Below, piece after piece: positions 1-48,606 of a DNA stretch of 48,606 nucleotides. The translations under genes and the position numbers were made by a program. Location: positions 1-48,606 of the forward strand of contig DAIDDL010000030.1 of the NCBI GenBank assembly GCA_027309085.1, written 5' to 3'. The first letter of the stretch is position 1; the number at the start of each line of letters is the position of its first letter. Source of the stretch: Sulfobacillus sp. GTDB taxonomy: Bacteria; Bacillota; Sulfobacillia; Sulfobacillales; Sulfobacillaceae. The notes under the pieces are model-generated. The model had not been told where the DNA came from. It made no database searches and was given only the letters and a program-made list of their open reading frames with translations.

Positions 1-840
1 ATGCCTTTTCCCCAACGCTCACGACCGAGGCCATTGTGCCCCAGCCGCTTGGGGTGGTTTGATGGCTCCGCCTACACAGCGCCACCGAGGGATCTGCCCT
101 CATCTCGAACATAACTTCGTGACGCAATTTCCCCAGTACGGCTTCAAACGACCACTCCTGGAGGAATCTGCCTCCACGTGCTCCCGGGTTAAAGGCACCC
201 GCCTGTTCGCTGGTTGCCGCGAAGTTGGTTCCCCCATACGGGCAGCCCTGCGAGGCTGCGGTCCTCGAGCCGAGCTCTTGCCGCAACGTCGGGCGCCATG
301 GGTCGTCCACGGGTCCTTTCCTCGCCCGCGGTTATTCTGTCCGCGGGGTCCTCAGTACTACCACCCGATCCACCAGGCTCGGATTCACCGTCCGATTTCG
401 TGGATTGCACTTATACAGGCGGCCTTGCCCTACGCGGGTGCTATGGGCTGAACCCGACCCGAGTCCTTCCCTGCTTTGCCATGCTATCCGTGATCCCATG
501 CCGTCCCCCATACGCCGGAAGGGTCTTCCGGTGCGTGTTCCCATCGCTTCCCGGAAGATGCCAGTCTTCGCCCTCGTAGCCCGGGCTCGACCCCTTCGTC
601 TTTCCCGTTAGTCAGATTTGACGGGGAGTCTTTCGACGCGGCAGAGTTCACTTCATGTTACGGCCTGGAATCTTGCTAGCCCCGCGGTCTGACCTCGCCG
701 TAGCGAACCGGGGCATTATCTTCGCGGCTTTCACCGAGCGGGTCACCCCGGCTCGATGCGCGATTTGCTACGTGGCCGAATGGGAAGTTGCCACGGCCGG
801 ACTTTCACCGACGGGATATCATAGGTTACAGGCTGCACAC
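1..840 (-). mobile_element. Probable group II intron, 5' RNA part (runs off left edge)
   Basis: Read on the minus strand, the stretch begins near 840 with GTGTGCAGCC and continues with GGTGAAAGTCC, a string seen near the 5' end of many bacterial group II introns. It is then dense in short complementary arms separated by purine-rich loops (for example GTGGC/GCCAC around 765-785), with no long protein-like frame. That is how intron domain I looks, and it is unlike rRNA, whose conserved strings I could not find. The reverse transcriptase/maturase and domains V-VI would lie to the left of base 1. The call rests on resemblance only; I have not folded it, and the EBS/IBS pairing and subclass are undetermined. 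The alternative is another large structured RNA. The 841-1008 stretch beside it has no recognisable gene. Confidence 0.45.
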
Positions 841-1008
841 TCCGGCAACTCCTGACCATATTGATCAGTTGGATCAGCTGCCGGCACGGACGGGGGTCCA
901 CTGCATGATGACGAGCGGGTTTGGACCCAGATTCTGACCCAGACGGCCCAGCAAATCGAGCGTCGTAACCGTAACTTCGGGCAACACCCTCCGATCGTCT
1001 GGAGATGC

Positions 1009-2184
1009 TCAATCAGACGTGAGTTGGTTATCCACGTATTTCGTCAACCGGAGTAACCTAGGTCGCACCTTAATCGGTGCGTCCCCCAAATTAAAGAGCC
1101 TAATTTCCAGATCATTGCAATCCTCACGGATCCAAAACTCATCTGATATTATTATTTCTCTGCGCCCCATAGTCTGAATGTGTTTACTCAATATAGTTAT
1201 AGTCCCTTGCTTAATGCACACATCACTGTACAAGTTAGCAAACTCGGCATCGACTTCAAGGACCATGTCCCACAAGAATTTCCCTTTTCCGACAGATACG
1301 TATGGCCCCCACCAAATTAAACCACGTGCTGTACTGGGAATCCATCCTTCCGCGGTAAAAGGCGCGCTGAGGCGAAAATTAGAAAAATAGACCTGCCCAA
1401 TTAACGGGGGCGGTGAAATTACAAGAGGCAGATACCGCCCCAATGGAACCAACTTCCCCAAATGAGTCTCGATTTTGGTAAGTTCAATTACGGCGATAGC
1501 GTTTGCATTTGGGTACGGACATCCGTATTGCCGTTCACCAGTTTTCTCCCACGTCGACTCTTCCCATCCTTGTTTTGGATTGGGAAATGACCAGTCTGCA
1601 CTGGTCTTAGCGAGAATCGACACTTCTAAAGCCTCGCGAGGCACTCCAAATGTCGTGTGAAGAAGCTCAAGATAAGGTTGGCTAAACTGAATATACCATC
1701 CACCATCTGTCAATTGACCTGCGGGAACTGTGATCAAAGCTTTTCCGTTCGGAGCAAGGAGACGGTAAATTTTTTCGATTGCACGAAGAGGATAGGTCAT
1801 ATCCCTCGCCATTACTTCCCCATATGTTCCACTGGGATCCGATCCCATTCCTACGTGTTCCACTGTAGAAATGCTGAGTATCGCATCGAAGTCCCCATCT
1901 CGGTCATAAGTGAGAAGATCTTCGTTTAGAACACCAGGACCTTTCTCAAATTTGTCAAGAATTACACGCTCCGACAAGCCAACAGCGACAGATATCTCAT
2001 TTTCGTATTGGCCAATGACATTCCCCACCTCGAGGACACGCTCACCTCGATGAGCAAATAAAAACATAAGACCTATAGGCACTTCTACGCATCGTTCAGA
2101 AATATTATTTATCGGTATCGTGTTATAGCGGTATTCTTTATTCTTAAATATAAATCTTGAATCACTTGAGCTATTCTCGCACAA
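1009..2184 (-). CDS. SAM-dependent methyltransferase with C-terminal extension
   Basis: A 391-residue protein. Residues about 49-60 carry a class I methyltransferase motif I-like stretch (VLEVGNVIGQY), and residues 100-111 hold the post-motif acidic loop and the SISTVEHVG segment typical of small-molecule or sugar methyltransferases. Residues after about 250 form a separate beta-rich region of unknown role, perhaps carbohydrate binding. The start is TTG, chosen because AGAGAGGG lies 7 bases upstream. It is the last gene of the leftward run fliD-fliS-GT2-GT4-MT, so methylation of a sugar added to flagellin is a reasonable inference. The gene is visibly more AT-rich than the genes after 9 kb, which suggests horizontal origin. 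The methyltransferase fold is fairly sure; the substrate is not. Confidence 0.7.
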   Translation of the reverse strand: MCENSSSDSRFIFKNKEYRYNTIPINNISERCVEVPIGLMFLFAHRGERVLEVGNVIGQYENEISVAVGLSERVILDKFEKGPGVLNEDLLTYDRDGDFDAILSISTVEHVGMGSDPSGTYGEVMARDMTYPLRAIEKIYRLLAPNGKALITVPAGQLTDGGWYIQFSQPYLELLHTTFGVPREALEVSILAKTSADWSFPNPKQGWEESTWEKTGERQYGCPYPNANAIAVIELTKIETHLGKLVPLGRYLPLVISPPPLIGQVYFSNFRLSAPFTAEGWIPSTARGLIWWGPYVSVGKGKFLWDMVLEVDAEFANLYSDVCIKQGTITILSKHIQTMGRREIIISDEFWIREDCNDLEIRLFNLGDAPIKVRPRLLRLTKYVDNQLTSD

Positions 2185-2220
2185 CAGTGTACCCTCTCTT
2201 CGTTGATAGACTCGGTCTAG

Positions 2221-4458
2221 CTATCGATCACTTTCTTGTACAGCTCCTAACGGCTTTGCGCCAAAATGCATGAGCACTCTGACCAGCTCTCGTGTCGCCT
2301 CTCGTGGATGAAATTGCAAGACTGTCTCGCGAGCCAGTGCTCTCTTGGAATCTACGAGGTCGCGACGGGTTGCACATAGCTTCAGGAGTTCGACCAAGTG
2401 ACCCTCACTGGGTCTAGCCCATTTGTGCCCTCGAAATGACGGTAAAAAATAGTTCGGTGGTATCTCTTGGAGGCTGGGAACATCAATGAGAAAGGAATTC
2501 TGAGAATTGAGCCATTCTACTGACGGGCCCCAATTTGGAACAATTGCAGGCACGCCGCAGGCCATGGCTTCAAAAATTGGCCGTCCCCATCCTTCTCCTC
2601 GGGTCGGGAGCACGAATACATCGCCTAATCTATAAAAATTCAGCAATTGGTGTATAGTCCAACGCTCATTTATCACAGTAACTTGCGCACAATGCTTACG
2701 GGATTTTCCTATATGGTTCAGAGTCGTTTCAATATCTCCATCGGGGTTCGTGTCCGATGCGCCAATCGTTGTCGTCTTGATAACCAGGCGCACTGGATCC
2801 CCAGCATGGAAAGCCTTGGCCCACGCTTTGATTAATATATCCCAACCCTTCCGGTAACTCCAGTCAAAGACGCTAACAAAATTGTAAATTTCATGCTGTA
2901 CGGAAGGGCCGGGTTGGTACCAGTCGGTGTCAACCGTTCCCGGTACCATAAAAAGTTTGTTAGGATTGACTCCTGCATCAGTAAAAGTTTTGACATTAAA
3001 TGAGGAAGCCACCATAACACCGTCCATATCGTTCAAACGAGGCACCCAATCAGAAGGGAGACGGTCCGTCTCAAAGAAGGTCCGTGCTAGATCTACTCCC
3101 TTTGAACGCCTAAATGCCATTGGGACTGGGCCGCTGTGGACTGCAATAGCATCTCGTGGCACCGCAATTCTCTCAAGTCGTCTGATCAGCATTTCTTCTT
3201 TTTCGGTAACAGCAGATGCGTCTTCCCCACTATGGTCTTCAACGACAGGGACCAGCCCGTATTGCGGCAAGGCTTTGATAAAATCGCGATTCTCCGACGC
3301 ATAACCTGAGGCGTTTCTGATAGGGCCGTGCCATTCAACAATATGTCGTGCAGGTGAAGAGAATACGCGAGGGCGGGGGTAATCCGATTCTTCTCTGAAC
3401 AAATTCTCCCAATGCTGCGTAATGGTTGGCCAGCCATAGTTCTGATGGACGTGTTCGACACTCTTGGCCATCATTTCCTGCCTTTCTCCGTCACTCATGT
3501 TTAGCCCTGTGAGCAGGGATTGTTTCAGACTTTCAATGTCTGGTTCGAAACCCCAGCCCTGTTTTCGTGAATACTCTACCGGGAAGTATTTTCGCTTGCC
3601 CGCAATACGAAGCCCCATGTTCGGCAAGAGAAATTCATTTGTTGGATTGGTATCACTAGCAACTACTAACGCCCCGCACGCCATAGCTTCAAGTACCGGC
3701 AGATTGAATCCCTCTGCGCGATACGGCGATATTACTAGACTGGCCCGCCTATATAACGCCGCCATTTCCAGCTCCGACAAGTCATTATCAAGAACAATGA
3801 CATGTGGTGTTCCGGCTTTCCGCAGGAATTCCTGAAGAATCAGAGGAATGGTCTTGTCTACGTAGACCGTGTCCCTTCCCACCGTCTTCACCACGAGGGT
3901 AATGTCATCATCCGTTTTGGCGATCATGGCGTACGCAGCTAAAAGGAGGTCCAACCCTTTGCGTGGGATGAGTCCTCCTACCCACAGCAAAACCCGGGAA
4001 CGCGCTCCAAATATTTCCATTCGCGGTCCCCATGGGTGATAAATTGACAAATCAACCCCTAAAGGGATAGCGACTATTTTTTCGTTATTTACCCCACTTT
4101 CACGATACATTTCTACTTCAGCCTGCGAATTAACAACCAACTTATACACATCGCGCTCAATCGCATAAGTCCATACGTCCGGCACTACTCCCGCTTCCCA
4201 AGGTTGCATAAGAATGAGGGGACCTGCACGGTCTCCAAAAAGGGGAGGCCATGAATGACGAACGTGCCAATCAGCCATCTCAGATCCAGTCAGTTGGGTC
4301 ATCAATGCCGAGTTTCCGTCGAAGCTGGCCGTGGGTCTAGGAGTGCGAGTTAAGATTTTTACTTCGTAGCCTTTCATCATTAGATGTCTGGTCAATTCCC
4401 GATTGACTTTATCCAGACTCAAGGGTCGAAAAAAAGGCCCCTCCCACAATAAGCGCAT
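2221..4458 (-). CDS. Bifunctional glycosyltransferase, two GT4 (GT-B) modules
   Basis: About 745 residues, twice the usual GT4 size. The first half ends with the signature EGFNLPVLEAMACG and the second with GEGWGRPIFEAMACG. Each supplies the E-x7-E pair that binds the nucleotide-sugar, so two complete GT4 catalytic modules sit in tandem. ATG at 4458 is chosen over an in-frame TTG two codons earlier because GGGAGTG lies just upstream. It follows the GT2-TPR gene by 15 bases and precedes the methyltransferase by 36, so the three are probably co-transcribed behind fliD/fliS. The inferred role is sequential addition of two sugars to a cell-surface or flagellar acceptor. There are no membrane segments or signal peptide, so it should act in the cytosol. 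Confidence 0.82.
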   Translation of the reverse strand: MRLLWEGPFFRPLSLDKVNRELTRHLMMKGYEVKILTRTPRPTASFDGNSALMTQLTGSEMADWHVRHSWPPLFGDRAGPLILMQPWEAGVVPDVWTYAIERDVYKLVVNSQAEVEMYRESGVNNEKIVAIPLGVDLSIYHPWGPRMEIFGARSRVLLWVGGLIPRKGLDLLLAAYAMIAKTDDDITLVVKTVGRDTVYVDKTIPLILQEFLRKAGTPHVIVLDNDLSELEMAALYRRASLVISPYRAEGFNLPVLEAMACGALVVASDTNPTNEFLLPNMGLRIAGKRKYFPVEYSRKQGWGFEPDIESLKQSLLTGLNMSDGERQEMMAKSVEHVHQNYGWPTITQHWENLFREESDYPRPRVFSSPARHIVEWHGPIRNASGYASENRDFIKALPQYGLVPVVEDHSGEDASAVTEKEEMLIRRLERIAVPRDAIAVHSGPVPMAFRRSKGVDLARTFFETDRLPSDWVPRLNDMDGVMVASSFNVKTFTDAGVNPNKLFMVPGTVDTDWYQPGPSVQHEIYNFVSVFDWSYRKGWDILIKAWAKAFHAGDPVRLVIKTTTIGASDTNPDGDIETTLNHIGKSRKHCAQVTVINERWTIHQLLNFYRLGDVFVLPTRGEGWGRPIFEAMACGVPAIVPNWGPSVEWLNSQNSFLIDVPSLQEIPPNYFLPSFRGHKWARPSEGHLVELLKLCATRRDLVDSKRALARETVLQFHPREATRELVRVLMHFGAKPLGAVQESDR

Positions 4459-4473
4459 GACCAAACACTCCCA

Positions 4474-5712
4474 TTAATTTGAGGTAGATAGGGATTCTAA
4501 AAGAAAATCGAGAAGTTTTTGTTCCGCACTATTTCTGACAGACATTGAATTTAAATGCCCAATCAGGGCTTCCCGTGTCATGACCAGCATCAAATGCTCA
4601 GCCACAGTTGATACCGAAAAATTACCCATTAATGCAAGGTATTCGGACCACGCAGGATAAAAGGCTGATTTCGCTTGAATAGTTTTAAGGTAATATGCCT
4701 CCGCCAGTTTCACTTGATTTCTCATTCTAGAAACTCGAGCCAGTTGCCATAACGGCTTAAACGTCGCAACCCCCAACTCCGACTGCAAGTAATTTTTGGG
4801 AACGCCCGTGCGCAGAGCTTTTTGAAAGCATTCCTCAGCCCGGTCCCAATCTTTCTCAGCCATATACACCATGCCTTCCCAGTAGACAAAATCGGTGTAG
4901 TCAGGAAACAGCAGCAGGCCTTCACGAATGGTTTGATGGATCTTGCGGAAATCCTTTTTTACCGTGTAGACTTTGGCCAGGGTCAGCCAAAATAGGGGCT
5001 GCAGCGCAGCCGTGGGATGCGTCAAGGATATGGCCTGTTTCATGTCCTTAACAGCTTCATCCAGCCGCTGCAAGGCCATCAGAGTCTGGGCTCTCTGCCA
5101 GTACATATAGGCTTTCCATTCACTGGTTCCCGGCTCTTTGATGCTCTGGTCCAACAACTCCAGATTTCGCTGCAGCTTGCCACGGTCCGCCATGACCTCA
5201 TTGAGATAGCCGTAATGCATCAGGCGCACATCCAAAGGTCCGAGGGTCATCCCCGCCCGGCCTATGGCCGGGATAATCTGCTCGTGAATTCGGCCTTCCC
5301 AGCGCACCCGCGAGTCATTGCGAAACAGCCTCGTGACACGTGCTTCAGAGAGATCTTCCGCCCTATCCGTGAGTGACACGATGCGGATATTGTAAGCATC
5401 AGCCGTGGGACGGCTTACCCCGTCCAACAGATTCGGTATGTCGTCGCCCAGGAGCACTTCATCGGCGTCCAGCATCAGGGTCCATGGTGTTTTCACTTCA
5501 TCCAGAGCCCAATTGCGGGCCTTGGCGAAATTTTTGGGCCAAGGCCGCGAGATAACGCGTGCCCCTTCTTGTTCCGCCAGGGCCACCGTCTGGTCGTCAC
5601 TCCCCGTATCTATCACGACAATATCGTCTGCCACATCTTTGACAGACTGCAGGCACTGCCGGATAAAGCGCTCTTCATTGCGTGCAATCATGGCTACGGT
5701 GATTCCCGTCAT
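4474..5712 (-). CDS. Family 2 glycosyltransferase with TPR-like C-terminus
   Basis: 412 residues. Residues 4-90 are a GT-A fold: ITVAMIARNEE at the N-terminus, VVIDTGSDD near residue 35 and the metal-binding DADE at 82-85. Residues from about 190 onward are helical repeats of TPR type (for example WDRAEECFQKAL), as in bacterial protein glycosyltransferases that act on a polypeptide. The start at 5712 makes an ATGA overlap with the stop of the fliS-like gene, implying translational coupling; an ATG three codons earlier is also possible. Together with the position behind fliD and fliS this points to a flagellin glycosyltransferase. That role is inferred; the fold assignment is firm. Confidence 0.82.
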   Translation of the reverse strand: MTGITVAMIARNEERFIRQCLQSVKDVADDIVVIDTGSDDQTVALAEQEGARVISRPWPKNFAKARNWALDEVKTPWTLMLDADEVLLGDDIPNLLDGVSRPTADAYNIRIVSLTDRAEDLSEARVTRLFRNDSRVRWEGRIHEQIIPAIGRAGMTLGPLDVRLMHYGYLNEVMADRGKLQRNLELLDQSIKEPGTSEWKAYMYWQRAQTLMALQRLDEAVKDMKQAISLTHPTAALQPLFWLTLAKVYTVKKDFRKIHQTIREGLLLFPDYTDFVYWEGMVYMAEKDWDRAEECFQKALRTGVPKNYLQSELGVATFKPLWQLARVSRMRNQVKLAEAYYLKTIQAKSAFYPAWSEYLALMGNFSVSTVAEHLMLVMTREALIGHLNSMSVRNSAEQKLLDFLLESLSTSN

Positions 5713-6113
5713 CCGGACCATCCCAGTACGGCAGTCTCTTGCGCGGCTGGTTGCTTCAGCCTGTAATCGAGCTGGTGAATCAGCTCGGTTACCGTCTCCG
5801 TCAGATCTGTTAGAGACTCCATGTGGTGTTTGCGCATCACGTCATTCAGCATTTGCCACATCGCCCTGTGAGCGGTCTTGAAAGCCATCCCTTCTTTGGT
5901 CTCCGTATTGGCGTTGTCGTGCAGGGCACTGACGATGAGCTGCGCATGGCTTCCCAAATTTACCAGTTGATCCCAGCGCTGTGCCTTTAAAGCCGATTCC
6001 ATCCCCAGAAGATCCCGGTACACCGCCCGGTATAATTCCCGGCCCAGATAATCAGGATTGTTCGACAGAACTTGGCTCTGATGATAGGCGTTCACAGATG
6101 CTTGCATATCCAT
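5709..6113 (-). CDS. fliS: FliS-like flagellin export chaperone
   Basis: About 134 residues and mostly helical, with the FliS-type opening (ASVNAYHQSQVL) that resembles the AYQQNQV region of FliS, then helices rich in alternating hydrophobic and charged residues. FliS binds the C-terminus of newly made flagellin and holds it unfolded for the type III export gate. Sequence identity to classical FliS is modest, and the assignment leans on length, the N-terminal motif and the position directly after fliD. The start is uncertain. A strong AAGGAGG lies 11 bases before the ATG at 6113, while a GTG at 6140 overlaps the fliD stop and an ATG at 6107 is also usable. Unlike flagellin and FliD, this cytosolic protein has normal Arg/Lys content. 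Confidence 0.6.
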   Translation of the reverse strand: MDMQASVNAYHQSQVLSNNPDYLGRELYRAVYRDLLGMESALKAQRWDQLVNLGSHAQLIVSALHDNANTETKEGMAFKTAHRAMWQMLNDVMRKHHMESLTDLTETVTELIHQLDYRLKQPAAQETAVLGWSG

Positions 6114-6139
6114 CCTCAGCATATCCTCCTTGATCCCCA

Positions 6140-7591
6140 CTACGCCAACGTGCCATTCTGACTGAGCTGCTGGGTGTAATTGGTAAACGAATTTTCTGTT
6201 TCGGCCATAGCGCTCAGCGTCGACACGAACGAATCATACTGGGTTTGAGCAGCCGCAATGGCCTGTTGAATCTGCGACTGCACCAGCGCTGTCTGTCCGT
6301 TGGCCTGACTCTCCTCGTTGCTGTCATTGGAAATCGCCGTTTCCGTGACGCTGCCAGAGCCCGTCCCGCTAAACCCGCTCAGGCTTTGGACAATGCCCGG
6401 TGGCGACCCTGTGAGCTGTTGGAAAAACGACTGCACACCCGACAGATTTGTCTGGAGGGCCGTGGTCAACGCCGCGGTATTCACTGAAAAAGTTGCCGTG
6501 TTGGCGTCGTAAGTAATACCCAGAGATCCTAGCGATAAGCCTTGGCTGTCTTGAAACCCCGCCAGTTGCTGGGTGACCTGGTTCAATTCGTCCATGGGCA
6601 CAAGGGAATGGATCACTTGGTTGGCATTTGTCTGGTAGGATCCGGAAGTACTCGTGGAAGCCGAGGAGTTCGCCGCCTGTTGGGTGGCGTAAGCCAGATT
6701 CCACGTGTCTTTCACCCATGTATTGAAATTGCTGAAAAGCGACTGAATGCTTTGGGCGTCTTGGCTATAGTTCGCCGATACGGTAACGTCGGTTGACCCA
6801 GTCGACGCCAACTGAACTGTCACGTCGGGAATCAGGTTGGTAAAGAGGTTGCTCGAACTTTGCACCGTAGTCCCTTGGTACTGCACTGCCGCGGCCGCCG
6901 GGGCTTGTACGGTATTGACCGTATAGCCCGACGCCGTGCTGGTCAGAATCCCCACGCTGGCCAGAGCCGCGCTGCCTCCTGTGTAGCTGATGGCCTGGTC
7001 CGTGTTGGTCCCATAAATCTTGAGATAGTAGTCGCTGCCGGATTGTGCGGCCTGAGCATCGACAGGTGCCCCGCTCGCATTAATGGCCGTCACCAATTCG
7101 TCTAGCGTTGTACTCGCATTGACCGCCACCGCCACGGACACGCTTCCCACCGAGAAGGCCACGGTCGCTGAGGCTAGGCCCAAGGCGGCATCGGAATTGG
7201 TAATGGCCATGGCCGTAGACGCGAATCCGTCGATCTCTGGAGTAGCCAACTGCGTTACGTCCAGGGAATAAGTGCCTTGCGGCGCATTGCCGTCTGCGGC
7301 CGCCGTTGCCACATTGCTATTTGAGGTGTTTGCCTCCATAGCTTGAAGCGCGGTACTGGATCCTAACGACTGCAGCCCCGAAAGAAAGGACCCTGCATCT
7401 CCTTGCAGCGTAGTCCATGCGGCACTGTTATTTTGAAGTGTCGTGAGCTGCTGCTGAAGGGTGTTCAACTGTTCCGTAAGGGGCTCAATCGCCGTGCTCT
7501 CCATACCGGTTAAAGAAAGATCGGACAGCATTTGCGCCGCCACATTGTTCGTCCCATAAATCGCAGTCCAGTTGACCGCAATGCCGGACAT
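6140..7591 (-). CDS. fliD: Flagellar cap protein FliD (hook-associated protein 2)
   Basis: 483 residues. The N-terminal coiled region with repeated Leu/Gln heptads, a Ser/Thr/Ala-rich middle and the C-terminal helical region ending in NSFTNYTQQLSQNGTLA fit FliD, the pentameric cap that folds flagellin at the filament tip. It is secreted through the flagellar export apparatus, so there is no Sec signal. The ATG at 7591 is chosen because it shares a base with the TAA of the leader ORF (TAATG), with GGGGAG upstream. The sequence contains no arginine and only two lysines, which is exceptional for its length and shared with flagellin. It heads the operon with the fliS-like gene, two glycosyltransferases and a methyltransferase. 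Confidence 0.85.
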   Translation of the reverse strand: MSGIAVNWTAIYGTNNVAAQMLSDLSLTGMESTAIEPLTEQLNTLQQQLTTLQNNSAAWTTLQGDAGSFLSGLQSLGSSTALQAMEANTSNSNVATAAADGNAPQGTYSLDVTQLATPEIDGFASTAMAITNSDAALGLASATVAFSVGSVSVAVAVNASTTLDELVTAINASGAPVDAQAAQSGSDYYLKIYGTNTDQAISYTGGSAALASVGILTSTASGYTVNTVQAPAAAAVQYQGTTVQSSSNLFTNLIPDVTVQLASTGSTDVTVSANYSQDAQSIQSLFSNFNTWVKDTWNLAYATQQAANSSASTSTSGSYQTNANQVIHSLVPMDELNQVTQQLAGFQDSQGLSLGSLGITYDANTATFSVNTAALTTALQTNLSGVQSFFQQLTGSPPGIVQSLSGFSGTGSGSVTETAISNDSNEESQANGQTALVQSQIQQAIAAAQTQYDSFVSTLSAMAETENSFTNYTQQLSQNGTLA

Positions 7592-7653
7592 TAGACGAAC
7601 TCCCCAAAAGCGCAACAGCCGAAAGACCTATTCAGCGCACACCTAACATTCAT
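7591..7653 (-). CDS. 20-codon leader ORF coupled to fliD
   Basis: An ATG at 7653 sits 8 bases after a near-ideal AAGGAGG and opens a frame encoding MNVRCALNRSFGCCAFGEFV, ending in TAA that overlaps the fliD ATG as TAATG. It is the best ribosome binding site in the fliD 5' region, so ribosomes probably enter here and re-initiate on fliD. The peptide holds three cysteines and three basic or near-basic positions, and resembles no family I know. It could be only a coupling device, or a regulatory leader peptide. Too little sequence to judge conservation. Confidence 0.5.
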   Translation of the reverse strand: MNVRCALNRSFGCCAFGEFV

Positions 7654-7681
7654 TACATATTCCTCCTTGAATTTAACCTCC

Positions 7682-7695
7682 CCCGATCCATCGGG
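7682..7695. promoter_or_regulatory. Short palindrome in the fliD 5' untranslated region
   Basis: CCCGAT-CC-ATCGGG is a perfect 6-bp palindrome lying between the proposed fliD promoter and the leader ORF. It could be an operator half-site pair or a small RNA hairpin. No regulator can be named from the sequence. Confidence 0.3.
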
Positions 7696-7727
7696 AGATA
7701 CCGAACGCGAGACTAATTTGTAACCCT

Positions 7728-7756
7728 AGTGTACATGCCCTGGAAGCTGGAAACAA
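7728..7756 (-). promoter_or_regulatory. Promoter for leader-fliD operon
   Basis: On the minus strand TTGTTT (7756-7751) and TACACT (7733-7728) are separated by 17 bases, a sigma-A-like arrangement. The transcript would start about 70 bases before the leader ORF. I found no sigma-28-like flagellar promoter in this gap. Confidence 0.45.
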
Positions 7757-7786
7757 AACTTTTGTGCCCTAATTCGCTGCAAGAAT

Positions 7787-7815
7787 TTGTTTTTCTTCCT
7801 ATGTGGGCTTATATT
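7787..7815 (+). promoter_or_regulatory. Promoter for flagellin gene
   Basis: TTGTTT (7787-7792), 17-base spacer, TATATT (7810-7815). It carries the same -35 hexamer as the divergent fliD promoter and would give a leader of roughly 80 bases before the flagellin ATG. Sigma-28 boxes were not seen. Confidence 0.5.
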
Positions 7816-7899
7816 GAAAGTGGAATTTACGAATTCCAGTGTCAGTGCGACCAGGTTTCGAAGGATCGGAACCTTTGCCAACTCAAGGAGGAAAAATCG

Positions 7900-9087
7900 A
7901 TGATTATCAACACAAACGTCTCGGCATTGTTTGCAGAGAATGCCGTCAACACAACAACCAATTCCCTATCCAATCTTGAACAGGAAATGTCAACCGGATA
8001 TCAAATCAATTCGCCTGGCAACAACCCCGCAGGGCTTGCCATCTCCACATTGATGAGCGGCGAGCTGGGCGGCATTAATGCCAGCGTCAATAACGCCAAT
8101 CAGGCATTGAATTTGCTGGATACTGCCAACGGCGGCATACAAAACGATGTGCAGATTGTCACCCAGGTTCAGCAATTGGCCACCCAGGCTTCGAACAGCA
8201 CGGAAACCACACAGGACCAGCAGGACCTGCAAAATCAAATCCACAAACTTTTAAACCAGCTGGACAACAACGCGAACTCTGTCAATTACAACAACCAAAC
8301 TCTATTGAATGGCAATTTCGGAGCCACCTTAAACGGCGCTTCATCAACGACGTTAGGTGTAACGGTTACCCTCGGTGCGGACAGCGGCAATGCCTCGGGC
8401 TCCTATTCGGTATCTATTCAGTACAACAGCGCCAGCAACGACGCGGTGGTGACGCTGTTTACGTCGACAGCTGCTGGCGCTAACACCACTGTTGGAACCG
8501 CCACAGTGGCCAACATTACCACTGCATCCTCAACTGCGACGGCCACCGCCCAATTTGTGCTAGGCACCGCCAACGACCTCAACAGCACCGGCAGCAACGC
8601 CTCATTTGTGGTAAATTTCACTCCGGCGTCCTCTGCAACTACATCTTCTCTGAGTTTTTCTGTGGCTGCGGCCGCCAATCCTTTAAGCTTCCAGGTAGGT
8701 CCAAACGACCAGCCAGCCGATCAAGTGACTACCAATCTGGGGAGTTTCACCAGCCTCAGCTTGGGATTATCAAACATCAACGTAGTCGGCAGCCAAAATG
8801 GCACCCAAAACGCATCATACGGCATTACCCTGGCCAACAATGCGCTGTCTATGCTGACCAATGCCCAAGGCCAGATCGGCGCACAGCAAGACCAGTTGAA
8901 TTACACGATAGAAAACCTCAATACAGAGAATACGAACCTACAGGCCGCGCAGTCCACAATTATGGATGCGAACATGGCGCAGGTGACCAGCAGCTTCGCC
9001 AAAGAGCAGATTCTCCAGCAGACGGGACTGCAAGCTCTGTCCTCAGCCAATTCCCTGCCGGGAATGGTGCTGAAAATCCTCGGCTAA
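7900..9087 (+). CDS. hag: Flagellin
   Basis: 395 residues. The N-terminus MIINTNVSALFAENAVN and the C-terminal helix ending SANSLPGMVLKILG are the conserved D0/D1 ends of bacterial flagellin; residues about 145-270 form a Ser/Thr/Asn/Ala-rich variable domain with almost no charge. The ATG at 7900 is preceded by AAGGAGGA 7 bases away; upstream in-frame starts lack a binding site. There is no arginine at all, only three lysines and one histidine. Positions that are Arg or Lys in ordinary flagellins (for example the LSSGLRIN and QNRLE segments) are replaced by polar residues (MSTGYQIN, QDQLN). This fits a filament working in strong acid. The Ser/Thr-rich middle is a likely target of the glycosyltransferases in the divergent operon. 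Confidence 0.93.
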   Translation: MIINTNVSALFAENAVNTTTNSLSNLEQEMSTGYQINSPGNNPAGLAISTLMSGELGGINASVNNANQALNLLDTANGGIQNDVQIVTQVQQLATQASNSTETTQDQQDLQNQIHKLLNQLDNNANSVNYNNQTLLNGNFGATLNGASSTTLGVTVTLGADSGNASGSYSVSIQYNSASNDAVVTLFTSTAAGANTTVGTATVANITTASSTATATAQFVLGTANDLNSTGSNASFVVNFTPASSATTSSLSFSVAAAANPLSFQVGPNDQPADQVTTNLGSFTSLSLGLSNINVVGSQNGTQNASYGITLANNALSMLTNAQGQIGAQQDQLNYTIENLNTENTNLQAAQSTIMDANMAQVTSSFAKEQILQQTGLQALSSANSLPGMVLKILG

Positions 9088-9097
9088 CGGCCAAGGC

Positions 9098-9132
9098 AAA
9101 AACGAGCCACGCACATTGCCTGGCTCGTTTTT
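9098..9132. terminator. Bidirectional terminator between flagellin and rmlD-like gene
   Basis: AAAAACGAGCCA (9098-9109) pairs perfectly with TGGCTCGTTTTT (9121-9132) around an 11-base loop. The T-run follows the stem in the plus direction and the A-run gives one in the minus direction, so it can serve both convergent genes. Confidence 0.85.
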
Positions 9133-9137
9133 GTATT

Positions 9138-9980
9138 TCAGAAGATCGGAGCGAAATCCCGTCCCGCCTCCATGCGGTACTCCGGGCAGGCTGTCACCAG
9201 TCCGCCCTTTAAAGGCCTCGCCGCGTCCAGATGAAAAGAGTCAGTGGTTGCAGGGTCGACCTGCGCAGGCGAGAAGCCAAACGCCGTGGCAATTCTGACG
9301 GTCAGGTCGTAGCGCGTCAGGCGCTCGGGACCCACCACATGCAAGATTCCCTCAAAATCATCGGCTACGGCTTGCCATGCGATTTTGCCCAACCCCTCAC
9401 TAGGCGTCGGCGTATTCCACTGGTCCGTGACAGCTTTCACCGTGTTCCCGCTTTGTAATTGCTGGACGACGCGGTAGACAAAATTGCGGGGATTCTCATC
9501 CCGGCTATAAATCCATGCGGGACGGATTATCAAAGCCCTAGGAATAGTATCCAGCAAAAACTGTTCCGTCTCCACCTTGTGGCGGCCGTAAACCTGCACC
9601 GCATTCACCCGGTCTGCTTCGGAATAAGGGCCATTCGTGCCGTCAAACACATAATCCGTGGAAAAAAACACCACTTTTGCATGGCGCTCAGCGGCCATTG
9701 TGGCCACCAGCTCTGGCGCTTCAACATTGAGGCGCCAGCTCAATTCTGGCTCCCGCTCGCAGCGGTCCACGTCCGGCATTGCGGCCGGAATCCACACCAC
9801 ATCAGGCTGTTCCTCGGCGAGCAGCGCGGATACCCTATCCGCATCTCCCATATCCAATGGGCGCAGGCCAGGGACGGAATGCGTCAAACAGGTGCCCTGC
9901 ACCTGTTCCCCCCGTGAAACCAATTCCTGCAGCAGATACCCGCCGACCTGCCCGGATGCCCCGACGATCACATGCTTCAT
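9138..9980 (-). CDS. rmlD: dTDP-4-dehydrorhamnose reductase-like SDR (RmlD family)
   Basis: 280 residues. GASGQVGG at residues 8-15 is the Rossmann NAD(P)-binding glycine motif, FFSTDYVFDG near residue 105 is characteristic of RmlD, and YGRHK near 130 supplies the catalytic Tyr and Lys. The family reduces dTDP-4-keto-L-rhamnose to dTDP-L-rhamnose, a donor for surface polysaccharides. The other rml genes are not in the window, so a related nucleotide-sugar reductase cannot be excluded. The gene stands alone, convergent with flagellin across a shared terminator. Rhamnose could feed either the glycan operon at 14.6-23.2 kb or filament glycosylation. Confidence 0.78.
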   Translation of the reverse strand: MKHVIVGASGQVGGYLLQELVSRGEQVQGTCLTHSVPGLRPLDMGDADRVSALLAEEQPDVVWIPAAMPDVDRCEREPELSWRLNVEAPELVATMAAERHAKVVFFSTDYVFDGTNGPYSEADRVNAVQVYGRHKVETEQFLLDTIPRALIIRPAWIYSRDENPRNFVYRVVQQLQSGNTVKAVTDQWNTPTPSEGLGKIAWQAVADDFEGILHVVGPERLTRYDLTVRIATAFGFSPAQVDPATTDSFHLDAARPLKGGLVTACPEYRMEAGRDFAPIF

Positions 9981-10050
9981 CCCCAGAGAGATTCCCCCCT
10001 ATCCACAAAATATTGGGGGCGAATCCTTTTGGGAATTCGCCCCGCCGGCA

Positions 10051-10389
10051 TCAGGCCTCTTTGGCTAAGCGCTCAACCACCGCATGGGCATCGCCCTCGA
10101 CACCTAGGTGGACGTTAAGCCGCATAGATCCCAGCATGCGGTCCATGCCCTGACCCATGTGGCTGGCAGCCACATCCGTCACATGGTGGTCCATCAGAAA
10201 GCGGGCAATGCGGGCATGATGCTTCCCCTCGCCGCCTTCATCGTGCAGCGTGTCCCAGTGGACATCTTCCTCTTCCCACCCCGTCACGGTCTGATTTTCC
10301 ACCGTGGCTAGAGCCACCCGCGGCGCTTTCCCCCACCGCGGCTCTACCTCACCATCCATAGTCACCGGAATGCAAATGATGCGTGCCAT
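10051..10389 (-). CDS. NifX/NifB-type dinitrogenase iron-molybdenum cofactor domain protein
   Basis: 112 residues, one whole Nitro_FeMo-Co domain. The N-terminus MARIICIPVTMDGEVEP and the later segment VTDVAASHMGQGMDRML follow the family pattern, in which the second half usually reads like VxxVIxGxMGxxA. Family members bind iron-sulfur or FeMo-cofactor precursors, but stand-alone copies occur in organisms without nitrogenase and their role there is unknown. No nif gene is nearby. It lies 17 bases downstream of the MBL-fold gene on the same strand and is probably co-transcribed with it. Confidence 0.65.
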   Translation of the reverse strand: MARIICIPVTMDGEVEPRWGKAPRVALATVENQTVTGWEEEDVHWDTLHDEGGEGKHHARIARFLMDHHVTDVAASHMGQGMDRMLGSMRLNVHLGVEGDAHAVVERLAKEA

Positions 10390-10406
10390 ATCTCACCACT
10401 CCTCTT

Positions 10407-11345
10407 CTATAGTTTGCCAGCCTGCTTCTTCTGTATGTACACCAGGATGCCCTGCGCGTCCAGCATAATATCCAGGGCCAGCGGGTCCGCGTTTTTGACT
10501 GGGTGGCCTTGGCGCCTTGCGTCCTGAATGACAATCTGCGAGAGCGCCTGCTGAATCATCGGGTAATCAGGATTCTCAGGCAACTGATCGATCAAGGCGC
10601 GAATATACTGCACGCCACGCCGGGAAAAGTCAAATGCCACGGCAGCCGGCTTGGTCTCCCCGAAATGGGTGTGAAAAATCCTTGAAGGCTGCAGCTGCTC
10701 CATCCGGTCCATGGAGGCCAGCATCGTGTCTGGGTCAAAATCAACCGGAGAGGTTGTCGGAAACCCATAGACAAAATCCCACCCCGTGTATTCGGGCCAG
10801 TAGCGGATGCCCACCATGTCTCCGCTGAAAAGGCCAGTGCTGACGCTGTCATAAATGCACATGTGATGCTTGGCATGCCCTGGCGTATGGTAAAAAGACA
10901 GAGTATGCCGGCCAATCGTCAGATGGCTCCCGTCGTCCTCCGCCACCACCCTCTCCGCCTCAATGGGCATCAGAGGCCCAAACATTTCGTCTGCGTGCTC
11001 TCCGTAGACGGCACGGGTTCCTGATATCAGCCGCGAAGGGTCGACCAGGTGCCGGGCCGCGCGGGGATGGGCATGCATGACCGCTTTGGGACTGGCCTGC
11101 ATCATCTGACCCGCTCCGCCGGAATGGTCGAGGTGCACATGGGTTAACAGGATGTGATCCAAATCCTCTGGCTTCACGTCCAATTCGCCAAGACCTCTCA
11201 GCAATGCTTCGTGGCTATTGGCTGATCCCGTCTCGATCAGCGCCAGCTGCTCGTCTTTGATGAGATAGGCGCTCGAGCGGAAGGGCTTGCCCTCTTCGTA
11301 CAAATCAATTGCATAGATTCCCGATCCATAATCGATAACCGCCAT
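10407..11345 (-). CDS. MBL-fold metallo-hydrolase
   Basis: 312 residues. HVHLDH at residues 69-74 is the metallo-beta-lactamase HxHxDH zinc motif, followed by a metal-site Asp region (LFSGDMVG) and later His residues (HTHFGE). These belong to the glyoxalase II/YtnP-like branch of the superfamily, cytosolic by the absence of a signal peptide. ATG at 11345 is chosen because GGGGAGGG lies 7 bases upstream; the ATG two codons earlier is too close to that site. Substrate cannot be inferred: hydrolysis of a thioester or lactone is typical. The pair with the NifX-like gene may form a two-gene operon. Confidence 0.75.
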   Translation of the reverse strand: MAVIDYGSGIYAIDLYEEGKPFRSSAYLIKDEQLALIETGSANSHEALLRGLGELDVKPEDLDHILLTHVHLDHSGGAGQMMQASPKAVMHAHPRAARHLVDPSRLISGTRAVYGEHADEMFGPLMPIEAERVVAEDDGSHLTIGRHTLSFYHTPGHAKHHMCIYDSVSTGLFSGDMVGIRYWPEYTGWDFVYGFPTTSPVDFDPDTMLASMDRMEQLQPSRIFHTHFGETKPAAVAFDFSRRGVQYIRALIDQLPENPDYPMIQQALSQIVIQDARRQGHPVKNADPLALDIMLDAQGILVYIQKKQAGKL

Positions 11346-11393
11346 TGCCATCCCTCCCCCTTCTATTCTCTCCCGCGCGGCTGCATCTGGCAA

Positions 11394-11882
11394 TCGCTGT
11401 GCATTGACGTTTCCAATCCACCATTCGAAATTTAAATGGGCGCCCGGGGAGGTCCTCAGTTTTCAACCGTGGTCAAAGTTGAATAGCCTCTTGATCCTTT
11501 CCTGAGGATTACCGTCCCAACCCGCGGCGTGCATAGCCGTTTGGAGAACTGCCGCGACTCTGTCGGTCAGGCAAAGAAGTTCAGTTCGAGGGACGGGCGG
11601 CGCCCGGGTGCAGAGCTGTGGTCTAGCCGTGTCACGAAGCACGGACCCCGGGAGAGCCGTGGTATTTCCGCCTGGGTTCCACCGGAACGCCATGGGTCGC
11701 TTGACCGAACCATCCTCCCGACTTTCGGAGAAACCGAGCGGGGATGACAGCGCTTCTTCCAACATTTGGGCACCGCAATTGTCACTTTGTACCATCTTGA
11801 TGCTACAGAGCTGGTTTCTGATGCCCCGCCTTGTATCCCAGGGCCATTCCCCATATACTCAAAGAGAAAGAAAGAGGTGCCT
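11394..11882. other. Gap without a convincing gene
   Basis: About 490 bases between the MBL gene and the Rpn-type gene. Several short frames exist on both strands (the longest on the minus strand at 11463-11795), but none resembles a known family or has a good ribosome binding site. It may be degraded sequence accompanying the mobile Rpn gene. Confidence 0.4.
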
Positions 11883-12731
11883 ATGGTGGATCAAGATACG
11901 TTGATGAAAGCGCTCACCCAGTCGTTATCCGGCGGGGCTTTAGAAGCGGTCGGAGTCCACGGGGTCGAACTCACGGAGCCGGTGCCGACCGAGTTGCCGG
12001 CCACGACCATGCGGATGGACGCGGCCTGGCGGATGGCCGACGGGCGCATCTTTCATCTCGAATTTCAGAGTACGCGCGCACCGAACTTGTATCGCTTTTT
12101 AGAATATGATGTCCGCTTGGCCCAGCACCATACGACGCAGATTCGCACGGTCGTGTTGTATCATGCCGACACGGCGCGCGCGCCCGACGCCCTCGATATT
12201 GGCACAGCGCAGTATCACGTCGAAAATGTCTTCCTATCCCACATGGATGGCACGCAGGCGCTCGCCACGGTTCAGGCGCATCTCGCGGCCGGGCGCTGGG
12301 AACCGCCCGATCGGTTGCGATTGGCGCTCGCGCTGAACATGCACTTTCCTCACCGCGCAGATGTGCTGGACACGGTGCTGACGTTGGTGTCCGCCGTCCC
12401 CAGCATGGCCGAACGTGACCTCGTGGTCAGCGCGATGATCATTCTCGGAGACTATGCCCTAACGGGTGCCGAGCGCACCCGTTTACGAAAGGAGTTGCGC
12501 AAAATGTCCACGATTGCAGAGGAATTGCTACGGGACGAACACGAAGAAGGCCTTAAGGAGGGCCGTGAAAAAGGTCGGCAAGAAGGTCGGCAAGAAGGTC
12601 GGCAAGAAGGTCGGCAAGAAGCACAGCGTCTGATGGCGAAAGCTCTGCTGGCGGAGGGCGACAGCGTGGAAAAAGTCATGACTATCACGGGATTGACTCA
12701 CGCAGAAGTGGAAGCGTTGAGAGCACGCTAA
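11883..12731 (+). CDS. Rpn-family (PD-(D/E)XK) recombination-promoting nuclease
   Basis: 282 residues. Residues about 41-65 contain an Asp then FHLEFQS, the D...ExQ pattern of the PD-(D/E)XK nuclease core in Rpn/YhgA-type proteins. The middle is helical, and the C-terminus carries a highly charged run with repeated GRQE followed by a helical tail (SVEKVMTITGLTHAEVEALRAR) typical of these multicopy proteins. Rpn proteins promote RecA-independent DNA transfer and some act in phage defence. The start ATG follows GAGGTG; GTG/ATG starts further upstream lack homology. Its neighbours are unrelated, in line with mobility. Four perfect 12-bp units inside the gene encode the GRQE run. Confidence 0.75.
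   Translation: MVDQDTLMKALTQSLSGGALEAVGVHGVELTEPVPTELPATTMRMDAAWRMADGRIFHLEFQSTRAPNLYRFLEYDVRLAQHHTTQIRTVVLYHADTARAPDALDIGTAQYHVENVFLSHMDGTQALATVQAHLAAGRWEPPDRLRLALALNMHFPHRADVLDTVLTLVSAVPSMAERDLVVSAMIILGDYALTGAERTRLRKELRKMSTIAEELLRDEHEEGLKEGREKGRQEGRQEGRQEGRQEAQRLMAKALLAEGDSVEKVMTITGLTHAEVEALRAR
12573..12620 (+). repeat. Four perfect 12-bp tandem repeats within the Rpn-type gene
   Basis: Unit GGTCGGCAAGAA occurs four times without interruption and encodes GRQE each time. The unit length keeps the frame whatever the copy number, so the charged linker can change in length by slippage. It is not a CRISPR array: there are no spacers. Confidence 0.95.
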
Positions 12732-12965
12732 GCGGAAGGAGCGCGATCACCTCGCGGCAGAGGTCCACGCGATATGGCGCTCAGGCTCTTCTCATAGGGC
12801 ACCCACAGCTTCCGCATCGCGGCGGAGGCCGTGGATCCGACCCGTCCCGGGGAATTCGCCATCGGCGGTATCCCGCCTGCCATCGGCCCCGTATGTCGAT
12901 CCACCGTATAGGGAAACTGTGCCCCACCCCCGAACCTTCCCCACGGTATTCGAATCCGCACCAGG

Positions 12966-13205
12966 CTAGACCGCTTTGATAGATAGGCTGTGGAGACAGT
13001 CATGGCAGAGAGTTTGGCCCCGAAAGGTTTCCGTATTTTCCTCATGGTCGCAGAAAATGCAGGGCGGCCGAAGCGGGGCTCTGCCGTCCCAGATCATCCA
13101 CTCTGCGGATAAACCTAGGGCACGGTTCATGTTCCTCAGGATGTGTTGCGCGACAAATGGGAAGACCTGTGCCCACGGATCTTTCCCATTCCCTATTGGC
13201 GCCAA
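12966..13205 (-). CDS. Small protein with C-terminal zinc ribbon, possibly truncated
   Basis: 79 residues from a TTG start. The C-terminus reads CIFCDHEENTETFRGQTLC followed by HDC, a CxxC...CxxC zinc ribbon like the tails of some AbrB/SpoVT-type regulators in Clostridia. The N-terminal half is helical and has no AbrB swapped-hairpin domain, so either the DNA-binding part has been lost in the 13206-13341 gap or this is a different small family. The ribosome binding site is weak (GAGG). It lies downstream of the TPR regulator on the same strand. Coding status is uncertain; the paired cysteines are the main support. The 12732-12965 stretch after it holds nothing I can assign. Confidence 0.35.
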   Translation of the reverse strand: MAPIGNGKDPWAQVFPFVAQHILRNMNRALGLSAEWMIWDGRAPLRPPCIFCDHEENTETFRGQTLCHDCLHSLSIKAV

Positions 13206-13341
13206 ACAAGCCTCATGGTTTATCCCGCGAGCCGCATCCGCTGATTTTCTATATTGCCTATTTGGCCCCAGCCCTGTTCAAGCTCTCGCAATGCGAGGGT
13301 TTCCCCGCTGCCAAGAGTCCAGCCACGGTCTTTCCTTTGCC

Positions 13342-14580
13342 CTATCTTTCGCTGGCAGCTTCCTCGTCCGGGTGAAGGGTCTCCCACAGGGTCAAGGTGC
13401 GCCTCGCCTCAAACTGGTGGTTGGCCTGCAGAAATGCCCGGGCGGCCTGCATAAAAAATTTGTGCGCCTGGACGTCCTGCCCCAAGATCGCGCTTTTGTG
13501 CATCCGGCGTCTCAGCGCCAGACCCCGAACCCGCATGGAGTCAATGGCGTCAGCAATTTTCGCCATGCGCTCAATGGTGTCTTGCGCCTTGCGCCAGAAT
13601 CCCCGCTGGATATACACCTGGGCCAGGTCATCAAGCATGAAGGCTGCTGAGGGGCTGTCTGCCCCAATGTACTCCACCGCTTCCTCAATCAGGCGCTGGG
13701 CCCGCCCCAACTGTCCGGCATACAGATAGTAGGCTCCCCGGTCGTGTACGGCCGCCGCGTAAATCGCGGTGTTGGCCAGCTCCACAGAGAGTTTTTCGGC
13801 CCGGTCCAGGTAATCCAAAGACGCGGGAACCGCCCGCTGCTGTTCAATATCGACGGCTGCCAAGTCAATGCAGCTCCATGCCAGCCAAAAAGGCTGGCCC
13901 AGATCCTCGGATACCTGCAGAGACTGCCGGTACAGGGTTCGCGCCTGCTCAAACTGCCCTAGATTCAAATAGCAGGTGCCGCTGTTCAGAAGCATTTTCA
14001 CAGCGGTGACCTCATCCGTATCTGGCTCCCGGAGCACTTCGTCAAACAGGTCAAGAGCGCGGGCAAAATCGTTGGTCCCCATCATCGAGGCGCCGGTGCG
14101 GATCATCGTGTCCCGGCGCGCCGTGCCCGGAATCCCGCGAGGCATACAGGTGACAGCGTGCATGCCTACGTGCACCGCCTGCTCACCCCGCCCGCTCAAC
14201 TCCAGAGCCTGCAGGAGCGCAGGCGCAATTTCCGCGAGCAAGTCATAAAACTGGTAGGCCATGGCCAGGTCATAGGATTTCATCAGCACATCCCCGGCTT
14301 CACCGTAAACCCCGTGCTCCGCCAGTTTGACACCTTCTGCGCACAGCACTTGCGCAGCGTGGCGCAGAGACCGTTCTGGCGCCTGATTGGTTATAGGCGC
14401 ACCCAACACTCGGGCAAAATGGCTGAGCCACTCGGACGGCGGCGCACACAAATTCTTTTCAATCAGGTCGATCACCTGCACCGGAATTCCCTCGGCTGCC
14501 AGGTCCTTTTGTTCCAGGCCGCGTCCGAGACGCATTGTGCGGATGGCGTCTCCCACCGTCTGTGATATGGCCGTATACAA
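13342..14580 (-). CDS. TPR regulator, possible degenerate HTH at N-terminus
   Basis: 412 residues. Residues about 10-55 resemble an XRE-type helix-turn-helix (VGDAIRTMRLGRGLEQKDLA), and from about 75 to the end tetratricopeptide repeats follow, for example LNSGTCYLNLGQFEQARTLY and AVHDRGAYYLYAGQLGRAQR. That layout is shared by Rap/PlcR-like peptide-sensing regulators of Firmicutes. The TTG at 14580 is preferred over a GTG ten codons earlier because GAGGTG lies 5 bases upstream. The gene sits alone between the zinc-ribbon ORF and the glycan operon on the same strand; it could respond to a signalling peptide, but no such peptide gene was found beside it. Confidence 0.7.
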   Translation of the reverse strand: MYTAISQTVGDAIRTMRLGRGLEQKDLAAEGIPVQVIDLIEKNLCAPPSEWLSHFARVLGAPITNQAPERSLRHAAQVLCAEGVKLAEHGVYGEAGDVLMKSYDLAMAYQFYDLLAEIAPALLQALELSGRGEQAVHVGMHAVTCMPRGIPGTARRDTMIRTGASMMGTNDFARALDLFDEVLREPDTDEVTAVKMLLNSGTCYLNLGQFEQARTLYRQSLQVSEDLGQPFWLAWSCIDLAAVDIEQQRAVPASLDYLDRAEKLSVELANTAIYAAAVHDRGAYYLYAGQLGRAQRLIEEAVEYIGADSPSAAFMLDDLAQVYIQRGFWRKAQDTIERMAKIADAIDSMRVRGLALRRRMHKSAILGQDVQAHKFFMQAARAFLQANHQFEARRTLTLWETLHPDEEAASER

Positions 14581-14652
14581 TTTTGCACCTCGTGAGACTC
14601 TATTTGACACGCCTTGTCAATAATAGCAGATGTCTGGCACGGAATAAAGATT

Positions 14653-15579
14653 TTAGTGCCTCTGATCTGAGCCTCTTCGCCATCTCCGGCGCATGCGCCG
14701 GAGGTCGGAGGACGACGCAGCCAGGTGCCGGGCCATGAACGCCAAGTCACGCCAGTTGCCCAACCTCCTGCGGGATCCGGTGACCGCAAAAAATGCGTAG
14801 TGGACGCTGGCCCACATCGCCGTGGAACCCGGATAGTATTTCCACAGAAGGCGCAGCCGCGCCATTTCCGCCAACAGCTGGCGCTCCCCGGGATTTTTGG
14901 GATCCGAGTGCCCGGGGTGGTGCAGCACTGCGGCCGTGCGGCTGAACAGCACCTCATATCCCAGGCGGCGGATGCGCAGCCCGATTTCAGTGTCGTCATG
15001 CCATTTCGCCAGGGCCTCATCAAGCGGCCAGAGACTGTCGAGACCCCGCCGCCGGATCACCATCCCGCAGCCCATGGGGTAGTCTACCGGCTGTTCGTGC
15101 CATAACGCCAGATCCGCCCCGTGGGAATCCAAAGGTTCCCCCCACAAGCGGTCCCGGCCGTGCCCCGATGCATCGAGAAAGGAGCCCGCGCCGTTGATGA
15201 CTGAGCCGTCTTCCATCAATACTAAAGGCGCGACCGCCCCGGCCTCAGGGTGGGCGCTGAGCACAGCCAGTGATTCTCCAAGCCAGCTCGGGGTCGCTTC
15301 CCCGTCACTGTCCAAAAACGCCAGCACACTTCCTCCAGCCTGGATGACCCCCCGGTTGCGCCCTCCCGCGACCCCGTGGTTCTCCCCCAGGGTCACGACC
15401 TTCAGCAAGGGATCCGTCACAGTGTGCAAGAACCCGAGACTCCCGTCAGTAGACCCATTGTCCACCACAATCAACTCACCCGGGCGGTCCGGGAGGGTGA
15501 GCACAGAAGCCACCGCCCGCGGCAGCACATCTTCTCCGTTGAAATTGACAATGATGACGGACACATCCGAGAGTTTCAC
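14653..15579 (-). CDS. Family 2 glycosyltransferase (rhamnosyltransferase-like)
   Basis: 308 residues. VSVIIVNFNG at the N-terminus, IVVDNGSTDGS near residue 35, LDSDGEATPSW near 90 and the WHDDTEIGLRIRRLGYEVLF segment near 210 mark a GT2 enzyme of the WbbL/rhamnosyl type. GTG at 15579 is chosen because GAGGTGG lies 7 bases before it and it overlaps the upstream stop as GTGA. It is the last gene of the leftward glycan operon. The product should transfer a sugar from a nucleotide donor to a lipid-linked glycan at the inner face of the membrane. Donor and acceptor are unknown. Confidence 0.85.
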   Translation of the reverse strand: MKLSDVSVIIVNFNGEDVLPRAVASVLTLPDRPGELIVVDNGSTDGSLGFLHTVTDPLLKVVTLGENHGVAGGRNRGVIQAGGSVLAFLDSDGEATPSWLGESLAVLSAHPEAGAVAPLVLMEDGSVINGAGSFLDASGHGRDRLWGEPLDSHGADLALWHEQPVDYPMGCGMVIRRRGLDSLWPLDEALAKWHDDTEIGLRIRRLGYEVLFSRTAAVLHHPGHSDPKNPGERQLLAEMARLRLLWKYYPGSTAMWASVHYAFFAVTGSRRRLGNWRDLAFMARHLAASSSDLRRMRRRWRRGSDQRH

Positions 15580-16640
15580 GGCCGGGCCACCTCGCGGTAC
15601 AGGGCCTGATGCGCCCGCCGGCTTCCCTGCCAGGTGGGCAGGCGGCCGCCCAGAGGGAGCGCTGGGTGTTCCACGGCGCGAATCATCGCCTGAGCCCACA
15701 GATCCGGATCATCTGCCCGGACGATATCCAGTCCCGGGATATTGACGTCCAGCACCCCTCCCGTGGGCGTGGCCACCACCGGGCAGCCAAACCAAAGCGC
15801 TTCGAAAGCGCCTAGGCCGAACCCCTCGTAAAGAGACGGCTGCACATAGGCTGCAGCCTCATGGTACAGCCGCACGCTGCGCGCGTCGTCCACGTATCCC
15901 AAAATATGCACCCGGTCAGCCAGGTCAAAGGACCGGTACACCTGCCAAAAATCTTCGTTGTTCCACCCATTGGATCCCGCCAGCACCAAGTGGTGGGGAA
16001 GGTGGCCCCCGCGGACTGCCTGGGCGTAGGCCCGCAGCAGGAAGGTCAGATTCTTGCGGGGCTCCACCGTCCCCACATGCAAGAAATAGGGAAGGCCCTG
16101 CAGGCTTTCTCCGCCAGGAAGAATCCCTGACAGCCGGTCCGCGCCCAGGGGAATCACCCGGATCCGTGCCGGGTCTGTCCGGGGAAACATTTCCTGAAGG
16201 TCCGCCTGCACCTCCCGGGAGGGAACAATAATGGCAGACGCCTGTGCCACCGAGCGCTTGACCATCTGCCGCAGGTAGCGGACGGTATCTGCCCGGACAG
16301 TGGAGGGCATGCGCAAGAAAGCGAGGTCGTGGACCGTCACCACCCGCTTGGCGCGGGCCCAGGGAGGGATGCTGAAGGCTGGCCCGTGAAACACATCAAA
16401 GGAGCGGTGCGCCAGATACCAGGGCAGGAGGACACTTTGCCACGGCACTCCCCGCACCCGGCGGATCACCTCAACGGGAACCGCATTCTCCTGGAGCTGG
16501 CGGGATTCGTAGGACAGGGCCGTCACCTGCATGTCTTCGGCCCCGTCCCCTGCCCGCAGAATCTGCGCGACGTACTGCGCAATTCCCGCCCGCTGCGCCT
16601 GACCCGACAAAACCCTCGCATCCACTGCCACCCGGATCAC
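15576..16640 (-). CDS. GT4 glycosyltransferase
   Basis: 354 residues, normal GT4 length. The N-terminal Rossmann half starts IRVAVDARVLSGQAQRAGI and the C-terminal half holds FLHVGTVEPRKN and the donor-site signature LYEGFGLGAFEALWFGCPVV with the E-x7-E pair. It overlaps the downstream GT2 gene by 4 bases and the upstream gene by 4, so all are translationally coupled. The likely job is one elongation step in assembly of a surface glycan; mannosyl- or rhamnosyltransferase activity is usual in this subgroup but cannot be told here. Confidence 0.86.
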   Translation of the reverse strand: MIRVAVDARVLSGQAQRAGIAQYVAQILRAGDGAEDMQVTALSYESRQLQENAVPVEVIRRVRGVPWQSVLLPWYLAHRSFDVFHGPAFSIPPWARAKRVVTVHDLAFLRMPSTVRADTVRYLRQMVKRSVAQASAIIVPSREVQADLQEMFPRTDPARIRVIPLGADRLSGILPGGESLQGLPYFLHVGTVEPRKNLTFLLRAYAQAVRGGHLPHHLVLAGSNGWNNEDFWQVYRSFDLADRVHILGYVDDARSVRLYHEAAAYVQPSLYEGFGLGAFEALWFGCPVVATPTGGVLDVNIPGLDIVRADDPDLWAQAMIRAVEHPALPLGGRLPTWQGSRRAHQALYREVARP

Positions 16641-18601
16641 TGCTCGCCGCCTCCTTTTGCCGCCCGCTGCGCCAGTCTTTTCACCGGTCTCTTAATCCAG
16701 CCCGGCAAGCGCCGGGCCGCCTGCCGGAAGATGCCGCCTGCTGCGGGGCCAAACTGAGCCTCCCGGGCCCGTTCCCACTGATCCACGAGCACATCCAGCC
16801 CGGATCCCCCTAAAAGACCGCTGTGCTCCTGCCACAGCGCTTTGACCGCCGCTGTCCTCCAAGGCGCGTCCGCTTGGGGTATGTAGACACCCAAAGCGGG
16901 CAGCAGCTCTGCTTGGAGGCCGATGCGCGCCAGGTAAATCAATATCTGCCATTGAGGCCACAAGGCGGGGTCGGGGCGGTCTTCCCAGAGGCTGTCGGCC
17001 AGCGCCCGCCTGCGGACAACCGGACGGGCATAGCACTGTTCCGGAACGAGAGCGCGGCTCCGGTCCAGATCCTCCGGCGCCTCCCAAAAAGGCTCTTGGC
17101 CAATGCTGGCCATAGGGTAGACCGCACTCAGCTCCGGATTTCGGGCCAGCGCCATGGCCGCTTGCGAGAGAAAATCCGGGTCCCACTGCTCTGAGGTCGC
17201 CACAAACGCCACCAGATCCCCGGCAGACTCCCGCCAGGCGCTGGTAAACTCCGGATCTCCCGCCACCACCCGCACCCGCGGAGGGAGCGGGCCAAAATCT
17301 GGGACTGCGGGATCCGCCTGCGCCAGCAGGATCTCGCTGACAGCCGGAGATTCGAGCAAGGAGCGCAGCACCTGGCCCCTCGCCTCTTGGTCCGGCCCGT
17401 CCTGGACAATCACTGTCAGGGAAAGCGGGGACTCCCGCCCAGTTTCGAAACTGTTGGGAGCCATGTCCTGGAGTGCTGCCAAAATCCCCCCGGGTGCCGC
17501 CGCCAGGGCGGTCACCCGCTCCTTCGCCTCCTGACCCAAGGACGCGGCCAGTGCTGGATCCTGAAGAATTTCAGCCAGAGCCAGGGAAAATGAGGGCTGG
17601 TGCTCTGGATTGATGAGCACCCCCGCCCCGCCTTCAAGCATTTCCCGCATGCCGCCCCATTTTGAAGCGATGACCGGCAGCCCCTGCGACATCGCTTCCA
17701 GACACACATTCGGCCAGTTTTCGAAACGGCTGGGAAACACCACCACCCGGGCCCCGGCATAGAAGTTCTGCAGAGCATCGCGTCCAACCGCTCCCAAAAA
17801 GGAGACCTTGTCCCGCACCGCGGAGGGAATGTGCGACTCCAGGTGCGCCCGGAAGGACCGGGACCGGTACAGGGTATCCTGGCCGGCAAGCTGCAGCTCG
17901 AACTCCAGCCCCTCCTGCCACAGCGGGATGCAGGCGTCCACGAGCAGGTCGACCCCCTTGCGGTATTCCAGCCGCCCGGCGTACAGAACCCGGGGGGGAC
18001 CGCCAGCCGGGCTGGCTTGTGAGGTTGCTCCCGGGAAAACCGGGAGAGGGTGGCGGGTGACCGCCACAGGACGCTGGCTCTGGTCCTCATACTCCCGGGC
18101 CAGGTCCTCCGACGGCGCGCTCAGCACGTCGCAGTAGCGCATGGCATAGCGCTCCGCCAGGTAAATGCGGCGGCGCCCACCGTCGGGAATTTCCTGGTTG
18201 ATGCGGTCGCAGACCTCCAAGGACATGTGGCCGTGAACCCGCAAAACCGTCCCGGCAAATTCTCCGAGAAGCCTTTTGGCTTTTACGGTAAAGTAGCCTT
18301 CGGCCAGATAGTCGGGAAATTCGACCAGATCCCAGTGCGCCTGCTTCTCGAGGGACCGGATCTTCTGGTACAGCGCGTACGAATACCCCCAGGCAAATTC
18401 TTTAAAGCGCGGGTCCGCCTGGACAAACTCAAATTGATAAGGTGCTTCAACCTGCGGGGCCGGTCCCTCGGCTGCCATGGTGATCACCCTCACCGTGTGC
18501 CCGTCTTGCGCCAGGGCCCGAGCCCAGCTCTGGGCATACACGCCAATGCCACCCGAGGGATTGATGCCGGGAAATTCCCGGCTGGCTAAAAGAATGTTCA
18601 T
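16637..18601 (-). CDS. GT4 glycosyltransferase fused to a degenerate GT2-like domain
   Basis: 654 residues. Residues 1-390 are GT4, with GINPSGGIGVYAQSWARAL at the start, VLYAGRLEYRKG near 210 and RFENWPNVCLEAMSQGLPV for the nucleotide-sugar site. Residues about 400-640 begin LSLTVIVQDG and keep the order of a GT-A domain (SAGDLVAFVATSEQWDPDFL), but the metal-binding DxD is replaced by ATSEQW, so this half may be non-catalytic or act as a scaffold. It overlaps both neighbours by 4 bases (ATGA). A two-step polymerase or chain-length controller is possible; that is speculation. Confidence 0.8.
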   Translation of the reverse strand: MNILLASREFPGINPSGGIGVYAQSWARALAQDGHTVRVITMAAEGPAPQVEAPYQFEFVQADPRFKEFAWGYSYALYQKIRSLEKQAHWDLVEFPDYLAEGYFTVKAKRLLGEFAGTVLRVHGHMSLEVCDRINQEIPDGGRRRIYLAERYAMRYCDVLSAPSEDLAREYEDQSQRPVAVTRHPLPVFPGATSQASPAGGPPRVLYAGRLEYRKGVDLLVDACIPLWQEGLEFELQLAGQDTLYRSRSFRAHLESHIPSAVRDKVSFLGAVGRDALQNFYAGARVVVFPSRFENWPNVCLEAMSQGLPVIASKWGGMREMLEGGAGVLINPEHQPSFSLALAEILQDPALAASLGQEAKERVTALAAAPGGILAALQDMAPNSFETGRESPLSLTVIVQDGPDQEARGQVLRSLLESPAVSEILLAQADPAVPDFGPLPPRVRVVAGDPEFTSAWRESAGDLVAFVATSEQWDPDFLSQAAMALARNPELSAVYPMASIGQEPFWEAPEDLDRSRALVPEQCYARPVVRRRALADSLWEDRPDPALWPQWQILIYLARIGLQAELLPALGVYIPQADAPWRTAAVKALWQEHSGLLGGSGLDVLVDQWERAREAQFGPAAGGIFRQAARRLPGWIKRPVKRLAQRAAKGGGEQ

Positions 18602-19701
18602 AAGGCACCGTGACCTAAATGGTGCAAAACCTGTTCATAGCTCTGGTGGGTCAGGTCCGCCGTCGTCTGCCAGTCGAAAGTTCCCGCCCAGGCCAACCCC
18701 TGCTCGGCCATCTCTCTTTGCCGCACCGGGTCGCCCATAATTTGCTGGACCGCTTGCGCGATGGCGTGGGGGTCGAGGGTGTCTGCCAGCGCGGCTGCGG
18801 TCCCGGCCACTTCAGGCAGGGAACTGTTGCCCCCTGTAACGACGGGACAGCCCAAAGCCATCGCTTCCAGCACCGGCAGGCCAAACCCCTCATACAGACT
18901 GGGATAGACAAAGCAGCCGGCCCGGCGGTACAGCTCCTCAAGCCTGTCATCCCCCACCATGCCCAGCACCTCAAGATTTGGGACCTCAGGCACAGGGAAT
19001 TGCGCCAGGCGCCTGGCCTCCATTCCCACAATCTTGACACCAATGCCGAGTGCCGTAAGTTCACGCGCCGCCTCCAGCATTCCGGCGGTATTCTTCCGGG
19101 GATCCTGAGCGCCTAAGGCCAGCACATAGGGATCCTTGGGCCATGTCACCTCCCCGGGGGAATATTTCGGCGCCAGAGGGGTGACAACAATCCGGTCTCG
19201 CGGCACCCCCAGCACTGTATGGATATCGCTGGCCGCATGGCGCGACACAGTTAAGATGAGCTGGGCGCGGGGAGCGGCCCGCTTAAGGGCATTCATGCGG
19301 TACAGGCGGCTCAAGTGGTGGCGCCAGGGGATCTTTCCGCCAAAGAGATGGCCCCGGCGCCATTCAATCACGTCGTGCACCGTCATCACCACGGGCACGG
19401 AGGAGAGCAGCGGGCCAATATTGGCAGTCGCGTGCACCAGTTGGTGCTGCCGGACGGCGAGAGGAAATACGCGCTGCTCCCACCAAAAGAAATTCGGCGC
19501 AGACAGAATCTCCACCGCATAGGCCGCCTGAAACTCCCGCACTACAGACGGGTCGGCGCTGCGGTCCCCATACAGCCGCAGGTCATAGGACCGGGGCATA
19601 TCGGCCAGACGGCGCATTAACTGGAACACATACTCTCCGATTCCCCTCCGCGGACTTTGCAGTCCATAGCGGGCATCCACGGCAATCACACAGGAACCCA
19701 C
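18598..19701 (-). CDS. GT4 glycosyltransferase
   Basis: 367 residues. VIAVDARYGLQSPRRGIGEY is a typical GT4 opening, LALGAQDPRKN marks the linker into the C-terminal domain, and SLYEGFGLPVLEAMALGCPVV supplies the donor-binding E-x7-E. GTG at 19701 is chosen because it follows GGAGG by 10 bases and lies next to the stop of the ABC ATPase gene; an ATG 36 codons upstream would overlap that gene with no homology. It is directly downstream of the ABC exporter genes, so it probably builds the glycan that this exporter moves. Confidence 0.85.
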   Translation of the reverse strand: MGSCVIAVDARYGLQSPRRGIGEYVFQLMRRLADMPRSYDLRLYGDRSADPSVVREFQAAYAVEILSAPNFFWWEQRVFPLAVRQHQLVHATANIGPLLSSVPVVMTVHDVIEWRRGHLFGGKIPWRHHLSRLYRMNALKRAAPRAQLILTVSRHAASDIHTVLGVPRDRIVVTPLAPKYSPGEVTWPKDPYVLALGAQDPRKNTAGMLEAARELTALGIGVKIVGMEARRLAQFPVPEVPNLEVLGMVGDDRLEELYRRAGCFVYPSLYEGFGLPVLEAMALGCPVVTGGNSSLPEVAGTAAALADTLDPHAIAQAVQQIMGDPVRQREMAEQGLAWAGTFDWQTTADLTHQSYEQVLHHLGHGAL

Positions 19702-19702
19702 G

Positions 19703-20899
19703 TCAGCCCATCCTCCAGGTATGGGGCAGCACCAGCAACCCAGGGGTGTTCCGCATCGACTGAATGTGCACCGCCAAGACCCCTGGCCACTCATCCAGGC
19801 GCCGCCCATTTTCGTCGTACACCGCGCAGGTCACATCATACTCTCCCGTGGTCAGAAAGAGGTTGGCCAACTCCATGCTCAGCCGGTTTACCCCCGGCTT
19901 GAGACGCACGGGCGCATTGTCAAGCACCGTGGAGAAAGTGGCCAGTTCCAGCCCGTCAGGGCGTCTGAGAACCAGACTGACGTGCCCCAAAAATTCATGG
20001 CTGCTGTCATTGCGCAAATCCAGCGTCACAGAGACCTGTTCCCCGGAAGAGAGCGTGTCCACCCGCTGGCCCTGGCTGACTAGAAACGCTTCCTGGACCT
20101 GTATGGGGCCGGGGTGTGCCGGTGCCTGCTCGGATTCCGCCGCAGGCGTGCGGCTCTGGTCCATCAGACTTTGCCGGTACGCCAGCACCACGTCGCGGGG
20201 CAGCCCGGTTTTCTGCATGACACCCTTGCTGATCCAGATGGCCTGGTCCATCAGCCGCTCAATGGACGACAGGTCATGGGAGACCAATAGGATGCTGGTG
20301 CCCTCCCTCTTCATGTGAAAAATCCGGTCCATGCACTTTTGCTGGAAAGCTTCGTCGCCCACCGCCAAGATTTCGTCCACAATCAATATTTCAGGGTCGA
20401 CACTGGTGGCGACGGCAAAACCCAGACGGGCATGCATTCCAGACGAGTAGTACTTGACGGGTGTATCGATGAAGGGCCGGATCTCCGCAAATTCAATGAT
20501 CTCTTCCATCTTTTTCTCAATGGCCTTGCGCCCGATCCCCAAAATGGACGCGTTTAAATAGACATTCTCCCGGCCCGTGAAATCCGGGTGAAATCCTGCG
20601 CCCAGCTCCACCAGTGCGGAAACCCGGCCGTGCAGCTTGACGTGCCCCTCGGTGGGGCTCATGGTGCGGGTGAGAATTTTCAAAAGGGTGCTCTTGCCGG
20701 AGCCGTTGTTGCCCACAATGCCAAATGAATGGCCTGCCGGCATGTCGAGAGAGACGTCGCGCAAGGCCCAGAAGGGCTCGGTGGGAGGCTTCCTGCGCCC
20801 TTTGGGGATCATCCGGGTCAAAAGCTGGCCGACACTGTCGGCTCGGTCCTTGCGCAGCAGAAACCGTTTCCAGACATGCTCCACTTCAATATGGGCCAT
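19703..20899 (-). CDS. wzt: Polysaccharide ABC exporter ATPase (Wzt type)
   Basis: 398 residues. Walker A GNNGSGKST at 63-71, the family's altered signature YSSGM at 151-155, Walker B ILIVDE at 171-176 and the H-loop VSHD complete one ATPase domain. Residues about 260-398 form a beta-sandwich like the Wzt carbohydrate-binding domain (LVLRRPDGLELATF), which in characterised systems recognises the non-reducing end of the finished glycan. The ATG follows the permease stop by one base with AGGTGA as binding site. With the permease it exports an undecaprenyl-linked polysaccharide or teichoic-type polymer. Confidence 0.9.
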   Translation of the reverse strand: MAHIEVEHVWKRFLLRKDRADSVGQLLTRMIPKGRRKPPTEPFWALRDVSLDMPAGHSFGIVGNNGSGKSTLLKILTRTMSPTEGHVKLHGRVSALVELGAGFHPDFTGRENVYLNASILGIGRKAIEKKMEEIIEFAEIRPFIDTPVKYYSSGMHARLGFAVATSVDPEILIVDEILAVGDEAFQQKCMDRIFHMKREGTSILLVSHDLSSIERLMDQAIWISKGVMQKTGLPRDVVLAYRQSLMDQSRTPAAESEQAPAHPGPIQVQEAFLVSQGQRVDTLSSGEQVSVTLDLRNDSSHEFLGHVSLVLRRPDGLELATFSTVLDNAPVRLKPGVNRLSMELANLFLTTGEYDVTCAVYDENGRRLDEWPGVLAVHIQSMRNTPGLLVLPHTWRMG

Positions 20900-21757
20900 T
20901 TACATCACCTCGGAAAACATCGGCTCAATGCGGCGGAATAAACTGATGCCGGCCATAAACACAAAGGCGGTCCAGGCGACAGCTCCCCAGGCAAACTGCG
21001 GATATTGCAGGTGCCCCGTGAATATCACATCGCGCTCCATCTGCAGGATGCTGCCGATGGGATTCATCAAGAGAATGCTGCGCAGACTGGGCTTCAAATT
21101 GGTGATGGGGTACATCACCGGCGAAAAGTACATCCACACCAGCAGCAAGAGCCCCATCAGCTGATTGATGTCACGGTAGAGCACGTTCAAAGCCGCCACC
21201 AGGTAGCCGATCCCCAGCGTGAAGAACACCTGCAGGACAAGGATGAAAGGAATCCACAAGGTACTCCAGCAGATCGGGGTATGGTATAAGAGAATAAACA
21301 CAATCAGGACACCCAGGGAAAACATAAAGTCGATGAAACGGGCCAGGACGGCTGCCGTCGGCAGCACAATCCGCGGAAAATAGATTTTAGCCAGCAAAGA
21401 AGCGTTTCCCGAAACACTGCCCACCGCCGACATGATGCCGTTGGCGAAAAAGTTCCAGAAGGTAATGCCTGTCAGCATGAACACCACATAGGGAATAGGC
21501 TTGCTGGATTCATGAAAAATCACCCCAAAGACAAATCCGAAAATCCCTGCCGTCACCAGCGGATTGATAATCGCCCAGTACAGCCCGAGAATCGAATGCT
21601 TATAGCGGGTCTCCACGTCGCGCACCGCTAGATTGCGGGTCAATTCCACGCCCAGCAGCAGCTGGCGCCACCGCGCCTTCCATACCGACCCCGCCTGGGG
21701 TTCCGGAGTATGGGGAGCCTGCGCCTCTTGGCCATCTACCCGTACAGAATGTGACAC
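20900..21757 (-). CDS. wzm: Polysaccharide ABC exporter permease (Wzm type, ABC-2)
   Basis: 285 residues with about six membrane helices. The amphipathic N-terminal segment (LAVRDVETRYKHSILGLYW) and the loop YFPRIVLPTAAVL are typical of O-antigen/teichoic acid ABC-2 permeases. GTG start, with AGGGAG 8 bases upstream. Paired with the ATPase whose start abuts its stop. The conserved YFSPVMYP motif lies in the fifth helix. The direction of transport is outward. Confidence 0.9.
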   Translation of the reverse strand: MSHSVRVDGQEAQAPHTPEPQAGSVWKARWRQLLLGVELTRNLAVRDVETRYKHSILGLYWAIINPLVTAGIFGFVFGVIFHESSKPIPYVVFMLTGITFWNFFANGIMSAVGSVSGNASLLAKIYFPRIVLPTAAVLARFIDFMFSLGVLIVFILLYHTPICWSTLWIPFILVLQVFFTLGIGYLVAALNVLYRDINQLMGLLLLVWMYFSPVMYPITNLKPSLRSILLMNPIGSILQMERDVIFTGHLQYPQFAWGAVAWTAFVFMAGISLFRRIEPMFSEVM

Positions 21758-21857
21758 CTTCTTCGCTCCCTTTGCTTTCTCGCAGCCACTCAGCCGATTC
21801 GCATGCCTTCGCTAATTTTAGACATCTCACGGCTTATTGCCAACACTGCACCGTGCA

Positions 21858-23243
21858 TTACGGCTGGCCGACAATTTTCAGCACCTGCACCCCGCCCTGG
21901 TCGTAAATCACCCGGGCCCGGCTCTTATTGGCCGCCAGCGCGGCCACCGCCCGGTAAACGGAAGCGGGCGCCGTGTGGTCGCTGAACTGGGTATCCCACA
22001 CAATTTCGGAACCCGGCTCCAAATGGGACAGGTCAAGACGGCTGAAAGGCACCTGGTTGACCGTAAAACCCAGATGGGGCAGCACATTATTCTGCGCGTA
22101 CACGGGGTGCGCGAGGCTTACTGTGGCCAGCGCATGTTCCAGCGCCAGCCCGTTGGCGGGCCGGACCCGCCAGGCGGAATGATAGAAGTCGGCGCTCATC
22201 ACCACCAGCATCGCCAGCATCACCGCTACCCCCCCGGCGCGCACCTTGGCAGGCCAGGGAGCCTTGTGCCTCGCTGCCACATCCAGCAGCGCCAGCAGGA
22301 AAAAGGGGACCATCAGCGCGGACTTCTGGTCAAACGGCGACGTCTCGGCGGGCACGGTCGACAGCACATTCCCAGCCAGATAAACTAAAGCCAGAAGACC
22401 GTAGAAGCTGACCGGAAACTTGCGCCACCTCACCCCCACCGCCCCCAAGATCAGCACGAAGGGGGCCAGCACCCACCCTGCGTAAATGATGGGCCGATCC
22501 CCTACCCGGTGAGACCAGGGGATGCTGACCCAGCCCAGCTGGGCGATATTGCCGCTGTGCAGGTGAAGCCCGAGCAGCATCCAGGCCAGGACTCCGAGCA
22601 GGGAGACGGCTCCCCACTGCCACCCAGTTCGCCGGAAGGTGGCAATCACCGCCACCAGCAGCATGGCGACGGCGGCCTTGCTCCCGCAGCCGGTCAGCAG
22701 CGCCATAAAAGCCAGGTACCAGCCGAACCTTTGTTCCGCCATGGCTGCCAGGGCAAACAAGACCAGGGGCACCGCCAGCATGCTCATGTGGAAATCATAC
22801 AGATTGCCCGCAATCAGCAGAGGGCTCAGCAGGTACAGAGCCCCAATAAAGGATGCGGCGTCCGCAGGCACCGACCAGGCGCGAGCCAGGCGCATCAGCG
22901 GAAAATATCCGGAAGCAATGGCCAGGCTCTCCGCCAAAAACAGGAATCCCGTGCCGAGCCATGCCGCCGGATAGGCTAGAACCAGGGCAAGCCAGGCGCT
23001 GTTGGGCGCCAGCACACCGCGCCCCGTGTACAGGGAACGGGCCCACGGCCCGTAATGCACCAGAGCCGCCATCCCCTGCTGGTAGTAGCCCAGGTCAAAG
23101 CCGTGAGCCACAAACAAGCTCCAGCGCAGAATCTGCGCCGACACCACAATAGCGGCATAAGCAAAAACCCGGGTCCAAGAACCGACCCCCAATGCCTCGC
23201 CCAATTTTTCCTTTTCCGGCCTAATCCATACATCGTCGGTCAT
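21858..23243 (-). CDS. DUF2079-like polytopic membrane protein
   Basis: 461 residues with roughly nine to eleven predicted membrane helices. The segment FDLGYYQQGMAAL after the first helix resembles the FDLGxxxQ motif of DUF2079 proteins, which share a fold with GT-C membrane glycosyltransferases that use polyprenyl-phosphate sugars. The last 80 residues are a soluble tail. It is upstream of the exporter genes on the same strand with about 100 bases between, so it may head the operon. A role in adding sugars on the outer face is plausible but unproven. The AUG has GGCGGAG close upstream. Confidence 0.7.
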   Translation of the reverse strand: MTDDVWIRPEKEKLGEALGVGSWTRVFAYAAIVVSAQILRWSLFVAHGFDLGYYQQGMAALVHYGPWARSLYTGRGVLAPNSAWLALVLAYPAAWLGTGFLFLAESLAIASGYFPLMRLARAWSVPADAASFIGALYLLSPLLIAGNLYDFHMSMLAVPLVLFALAAMAEQRFGWYLAFMALLTGCGSKAAVAMLLVAVIATFRRTGWQWGAVSLLGVLAWMLLGLHLHSGNIAQLGWVSIPWSHRVGDRPIIYAGWVLAPFVLILGAVGVRWRKFPVSFYGLLALVYLAGNVLSTVPAETSPFDQKSALMVPFFLLALLDVAARHKAPWPAKVRAGGVAVMLAMLVVMSADFYHSAWRVRPANGLALEHALATVSLAHPVYAQNNVLPHLGFTVNQVPFSRLDLSHLEPGSEIVWDTQFSDHTAPASVYRAVAALAANKSRARVIYDQGGVQVLKIVGQP

Positions 23244-23374
23244 GCTCCGCCTCTTTCATATTGCCCGGCTGGGCAAACGTCCATTATTCCCTTCCTGTGA
23301 TTCTGTCACAGCCGAGCCTGCCCGGCAAGAACCCCCACAGGACGGCACTAGCTTTCGATATTTTTTGAGGTGTA

Positions 23375-23405
23375 TTGATCATTTTCGAAAGCCAGCAGTT
23401 ATAAT
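23375..23405 (+). promoter_or_regulatory. Possible promoter for sulfur oxygenase reductase
   Basis: TTGATC (23375-23380) and a perfect TATAAT (23400-23405) are separated by 19 bases, longer than ideal. The region 23340-23460 is markedly AT-rich relative to its surroundings, as expected for a promoter. Confidence 0.35.
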
Positions 23406-23531
23406 TGATTTTACCGAGTTAAATATCGGTGGATTTACATTCAATAACTGACGACGTTAGTAAAAATAACGGGCTAGTTCTCATATTTCCGCAGGGTCCA
23501 ATGAGATCTCTATACCAAGGAGGGGTACCGC

Positions 23532-24452
23532 ATGCCGCGTCCTATTGTGGCAATAAACGATGCAAAAATTGTCAATCAGCCTTCCAGTTTCAACATGTTC
23601 GAATCTGTAGGCCCCAAGGTCTGCATGGTCACCGCCAATCACTCCGGTTTCGTAGGATTTCAGAACCACGTGCAAATCGGGGTGTTCCCGATGGGCGGGC
23701 GGTACGGCGCCGCCAAGATGGACATGCACGCCGAGCTCAACCCGCTAGGCATCCGGCAGTACACCATGTGGAAGAACTGGCAGGACCACGAGGAAATGCA
23801 CTACGAGCAGTTTGACAGCATTTTCCGCCTGTGCGCCAACTGCCTGGGCATGATCATTGAGGGGCCGTGGGAAAATCTTTACGAAATCACCAGTGCCGAC
23901 CTTCCCGACAACATGGCCATGACAGACGTCCCGTCCAGACTGGGCGCATCCTTCATGGCCGGAGCCACCCCTGATGCAGTGTCTCTGCCCTACGGGCAGC
24001 GCGTGATTGCGGGCTCCGACCACAGCGTTATCCCCGGCCGGGAGCAAGAGTTTGAAACCGCGATGGAAGATCTGATGCAGATGTTTAAGAGAGCTCCGGG
24101 TTTTCTGGGATACATGGTCCTCAAACAAATCGGCGCCTCTGCGATTGGCAGCTTCCAGCTGAATCCCGAAGGAATTCACCAGGCGCTGCAGACGACAGGA
24201 GAATATCCTCCCCGCAACAAAGAGGGAAACTTCCAGTTGATCGAAGCCAAGGCAACCCCTGCGGAATATATTGTGCACATGGAATGGCAGGATCTCAATT
24301 CGGCCATGATGGGCATCTCACGGGTTGTCATCAACACCAAATTCCGGGCACAGCACGACCGGGTGCTGGCCACTCTCATCAAAGGCCCCTATGTCACCTT
24401 GTGGAACCCGATGATGGAAGATACCTCATGGCGCGAATACCTGCATGAATAG
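23532..24452 (+). CDS. sor: Sulfur oxygenase reductase
   Basis: 306 residues. The enzyme disproportionates elemental sulfur with oxygen to sulfite, thiosulfate and sulfide, without cofactors other than a mononuclear iron, in the cytosol as a large hollow shell. Every key residue of the Acidianus enzyme is present at the expected place: Cys31 (PKVCMVTA), the iron ligands His85 and His89 (HEEMH) and Glu113 (PWENLYEI), and Cys100/Cys103 (RLCANC). The opening MPRPIVAIND and the end PMMEDTSWREYLHE also match the family. AAGGAGGGG precedes the ATG. It is monocistronic, divergent from the glycan operon and followed by a strong hairpin. This is the best single clue to the lifestyle of the organism. 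Confidence 0.97.
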   Translation: MPRPIVAINDAKIVNQPSSFNMFESVGPKVCMVTANHSGFVGFQNHVQIGVFPMGGRYGAAKMDMHAELNPLGIRQYTMWKNWQDHEEMHYEQFDSIFRLCANCLGMIIEGPWENLYEITSADLPDNMAMTDVPSRLGASFMAGATPDAVSLPYGQRVIAGSDHSVIPGREQEFETAMEDLMQMFKRAPGFLGYMVLKQIGASAIGSFQLNPEGIHQALQTTGEYPPRNKEGNFQLIEAKATPAEYIVHMEWQDLNSAMMGISRVVINTKFRAQHDRVLATLIKGPYVTLWNPMMEDTSWREYLHE

Positions 24453-24465
24453 CTTTTATTCACGG

Positions 24466-24503
24466 CCTGCACGCAAAGAGCCCCGTGGGGTCTTGCGTGC
24501 AGG
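24466..24503. terminator. Hairpin after sor, likely terminator between convergent genes
   Basis: CCTGCACGCAA (24466-24476) pairs perfectly with TTGCGTGCAGG (24493-24503), with a further CCCC/GGGG pairing in the loop. No T-run follows, so termination strength is uncertain. Confidence 0.6.
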
Positions 24504-24553
24504 TCCCTTCACATATCCCACCTCCAGGCCCATCAGCCAATCTCATAACACAT

Positions 24554-25234
24554 CTACCGGACCAATCCGGTGATGCCATTGGCCAGAAGAAGGATGGCAA
24601 TCAGGGCGAGACCGGCTGCCGACCCTCTGAGCACCCATTTTTGAAACCCGCTCCCCAGCCAGTTGACTCCCCGCGCCACCAGCACCGCCAGAACGATTTT
24701 AATCCCCACCAGGGCGAGATAGAAGGCGCCGGCGAAGAATACGCCGTACACCATCCGGGCGTGGATGGCGCGCAGTGTGATGGGCGCCCCCACTATGGCC
24801 CAGAACAGCCAGGCATGGGGATTGAGGAGATTCATCAGCGCGGCCTGCCAAAAAGAGGTGCGGTGCCCAGCTGGCAATGCTTTGGGAGTGGAACCCGCCC
24901 GCGCCGCGACTTCAGACTCGCCAACGGCTGCCAACTGCGCCGGTGCCAGTCCAGCGTCCACCGCAACCGACGCTTTCCATGCATCGGCGGCTATGTAGCC
25001 GACCAACAGAGCTCCTGCGGTGCTGATCAGGTACAGCGCCGTGCGGGGAACGAGTCCAATGACCCCCACCGTCCCCGCCACGATGACCGCGTCGGACAAC
25101 AGTGGCGCACAAGCTACGGCGGCCCCGGCGCGCCAGCCAAAGCGCGCCGCCTGCGACAGCACCAGGGTTTGCAGCGGCCCCGGAGTGAGCCCCGACGCCA
25201 TCCCTATTGCCAGGCCCAATACGATAAAGTGCAC
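24554..25234 (-). CDS. LysE/RhtB family exporter
   Basis: 226 residues, about six membrane helices. GLTPGPLQTLVLSQAARFGWRAG after the first helix corresponds to the conserved GxxPGP motif of LysE transporters, and MNLLNPHAWLFWAIVGAP to the NPKxxLF region. The family exports amino acids or other small molecules. A hydrophilic loop of about 40 residues separates helices three and four, longer than usual. GTG at 25234 is chosen because AGGGGG lies 7 bases upstream. Convergent with sor across a shared hairpin. The substrate is unknown. Confidence 0.8.
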   Translation of the reverse strand: MHFIVLGLAIGMASGLTPGPLQTLVLSQAARFGWRAGAAVACAPLLSDAVIVAGTVGVIGLVPRTALYLISTAGALLVGYIAADAWKASVAVDAGLAPAQLAAVGESEVAARAGSTPKALPAGHRTSFWQAALMNLLNPHAWLFWAIVGAPITLRAIHARMVYGVFFAGAFYLALVGIKIVLAVLVARGVNWLGSGFQKWVLRGSAAGLALIAILLLANGITGLVR

Positions 25235-25255
25235 GGACTCGCCCCCTGTCACCAC

Positions 25256-25829
25256 TCAACTTTCGTCAGTGCAAAAAAGGCATTTGACTCTTGTCTACGC
25301 CATTGGCTGAATCTGGTCTTATGGGTGCCCGGGCGGCCCTGGGGATCATATTGTTCTTGCATCGCAGCCGGAGCAGGATCTTGGGCATCGTCTAGGCTCT
25401 CACCAAACCGCCGGTCAAGAAGTCCACGAGACGCTAAGCTTGGCAGAACACTCTTCCTTCCCCATCAGGCGCCGGGGTTTTCTGGCAGCGAACCGGTGTG
25501 CGCCCACGCCCTGACAGCTTGCAGCAGACCGTAGCGTTTGGGCATCTGGATCTGAACGGCTTCAAACAGGTTAACGGTACGGCGGGCATTTCACGGGCGA
25601 TTCTGTCCTGAGGAACTTAGGCGCATTGCCCTTTCTGGATAGTTTATTCTACACAGACAAATTATAACAGTTTTGTTGTAAGCGGCCATGACCGCCATCC
25701 GGCTTGTACCGCCGTTTCCTTCACTTATCTGCTGGCCGGTCATTTCTCGGTGGGAAGTTCCGCGCAGAATTTCGTATAATGGAGACCGTGAGTATGCCGA
25801 AGGTTTGGAAACAAAGAAGGAGAGGGTCC
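25256..25829. other. Gap with possible gene remnant
   Basis: No intact gene is visible. On the minus strand a frame ending at 25465 (segment MPKRYGLLQAVRAWAHTG) looks protein-like but has no start and no family I can name; it may be the tail of a lost gene. A TATAAT at 25775-25780 could be the -10 box of the aminotransferase gene, though no good -35 box stands 17 bases before it. Confidence 0.35.
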
Positions 25830-26996
25830 ATGATGAAACCCGCCGACCGGATTACCCGCCTGCCCCAGCAATTTTTTGCCGGCCTGGTGAATTTGGCTGT
25901 CGATCTGAAGGAGCAGGGGCGTCCGGTCATCAATCTGGGACAAGGCAATCCGGACCAGCCCACCCCCCCGGATATTGTCGAAGCGCTCAAGCGGGCCGCG
26001 GACAATCCCCGCTACCAGCGCTACATCCCCTTTGCCGGGCTGCCGGAACTCAAGCAGGCTGTGGCCCGCTGGTATCAAAGACAGCACGGGGTAACCCTGG
26101 ACTGGTCCACGGAAGTCGCCATTTTAATTGGGAGCAAGATCGGGCTGCAAGAAATCTCCCTAGCAGTCCTGAATCCGGGAGATGCGGCGCTGGTGCCGGA
26201 CCCAGGGTATCCTGACTACTGGTCCGGAATTCGCTTGGCAGGCGCGCAGATGATTCCCTGGCGGCTCTCTCCCGGCACAGCCCTACCTGACATCAGCCGG
26301 CTGGACAGAACGGTCGGGCTGGCATTTTTGAACTACCCCAACAACCCGACCGGCCGCATCGCCCCCGCGGCTTTTTTTGATGCCGTTATTGCCCAAGCCC
26401 TGAAGACCGGCACTGTGCTCGCGCATGACCTGGCTTACGGGGACATCGTCTATGATGGGATGCGGGCGGTGAGCCTTCTGGCCAGGCCGGGCGGGAAAGC
26501 CGCTGGGATAGAATTCACGACGGTTTCCAAGTCCTACAACATGGCAGGATTTCGGCTGGGCTTCGCAGCTGGCAACCCTGAACTCATCCGTTACCTGGAA
26601 ACTTTGCAGGATCATCTCAGCTGCAGCCAGTATGGAGCCATACAGGAAGCCGCCATCACAGCGCTTGACAGCCCAGCTGCCGCGGTAGAGACCGTGCGCG
26701 CTCTCTACCAGAAGCGCCGCGACCATTTTCTCTCGGCCTTGGCTGAAGAAGGCTGGAGTGTCCCAGCGGCTCAGGGATCGATATTTCAGTGGATTCCCCT
26801 GCCCCCAGGTGCCCCGCCCTCAGTCCCCTTTGCCGAAGAACTGGCGCGCCAGACGGCTCTGATTGTCGCCCCTGGCCGCGGGTTTGGAGAAGGCGGGGAA
26901 GGCTTTATCCGCATCTCTCTGACAGAAAGCGAGGAGACGCTTAAGCGCGCGGCCCGGCTTTTGGGACAGTACGCCCAAACAGCGGCCCGCTCTTAA
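25830..26996 (+). CDS. Class I/II PLP-dependent aminotransferase
   Basis: 388 residues, a full fold type I aminotransferase. VINLGQGNPDQPTP is the N-terminal substrate loop, FLNYPNNPTGR contains the Asn that binds the pyridine ring, AHDLAYGDIVYDG has the Asp/Tyr pair, TVSKSYNMAGFRLGF carries the Schiff-base Lys, and GEGFIRISLTES near the end carries the carboxylate-binding Arg. It resembles the PatA/LL-diaminopimelate and aspartate aminotransferase group. The first of two adjacent ATGs is used, with AAGGAGAGG upstream. The exact amino acid substrate cannot be set from sequence. The M61 peptidase gene follows after 61 bases. Confidence 0.87.
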   Translation: MMKPADRITRLPQQFFAGLVNLAVDLKEQGRPVINLGQGNPDQPTPPDIVEALKRAADNPRYQRYIPFAGLPELKQAVARWYQRQHGVTLDWSTEVAILIGSKIGLQEISLAVLNPGDAALVPDPGYPDYWSGIRLAGAQMIPWRLSPGTALPDISRLDRTVGLAFLNYPNNPTGRIAPAAFFDAVIAQALKTGTVLAHDLAYGDIVYDGMRAVSLLARPGGKAAGIEFTTVSKSYNMAGFRLGFAAGNPELIRYLETLQDHLSCSQYGAIQEAAITALDSPAAAVETVRALYQKRRDHFLSALAEEGWSVPAAQGSIFQWIPLPPGAPPSVPFAEELARQTALIVAPGRGFGEGGEGFIRISLTESEETLKRAARLLGQYAQTAARS

Positions 26997-27057
26997 TCAA
27001 AATGGTTATGCTATCATCAGCTATCTGCCTGTGCTGTACATAAAAGGAGGATATTCC

Positions 27058-28896
27058 GTGGTTCCCACATTTTCGTTTACCGTCAGTTTTCTCGAACCGG
27101 GACTGCATGTCTACCACCTCACCCTGGAAATCGAACAGCTTCCCAAAGGCCGCCATGTGCTGACCTTGCCGGTGTGGACCCCGGGGTCCTACGAAGTGGA
27201 GGATTATGCGCGCCACCTGTTCGGTCTCGAGGTCTCTTTTCAGGGCCGTGCCCTGAGTGTCCACCATGCTTCCAAGAACACCTGGGAATTTGAGACGTTT
27301 GAAGACGGTCCGGTGCGAGTCCGCTATCAGGTGTATGCATTTGAACTGGGTGTCGCCACCAGCCACCTCGACCAGAGCCATGCCTACTGGAACGGCGCCC
27401 AGCTCTTCTTGCTGGTGGATGACTACAAAGATGCCCCTTATTACGTCAGGCTGGAGGCGCCTCCCGGCTGGCAGGCGTCCACAGGATTGGACCAGAGGGG
27501 AGAGGAGCCGGGCCAGTACAAGGCCCCGGATTATGACGTGCTCATTGACAGCCCCTTCGAAGTCGGCACACAGACTCTCAGCACGTTCGAAGTGGACGGC
27601 AAGCTCCACACTCTGGCTGTGTGGGGGCATGGCAATGAAGATCTGGCCCAGCTGACCGGAGACGTCAAAAAGATCGTCACTGCCCAGCGCGCCATTTTCG
27701 GGTCGCTGCCGTACGATCACTATACCTTTATTCTGCATCTGATGGACAAGTCCACAGGCGGTCTGGAACATCTGAACTCCACCACCTGCGGAGTCGAGCG
27801 CTTTGCATTCCGCCCTTGGAAAAACTACCGCAAGGTTTTGGGCCTCATCTCCCATGAGTTTTTCCACCTCTGGAATGTCAAGCGGATTCACCCGGACATG
27901 CTGGGACCGTTCGACTATAACAAGGAAGTGTACACCCACCTGCTCTGGGCCATGGAAGGGTTTACCGACTATTACGCCTATGTCAGTCTGCGCCGCTCTG
28001 GGCTGTACTCCGTGAAAGACTACCTGTCGGGGCTGGGCAAAAAAATTGCAGCGTACGAAAAGCAGCCGGGACGGTTTGTGCAGTCTCTGTCGGAATCCAG
28101 TTTCGACACCTGGATCAAACTCTACAAGCCCGATGAGGACTCCGTCAACCGCACCATCTCCTATTATCTCAATGGCGACTTGGCGGGGACCTGTCTGGAT
28201 CTGGAAATCCGCAGGCGGACAGACAACCGCGCCTCGCTTGACGACGTTTTGCGCAAACTGTATGAGCGCTACGGCGCCGAGGGCACCGGCTTCCCCGAGT
28301 CCGTCTATCAGGACACGGTGGAGGAGGTCACCCAAAGCTCCTTCGCAGACTTCTTTGCCCGCTATATCTACTCGACAGACCCCATGCCCCTGGACGGTGC
28401 GCTGGCGGCGGCTGGATTAACCGTGGAGCGCCTGTACGCCCCCCACGGGGAAGAGGATGAAGATGACGCGAGCGGCGCCCAGAAGATGCCCGCTGCAGAC
28501 AAAAAGCCGCAGACCCCCTTGCCCTGGCTGGGCATTGAGACCAAGGTCGAAGGCGGCCACGCGCTCGTAGTCAAGACCGCCTACACTTCAGGGCCTGCGG
28601 CCGCTGTGCTCAATGCCGGGGACCAGATCCTCGGGCTCAACGGCTACCAGATAAAAACGGCCGACGATTGGAAGAACCGGATTCTTGAAGATCACCAGAT
28701 AGGCGACACCGTCACCGTCAACTTCTTCCGCCGCGGACAGCTCCAGTCCGCTTCCCTGGTGCTTGCAGCCCAGCCGTTTGACAAGGTTCTGATTACCCCG
28801 GTGAAAGATCCCACTCCAGCCCAAAAGGCCATTTTTGAAAGCTGGATGGAAGCCACGTGGACTGAGAGCCATGACAAGAGCAGCAGTCTGTCATAA
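27058..28896 (+). CDS. M61 family metallopeptidase with PDZ domain
   Basis: 612 residues. The order is an N-terminal beta-sandwich (about 1-170), a thermolysin-like catalytic domain with GGLEHLNS near 235 and the zinc motif HEFFH near 266, followed by the downstream Glu in WAMEGFTDYYA, and a C-terminal PDZ domain (about 490-595, GPAAAVLNAGDQILGLNGYQ). This is the M61 glycyl aminopeptidase architecture. No signal peptide is apparent, so it is probably cytosolic. GTG at 27058 is used because AAAGGAGG lies just upstream. A short acidic insert (EEDEDD) precedes the PDZ domain. Confidence 0.92.
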   Translation: MVPTFSFTVSFLEPGLHVYHLTLEIEQLPKGRHVLTLPVWTPGSYEVEDYARHLFGLEVSFQGRALSVHHASKNTWEFETFEDGPVRVRYQVYAFELGVATSHLDQSHAYWNGAQLFLLVDDYKDAPYYVRLEAPPGWQASTGLDQRGEEPGQYKAPDYDVLIDSPFEVGTQTLSTFEVDGKLHTLAVWGHGNEDLAQLTGDVKKIVTAQRAIFGSLPYDHYTFILHLMDKSTGGLEHLNSTTCGVERFAFRPWKNYRKVLGLISHEFFHLWNVKRIHPDMLGPFDYNKEVYTHLLWAMEGFTDYYAYVSLRRSGLYSVKDYLSGLGKKIAAYEKQPGRFVQSLSESSFDTWIKLYKPDEDSVNRTISYYLNGDLAGTCLDLEIRRRTDNRASLDDVLRKLYERYGAEGTGFPESVYQDTVEEVTQSSFADFFARYIYSTDPMPLDGALAAAGLTVERLYAPHGEEDEDDASGAQKMPAADKKPQTPLPWLGIETKVEGGHALVVKTAYTSGPAAAVLNAGDQILGLNGYQIKTADDWKNRILEDHQIGDTVTVNFFRRGQLQSASLVLAAQPFDKVLITPVKDPTPAQKAIFESWMEATWTESHDKSSSLS

Positions 28897-28912
28897 CCCA
28901 GGAGGGCACCCC

Positions 28913-30043
28913 GTGCGCGTACTCATGATCTCCAAAGCCTGCGTCAGCGCAAGCTACCGGACTAAACTCGAATATCTCAACCAGCTCGACCCCCAGGTAG
29001 AGGTCGGGCTGGTAGTCCCCCCGGCCTGGGGTTCTCTGCCTTTCGAGCCCCGGCCGGCCGACCACACCTACCCGCTGTTTCTCTCGCCCATCCGTCTCAA
29101 TGGGCGCAATCACTTTCACTACTATCCCGAGCTTCTCTCCATTGTCCGCCGCTATCAGCCGGATCTTCTCCATATCGATGAAGAGCCCTATAGCAGCGTG
29201 ACATACCAGGGCATGCGCATCGCCAAGCGCCTGGGCATCTCCGCGGTATTCTTTGCCTGGCAGAATATCTACAAGAACTATCCGTGGCCTTTCTCGCACA
29301 TGGAGCAGAGCGTGTTTCAGACCGCCCAGGGCGCACTCGTCGGCAATACCGAAGCGGAGGGCGTGATCCGGCAAAAGGGGTTCCGCAAACCCGTATGGGT
29401 CATTCCCCAGTTTGGGTGCGACGTGAATCTCTACCATCCTGCAGACCGGGATACGGCCAAGCGCGGCTGGAACCTCGACGGCCAATTCGTCATGGCCTAT
29501 ATGGGCCGCCTGATTGAGGACAAGGGGCTGGATGATCTGTGGTCCGCGGCCCTCCCCCTGCTGCAACAGCACAAAGAAGCCACTTTGCTGCTGGTAGGGT
29601 CGGGGCCGTGGCGGGCCACCGGTCAAAAACTGGCGGACGATGCCCACTTGGCTGACCAAGTGCGGTTTGTTCCCTGGGTGTCCACCGGGGACATGCCCCA
29701 GATGATGAACGCCGCTGATGTGCTGGTGCTTCCGTCCCGCACGACGGCGCGGTGGAAAGAGCAGTTCGGGAGGGTGCTGACGGAAGCCATGGCAACGGAA
29801 GTGCCGGTAGTCGGCTCTTCTAGCGGGGAAATACCGCAAGTTATCGGCAAGGCGGGGCTGGTGGTCCCCGAGAAATCCCCCCATCTCCTGTCTTTGGCGC
29901 TGCAGCAATTGTACGGCGACCGGGACCTGCGCCGCGCCCTGGGCCAAAGCGGCCGGCAGCGGGTGCTGCGCTATTTTTCCCAGGAAGTGGTCGCCAGGGA
30001 CACTCTGGCCGCCTATCATCAGTTGAAGGGGGAGCACCTATGA
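28913..30043 (+). CDS. GT4 glycosyltransferase
   Basis: 376 residues. The N-terminal domain starts VRVLMISKACVSASYRTKLE, the linker holds VMAYMGRLIEDKGLDDL and the donor site reads WKEQFGRVLTEAMATEVPVVGS with E-x7-E. GTG at 28913 is taken, with AGGAGGG upstream. It overlaps ugd by 4 bases (ATGA), so it and the UDP-glucuronate-forming dehydrogenase are translated together. This suggests that it uses UDP-glucuronic acid or works in the same polymer pathway. Confidence 0.86.
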   Translation: MRVLMISKACVSASYRTKLEYLNQLDPQVEVGLVVPPAWGSLPFEPRPADHTYPLFLSPIRLNGRNHFHYYPELLSIVRRYQPDLLHIDEEPYSSVTYQGMRIAKRLGISAVFFAWQNIYKNYPWPFSHMEQSVFQTAQGALVGNTEAEGVIRQKGFRKPVWVIPQFGCDVNLYHPADRDTAKRGWNLDGQFVMAYMGRLIEDKGLDDLWSAALPLLQQHKEATLLLVGSGPWRATGQKLADDAHLADQVRFVPWVSTGDMPQMMNAADVLVLPSRTTARWKEQFGRVLTEAMATEVPVVGSSSGEIPQVIGKAGLVVPEKSPHLLSLALQQLYGDRDLRRALGQSGRQRVLRYFSQEVVARDTLAAYHQLKGEHL

Positions 30044-31416
30044 ACGTCGCGGTCTTTGGAGCGGGATACGTTGGGCTGGTGACAGGCGCAGTGCTGGCCG
30101 AACTCGGCCACCGGGTGATGCTTGTCGACGTGGATACGGGGAAAGTCCAGCAAATTATGCGGGGCATCCCCCCCATCTTTGAGCAGGGCCTGCCGGAGCT
30201 GTTGGCGCGGACGCGCGCTTCTGGCCGGCTGGAAGCCACAATTGACCCACAGGCGGCCGTTCCCGAGGCGGAAGTGATTTTCATTGCCGTTGGCACCCCG
30301 CCCTTGGCGGACGGGTCTCCCAACTTGGAATACGTGCACCAGGCCGCCCTCGCTATTGGCGCGGGAATGGAGCCAGACCGGTCTTATGTCATCGTGAATA
30401 AGGCGACGGTTCCCATCGGCTCAGCCAATCTGGTCAAACTGTGGATCGAGGACGGCTATGTGTCGCGCCACGGCGAGGTTCCGGCCCCGGCGCTGTTCAC
30501 CGTGGCCTCCAACCCGGAATTTCTGCGCGAGGGCACCGCTATTCATGACACGCTGTATCCCGACCGCATTGTGCTCGGGGCGGATGAAGATTGGGCCATG
30601 GAGCGTCTTCAGACCCTGTACCGCCCCATCGTGGCGCAGGCGTTCGCGCCTCCTGGCGAAAATCCCCGGCCGCATGACCGGGGGCCGGTGCCCGTCATTG
30701 CAACCGACCGCCTCTCCGCAGAGATGATCAAATATGCCGCCAATGCCTTTTTGTCGACCAAAATCTCGTTCGCCAACGAAATGGCCAACATCTGTGAGAG
30801 AGTGGGCGCCGACATCTCCACGGTGACGTACGGGATTGGCCTGGACACACGCATCGGGCCCAAATTTCTGAACGCCGGGGTCGGCTGGGGCGGGAGCTGC
30901 TTTGGCAAGGACCTGTCCGCTCTCATCTACACGGCCAAAGAGTACGGATACCAGCCACGCCTGCTGGAATCCACCCAGGAAGTGAATAACGAGCAGCGCC
31001 TGATTGTCATCAAGCGCCTGCAAGACGAGCTGAAAACCCTGAAAGGCCGGCGGATTGCCCTGTGGGGACTGTCGTTCAAGCCCGGAACCGACGACCTCCG
31101 CGATGCCCCGGCGCTGAGCGTGATTGCCGAGCTGCTGCGGCTCAATGCCCGCCTCACCGTCTATGACCCCGTAGCCATGGACAATATCCAAAGGCAGTAC
31201 CCTGATCTGGACATCCGCTACGGCACCAGTCCTCTGGGAGCTCTGAAAGGGGCAGAAGCCCTGGTGATTCTGACTGAGTGGGATGAATTCCGGAGATTTT
31301 CTCTGGGCACCATTGCGGCCGAGCTCACCCTCCCGGTCATCATCGACGGGCGCAATTTGTACGACCCAGCCGAAGCCCAGCGTCTGGGAATCCGCTACCG
31401 GGGCATCGGCCGGTAA
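30040..31416 (+). CDS. ugd: UDP-glucose 6-dehydrogenase
   Basis: 458 residues. GAGYVGL at 7-13 is the NAD-binding motif, FIAVGTPP near 88 and SNPEFLREGTA near 160 are family signatures, and GVGWGGSCFGKDL holds the catalytic Cys that forms the thiohemiacetal. A second Rossmann domain fills the C-terminus (LWGLSFKPGTDDLRDAP). It oxidises UDP-glucose to UDP-glucuronate with two NAD+. It overlaps the upstream GT4 gene by 4 bases. AAGGAG just after the stop codon probably belonged to the next gene (universal stress protein) before an IscB element landed there. Confidence 0.95.
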   Translation: MNVAVFGAGYVGLVTGAVLAELGHRVMLVDVDTGKVQQIMRGIPPIFEQGLPELLARTRASGRLEATIDPQAAVPEAEVIFIAVGTPPLADGSPNLEYVHQAALAIGAGMEPDRSYVIVNKATVPIGSANLVKLWIEDGYVSRHGEVPAPALFTVASNPEFLREGTAIHDTLYPDRIVLGADEDWAMERLQTLYRPIVAQAFAPPGENPRPHDRGPVPVIATDRLSAEMIKYAANAFLSTKISFANEMANICERVGADISTVTYGIGLDTRIGPKFLNAGVGWGGSCFGKDLSALIYTAKEYGYQPRLLESTQEVNNEQRLIVIKRLQDELKTLKGRRIALWGLSFKPGTDDLRDAPALSVIAELLRLNARLTVYDPVAMDNIQRQYPDLDIRYGTSPLGALKGAEALVILTEWDEFRRFSLGTIAAELTLPVIIDGRNLYDPAEAQRLGIRYRGIGR

Positions 31417-31437
31417 GCCACACACAAGGAGTTTATG

Positions 31438-31716
31438 GTCAACTACCCCGGCCTAAAGGCCGGAGCTTGTGAACACAGGCTGGGTTGACCAGGGACAGCG
31501 GTAACCAACCCGCTACGTTTGCAACAGGTCGGTCAGACGCACCGGCGAATGCTTCCTCAGTCCGCCGCTTTGCAAGGCGGGAATCATGTTGGCGAAAGGG
31601 AAAGCGCCGAAGGTTCCCGCCGTCCCCACAAGGGGAGAGCCGGTTGCAGACCTTCCCGAGGGGAGATGGGACGAGAGTCCCGCGTTACTAGTGCCCGTAA
31701 GGGCGAAGGAGAAAAA
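31438..31716 (+). ncRNA. Omega-RNA (HEARO RNA) of the IscB element
   Basis: The stretch directly before iscB has the HEARO layout: a GTCAACTACCCCGGCC-type start, the GTTGACC complement about 45 bases later forming a closing stem, then many short G/C-rich stems with purine-rich loops (for example CGCCGCTTTGCAAGGCGG around 31560) and an end abutting the iscB ATG. In characterised systems this RNA guides IscB, with the guide taken from the sequence just 5' of the element, here the ugd stop region around 31420-31437. Assignment by pattern, not by covariance search. Confidence 0.7.
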
Positions 31717-32507
31717 ATGGCGGTATTTGTTTTGGACAAGAGGAAAAGACCCCTCATGCCGTGCTCGGAGAAACGGGCGCGGCGGCTGCTGGAGCGTGGG
31801 CGGGCGCGTGTCCATCGCCGGGTTCCGTTCACTATCCGGTTAGTGGATCGGTTGCAAGAGGATTCCACCCTGCAACCGGTACGGCTCAAGCTGGATCCCG
31901 GTAGTAAAACCACAGGGCTGGCTTTGGTGCGGGAGCAGGAGAGGGTGGATTCCACCACGGGCGAAATCCTTCGCACCATCACCACCCTTATGTTGCGGGA
32001 ACTGAAGCATCGTGGTCCAGCCATCCGTGATGCCCTCGCGCGGCGGCGGGCGTTTCGGCGCCGCCGACGTGGAACCCCGCGCTATCGTCCCGCCCGTTTC
32101 CACAACCGGACGAAGCCGCAAGGCTGGCTGTCGCCCAGCCTGCAACATCGCGTGGATACGACGATGGCAGGGGTGACAAGGCTCTGCCACTGGGCCCCGG
32201 TTACGGCCCTGTCGCAGGAACTGGTGCGGTTCGACATGCAGCCAATGCACAATCCGGAAATATCCGGGTCCGAGTCCCAGCAGGGCACGCTGCGGGGATG
32301 TGAAGTTCGGGAATATTTGCTGGAGCAAGGGGGCCGCCAATGCGCCTATTGCGGAGCCGAACACACCGGGTTCAGCGGGCGGACGGGTATGGGTAATTCG
32401 TGGACCCAGATAGCGTCGACAGAAAAGGAGGATGCGGGAATGGGGCAGGCTACGCCTGCCTCGCTATCCCTCCCCGGCCTGAACACCGGGGTTTCCCGCG
32501 CAATTGG
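31438..32507 (+). mobile_element. IscB-type (IS200/IS605-like, transposase-less) element, internally deleted
   Basis: The left end has a CCGGCC-TAAA-GGCCGG hairpin (31448-31463) and the right end CCCCGG-8nt-CCGGGG (32472-32491) followed by TTTCCCGCGC, both typical of IscB elements. Between them lie the omega-RNA region and a shortened iscB. No tnpA is present, so movement would need a transposase in trans. The exact ends are set by the hairpins and by the fact that removing the element joins AAGGAGTTTATG to ATGATGAAAAAG, giving a normal ribosome binding site for the usp gene. Ends are accurate to a few bases only. Confidence 0.75.
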
Positions 32508-32511
32508 ATGA
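31717..32511 (+). pseudogene. iscB: iscB with internal deletion (HNH core, RuvC-III lost)
   Basis: 264 codons against the usual 400-500. Present in order: the PLMP segment (RPLMPCSEKRARRLLERGRA, 11-30), RuvC-I with its catalytic Asp60 (LKLDPGSKTTG), the Arg-rich bridge helix (about 102-127), RuvC-II (GSESQQG near 184-190, Glu kept) and the first zinc-knuckle CAYCG of the HNH domain (209-213). Immediately after, the sequence jumps to the C-terminal tail encoded by the right end (LNTGVSR), so the HNH catalytic residues, RuvC-III and the target-interaction domain are missing. The protein cannot be an active nuclease. The frame stays open into the usp start codon, where its TGA overlaps ATG. Confidence 0.82.
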
Positions 32512-33005
32512 TGAAAAAGATAGTAGCGGGAGTCGATGGATCCACGGCCAGTTATGCAGCCGTCAAAGTGGGTATCCAGTTGCTGGAAGAGGAAGGTGTC
32601 TTACTAGCCGTAGACATCAAAAACATTGTGACGTTTTACCGTGATGAGGCGATGGCGGATTTTGGAGCCGCATTGCCCCGCGATCCTGACTTTTTTGAAA
32701 AGCAGTGGGTTAAAATGGCGGATCAAGTGCGGGATCAGGTGTTGAAAATACCGAGGCCGCCAACTATTACCGTGCAGTGGCACACAGTAACTTTGGAACC
32801 CGGACAAGGAGCCCCCGCCAAGGTCCTCTATGATTGGGCCATGGCGCACAAGGCCGAAGCCATTGTGGTGGGAAGCCACCAGGGGCCGCACCTTACAGAA
32901 AACCTTTTCGGCAGCTTTCCCCTGTGGCTGACCTCACACAGTGTATTGCCCACAGTCATTGTCCATCCTCCCGCTGCCGACAGCCAAAAACACCGCCAGG
33001 CATAG
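32508..33005 (+). CDS. Universal stress protein (UspA family)
   Basis: 165 residues from the first of two adjacent ATGs. KKIVAGVDGSTASYAAV is the N-terminal strand with the conserved Asp, and VVGSHQGPHLTENLFGSFP near residue 120 follows the Gx2Gx8-9G(S/T) ATP-binding motif; VLPTVIVHPP ends the domain. USPs are cytosolic stress-response proteins. The start has no ribosome binding site of its own, because the IscB element lies immediately upstream. Translation may now depend on coupling to the truncated iscB frame, whose stop overlaps this start. The gene probably once followed ugd in one operon. Confidence 0.85.
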   Translation: MMKKIVAGVDGSTASYAAVKVGIQLLEEEGVLLAVDIKNIVTFYRDEAMADFGAALPRDPDFFEKQWVKMADQVRDQVLKIPRPPTITVQWHTVTLEPGQGAPAKVLYDWAMAHKAEAIVVGSHQGPHLTENLFGSFPLWLTSHSVLPTVIVHPPAADSQKHRQA

Positions 33006-33120
33006 TAATTGCCTGGTCATACCACAGTTCCGCTTGGGCCTCATGGTTCCCTAAAAGGTCCAGCGACAAATCGGGACGGGGGAGTATTTGAGACTGTGGC
33101 AGCTGCACGCTTGCCACAGC

Positions 33121-33471
33121 CTATGGTGCGGGCATCAGCACGAGCGCGCTGTCGTCAGCCTCAATCAGCGGATCGTGGTTCACTCCCAGCAGAACCTTGT
33201 TGTTGTGGACAACTGCCAGCACAACGGCCGCACTTCGGGAACGGGCCATGCTCAAAGACTGGCCCATCCAGTCGGCCGGGACTGGGATCTCCTGCAACAG
33301 AGTTTGCTCCGATGTGAGCAGTGACACAAGAAAATCTGCGGCATGCGGGGTTTCCAGGCTTTTGGCCACCGTATGGCCGAGAAGATCCTGGCCAGCGATG
33401 CTGTGCGTGATCCCCAGGTCTCTTAATGTCTGGGTTGCTCGCCGGGACTGAGTGATAGCAAATATGGGCAC
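33121..33471 (-). pseudogene. TrkA/RCK-type K+ channel or transport regulator, C-terminal fragment
   Basis: About 116 residues resembling the end of an RCK-N domain (VPIFAITQSRRATQTLRDLG) followed by an RCK-C-like domain (SLETPHAADFLVSLL to the end, with VPADWMGQSL). Channel helices, the GxGxxG NAD-binding part and the start codon are absent: upstream sequence carries only short out-of-frame pieces. This looks like a decayed gene of the K+ channel/TrkA group. Family assignment is moderate because only the tail survives. Confidence 0.5.
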
Positions 33472-33696
33472 ATGAGGGGCGTGACGGGATGATGGCTATA
33501 GCGGGAATGGTGCGGGCCCAGTGGTCGCCGCGGTTCGTCGTGCCGAAAGCCGCACCTTGAACAACGCTTAGGCTGTGCGTGTACCGAACCGCACAGAGAC
33601 AGGCAACTGCCCATATAGTTTATGCTGGCCTGCAGGTTCCGGGGTTTTTCCGCCGGGATTTTGCCGCAGCACTGGGCGGCTATTTGGCCCGGAACT

Positions 33697-34116
33697 TCAC
33701 CAAATGCCCGCTTTCGTCCCCGCCTTGGGGCGCGGGGACGAAAGCGGGCTGCCCTTACAGTCCTTTTGACCGCGTAATGCCACCCACTGTCCGGCGGGGG
33801 GCCAATTGCATTGTGGCCTACGGTTGGCAGCCGTGCTGATGCGGCCATGCCATGTCCCACAGGTCGGGCAGGTTCATTCGCGGTCCGCCAGGGTTAAGTC
33901 TTTTTTCCCATAACCGCGGTGCGGCGTGAAGCCGTTCCCACTTTTCAGTGTACGGCATGAGGGATCTCCCTTGCCCTTACCGGCCTCGTGACGTTTCTTG
34001 CGCAATCTCTCTTCACCAAGGTTTGGAAAGCCTGTGCTCGCCTTGCGTCTGCTTTGGCTGCAGGGCTGCGGACTGAAGGGCACCCGTAAGTGTCGTGACC
34101 TTCTAAACATAGTCAC
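33697..34116 (-). pseudogene. Degenerate TnpB-like (IS605 OrfB) C-terminus
   Basis: On the minus strand, GKKDLTLADRE then a TGA stop then TCPTCGTWHGRISTAANRR matches the end of TnpB proteins, where the usual text is like DLTLSDREWTCPxCGxxHDRDxNAA. The stop sits where a Trp (TGG) is expected, one base away. The conserved HDRDxNAA, whose Asp residues include the third RuvC catalytic residue, has become HGRISTAA. Only one zinc-binding CxxC is clear. Codons before about 34060 do not resemble TnpB, and no N-terminal part exists. A hairpin of 18-bp arms follows at 33706-33749, inside the tail. I judge this a dead remnant; the match is by eye and covers about 35 residues. Confidence 0.45.
33706..33749. 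repeat. Perfect 18-bp inverted repeat, 8-base loop
   Basis: GCCCGCTTTCGTCCCCGC (33706-33723) is exactly complementary to 33732-33749. It lies within the tail of the TnpB-like remnant, where such elements often carry their end hairpin, but the stem is much longer than usual for that. It could also be a strong transcription terminator without a T-run. Confidence 0.9.
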
Positions 34117-34195
34117 GCGGCCTTTCCACCCGCAACTGAGGCTTGATCACAGTCGGGCTTTGGCCGTGAGGACTGCCATTCACTGAAACTGGGCC

Positions 34196-35119
34196 TTAGT
34201 AACCGTCCGCGCGCGCCACCACGTTGATCAGGGGCTGATTGGCATAGTCGCGCTGCAGATTCTCCACCAGAATAGCCACAGCCCGGTCCAAATAATCCGG
34301 CACGTTGCCGGCTACGTGAGGAGTCACCACCACATTGCGCATCTGGAGCAGAGGATGACCTGCCGGAAGCGGTTCCGGCACGGTCACGTCCAGGCCGGCC
34401 CCTCCCATCTCGCCCAGGCGAAGGGCTTCGCATAAATCATCCTGATTGACCACTTCTGCCCGGGCAATATTGATCAGCAAAGATTTGGATCCCATGCGCT
34501 GCAGTCTTTTCCGGTTGATGAGGTGGCGGGTTTGCTCGGTCAGCGGACAGGCTAACGTCACAACATCTGCCGATCCCAAAAGGTCATCGATGGCATCAAG
34601 ACCCCATTCTCCAGATGCCGGGTGGTAGCGCACCGGACGCACCTTCATGCCGAAGGCTTCACTGAATAGGCCAATTTGGCGCCCGATATGACCATAGCCG
34701 ACAATAAGGTGCGTCTTGCCGGCGAGCGTGTCCAAGGGCACCTGCTGGTCCCGGGGTGTTGTCGGCAGGTTCGGAGCGATCCGCGTCAGGTGCAACAGCA
34801 AAGCTATGGCATGCTCGGCCACGGCTTCCTGGCTCAGCCCCTTTACCGTCGTGATCAGCACACGGTCCGGAACATCGTGAACGACGGCATCAATGCCGGC
34901 AGAAAAAGTCTGCAGCCACCGTAGATGGGGAAGTCTTGCGCACAACTGGGCAGTGCTGTGTCCGCCGCTCGCGGCCAAGATGGTAATGCGCGGGTCAATA
35001 GGTTGCTCTAACGGCGGGGCTTCTTCATAAAACAGCACCGTCAACCCGGGTCGGCTCTGCTGGAGGCGCTCCCGCCAACGAGCGCCTCCGGGTCCTACTA
35101 CAGCTAATACATCTTCCAA
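34196..35119 (-). CDS. D-isomer-specific 2-hydroxyacid dehydrogenase
   Basis: 307 residues. VGYGHIGRQIG near 135 is the NAD(P)-binding glycine loop. The catalytic set is visible: Arg in LINIARAEVV, Glu in VPEPLPAGHP and His in VVTPHVAGN. The N-terminal substrate domain contains LQTFSAGIDAV. The subgroup is GhrA-like rather than 3-phosphoglycerate dehydrogenase, as there is no ACT domain. The TTG start at 35119 is supported by GGAGGAAAGG 7 bases upstream; an ATG 13 codons earlier has no binding site. It stands between broken genes but looks intact. Substrate, perhaps glyoxylate or hydroxypyruvate, is not determinable. Confidence 0.83.
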   Translation of the reverse strand: MEDVLAVVGPGGARWRERLQQSRPGLTVLFYEEAPPLEQPIDPRITILAASGGHSTAQLCARLPHLRWLQTFSAGIDAVVHDVPDRVLITTVKGLSQEAVAEHAIALLLHLTRIAPNLPTTPRDQQVPLDTLAGKTHLIVGYGHIGRQIGLFSEAFGMKVRPVRYHPASGEWGLDAIDDLLGSADVVTLACPLTEQTRHLINRKRLQRMGSKSLLINIARAEVVNQDDLCEALRLGEMGGAGLDVTVPEPLPAGHPLLQMRNVVVTPHVAGNVPDYLDRAVAILVENLQRDYANQPLINVVARADGY

Positions 35120-35325
35120 AGCCTTTCCTCCTCCATGCACATGCGGACGGCTGGCCATCCGGTGCTTCTCTGCTCATCCTACCAAAATTTCGGGGGGATG
35201 TGGTAGACCGTAAACCCCAGGGGGTCACGCCCAGCGGCGTGAATGCCCGCGCGCATCCCGCAATCCCAGCTGCCTCCGGCACTGACCAGCGCATTAAAGG
35301 TCTTATGGCAGATCGTAGCAGAACT

Positions 35326-35346
35326 CCAGAGTGTTGAATACTCTGG
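35326..35346. terminator. Hairpin after the peptide-binding pseudogene
   Basis: CCAGAGT and ACTCTGG form a perfect 7-bp stem with a 7-base loop just past the stop codon of the decayed gene at 35365. There is no T-run, so a terminator role is tentative. Confidence 0.35.
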
Positions 35347-35364
35347 GGTTCTCCTCGAGATCGT

Positions 35365-35906
35365 CTAATGGGAAACGGTCCAGTAATTGGCATAAAGAAA
35401 ATCCGTAACAGGATTGAACGTCTTGACTGTGCCATGCACATTGTTGGCATGCACCGAAAATCCTGTGATGCGGGCGTATCCTTGGGGAAACCAAGGCATC
35501 CACAGGACCGGGAGGTGCTGTGCCACGAATACTTGATAGGCATCCATGCGCTGCTTGATCTGCGATGCGCTGCCAGGCGCATAAGTGGCTTGGATCAGTT
35601 GGTCCAACGTGTTGTTCGAATATCCTCCAGAATTTTCTCCCGCCCCTGTCGCAAAGAGGTTGCCGCCGATCGGGTAGTAATCGAGCTGATGGAGGTCCAT
35701 CCGGCTCCCCAGTAGCCCATGTTCCATTTAGTGGGTGAACTCTGGGTATCCTCACCGAACAGCTGGTTGACGGGCATTTGCTGCAAAGACGCATCAATGC
35801 CTTCTTGGGCCCAATCGCTCTGCATCAACTGGGCGATATGGGAAATCGTGGTACTTCCGGAAGCGTAGGTCAGGGTAAAGGCCAGTTTTTGCCATCCCTT
35901 TGTCAT
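35365..35906 (-). pseudogene. Peptide ABC transporter substrate-binding protein, C-terminal fragment with frameshift
   Basis: Two overlapping minus-strand frames give the end of an OppA/DppA-type protein (SBP_bac_5). The first (about 35906-35700) reads through MQSDWAQEGIDASLQQMPVN and WNMGYWGAGW. The second (to 35365) continues LHQLDYYPIGGNLFATGAG and ends FNPVTDFLYANYWTVSH, the standard tail of the family. A one-base shift near 35695 breaks the frame. The first 300 or so residues, including the lipoprotein signal, are missing, and no oligopeptide permease genes are near, so it is a dead remnant. Confidence 0.75.
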
Positions 35907-36215
35907 GACGCCATTGGTTTTTGTCCACCCATGCTAATTCTAGCATTCGACAATTTCAGACAAGATTCCTGTTGTGGCTAGGGAGCAGTGTTGTGTGCAA
36001 TTTACCCTATTCCTGTCAGCCTATCTGTGCCTCCATCGAAAGCAGTAGACTGCAGCCGACGAATAAAACGCTGAACTGGCCGGTCATGGACAGCACCTAG
36101 ACCATCCACTACGACAGACAACAGTATCCCTTCTGAATATTCTTTCTTGTACTGGTTTCCCATTTCACCAAAACGCCTTACACTGTAACCATCACTAGAT
36201 TCAAGAGGTGGAAGA
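35907..36215. other. Gap without a visible gene
   Basis: Roughly 310 AT-richer bases between the peptide-binding remnant and the Trp-rich ORF. No coding frame or strong promoter could be supported; TTTCCC-17-TACACT (weak boxes) near 36160-36190 is the best promoter-like arrangement for the next gene. Confidence 0.35.
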
Positions 36216-36896
36216 ATGACTTCTCCCGCACTGGATTTACACTACCTAGGGTGGCTGGCGGACCAGACGTTCGGCGCCGAGAGTTCCGAGCATGCCATCA
36301 GCCTGGCGCAGTGGCTGGAGCCTGCAGCCGCCCATCCCGGCGACCCCCGGCAATGGCGCCACAATTCCACGTGGAATCTCGTGCGCCAGGCAGTCCGCGC
36401 CCACCGCCAGCTAACCGGATGCCTGGACGCTTGGGAATGGCCTTCCTGCCAAGCGTGGTGGACGGGGTGCGGCGGGCCTCGGTGGGATCCCTACAGCCTG
36501 GCTATATCCATTGGCAAGCGTCCGCCCACTCACTGGCAGAGCATGTTTATTGAGTTGCTGCACCATCCCATTCAGCCAGGTCTGGCATTATGGGCGTACG
36601 GTGTCTGGCGCAGGCACCCGCCACTGCCAGATATGGGTGCGCTGCCCGGCCTTCTTCCTGCGATTGCCATCGACCGCGCTCTGAGGGCGTGCACGCTCTC
36701 TTTTGCCGACATGCGGTCCCCATGGGGAGAGGCGTGGCAGGACTGGGTAAGCGCCCCTCCCCCGGAAGTGGCGGAGCCGGAGCCGCCGGGCCGATATCCT
36801 ACCACTCTTGTCGAAGAGTGGGCGCACGTTCTGGCACAGATCGACACCCTTCCCTTAGACCCTCCCGTGAGAGGCATTCAAATGCGGTGGTTTTAG
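36216..36896 (+). CDS. Hypothetical Trp-rich protein
   Basis: 226 residues, no family recognised. It contains 17 tryptophans, many in the first 130 residues, often beside charged residues, and Pro-rich stretches near 180-195. There is no signal peptide or membrane segment. AGAGGTGGAAG precedes the ATG at a good distance, and the frame is long for this GC content without stops on either side being marginal, so it is likely real. It is an isolated gene in a decaying zone, and ends just before a sequence that looks like an IS21-type end. Unknown function. Confidence 0.55.
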   Translation: MTSPALDLHYLGWLADQTFGAESSEHAISLAQWLEPAAAHPGDPRQWRHNSTWNLVRQAVRAHRQLTGCLDAWEWPSCQAWWTGCGGPRWDPYSLAISIGKRPPTHWQSMFIELLHHPIQPGLALWAYGVWRRHPPLPDMGALPGLLPAIAIDRALRACTLSFADMRSPWGEAWQDWVSAPPPEVAEPEPPGRYPTTLVEEWAHVLAQIDTLPLDPPVRGIQMRWF

Positions 36897-36962
36897 ACAG
36901 ATATCACCACGGGACAAATTCTGGCTGCGCCGGGACATTTCGGGGAAATTCTGCCCCGTGTA
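36897..36962. mobile_element. Possible IS21-family end remnant
   Basis: GGGACAAATTCTGG and, 19 bases on, GGGACATTTCGGGGAAATTCTG look like the imperfect repeats seen inside the ends of IS21-family elements. No istA or istB is in the window, and a mate end was not found. It lies between the Trp-rich ORF and the histidine kinase fragment. Based on memory of such ends only. Confidence 0.3.
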
Positions 36963-37057
36963 GATCAGGCTGGTGACCATGATTGCTGGCTGGCAGCAGG
37001 TGCGGACGAATTGGGAAGGTTGTTGAGCCGCGTCACGGTTATAGTCGGTAGCTGAAG

Positions 37058-37411
37058 TCAATGATGACATGCCCACCAAATTCTAATCGGGGTCGGAGGG
37101 GGACATTGGGCCATCTGGAAAGTGGGGGAGGGTGACACAGACCTTCGCGAAGGCCATCGCGCTTCGGCCCATTTGCATGCTCCCGCCATGGCCTTCGCGA
37201 ATGCTGCCACCACAGCCAAGCCTAGACCAAGCCCGGGAGACCGCGGATCCTTGATAAACGGGTCGGCCACCTGACCGAGCACACGGGGAGGCAGCCCTGG
37301 CCCGTCATCCTCGACACACAAAGCCACGGCGCCCTCCTCTGCGAGCACCGATACGGCAATACGGCCGCCTTCAGGAACCTGCCTGAGAGCATTCTGCAAC
37401 AGATTGGTCAA
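37058..37411 (-). pseudogene. Sensor histidine kinase reduced to its ATPase domain
   Basis: About 110 codons holding the N box (LTNLLQNALRQ), the G1 box (VEDDGPGLP) and the G2-type GLGLGLAVVAAFAKAMAG of a HATPase_c domain. After this the sequence goes out of register. An in-frame TGA lies just before the N box, and only 170 bases separate it from the regulator gene, so the sensor, HisKA and phospho-His regions are lost or shredded. It should have been the partner of the response regulator directly upstream. Confidence 0.75.
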
Positions 37412-37578
37412 AATTTGATCAATTCGGTCGCTTCATTCCTCAATCTGCGGCCAAACGCCGCGATCCCGGCTAGAAATTAGCTGGAAAAATCGCGGAAACA
37501 CGGGCTATTCAGTTTCGACAATGGTAAAAACTGGGGATCCCTCAGGGGCGGAACCCGTAATCAAAACCAGCCACGTGC

Positions 37579-38286
37579 CTAGAGCGATGCGTTCCGAGCG
37601 CTTTCTTCCCTCCACCTGTACCCTACCCCCCTCACTGTCTCAATATACCGGGGATCATCAGGGGAATCATGCAATTTTCTCCGGAAGCGCGCTACTTCTG
37701 CATCAACAGCCCGGTCAAACGCTTCCCCCACATCTCCCCAAATGCGACGCAACAACTCCTCGCGGGTCCAGACCCGGCCGGGCGCGCGCGCCATAGCTGA
37801 CATCAAGTCATATTCGAGAGGCGTCAAATCCAGCAAGACTCCGCCTTGCCTGACCTGGTGGCGCTCCATATCAATTTCCAGATCCATAAAGGTCCACGAC
37901 GCGCTTTTGGCGGCCGCCGCTTCCGTGCGGCTGCGGTGCAGCAAAGCATTGAGACGGGCCATCACTTGCCCCGGACTAAAAGGCTTCACAACATAATCAT
38001 CCGCGTTTTGCTGCAATGCCCGGATGATGTCCGCCTCCTTGTCATTCACTGTCAGAACCAAGATAGGCACGGCCGTGAGATGGCGCAATTTCTCTAGAGA
38101 ACGCAATCCCGTGCTATCGGGTAGCTGCCAGTCCAGCACGATCACATCTGGCGGAGCCTGCTCGGCCTGTTGGAGAGCCTGGGCGAGTGACGCTGAGGTC
38201 GTAGACTGCCAGTGCCAGGCATCCGCATAAGCAGCGATAAGCTCTGCAATGCCTGGATCGTCATCTATAATTTGCAGTAGCGGCAT
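37579..38286 (-). CDS. OmpR/PhoB-family response regulator
   Basis: 235 residues. The receiver has the acidic pair IIDDDPG (8-10), the phospho-acceptor Asp52 (VIVLDWQLPD), the Thr in LVLTVND and the Lys in YVVKPFSPGQ. The winged-helix effector spans about 135-230 and ends YIETVRGVGYRW, the usual recognition-helix/wing signature. The ATG at 38286 is chosen because the receiver begins there; GGAG is 4 bases upstream. The gene is intact, but its apparent partner kinase next door is destroyed, so it either answers another kinase or acts without phosphorylation. Confidence 0.9.
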   Translation of the reverse strand: MPLLQIIDDDPGIAELIAAYADAWHWQSTTSASLAQALQQAEQAPPDVIVLDWQLPDSTGLRSLEKLRHLTAVPILVLTVNDKEADIIRALQQNADDYVVKPFSPGQVMARLNALLHRSRTEAAAAKSASWTFMDLEIDMERHQVRQGGVLLDLTPLEYDLMSAMARAPGRVWTREELLRRIWGDVGEAFDRAVDAEVARFRRKLHDSPDDPRYIETVRGVGYRWREESARNASL

Positions 38287-38369
38287 GGATCTCCAAAACC
38301 TGCCTTTCTCCAGCCGGCCGTATCCACCGGCCCTGCATCCCCACCTGCGCAAACCGCCGCATCCCGAGC

Positions 38370-38595
38370 TTACTGAAGATGGGCCCGCAGTTCCTCATGA
38401 TTTCCCCCCGGGCCAACCGAATCTTTAAAATGTTCAAAGGCTCGCTGCTCGAGAGCACATTGGGCCCGCTGGTCCTCCACAGGCGGCGCAGAAGGGAAAC
38501 TCCACCACCGCGAAAAACGCGAAGAATATCATCCCGAATAGTCCCATCATGCCAAACCCTAATCCATGATTCATAAACTGCCAAGGCATCATCAT
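38370..38595 (-). pseudogene. SHOCT-type small membrane protein with two frameshifts
   Basis: Starts ATGATGATG near 38595 with AGGAAGGA upstream. The first frame gives a Met/Phe-rich membrane helix (GLGFGMMGLFGMIFFAFFAVV). A shift near 38510 leads into VSLLRRLWRTSG and a SHOCT-like segment (EPLNILKIRLARGEI), and a second shift gives EELRAHLQ and a stop at 38370. Read together these make a typical SHOCT protein of about 75 residues. Two independent shifts in 225 bases argue for decay rather than one sequencing slip. It lies upstream of the response regulator on the same strand. Confidence 0.6.
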
Positions 38596-38900
38596 CTGCA
38601 CATCCTTCCTCGTTTCTAAGCCCCAGTATAGTGCGGTGATGTGACTATGAGATGCCATCACTGTCACAGTTGTGTGACAGCCACAGACTGACAGGAACAC
38701 AGTGCTTTGCTTCAGCCGGTAGGGGACCCCGAAGATCTTTTAATTTCGCCTATCATTTATGGTAGCATGAATTGATTGACCGAAAAGGTTGCTGCACTTC
38801 CTCTAGTGATTGCCCCAGGTATCACCGTGTGACAGTCAGTTCGGCTTGCAAGCCCAAGGTCAGCAGCGCTTAAACAAGAAAAGATTCTGGAGGCGACATT
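38596..38900. other. Gap upstream of gapN
   Basis: About 305 bases. It should contain the divergent promoters for the SHOCT remnant and gapN. The stretch 38740-38790 is AT-rich, but I found no convincing -35/-10 pair and no gene. Confidence 0.35.
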
Positions 38901-40361
38901 ATGTCAGAAACATCCGTTTTCATCCCGAGCGGTCCAAACGATTGCGCAAAGTTAGGCCCTACTGGGTGGACTTCCTGTCAAGATGGCGCCGAAGTGGCGA
39001 TCTACGGTCCCGTAAGCGGTCAGGTGATTGGCAAAGTGCATGCGTACACGACGCACGAAGTCGATGAGGCGATTGAAAAACTGGAGCAGGGGTACCAGAC
39101 ATGGAAACGCACCCTGCTGGTAGACCGGGCTAGATTGCTGCATCAATGGGCAGACAAGCTGCAGGAAAATGCCCCGCAGCTCGCAAATTTGCTGATGTTG
39201 GAAATTGCCAAAAATCGCCGGGATTCTCTTGATGAAATTCAGCGTTCGGCAGATTTTATTCACTACACGGCAGAGGAGGGGCTGCGTTTAACGGGAGAAA
39301 CGCTGTTTGGCGATGCCTTCCCTGGGCAGACACGCGAGAAGGTCAGCATGGTCGGCCGTGTGCCTCTAGGCGTAGTGCTGGCCATCCCTCCCTTCAACTA
39401 CCCTGTCAACCTGGCGGTGACCAAAATCGCTCCCGCCTTAATGGGAGGCAACGTGGTCATTTTGAAACCGCCCACGCAAGGCGCTTTCGCGGGGATGAAC
39501 ATTACCAACCTGGCTTACGAGGCCGGGATTCCGGACAACGTTATCATAGCGGTCACGGGAGTCGGCCGTGTGATTGGCGATTACCTGGTCGCCCATCCCA
39601 AAGTCAATATGATTAATTTTACGGGGTCGACCCAAACTGGACAGCATATCGCCCAAAAAGCCATCATGGTGCCCCTGCTGCTGGAACTAGGCGGCAAGGA
39701 CGCCGCAATTGTCTTGCCCGACGCCGACATCGACCGAGCTCGGGACAACATTGTGAGTGGGGCCTTTTCCTTTTCGGGACAGCGGTGCACGGCCGTCAAG
39801 CGCGTCCTCGTGGTGAAAGATATCGCTGACCAGCTCTCCGCCAAGGTAGCCGAAAAAGTGATGGCTCTGACGGTCGGAAATCCTGAGGACGATTGTGTGG
39901 TGACCCCTTTGATTTCAACACAGGCCGCTGACTTTGTGTGGGACATGATTAATGAGGCTATCAGTCAGGGGGCCGTCTCCCTGACTCCGCTGAGACGCGA
40001 GGGCAATCTGGTATACCCTGTGGTGCTGGACTACGTCACCCGCGATATGCGCGTAGCCTGGGAGGAGCCTTTCGGCCCCGTTCTCCCCATTATCCGCATT
40101 GACGGCGCCGAAGAGGGGGTCGCGCTGGCGAACGCCAGCGAATACGGCTTGCAGGCGGCTATTTTTACTCAAGATGTGTCGCGAGCCTTTATGCTCGCCG
40201 AAGAGTTGGATGTGGGCACCGTGCAGATTAACGGCAAAACCTCCCGGGGACCCGACCATTTTCCTTTTGTGGGCACTAAAGCATCGGGCATGGGCGCCCA
40301 GGGCGTCCGCTATTCGCTGCTCGCAATGACCCGGCTGAAGTCGACCGTGTTAAATATCTGA
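38901..40361 (+). CDS. gapN: NADP-dependent non-phosphorylating glyceraldehyde-3-phosphate dehydrogenase
   Basis: 486 residues, full aldehyde dehydrogenase fold. IPPFNYPVNLAV near 162-173, FTGSTQTGQ near 240, the general base Glu262 in LELGGKDA and the nucleophile Cys296 in SGQRCTAVKR are in the order of the family, and the overall text (for example GDAFPGQ and FPFVGTKASGMGAQGVRYS) is close to GapN enzymes. GapN oxidises glyceraldehyde-3-phosphate straight to 3-phosphoglycerate, yielding NADPH but no ATP. GGAGG stands 7 bases before the ATG. It is followed by a strong GC hairpin. A related aldehyde dehydrogenase activity cannot be fully excluded. Confidence 0.88.
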   Translation: MSETSVFIPSGPNDCAKLGPTGWTSCQDGAEVAIYGPVSGQVIGKVHAYTTHEVDEAIEKLEQGYQTWKRTLLVDRARLLHQWADKLQENAPQLANLLMLEIAKNRRDSLDEIQRSADFIHYTAEEGLRLTGETLFGDAFPGQTREKVSMVGRVPLGVVLAIPPFNYPVNLAVTKIAPALMGGNVVILKPPTQGAFAGMNITNLAYEAGIPDNVIIAVTGVGRVIGDYLVAHPKVNMINFTGSTQTGQHIAQKAIMVPLLLELGGKDAAIVLPDADIDRARDNIVSGAFSFSGQRCTAVKRVLVVKDIADQLSAKVAEKVMALTVGNPEDDCVVTPLISTQAADFVWDMINEAISQGAVSLTPLRREGNLVYPVVLDYVTRDMRVAWEEPFGPVLPIIRIDGAEEGVALANASEYGLQAAIFTQDVSRAFMLAEELDVGTVQINGKTSRGPDHFPFVGTKASGMGAQGVRYSLLAMTRLKSTVLNI

Positions 40362-40379
40362 CACACGCGGGCTTAGCCT

Positions 40380-40401
40380 CCCCGGCCCCGTGGGGCCGGG
40401 G
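40380..40401 (+). terminator. GC-rich hairpin after gapN
   Basis: CCCCGGCCCC (40380-40389) and GGGGCCGGGG (40392-40401) form a very stable stem 18 bases after the gapN stop. Only a weak T-rich tail (CCATTTATC) follows, so this is a probable but not textbook terminator. Confidence 0.6.
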
Positions 40402-40532
40402 CCATTTATCTCATGACCGGATAGGACAAACCCAGCCTTTGCCGGGTCCTTGTCTTTCACCGCCAGTCAATTTCTTTTGAACTTGGGAGCAGCGCAGATG
40501 CGCGTTGAATATTCTTTCAAGTTAATGTTGTA

Positions 40533-40568
40533 TCATGATGAGCGATTATACGCTATTATTCATCATGA
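40533..40568. promoter_or_regulatory. Inverted repeat upstream of the liv operon, possible operator
   Basis: TCATGATGA (40533-40541) and TCATCATGA (40560-40568) are perfect inverted copies 18 bases apart, enclosing a smaller AGCG...CGCT palindrome, in the AT-rich 40490-40640 region that must hold the liv promoter. The spacing places the arms about two and a half turns apart. The regulator is unknown, and no promoter boxes could be fixed with confidence. Confidence 0.4.
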
Positions 40569-40670
40569 ATCGGCACAAAACTTGTTTGCTGTAAAATGCG
40601 GATGCAGGCAGCATAATCGCCTGACTCGCATGTATATTCACAAAACTATTTCACCAGGAGGTTATCTCTT

Positions 40671-41900
40671 ATGAACAGCCGGAAACACTCGGCGATGATT
40701 GTCGGCCTGTCCGCCGCCATGCTGGCGGGAACATTGGCCGGATGCGGCACGTCTACCAGCGCCGCTCCGCCAACCAAGAATATCTCGGATATAACGATCG
40801 GAACCCTGTACGCAGGCAGCGGCGCCTATGCCACCTCATCCCTGCCTGAATATGCCGGTCTCAAATTCTGGGCCAGTCAGGCTGACAAATCGGGAGGCGT
40901 GTTTGTCAAAGCCCTCAACAAAAAAGTCCCGATAAAAATCGTCGCCTACAACGACCAGAGCTCCGCCACCACAGCCACGAGTCTGTATTCCCAGCTTATT
41001 TCGGTCAATCACGTCAACGTGCTGGTGGCCGACTTCGGGTCGGTTCTCACCTCCGTGGCGGTTCCCGTCGCCGAGGAAAACAAGATGGTGCTGTTCGACC
41101 AAAGCGGAACCGGGACGACATTCTTTACGCCCAACAATCCCTATATTGTGCTGACCTCGCTGCCCAATTCGGGCCTGTGGCCCGATTCTCTGGCGCAATA
41201 CCTCATCGGGCAGCACTATTCACGGGTGGCCATTTTGTATGATACGAATGATTTCGACCAGTCGCAGGAACAAACCTTAGTGAGCAAACTCAAGGCCGCC
41301 GGCATTACACCCGTCTATAACTCCGGGGTCCCTACCAGCACATCCAGCTACTCGGTGCTGCTGAACAATATCTCCCACGCGAATCCCCAAGCCGTCATTG
41401 AATTTGGGTACCCCAATAATGACATTTCCTTCCTGCAGGCATTAAAAGCCAGTGGAGCCCAGTACAAGATGGTGTTCACGGTGTTCCCCGGACAGCTTCC
41501 GACTCTCTTCACGACGAGTGACGGGCCTTCCTCCATCAACAACATCTACACATACCCCGCGCCGCCTTTGATTTCCCATGCCCATGTCAATTACGGCATG
41601 AACTCCAGCCAGTTCATTGCCGCGTACAAGAAGGCGACCGGCCAGAGCACCAATTTCCTGAATATTGCGGGGTATAATACCGGTCTCATTATCCAGAAGA
41701 CTTTGGAGACCGCCAATAGCCTGAGCCAACTCTCCTTGCGCCATGCCGTCAGCCGTTTTTCCGGCACCATCGAGACGCTGGACGGAAAATTCCAGATTAA
41801 TTCCGAGGGAGCCCAGACGGGAGAAACCCTTCCCGTCGGAAAATTCACGACCAACAGCGCAGGCAAGGTCTCTGTGGACTTGCTGACCCCGCTCTCGTAA
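40671..41900 (+). CDS. livJ: Branched-chain amino acid type ABC importer, substrate-binding lipoprotein
   Basis: 409 residues. A lipoprotein signal peptide ends in LAGC with Cys25, followed by a Ser/Thr/Ala linker. The mature part has the two-lobed periplasmic-binding fold of the LivJ type (ITIGTLYAGSGAY at the start, VNVLVADFGSVLTSVAVPVAEE near 120). LivJ-type proteins bind branched-chain amino acids, but relatives take urea, amides or aromatic acids, so the substrate is open. AGGAGG precedes the ATG. Its surface is Ser/Thr/Asn-rich, as in other extracellular proteins of acidophiles. First gene of a five-gene operon. Confidence 0.85.
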   Translation: MNSRKHSAMIVGLSAAMLAGTLAGCGTSTSAAPPTKNISDITIGTLYAGSGAYATSSLPEYAGLKFWASQADKSGGVFVKALNKKVPIKIVAYNDQSSATTATSLYSQLISVNHVNVLVADFGSVLTSVAVPVAEENKMVLFDQSGTGTTFFTPNNPYIVLTSLPNSGLWPDSLAQYLIGQHYSRVAILYDTNDFDQSQEQTLVSKLKAAGITPVYNSGVPTSTSSYSVLLNNISHANPQAVIEFGYPNNDISFLQALKASGAQYKMVFTVFPGQLPTLFTTSDGPSSINNIYTYPAPPLISHAHVNYGMNSSQFIAAYKKATGQSTNFLNIAGYNTGLIIQKTLETANSLSQLSLRHAVSRFSGTIETLDGKFQINSEGAQTGETLPVGKFTTNSAGKVSVDLLTPLS

Positions 41901-41912
41901 AGTATCAGATGC

Positions 41913-41938
41913 GCGCCCCTGCCGGGTGGCAGGGGCGC
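41913..41938 (+). terminator. Intercistronic hairpin between binding-protein and permease genes
   Basis: GCGCCCCTGCC and GGCAGGGGCGC form a perfect 11-bp stem with a 4-base loop, directly before the livH ribosome binding site. Without a T-run it more likely stabilises the upstream transcript or attenuates read-through, giving more binding protein than permease. Confidence 0.6.
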
Positions 41939-41954
41939 TTGACAGGAGGCCGCA

Positions 41955-42830
41955 ATGCTCGAATACAGCATCGTCGCAGGAATTTTATTTGGAGTATTTT
42001 TCGGGTTTATGGCACTCGGCCTCAATCTGATTTTTGGGGTCATGCAGGTGGTCAACCTGGCGCATGGAGATTTCGTTGTGCTGGGGGGATATTTGGCTGT
42101 AATCGCCTATTCAGCCGGCCACATTAATCCTGTGGTCAGTTTGGTGGGGGCGTTTGTCCTGTTCTTTGTGATCGCGTTTGCCCTTTATTTTCCGGTAATT
42201 CCCCGGCTCACTCGCTCCAAGGATCCTGAAATGCTGTCGTTGATTCTCTTTTTTGGCCTGTCCCAGATTATCGAGGCGCTGGACGTGATTGGATTTGGCA
42301 ACAATCCCCGGTCTCTGCCCCTAGCCATTATGGGAGCCGCGCCATGGCATTTTCTGGGCCAGAGCTATCAGATGGCGTGGGTCATCACGGCCATCGTCAG
42401 CCTGGTCATGATTGGTGCCACGTATCTCTTCCTGTATTACACCCGGATCGGCTACGCGGCCCGCGCGATAATGGGCAGCCGTGAAGAAGCCGCGGCCAGC
42501 GGGCTCCCCGTGGCCCAAACCTCGGCCATCATTTTCGGGGTGGGCATCGGGCTCGCTGCTATGGCGGGGGTGCTAAGCCCCTTCATGATTGGAAGCGTCG
42601 ACCCTTCCACTGGGCTGGGGCTGACCACGATTGCGTTTGCGATCGTGGTGATAGGGTCCCTGGGCAACCCTTTGGGATCGGTGTTGGGAGGACTCGTTTA
42701 CGGCGTCTCAGTAATGCTGATGCAGACGTACTTCTCGTCATGGTCCGACCTGGTTCCCTATCTGTTGCTGCTGATCATCGTCTTGGCCAAACCTTCGGGA
42801 CTGCTCGGAAAAGGGGTGCGCAATGCTTAG
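41955..42830 (+). CDS. livH: LivH-type ABC importer permease
   Basis: 291 residues with about eight membrane helices. LNLIFGVMQVVNLAHGDFVVLGGY is the highly conserved first-half signature, and the EAA-like loop is YTRIGYAARAIMGSREEAAASGLP. CAGGAGG lies 7 bases before the ATG. It overlaps livM by 8 bases. With livM it forms the membrane channel of the importer. Confidence 0.92.
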   Translation: MLEYSIVAGILFGVFFGFMALGLNLIFGVMQVVNLAHGDFVVLGGYLAVIAYSAGHINPVVSLVGAFVLFFVIAFALYFPVIPRLTRSKDPEMLSLILFFGLSQIIEALDVIGFGNNPRSLPLAIMGAAPWHFLGQSYQMAWVITAIVSLVMIGATYLFLYYTRIGYAARAIMGSREEAAASGLPVAQTSAIIFGVGIGLAAMAGVLSPFMIGSVDPSTGLGLTTIAFAIVVIGSLGNPLGSVLGGLVYGVSVMLMQTYFSSWSDLVPYLLLLIIVLAKPSGLLGKGVRNA

Positions 42831-43767
42831 TTCAGGGCGCACGCATTTGAGGTCACACCGGGGGGTCAATGCGCTGATTCCGCTATTGCTGCTCGCGGCC
42901 TTCTCCCTCGCCCCCCTTGTGTACGCCAACCACGCCGTCATTTTCCAGATGATGGCCTTCATGGTACTGGCCCAAGGAGTGAACCTGCTGTACGGCTTTA
43001 CCGGCTACCTGCCCTTTGGGTACGTAGGTTTCTTTGGCATCGGGGCCTACGGCATGGGCATCGGCATTGAACTCTTTCACTTGCCGGGACTGGCGGCTTT
43101 GCTCGTAGGCGCACTATTCGCCGTGGTGATCGCCTTGATACTATCGCCGCTGCTGCGTCTGTCCGGCGCGTATTTTGCGATCAGCAGCCTGGCCGCCTCG
43201 GAAGTGCTGTACAACATTGTGGCGAATCCAGCCCTGACCCACATCACCAACGGGCCGTATGGCGAGTCTCTGGTGCAGAGCTACCATCCCCTGACCAGTT
43301 ACGTGGCCATGGTTGTGCTCCTCGTTTTGACTACCGTCCTCGTCATCGTCATTAAAAATACGCCGTTTGGCCGGGCTCTTCTGGCCATACGCGAAGATCC
43401 CGTCAGTGCCGAAATGGCGGGCATTGCGGTGGTGCGCACCCGGACCACCGTATGGATCTTAAGCGCCCTCATCGGCGGACTGACCGGAGCCATTTTCGGG
43501 TGGCACCTGTCGGTGTTCTACCCCAGCACGGTATTCGATTTGAGCATCAGCATCCTTGCGATTGTCTTTACCCTGTTTGGAGGGGGCGGCACTGCCATTG
43601 GGCCCATCCTCGGCTCGGTCGTGCTCTATGGCCTGTACAACGCGATTGGCATTTCGGCCCCCCAGTACTTTGAACTCATTTATGGTCTGCTGATCGTGCT
43701 GCTAGTGCTGTTTCTGCCCGGGGGAGTCGTCTCACTTTTACAGCGGAGGGGAAGCTATGTCCCGTGA
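42823..43767 (+). CDS. livM: LivM-type ABC importer permease
   Basis: 314 residues, about eight to nine membrane helices. LLYGFTGYLPFGYVGFFGIGAY corresponds to the LivM signature, and NTPFGRALLAIREDPVSAEMAGI is the EAA loop that contacts the ATPases. Overlaps livH and livG. Partner of the LivH-type permease. Confidence 0.92.
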   Translation: MLSSGRTHLRSHRGVNALIPLLLLAAFSLAPLVYANHAVIFQMMAFMVLAQGVNLLYGFTGYLPFGYVGFFGIGAYGMGIGIELFHLPGLAALLVGALFAVVIALILSPLLRLSGAYFAISSLAASEVLYNIVANPALTHITNGPYGESLVQSYHPLTSYVAMVVLLVLTTVLVIVIKNTPFGRALLAIREDPVSAEMAGIAVVRTRTTVWILSALIGGLTGAIFGWHLSVFYPSTVFDLSISILAIVFTLFGGGGTAIGPILGSVVLYGLYNAIGISAPQYFELIYGLLIVLLVLFLPGGVVSLLQRRGSYVP

Positions 43768-44464
43768 ACCACTATTGTCTGTCGAGAAAATCGTGAAGAC
43801 GTTCGGCGGATTTCACGCACTGGACGGCGTCACTTTAAGTGTGGAGCCCGGAGAAATTCTGGGGCTCGTCGGTCCGAACGGGTCGGGCAAAACGACCCTC
43901 ATCAATGTCATCTCAGGCCTCTACCATCCGGACGGCGGCCGCGTCCTGTACCGCGGCCGCAGCATCGCCAGCTGGCCCATGCACCAGCGCGCGCGCCAGG
44001 GCATCAACCGGACCTTTCAAATTCCCAAACCATTCAAGTCCCTGACCGTGAGAGAAAATGTCGAGCTGGCTTATCACTTCGCACGCCAGGGCGCCATGAC
44101 CGTAGACAACGCCCTCGATTTTACGGGGCTCGCCCCCTCGGCAGACCGGCCCGCCCAGAGCCTCAACAGCAGCCAGCAAAAGTTGCTTGATCTGGCCCGT
44201 GCTCTCGCCATAGGCCCGGACTTGCTCCTCGTCGACGAGCTGGCGGCGGGACTGGGCCCTCAGGAACTCCATCACATTGCTGACAGTCTGCGCAGTTTAG
44301 CGGACCGGAGCATGGCGCTGATCGTGGTCGAACACCATTTGGGCTTTGTCAATCAGCTCACGGACCGGGTCATTGTCATGAATGCCGGCAAAGAAATCTT
44401 TGAAGGGTCTCTCACCCTTGCCGCCGAAGACGCCACAGTATCCGCGGTATATTTAGGGACATAA
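43757..44464 (+). CDS. livG: LivG-type ABC importer ATPase
   Basis: 235 residues. Walker A GPNGSGKT near 38-45, a Q-loop region (RTFQIPKPF), Walker B LLLVDEL and the H-loop VEHH are present. The signature is altered to LNSSQQ rather than LSGGQ, a notable departure since it contributes to the second ATP site. It overlaps the end of livM by 11 bases and is followed after 67 bases by livF. Confidence 0.88.
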   Translation: MSREPLLSVEKIVKTFGGFHALDGVTLSVEPGEILGLVGPNGSGKTTLINVISGLYHPDGGRVLYRGRSIASWPMHQRARQGINRTFQIPKPFKSLTVRENVELAYHFARQGAMTVDNALDFTGLAPSADRPAQSLNSSQQKLLDLARALAIGPDLLLVDELAAGLGPQELHHIADSLRSLADRSMALIVVEHHLGFVNQLTDRVIVMNAGKEIFEGSLTLAAEDATVSAVYLGT

Positions 44465-44531
44465 GGCGGAGAACCGGCACCACCGGGGGCAAACAGCCCC
44501 AGACATCTTCACACAGAAGGGACAGACGATT

Positions 44532-45236
44532 ATGGCGCTACTAGCCGTCTCATCATTAAGCGGGGGCTACGGCACCTTGCAGGTGCTGTCGGACATCAGT
44601 TTTCAAGTCGAGCAGGGGCAGCAGGTCGTGCTCCTAGGCGCCAACGGCGCGGGGAAAACCACGCTGCTGAAGACTCTGGTGGGCTTGCTGCCGACTTGGC
44701 AGGGCACGGTCGCGTTTGGCGGCGAAGATGTCACAGCAGCTCCCACCAGCCGGCGCGTGAAAGCAGGGATGGCCTTTCTGTCCGAAATGGGGGTGATCGG
44801 CACCCTGACCGTCGAGGAAAATCTAAAACTCGGCGCCTACTACCTTCCCGGGTCGGAGGCCCGGCGCCAATTAGACACAATCTACCAGCAGCTGCCCTTG
44901 CTGAAAGAGAAGAACCGGCTGGCCGCAGGCAGTTTAAGCGGGGGCCAGCGCAAAGTACTGGGGTTTGCCAAAGCGCTCATGGGCCGTCCTCGTCTGATTC
45001 TCATGGATGAACCGTCCTCGGGGCTAGCGCCGGTCATGGTCAACGATTTGCTCCACTTACTGGAAACATACCGGACCGCCGGACCTGCTTTCCTGATCGC
45101 GGAACAGAATATCAAATTTTTACAAGGGGCCGACCATGTGTACGTCCTGGACAACGGACGCATGCATTTCGACGGCACTCCAGAAGAACTGGATGCCGAT
45201 GCCCACATTAAGGCCGCGTATTTCGGCCTCACTTGA
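44532..45236 (+). CDS. livF: LivF-type ABC importer ATPase
   Basis: 234 residues. Walker A GANGAGKT, signature SLSGGQRKVLGFAKALM, Walker B LILMDEPSSGLAP and the H-loop-equivalent LIAEQN are all canonical for LivF. Because this subunit keeps a standard signature while the LivG partner does not, one of the two ATP sites is probably degenerate. Last gene of the operon; convergent with the membrane protein gene at 45342, with only a weak AAAGAC/GTCTTT hairpin between. Confidence 0.92.
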   Translation: MALLAVSSLSGGYGTLQVLSDISFQVEQGQQVVLLGANGAGKTTLLKTLVGLLPTWQGTVAFGGEDVTAAPTSRRVKAGMAFLSEMGVIGTLTVEENLKLGAYYLPGSEARRQLDTIYQQLPLLKEKNRLAAGSLSGGQRKVLGFAKALMGRPRLILMDEPSSGLAPVMVNDLLHLLETYRTAGPAFLIAEQNIKFLQGADHVYVLDNGRMHFDGTPEELDADAHIKAAYFGLT

Positions 45237-45341
45237 TCAACGCTCCTGACCGAACCTGCACGGGCGTGGAGAATACTTGGGGGACCTTCCCCGGAAAAGC
45301 ATCGCCCGTTGCACCACAAAAAAGACGCCGCTTCGCTGTCT

Positions 45342-46313
45342 TTATCGCGGATGCGGATTCAGCTTTCGCAGCAGCAGCGGCAGAAAACCCTGGTCAAGAG
45401 GAAGATTGCGGTAGAGCCAGACGGACCCCGACCAGGTCAGGACGTCCTGGGCGAGGGAAAGGTAATTGCCTTCCCAGTCATAGACGTCATAGTACCAATG
45501 CACGGTAAATCCCGTCGCAATGAGGGTGACGGATGCGTATTCAGGACCAGAATCACTGTGGCCCGGCACTAGATTCAGTTGCCAGACATACGAGGGGCTG
45601 GCATGAAGTTCCAAGGGGACGGCCTGCTCAAGCAGCCATTGCTGTAAATCCTCAAATAGTTTTTGCACAGGACCGTCGGGGTCCTGCGCCGCCCAACTCG
45701 CGACAGCGGCCGATACGTCGCCGTGCTCTGCCGCTTGGCAAAATTCGGGCTGCACGGGAGCCAGCCGAATTCTGGAACTGCGCCGGCGCTGTCTGCTAAA
45801 CCCGTAGGCGGCCAGGCTGGCCGCCCCGGCCAAAACAAAAGCGCTGGCGGCGTAGGGGCGGGTGAGGGGCCAGAAGAGAAAGGGAGCTGTCCAGAGCAGC
45901 CCTTGCCAGAGCCACAGATGCCGGCCGCCCCCACAGGGACCGCCCGAGAGGGCACGCGGGTCGGGAGGGGGGACGTGGGTCAGCCAGCTCACAAAAGCTT
46001 GCTGGGCCTTGTGAGGCACGGGATCAGGACCCCAGGCCACTTCCGTCCACTCGCCCTGATCCCACTTTAAAGTCCAGAGCGAGGGAGCAGATCCCGTTTG
46101 CGCCTCCCATACCGCCCAGGACGTGCCGGCGCGGATTTTCCACAATCCCGGCAGCACCCAGTGCCGCCGGCCAAAAGGCATGTCGTCACGCGTCCAAATG
46201 ACCACCCATGTCATGGTGGAGAAATTCCGGTAGCGTCTGACAACCACCCGCTCGCCCAACGGCGCTGCAGCTTCTTGGATTAGCATATTTAAGGACTGCC
46301 ATGAGGGCCTCAT
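45342..46313 (-). CDS. Hypothetical membrane protein
   Basis: 323 residues, not recognised. The first 110 residues are soluble and Trp-rich, two hydrophobic helices lie at about 130-165 (LWLWQGLLWTAPFLFWPL and ASAFVLAGAASLAAYGF), followed by a basic stop (RQRRRSS) and a soluble tail of about 140 residues. This gives a hairpin topology with both ends on the same side, probably in the cytosol. The ATG follows AAAGGG by 7 bases. It is convergent with livF. Long open frame and normal composition make it a real gene; the function is unknown. Confidence 0.65.
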   Translation of the reverse strand: MRPSWQSLNMLIQEAAAPLGERVVVRRYRNFSTMTWVVIWTRDDMPFGRRHWVLPGLWKIRAGTSWAVWEAQTGSAPSLWTLKWDQGEWTEVAWGPDPVPHKAQQAFVSWLTHVPPPDPRALSGGPCGGGRHLWLWQGLLWTAPFLFWPLTRPYAASAFVLAGAASLAAYGFSRQRRRSSRIRLAPVQPEFCQAAEHGDVSAAVASWAAQDPDGPVQKLFEDLQQWLLEQAVPLELHASPSYVWQLNLVPGHSDSGPEYASVTLIATGFTVHWYYDVYDWEGNYLSLAQDVLTWSGSVWLYRNLPLDQGFLPLLLRKLNPHPR

Positions 46314-46760
46314 ACCTTATCCCTTTCTTCCGGGAACCTGAGCCGCTATCCCGAAGCTTCTTGGCTAGGATTACATCCTATTATTCCCTAAACTCTGTGT
46401 CATGGCGCAGCGCGCCGGAGGGTGCTGAGCTTCGCCATCCGTATGGAGGCGGGTTTTGGCTGTGACAAACCGACAAGACTATAGCACAGCTGCTAGCGCT
46501 AGAGAATTAAGGCGCGATTAAGATTGGGTTAGGCACCGGTGATGACACTGGAATTGTTCTAGTCAGTGCCGATTTCCACAAAAGGCTATGGGTGTGGCTC
46601 TTCCGGAGGGACGAGTCTCACATCATATCACATAGATTTAACTCGTAATTCTACGAATCACTGTCCTAGCACCAGATACACCGTGACAAGCGGCTACCAG
46701 ACCACGAGAACGCCATTGAGCACCTTAGACGCCTCATAAACCCAGCAGTATGGCAAAGGC
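46314..46760. other. Gap, probably containing the left end of the ISKra4-type element
   Basis: About 450 bases, AT-richer than the flanks between 46480 and 46690. No gene is supported. The left terminal inverted repeat of the transposon should lie here but cannot be fixed without its right end, which is outside the window. Confidence 0.4.
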
Positions 46761-47697
46761 ATGGACTACATACGTCGCAACCCCGGAGAAACGCCGTTCT
46801 GGTATGGAGGACGATCGTTCACCGAGGCGGAGATTGACACGATTCGCCGCATCACCGATGACCCCTGGTGTACCACGCAAAGTGCCATTGCCCGCGCGGT
46901 CTGTACGGCCTTGAATTGGACCATGACCAATGGCCAACCGAAGTTCGCCACCTGTCTCAAAGCCTTGCAACAGATGGAAGTGCATGGCGTCATTTGGTTG
47001 CCCTTGCCGACCCATGAATCCCGTGGCACCCCTGATGTGACGTGGACAGCCGCCTCGGATCCGCAATCTCCAGTGGCAGTTAGTGGAACCGGGCAGTGCG
47101 TCGGCCCAGTTATGGGGCGAACTCGTTCGGCGGTATCATCCCTTGCATAGTGCTCACATGGCGGGGCCCCAACTCCGGTATCTCGCGGTCGTGAACGACC
47201 GCATTTTAGCCTGCTTGGGCTTTAGATCGGCCGCGCTCAAATTAGCGGCCCGGGACCAATGGATTGGGTGGACGCCCGAAGAACGGACGGCCCACTTGTC
47301 CCAGGTGGTGGGCAATCGGCGGTTTCTGGTGTTGCCGTGGATGCAGGTCCAAAGCCTCGCCTCGAGTTTCTTGGCGGGCGTCGCCCGCCGTTTGCCTGCG
47401 GATTGGGCCCGCCGCTATGGCGAACACCCGGTGCTCTTGGAAACGTTTGTGGAGTATGATCGCTATGCGGGCACCGCCTATGCCGCGGCGAACTGGCACC
47501 GCATTGGTCGTAGTACGGGACACGGGCGTCTGTCGGCCCCTAAGGCCTCTGCGAAGCCGCTGCGAGATATCTGGATGTATCCGCTCCAACCGAACTTCCG
47601 GGCCATTTTAACCAACGGGCGTCGCACCGAACCCGTCCCGCCGACGGCCTCGCGACCACCCCAACAGGCCGCGAGAAAAAAGAAAGGAGCGCCCTGA
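46761..47697 (+). pseudogene. DUF4338 (DruA-like) gene with a frameshift
   Basis: Two overlapping frames make one DUF4338 protein of about 310 residues. The first (from ATG 46761) runs through FTEAEIDTIRRIT and ATCLKALQQMEVHGVIWLPL; the second joins near 47058 with LQWQLVEPGSASAQLWGELV and goes on through LRYLAVVNDRILACLGF, NRRFLVLPWMQV, VLLETFVEYDRYAGTAYAAANW and LRDIWMYPLQPNFRAIL, the conserved core. DUF4338 defines DruA of the Druantia anti-phage system and is also found as a passenger next to transposases. A one-base shift separates the halves, either a true mutation, programmed frameshifting or a sequencing error. The stop is 2 bases from the transposase ATG. Confidence 0.75.
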
Positions 47698-47699
47698 CC

Positions 47700-48606
47700 A
47701 TGACGCCGTTCGAGACTTCCCTGGTAGGGGAGCATTCGACTTTTCACACCACGTTCGAGCGCTTTGGCACCTTGATGACTTTTGTGGCCAGCGCCGAAGC
47801 GCAAGCTCTCACACATGCCGCATTAGAAATAGAGGTCAGTCGCATGGGGCGCGACGTGCTTCGGCAGGCGATGAGTGACCATTTCGCCCTCCGAGCGAAG
47901 AACGAACAGCGTCTGTCCCACGTGGAGGATGCCCAAGGCATCCTCCATACCACGCGAGAGCCCAATCAAACGCGGCCCTTGGTCACGGTCTTTGGGCCCA
48001 TCGCGGTGACCCGGATCGCCTATCGCCATAAAGGGACGGCCAATCTGTATCCCGCAGACGGCGTGGCCAACCTCCCCCCGGAAAAATACTCGCATGGCTT
48101 ACGGGAAATCGCCGCCCGCGAGGCCAGCCAGGGCTCGTTTGACTCCGCCGTCGACGCCACCGCGCAGCAAACGGGCAAACGGCAGGTCGAACAACTCGCC
48201 CAAAAAGCCGCGGGGGACGTGGACCCCTTTTATACTCAGCACCCGCGGCCGCAAGCGGCCACCCAGCAAGCACTGGTGGTGTCCGTGGACGGCAAAGGGA
48301 TCGTGATGCGACGGGAAGGCCTGCGACCCAGCACGGTCAGAGTGGGGAAACCTGGGCACAAACTCCAGACCCGGTTATCGTCGGGTGAGAAACGCGGGCG
48401 CAAACGCATGGCGGAGGTAGGCTCCGTGTATGGGGTGACCCCAGTGGTCCGCACTCCCCCCGATATTCTGCAACCCCAACCGTCCGATCCTCAGGCCCCC
48501 AAGACGCCTGGGCCGAAGGCCCAGGATAAATGGTTGACCGCCAGCGTTGTCGACGATGCCCGCTCCGTCATTAAGACGGTCATGGACGAAGCCGACCGGC
48601 GCGATT
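47700..48606 (+). CDS. ISKra4-family transposase, N-terminal part
   Basis: 302 codons to the window edge, open throughout. The N-terminal helical region, the segment TVFGPIAVTRIAYRHKG, the stretch LPPEKYSHGLREIAAREASQ with QQTGKRQVEQLAQKAAGDVD, and VVSVDGKGIVMR, whose Asp is the first acidic residue of the DDE catalytic triad, follow the ISKra4 pattern. KRGRKRMAEVGSVYGVTP after it is also a family hallmark. The remaining two catalytic acids lie beyond the window. The start ATG is 2 bases after the DUF4338 stop, so the two are coupled. Confidence 0.82.
   Translation, partial: MTPFETSLVGEHSTFHTTFERFGTLMTFVASAEAQALTHAALEIEVSRMGRDVLRQAMSDHFALRAKNEQRLSHVEDAQGILHTTREPNQTRPLVTVFGPIAVTRIAYRHKGTANLYPADGVANLPPEKYSHGLREIAAREASQGSFDSAVDATAQQTGKRQVEQLAQKAAGDVDPFYTQHPRPQAATQQALVVSVDGKGIVMRREGLRPSTVRVGKPGHKLQTRLSSGEKRGRKRMAEVGSVYGVTPVVRTPPDILQPQPSDPQAPKTPGPKAQDKWLTASVVDDARSVIKTVMDEADRRD

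Follow-up and report, generated by a model that had tools for sequence, protein, structure and literature searches.

Loss of basic residues from the distal flagellar proteins of Sulfobacillus and its probable relation to life in acid

The window analysed here, a 48,606-nucleotide stretch of DNA from a Sulfobacillus sp. that represents one whole contig of a 4.49-Mb assembly (99% complete), encodes an ordinary set of flagellin, filament cap protein and chaperone in which the distal flagellar proteins are stripped of basic residues; assembly of these proteins into a filament is inferred. Very probably, working in acid at around pH 2 is what led the distal proteins to lose these residues. Strong acid dismantles ordinary flagella, and still flagellar genes are present in bacteria that live near pH 2.

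Results

Flagellin gene cluster

The following genes make up the flagellin cluster and its surroundings.

2221-4464 and 9138-9980, both minus strand: group 1 glycosyltransferase / RmlD-like reductase genes, flanking the flagellin cluster
4474..5721, minus strand: family 2 glycosyltransferase with TPR repeats (Pfam), kept beside fliS-fliD-fliC
5709..6140, minus strand: FliS-like export chaperone, 143 aa; PF02561 just below cut-off; adjoins fliD in relatives
6140..7591, minus strand: FliD, the cap protein of the filament, 483 aa; above the cut-offs of Pfam PF02465 and PF07195
7900..9087, plus strand: flagellin (FliC), 395 aa; Pfam PF00669 and PF00700 over cut-off; flagellin fold in the model

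Flagellin scored 89.2 bits against Flagellin_N (PF00669, cut-off 26.6) and 59.4 bits against Flagellin_C (PF00700, cut-off 23), and FliD scored 53.8 bits against FliD_N (cut-off 24.8) and 51.8 bits against FliD_C (cut-off 25.4). The FliS-like ORF reached 25.0 bits against PF02561 (E 2.5e-5, cut-off 26.7), and its place beside fliD is conserved. The AlphaFold2 model of flagellin was of moderate quality (pLDDT 74.9, pTM 0.69, with the first 43 residues low). It predicted a helical D0/D1 core with an inserted variable domain, like that of solved filaments, and a Foldseek search with it returned a Stenotrophomonas flagellum at E 1.2e-12, the remaining PDB matches all being flagellins. The nearest named relative was Sulfobacillus thermotolerans Kr1, which is placed in the same genus and whose flagellin is 79% identical.

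The family 2 glycosyltransferase gene at 4474-5721 was found near fliC in 17 of the 18 related loci examined. Since this gene stays beside fliC-fliD-fliS, it is a possible flagellin glycosyltransferase, which is an inference, and the filament may be glycosylated.

Basic residues in flagellin and FliD

Starts of flagellin (MIINTN) and FliD (MSGIAVN) were picked by homology, as relatives begin at the same points; the longest open frames begin farther upstream and include additional basic residues. Flagellin contained no Arg, three Lys (K116, K368 and K392) and one His (H115), along with 12 Asp and 8 Glu, and FliD contained no Arg, two Lys (K191 and K294) and one His (H328). These Arg, Lys and His counts had been given in a first-pass annotation of the window and were exact when recounted from the translations. 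The same annotation had noted that the FliS-like chaperone encoded beside the depleted pair is normal in this respect, and indeed 8 Arg, 6 Lys and 7 His were present in its 143 residues, providing an internal control. Codon or G+C bias, which it had excluded, is ruled out by the normal composition of the adjoining genes; the G+C content was 52% in the flagellin gene and 58% in the window.

The depletion of flagellin and FliD is not due to chance. At a rate of 10.5%, which is the mean Arg+Lys content of sampled non-membrane ORFs of this genome (an approximate value, derived with a simple longest-ORF caller), the chance of three or fewer Arg+Lys in 395 residues is 1.6e-15 and that of two or fewer in 483 residues is 9e-21; at a rate of 5%, the corresponding values are 2.7e-6 and 6e-9. 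ORFs were sampled from this genome and from S. thermotolerans with rough rules for calling genes and signal peptides, and included 8 and 10 predicted secreted proteins; the lowest Arg+Lys values in these samples belonged mostly to flagellar axial proteins. Smaller predicted secreted proteins were only mildly depleted. In addition, two large proteins of 984 and 663 aa in S. thermotolerans (locus L277, 113-3061 on the minus strand and 11210-13201 on the plus strand) contained 1.7% and 2.4% Arg+Lys; both begin with a signal-like stretch and carry Ig-like or TIG domains.

Residues lost, kept and gained

We aligned 21 Sulfobacillaceae flagellins with 37 ordinary flagellins of the class. Eighteen columns had a basic residue in 80% or more of the ordinary flagellins. 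In these columns, basic residues filled 634 of 666 cells in ordinary flagellins versus 7 of 378 in Sulfobacillaceae, whose residues there are chiefly Gln, Asn, Ser, Thr and Leu. The lost basic sites sit in the conserved helical core and not in the variable domain alone. In 18 acidic columns, acidic residues filled 642 of 666 cells in ordinary flagellins versus 56 of 378 in Sulfobacillaceae, mainly Asn and Gln now being present; basic-residue loss was much stronger than acidic-residue loss. Six acidic residues (E55, D83, D109, D161, D331 and E343) were gained in Sulfobacillaceae. The loss of Arg from the LRIN and QNRLE segments, which had been proposed from the window alone, was borne out: the former reads YQIN (Arg35 to Gln) and the latter QDQLN (Arg332 to Gln). 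Tyr had also been listed as a replacement for Arg, but it takes the place of Leu.

Lys392, located four residues from the C-terminus (window about 9073-9075), was the sole basic residue found in all 21 Sulfobacillaceae flagellins; most ordinary flagellins of the class have Gln at this position.

Eleven flagellins of other acid lineages retained 55 of 198 basic and 71 of 198 acidic cells, and usually kept Arg91, Arg107 and Arg332. Retained cells differ between lineages, which implies that the paths differed and the outcome was similar.

Comparison within the family and the class

In 26 Sulfobacillaceae genomes, flagellins cut back to the homologous start contained 0.3-2.2% Arg+Lys, and no flagellin with a normal content was found among them, so that the depletion runs through the family. 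The same-class flagellins of Symbiobacterium and Thermaerobacter contained 9.5% and 7.8%, respectively; we take these two genomes to be those of Symbiobacterium thermophilum and Thermaerobacter marianensis. With both taken as neutrophiles, neither outcome that had been named as refuting the acid interpretation, a normal flagellin within the clade or the same lack in neutrophile relatives, was encountered, and the interpretation is supported. Low contents (about 1-4%) were also seen in the order's other families and in some further families of the class, and most remaining members of the class had 4-11%. As a yardstick, values for 30 flagellins from one phylum-wide draw had a median of 7.7% and went no lower than 5.4%; this draw was biased to ordinary flagellins because loci came best match first. 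For 28 flagellin-family proteins drawn from Acidobacteriota, the median was 6.5% and the lowest value 1.7%.

Gradient along the flagellum

The depletion had been described for flagellin and FliD only, a scope that proved too narrow. In this genome, Arg+Lys content was 1.0% in FlgL, 1.4% in FlgE, 2.0% in FliE and 2.3% in FlgK, 3.3-5.7% in the rod proteins FlgB, FlgC, FlgF and FlgG, 4.7% in FlgD (start uncertain), and near normal in FliF (7.4%) and FlhA (10.3%; assigned by homology only). A gradient was also present in S. thermotolerans and S. acidophilus, in both of which FlgD contained 0.7%. Axial proteins of the two same-class genomes, Symbiobacterium and Thermaerobacter, had 5.7-15%. The depletion grows outwards: it is least on the cytoplasmic side, greater in the rod and strongest in the hook, junction, cap and filament. 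Comparison with hook and rod, which had been suggested along with the original observation, placed the hook among the depleted structures and the rod in between: hook, hook-filament junction and hook-scaffold proteins are also basic-poor, and conserved acidic sites are lost too.

Recurrence in other lineages

Low Arg+Lys contents were also detected in flagellins of MAGs labelled Proteobacteria or Gammaproteobacteria (1.2-2.1%), Silvibacterium bohemicum (1.5%), Granulicella tundricola (2.2%) and Eremiobacterota MAGs (2.6-3.9%), and in all five genomes of the order of an Acidihalobacter MAG (3.0-3.3%). In Granulicella, flagellin, FliD, FlgK and FlgL had 1.8-2.7% versus 10-11% in FliS, MotA, MotB and FlgM, and in Silvibacterium and Acidihalobacter, FlgD and FlgE had 0.5-2.1% versus 5-9% in rod proteins. 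Because the same depletion occurs in Acidobacteriaceae and Acidihalobacter, with the same gradient where tested, it looks like a convergent acid adaptation of the distal flagellum. Acidophily of most relatives, many of them MAGs, was inferred from record names; Silvibacterium, Granulicella and Acidihalobacter were classed as acid-dwelling on their general growth pH.

Depletion confined to surface-exposed flagellar proteins of acidophiles had been named as support for the idea. Independent acid-dwelling lineages do show the depletion, but flagellins with few basic residues also occur in a few bacteria that are not known as acidophiles. Flagellins of Allgaiera indica (loci L199 and L216) and other Paracoccaceae (L196 and L198) contained 2.0-2.8% Arg+Lys, and those of Paraburkholderia plasmids 1.8-3.3%. 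Neither these Paracoccaceae, A. indica included, nor Paraburkholderia are known as acidophiles. Plasmid searches for flagellins of named acidophiles yielded a clear case only for Granulicella, plus Paraburkholderia.

Several further observations were made in these genomes. The Allgaiera genome additionally has flagellin-like genes at 6-7% Arg+Lys. On a 93-kb plasmid of Paraburkholderia dioscoreae (L238), a flagellin with 1.8% (4796-5773; the annotated N-terminus may be short) and a FliD with 1.7% (5920-7740) adjoin an iscB gene and an IS110 transposase. Flagellin of Desulfotomaculum copahuensis (L208, 1474-2352) has the reverse imbalance, with 8.2% Arg+Lys and only 5.1% Asp+Glu.

Discussion

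Acid and the charge of the filament

Calculated with textbook pKa values, the charge of the window flagellin is about +5 at pH 1.8 and about -17 at pH 7, and the charges of Symbiobacterium and Thermaerobacter flagellins at pH 1.8 are +29 and +42. If carboxylates are protonated at pH 1.8, each Arg or Lys would add a positive charge that has no partner and recurs in every subunit along the polymer. Their removal would cut the charge per subunit from +29 to +42, as in the two relatives, to about +3 to +5, and the lowered charge could avoid repulsion and hence the acid disassembly of ordinary flagella. Strong acid has traditionally been used to depolymerise flagella (PMC6637544), and S. acidophilus grows at pH 1.6-2.3 (PMC3558970). 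Given this effect of strong acid and the low charge calculated here, loss of basic residues should remove the repulsion that breaks filaments; a filament stabilised in this way at pH 2 is an inference made without stability data.

Some observations fit this explanation poorly. Acidihalobacter also lives near pH 2. Its flagellin has 3% Arg+Lys and keeps several conserved Arg, which counts against an acid explanation. In addition, S. acidophilus NAL is recorded as non-motile and flagella were not seen (PMC3558970), so that use of the flagellum in this strain is uncertain.

An extension of the acid explanation, in which flagellin acts as a pH switch that assembles only in acid and stays apart in the cytosol, is unproven and seems to us rather doubtful, if still conceivable. 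A charge of about -17 in the cytosol (pH 7) would hold subunits apart, and outside at pH 1.8, with carboxyls protonated, the almost neutral subunit would assemble; the gained and conserved residues E55, D83, D109, D161, D331 and E343 could make carboxyl contacts that hold only when protonated. If such a switch exists, neutral pH would dissolve these filaments, whereas ordinary flagella behave in the opposite way.

Export, metals and proteases

It could be argued that type III flagellar export, and not the outside medium, demands fewer charges, which would ease crossing against a steep proton gradient. Every flagellar protein in which strong depletion was found is an export substrate. However, FlgM is an export substrate as well and keeps 10.1% Arg+Lys in Granulicella; rod proteins, which take the same route, are far less depleted in Silvibacterium and Acidihalobacter; and depletion extends to the large S. 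thermotolerans proteins whose N-termini are signal-like. Four Sulfobacillaceae genomes carry, at the place of fliK, an ORF with 12-14% Arg+Lys that points the same way, although its identity is unproven: gene order, a C-terminal end in common and a weak match to a profile are the grounds for it, and a Pfam search gave no match even at E 1. The depletion seems compatible with export, considering FlgM and this FliK-like ORF (about 12%), and export is probably not its cause; we regard the idea as very unlikely.

Slightly less credible still is that the loss guards against metal or sulfate loads in mine waters and not against protons. Many low-charge relatives appear, from record names only, to come from acid mine drainage, and potentially metal-binding acidic residues were also lost. 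However, the basic loss exceeds the acidic loss by far, and Silvibacterium and Granulicella, which are not known as mine organisms, are depleted as well.

Finally, the least plausible proposal is that Arg and Lys, the trypsin sites, were removed as a defence against trypsin-like proteases, or that base composition or glycosylation brought about their loss as a by-product, unrelated to pH: Ser and Thr make up 23.5% of flagellin and a glycosyltransferase lies beside the cluster, but proteases leave the simultaneous loss of conserved Asp and Glu unexplained, neighbours of the 52% G+C flagellin gene in the 58% G+C window are normal, and lost sites reach into the conserved core and not merely the variable domain.

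Relation to known proteins

Adaptation of the distal flagellum to acid, which we favour, can be compared with two known systems. Bacterial FliC/Hag (PF00669/PF00700) and FliD (PF02465/PF07195) have the same domains, length range and predicted fold as the window proteins. They differ in composition: Arg+Lys is below 1% in the window proteins against the median of 7.7% in the phylum-wide draw, and the window flagellin has lost the 18 most conserved basic columns as well as most of the conserved acidic ones. In the acid-stable alpha-amylase of Alicyclobacillus acidocaldarius, positive residues are fewer, the reason given being that unpaired positive charges repel one another when the pH is low (PMC6172347); the window proteins likewise have reduced positive residues. 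Flagellin and FliD contain fewer basic residues than neutrophilic homologues, as in acid-adapted extracellular proteins, and their acid stability is inferred. The amylase has 6.4% H+R+K and keeps acidic residues at 10.5% (PMC6172347), whereas the window flagellin is a self-assembling polymer with less than 1% Arg+Lys and reduced acidic residues too. A maltose-binding protein with a positive surface is an exception to the rule (PMC6172347). The principle of reduced positive charge is therefore already known from acid-stable amylases; its extent in a polymer and the whole distal flagellum is undescribed in the literature found. No earlier description of a charge-depleted flagellum was found in the literature searched, whose coverage lacked most subscription journals.

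If confirmed, these observations would represent a residue-by-residue rebuilding of a long protein polymer for acid, with natural replicates in several phyla, and could guide the design of acid-stable protein filaments. Basic-residue content might also serve as a sequence marker of outside acidity for uncultured bacteria. For the flagellin family itself, confirmation would mean that the conserved charged residues are dispensable for the family fold.
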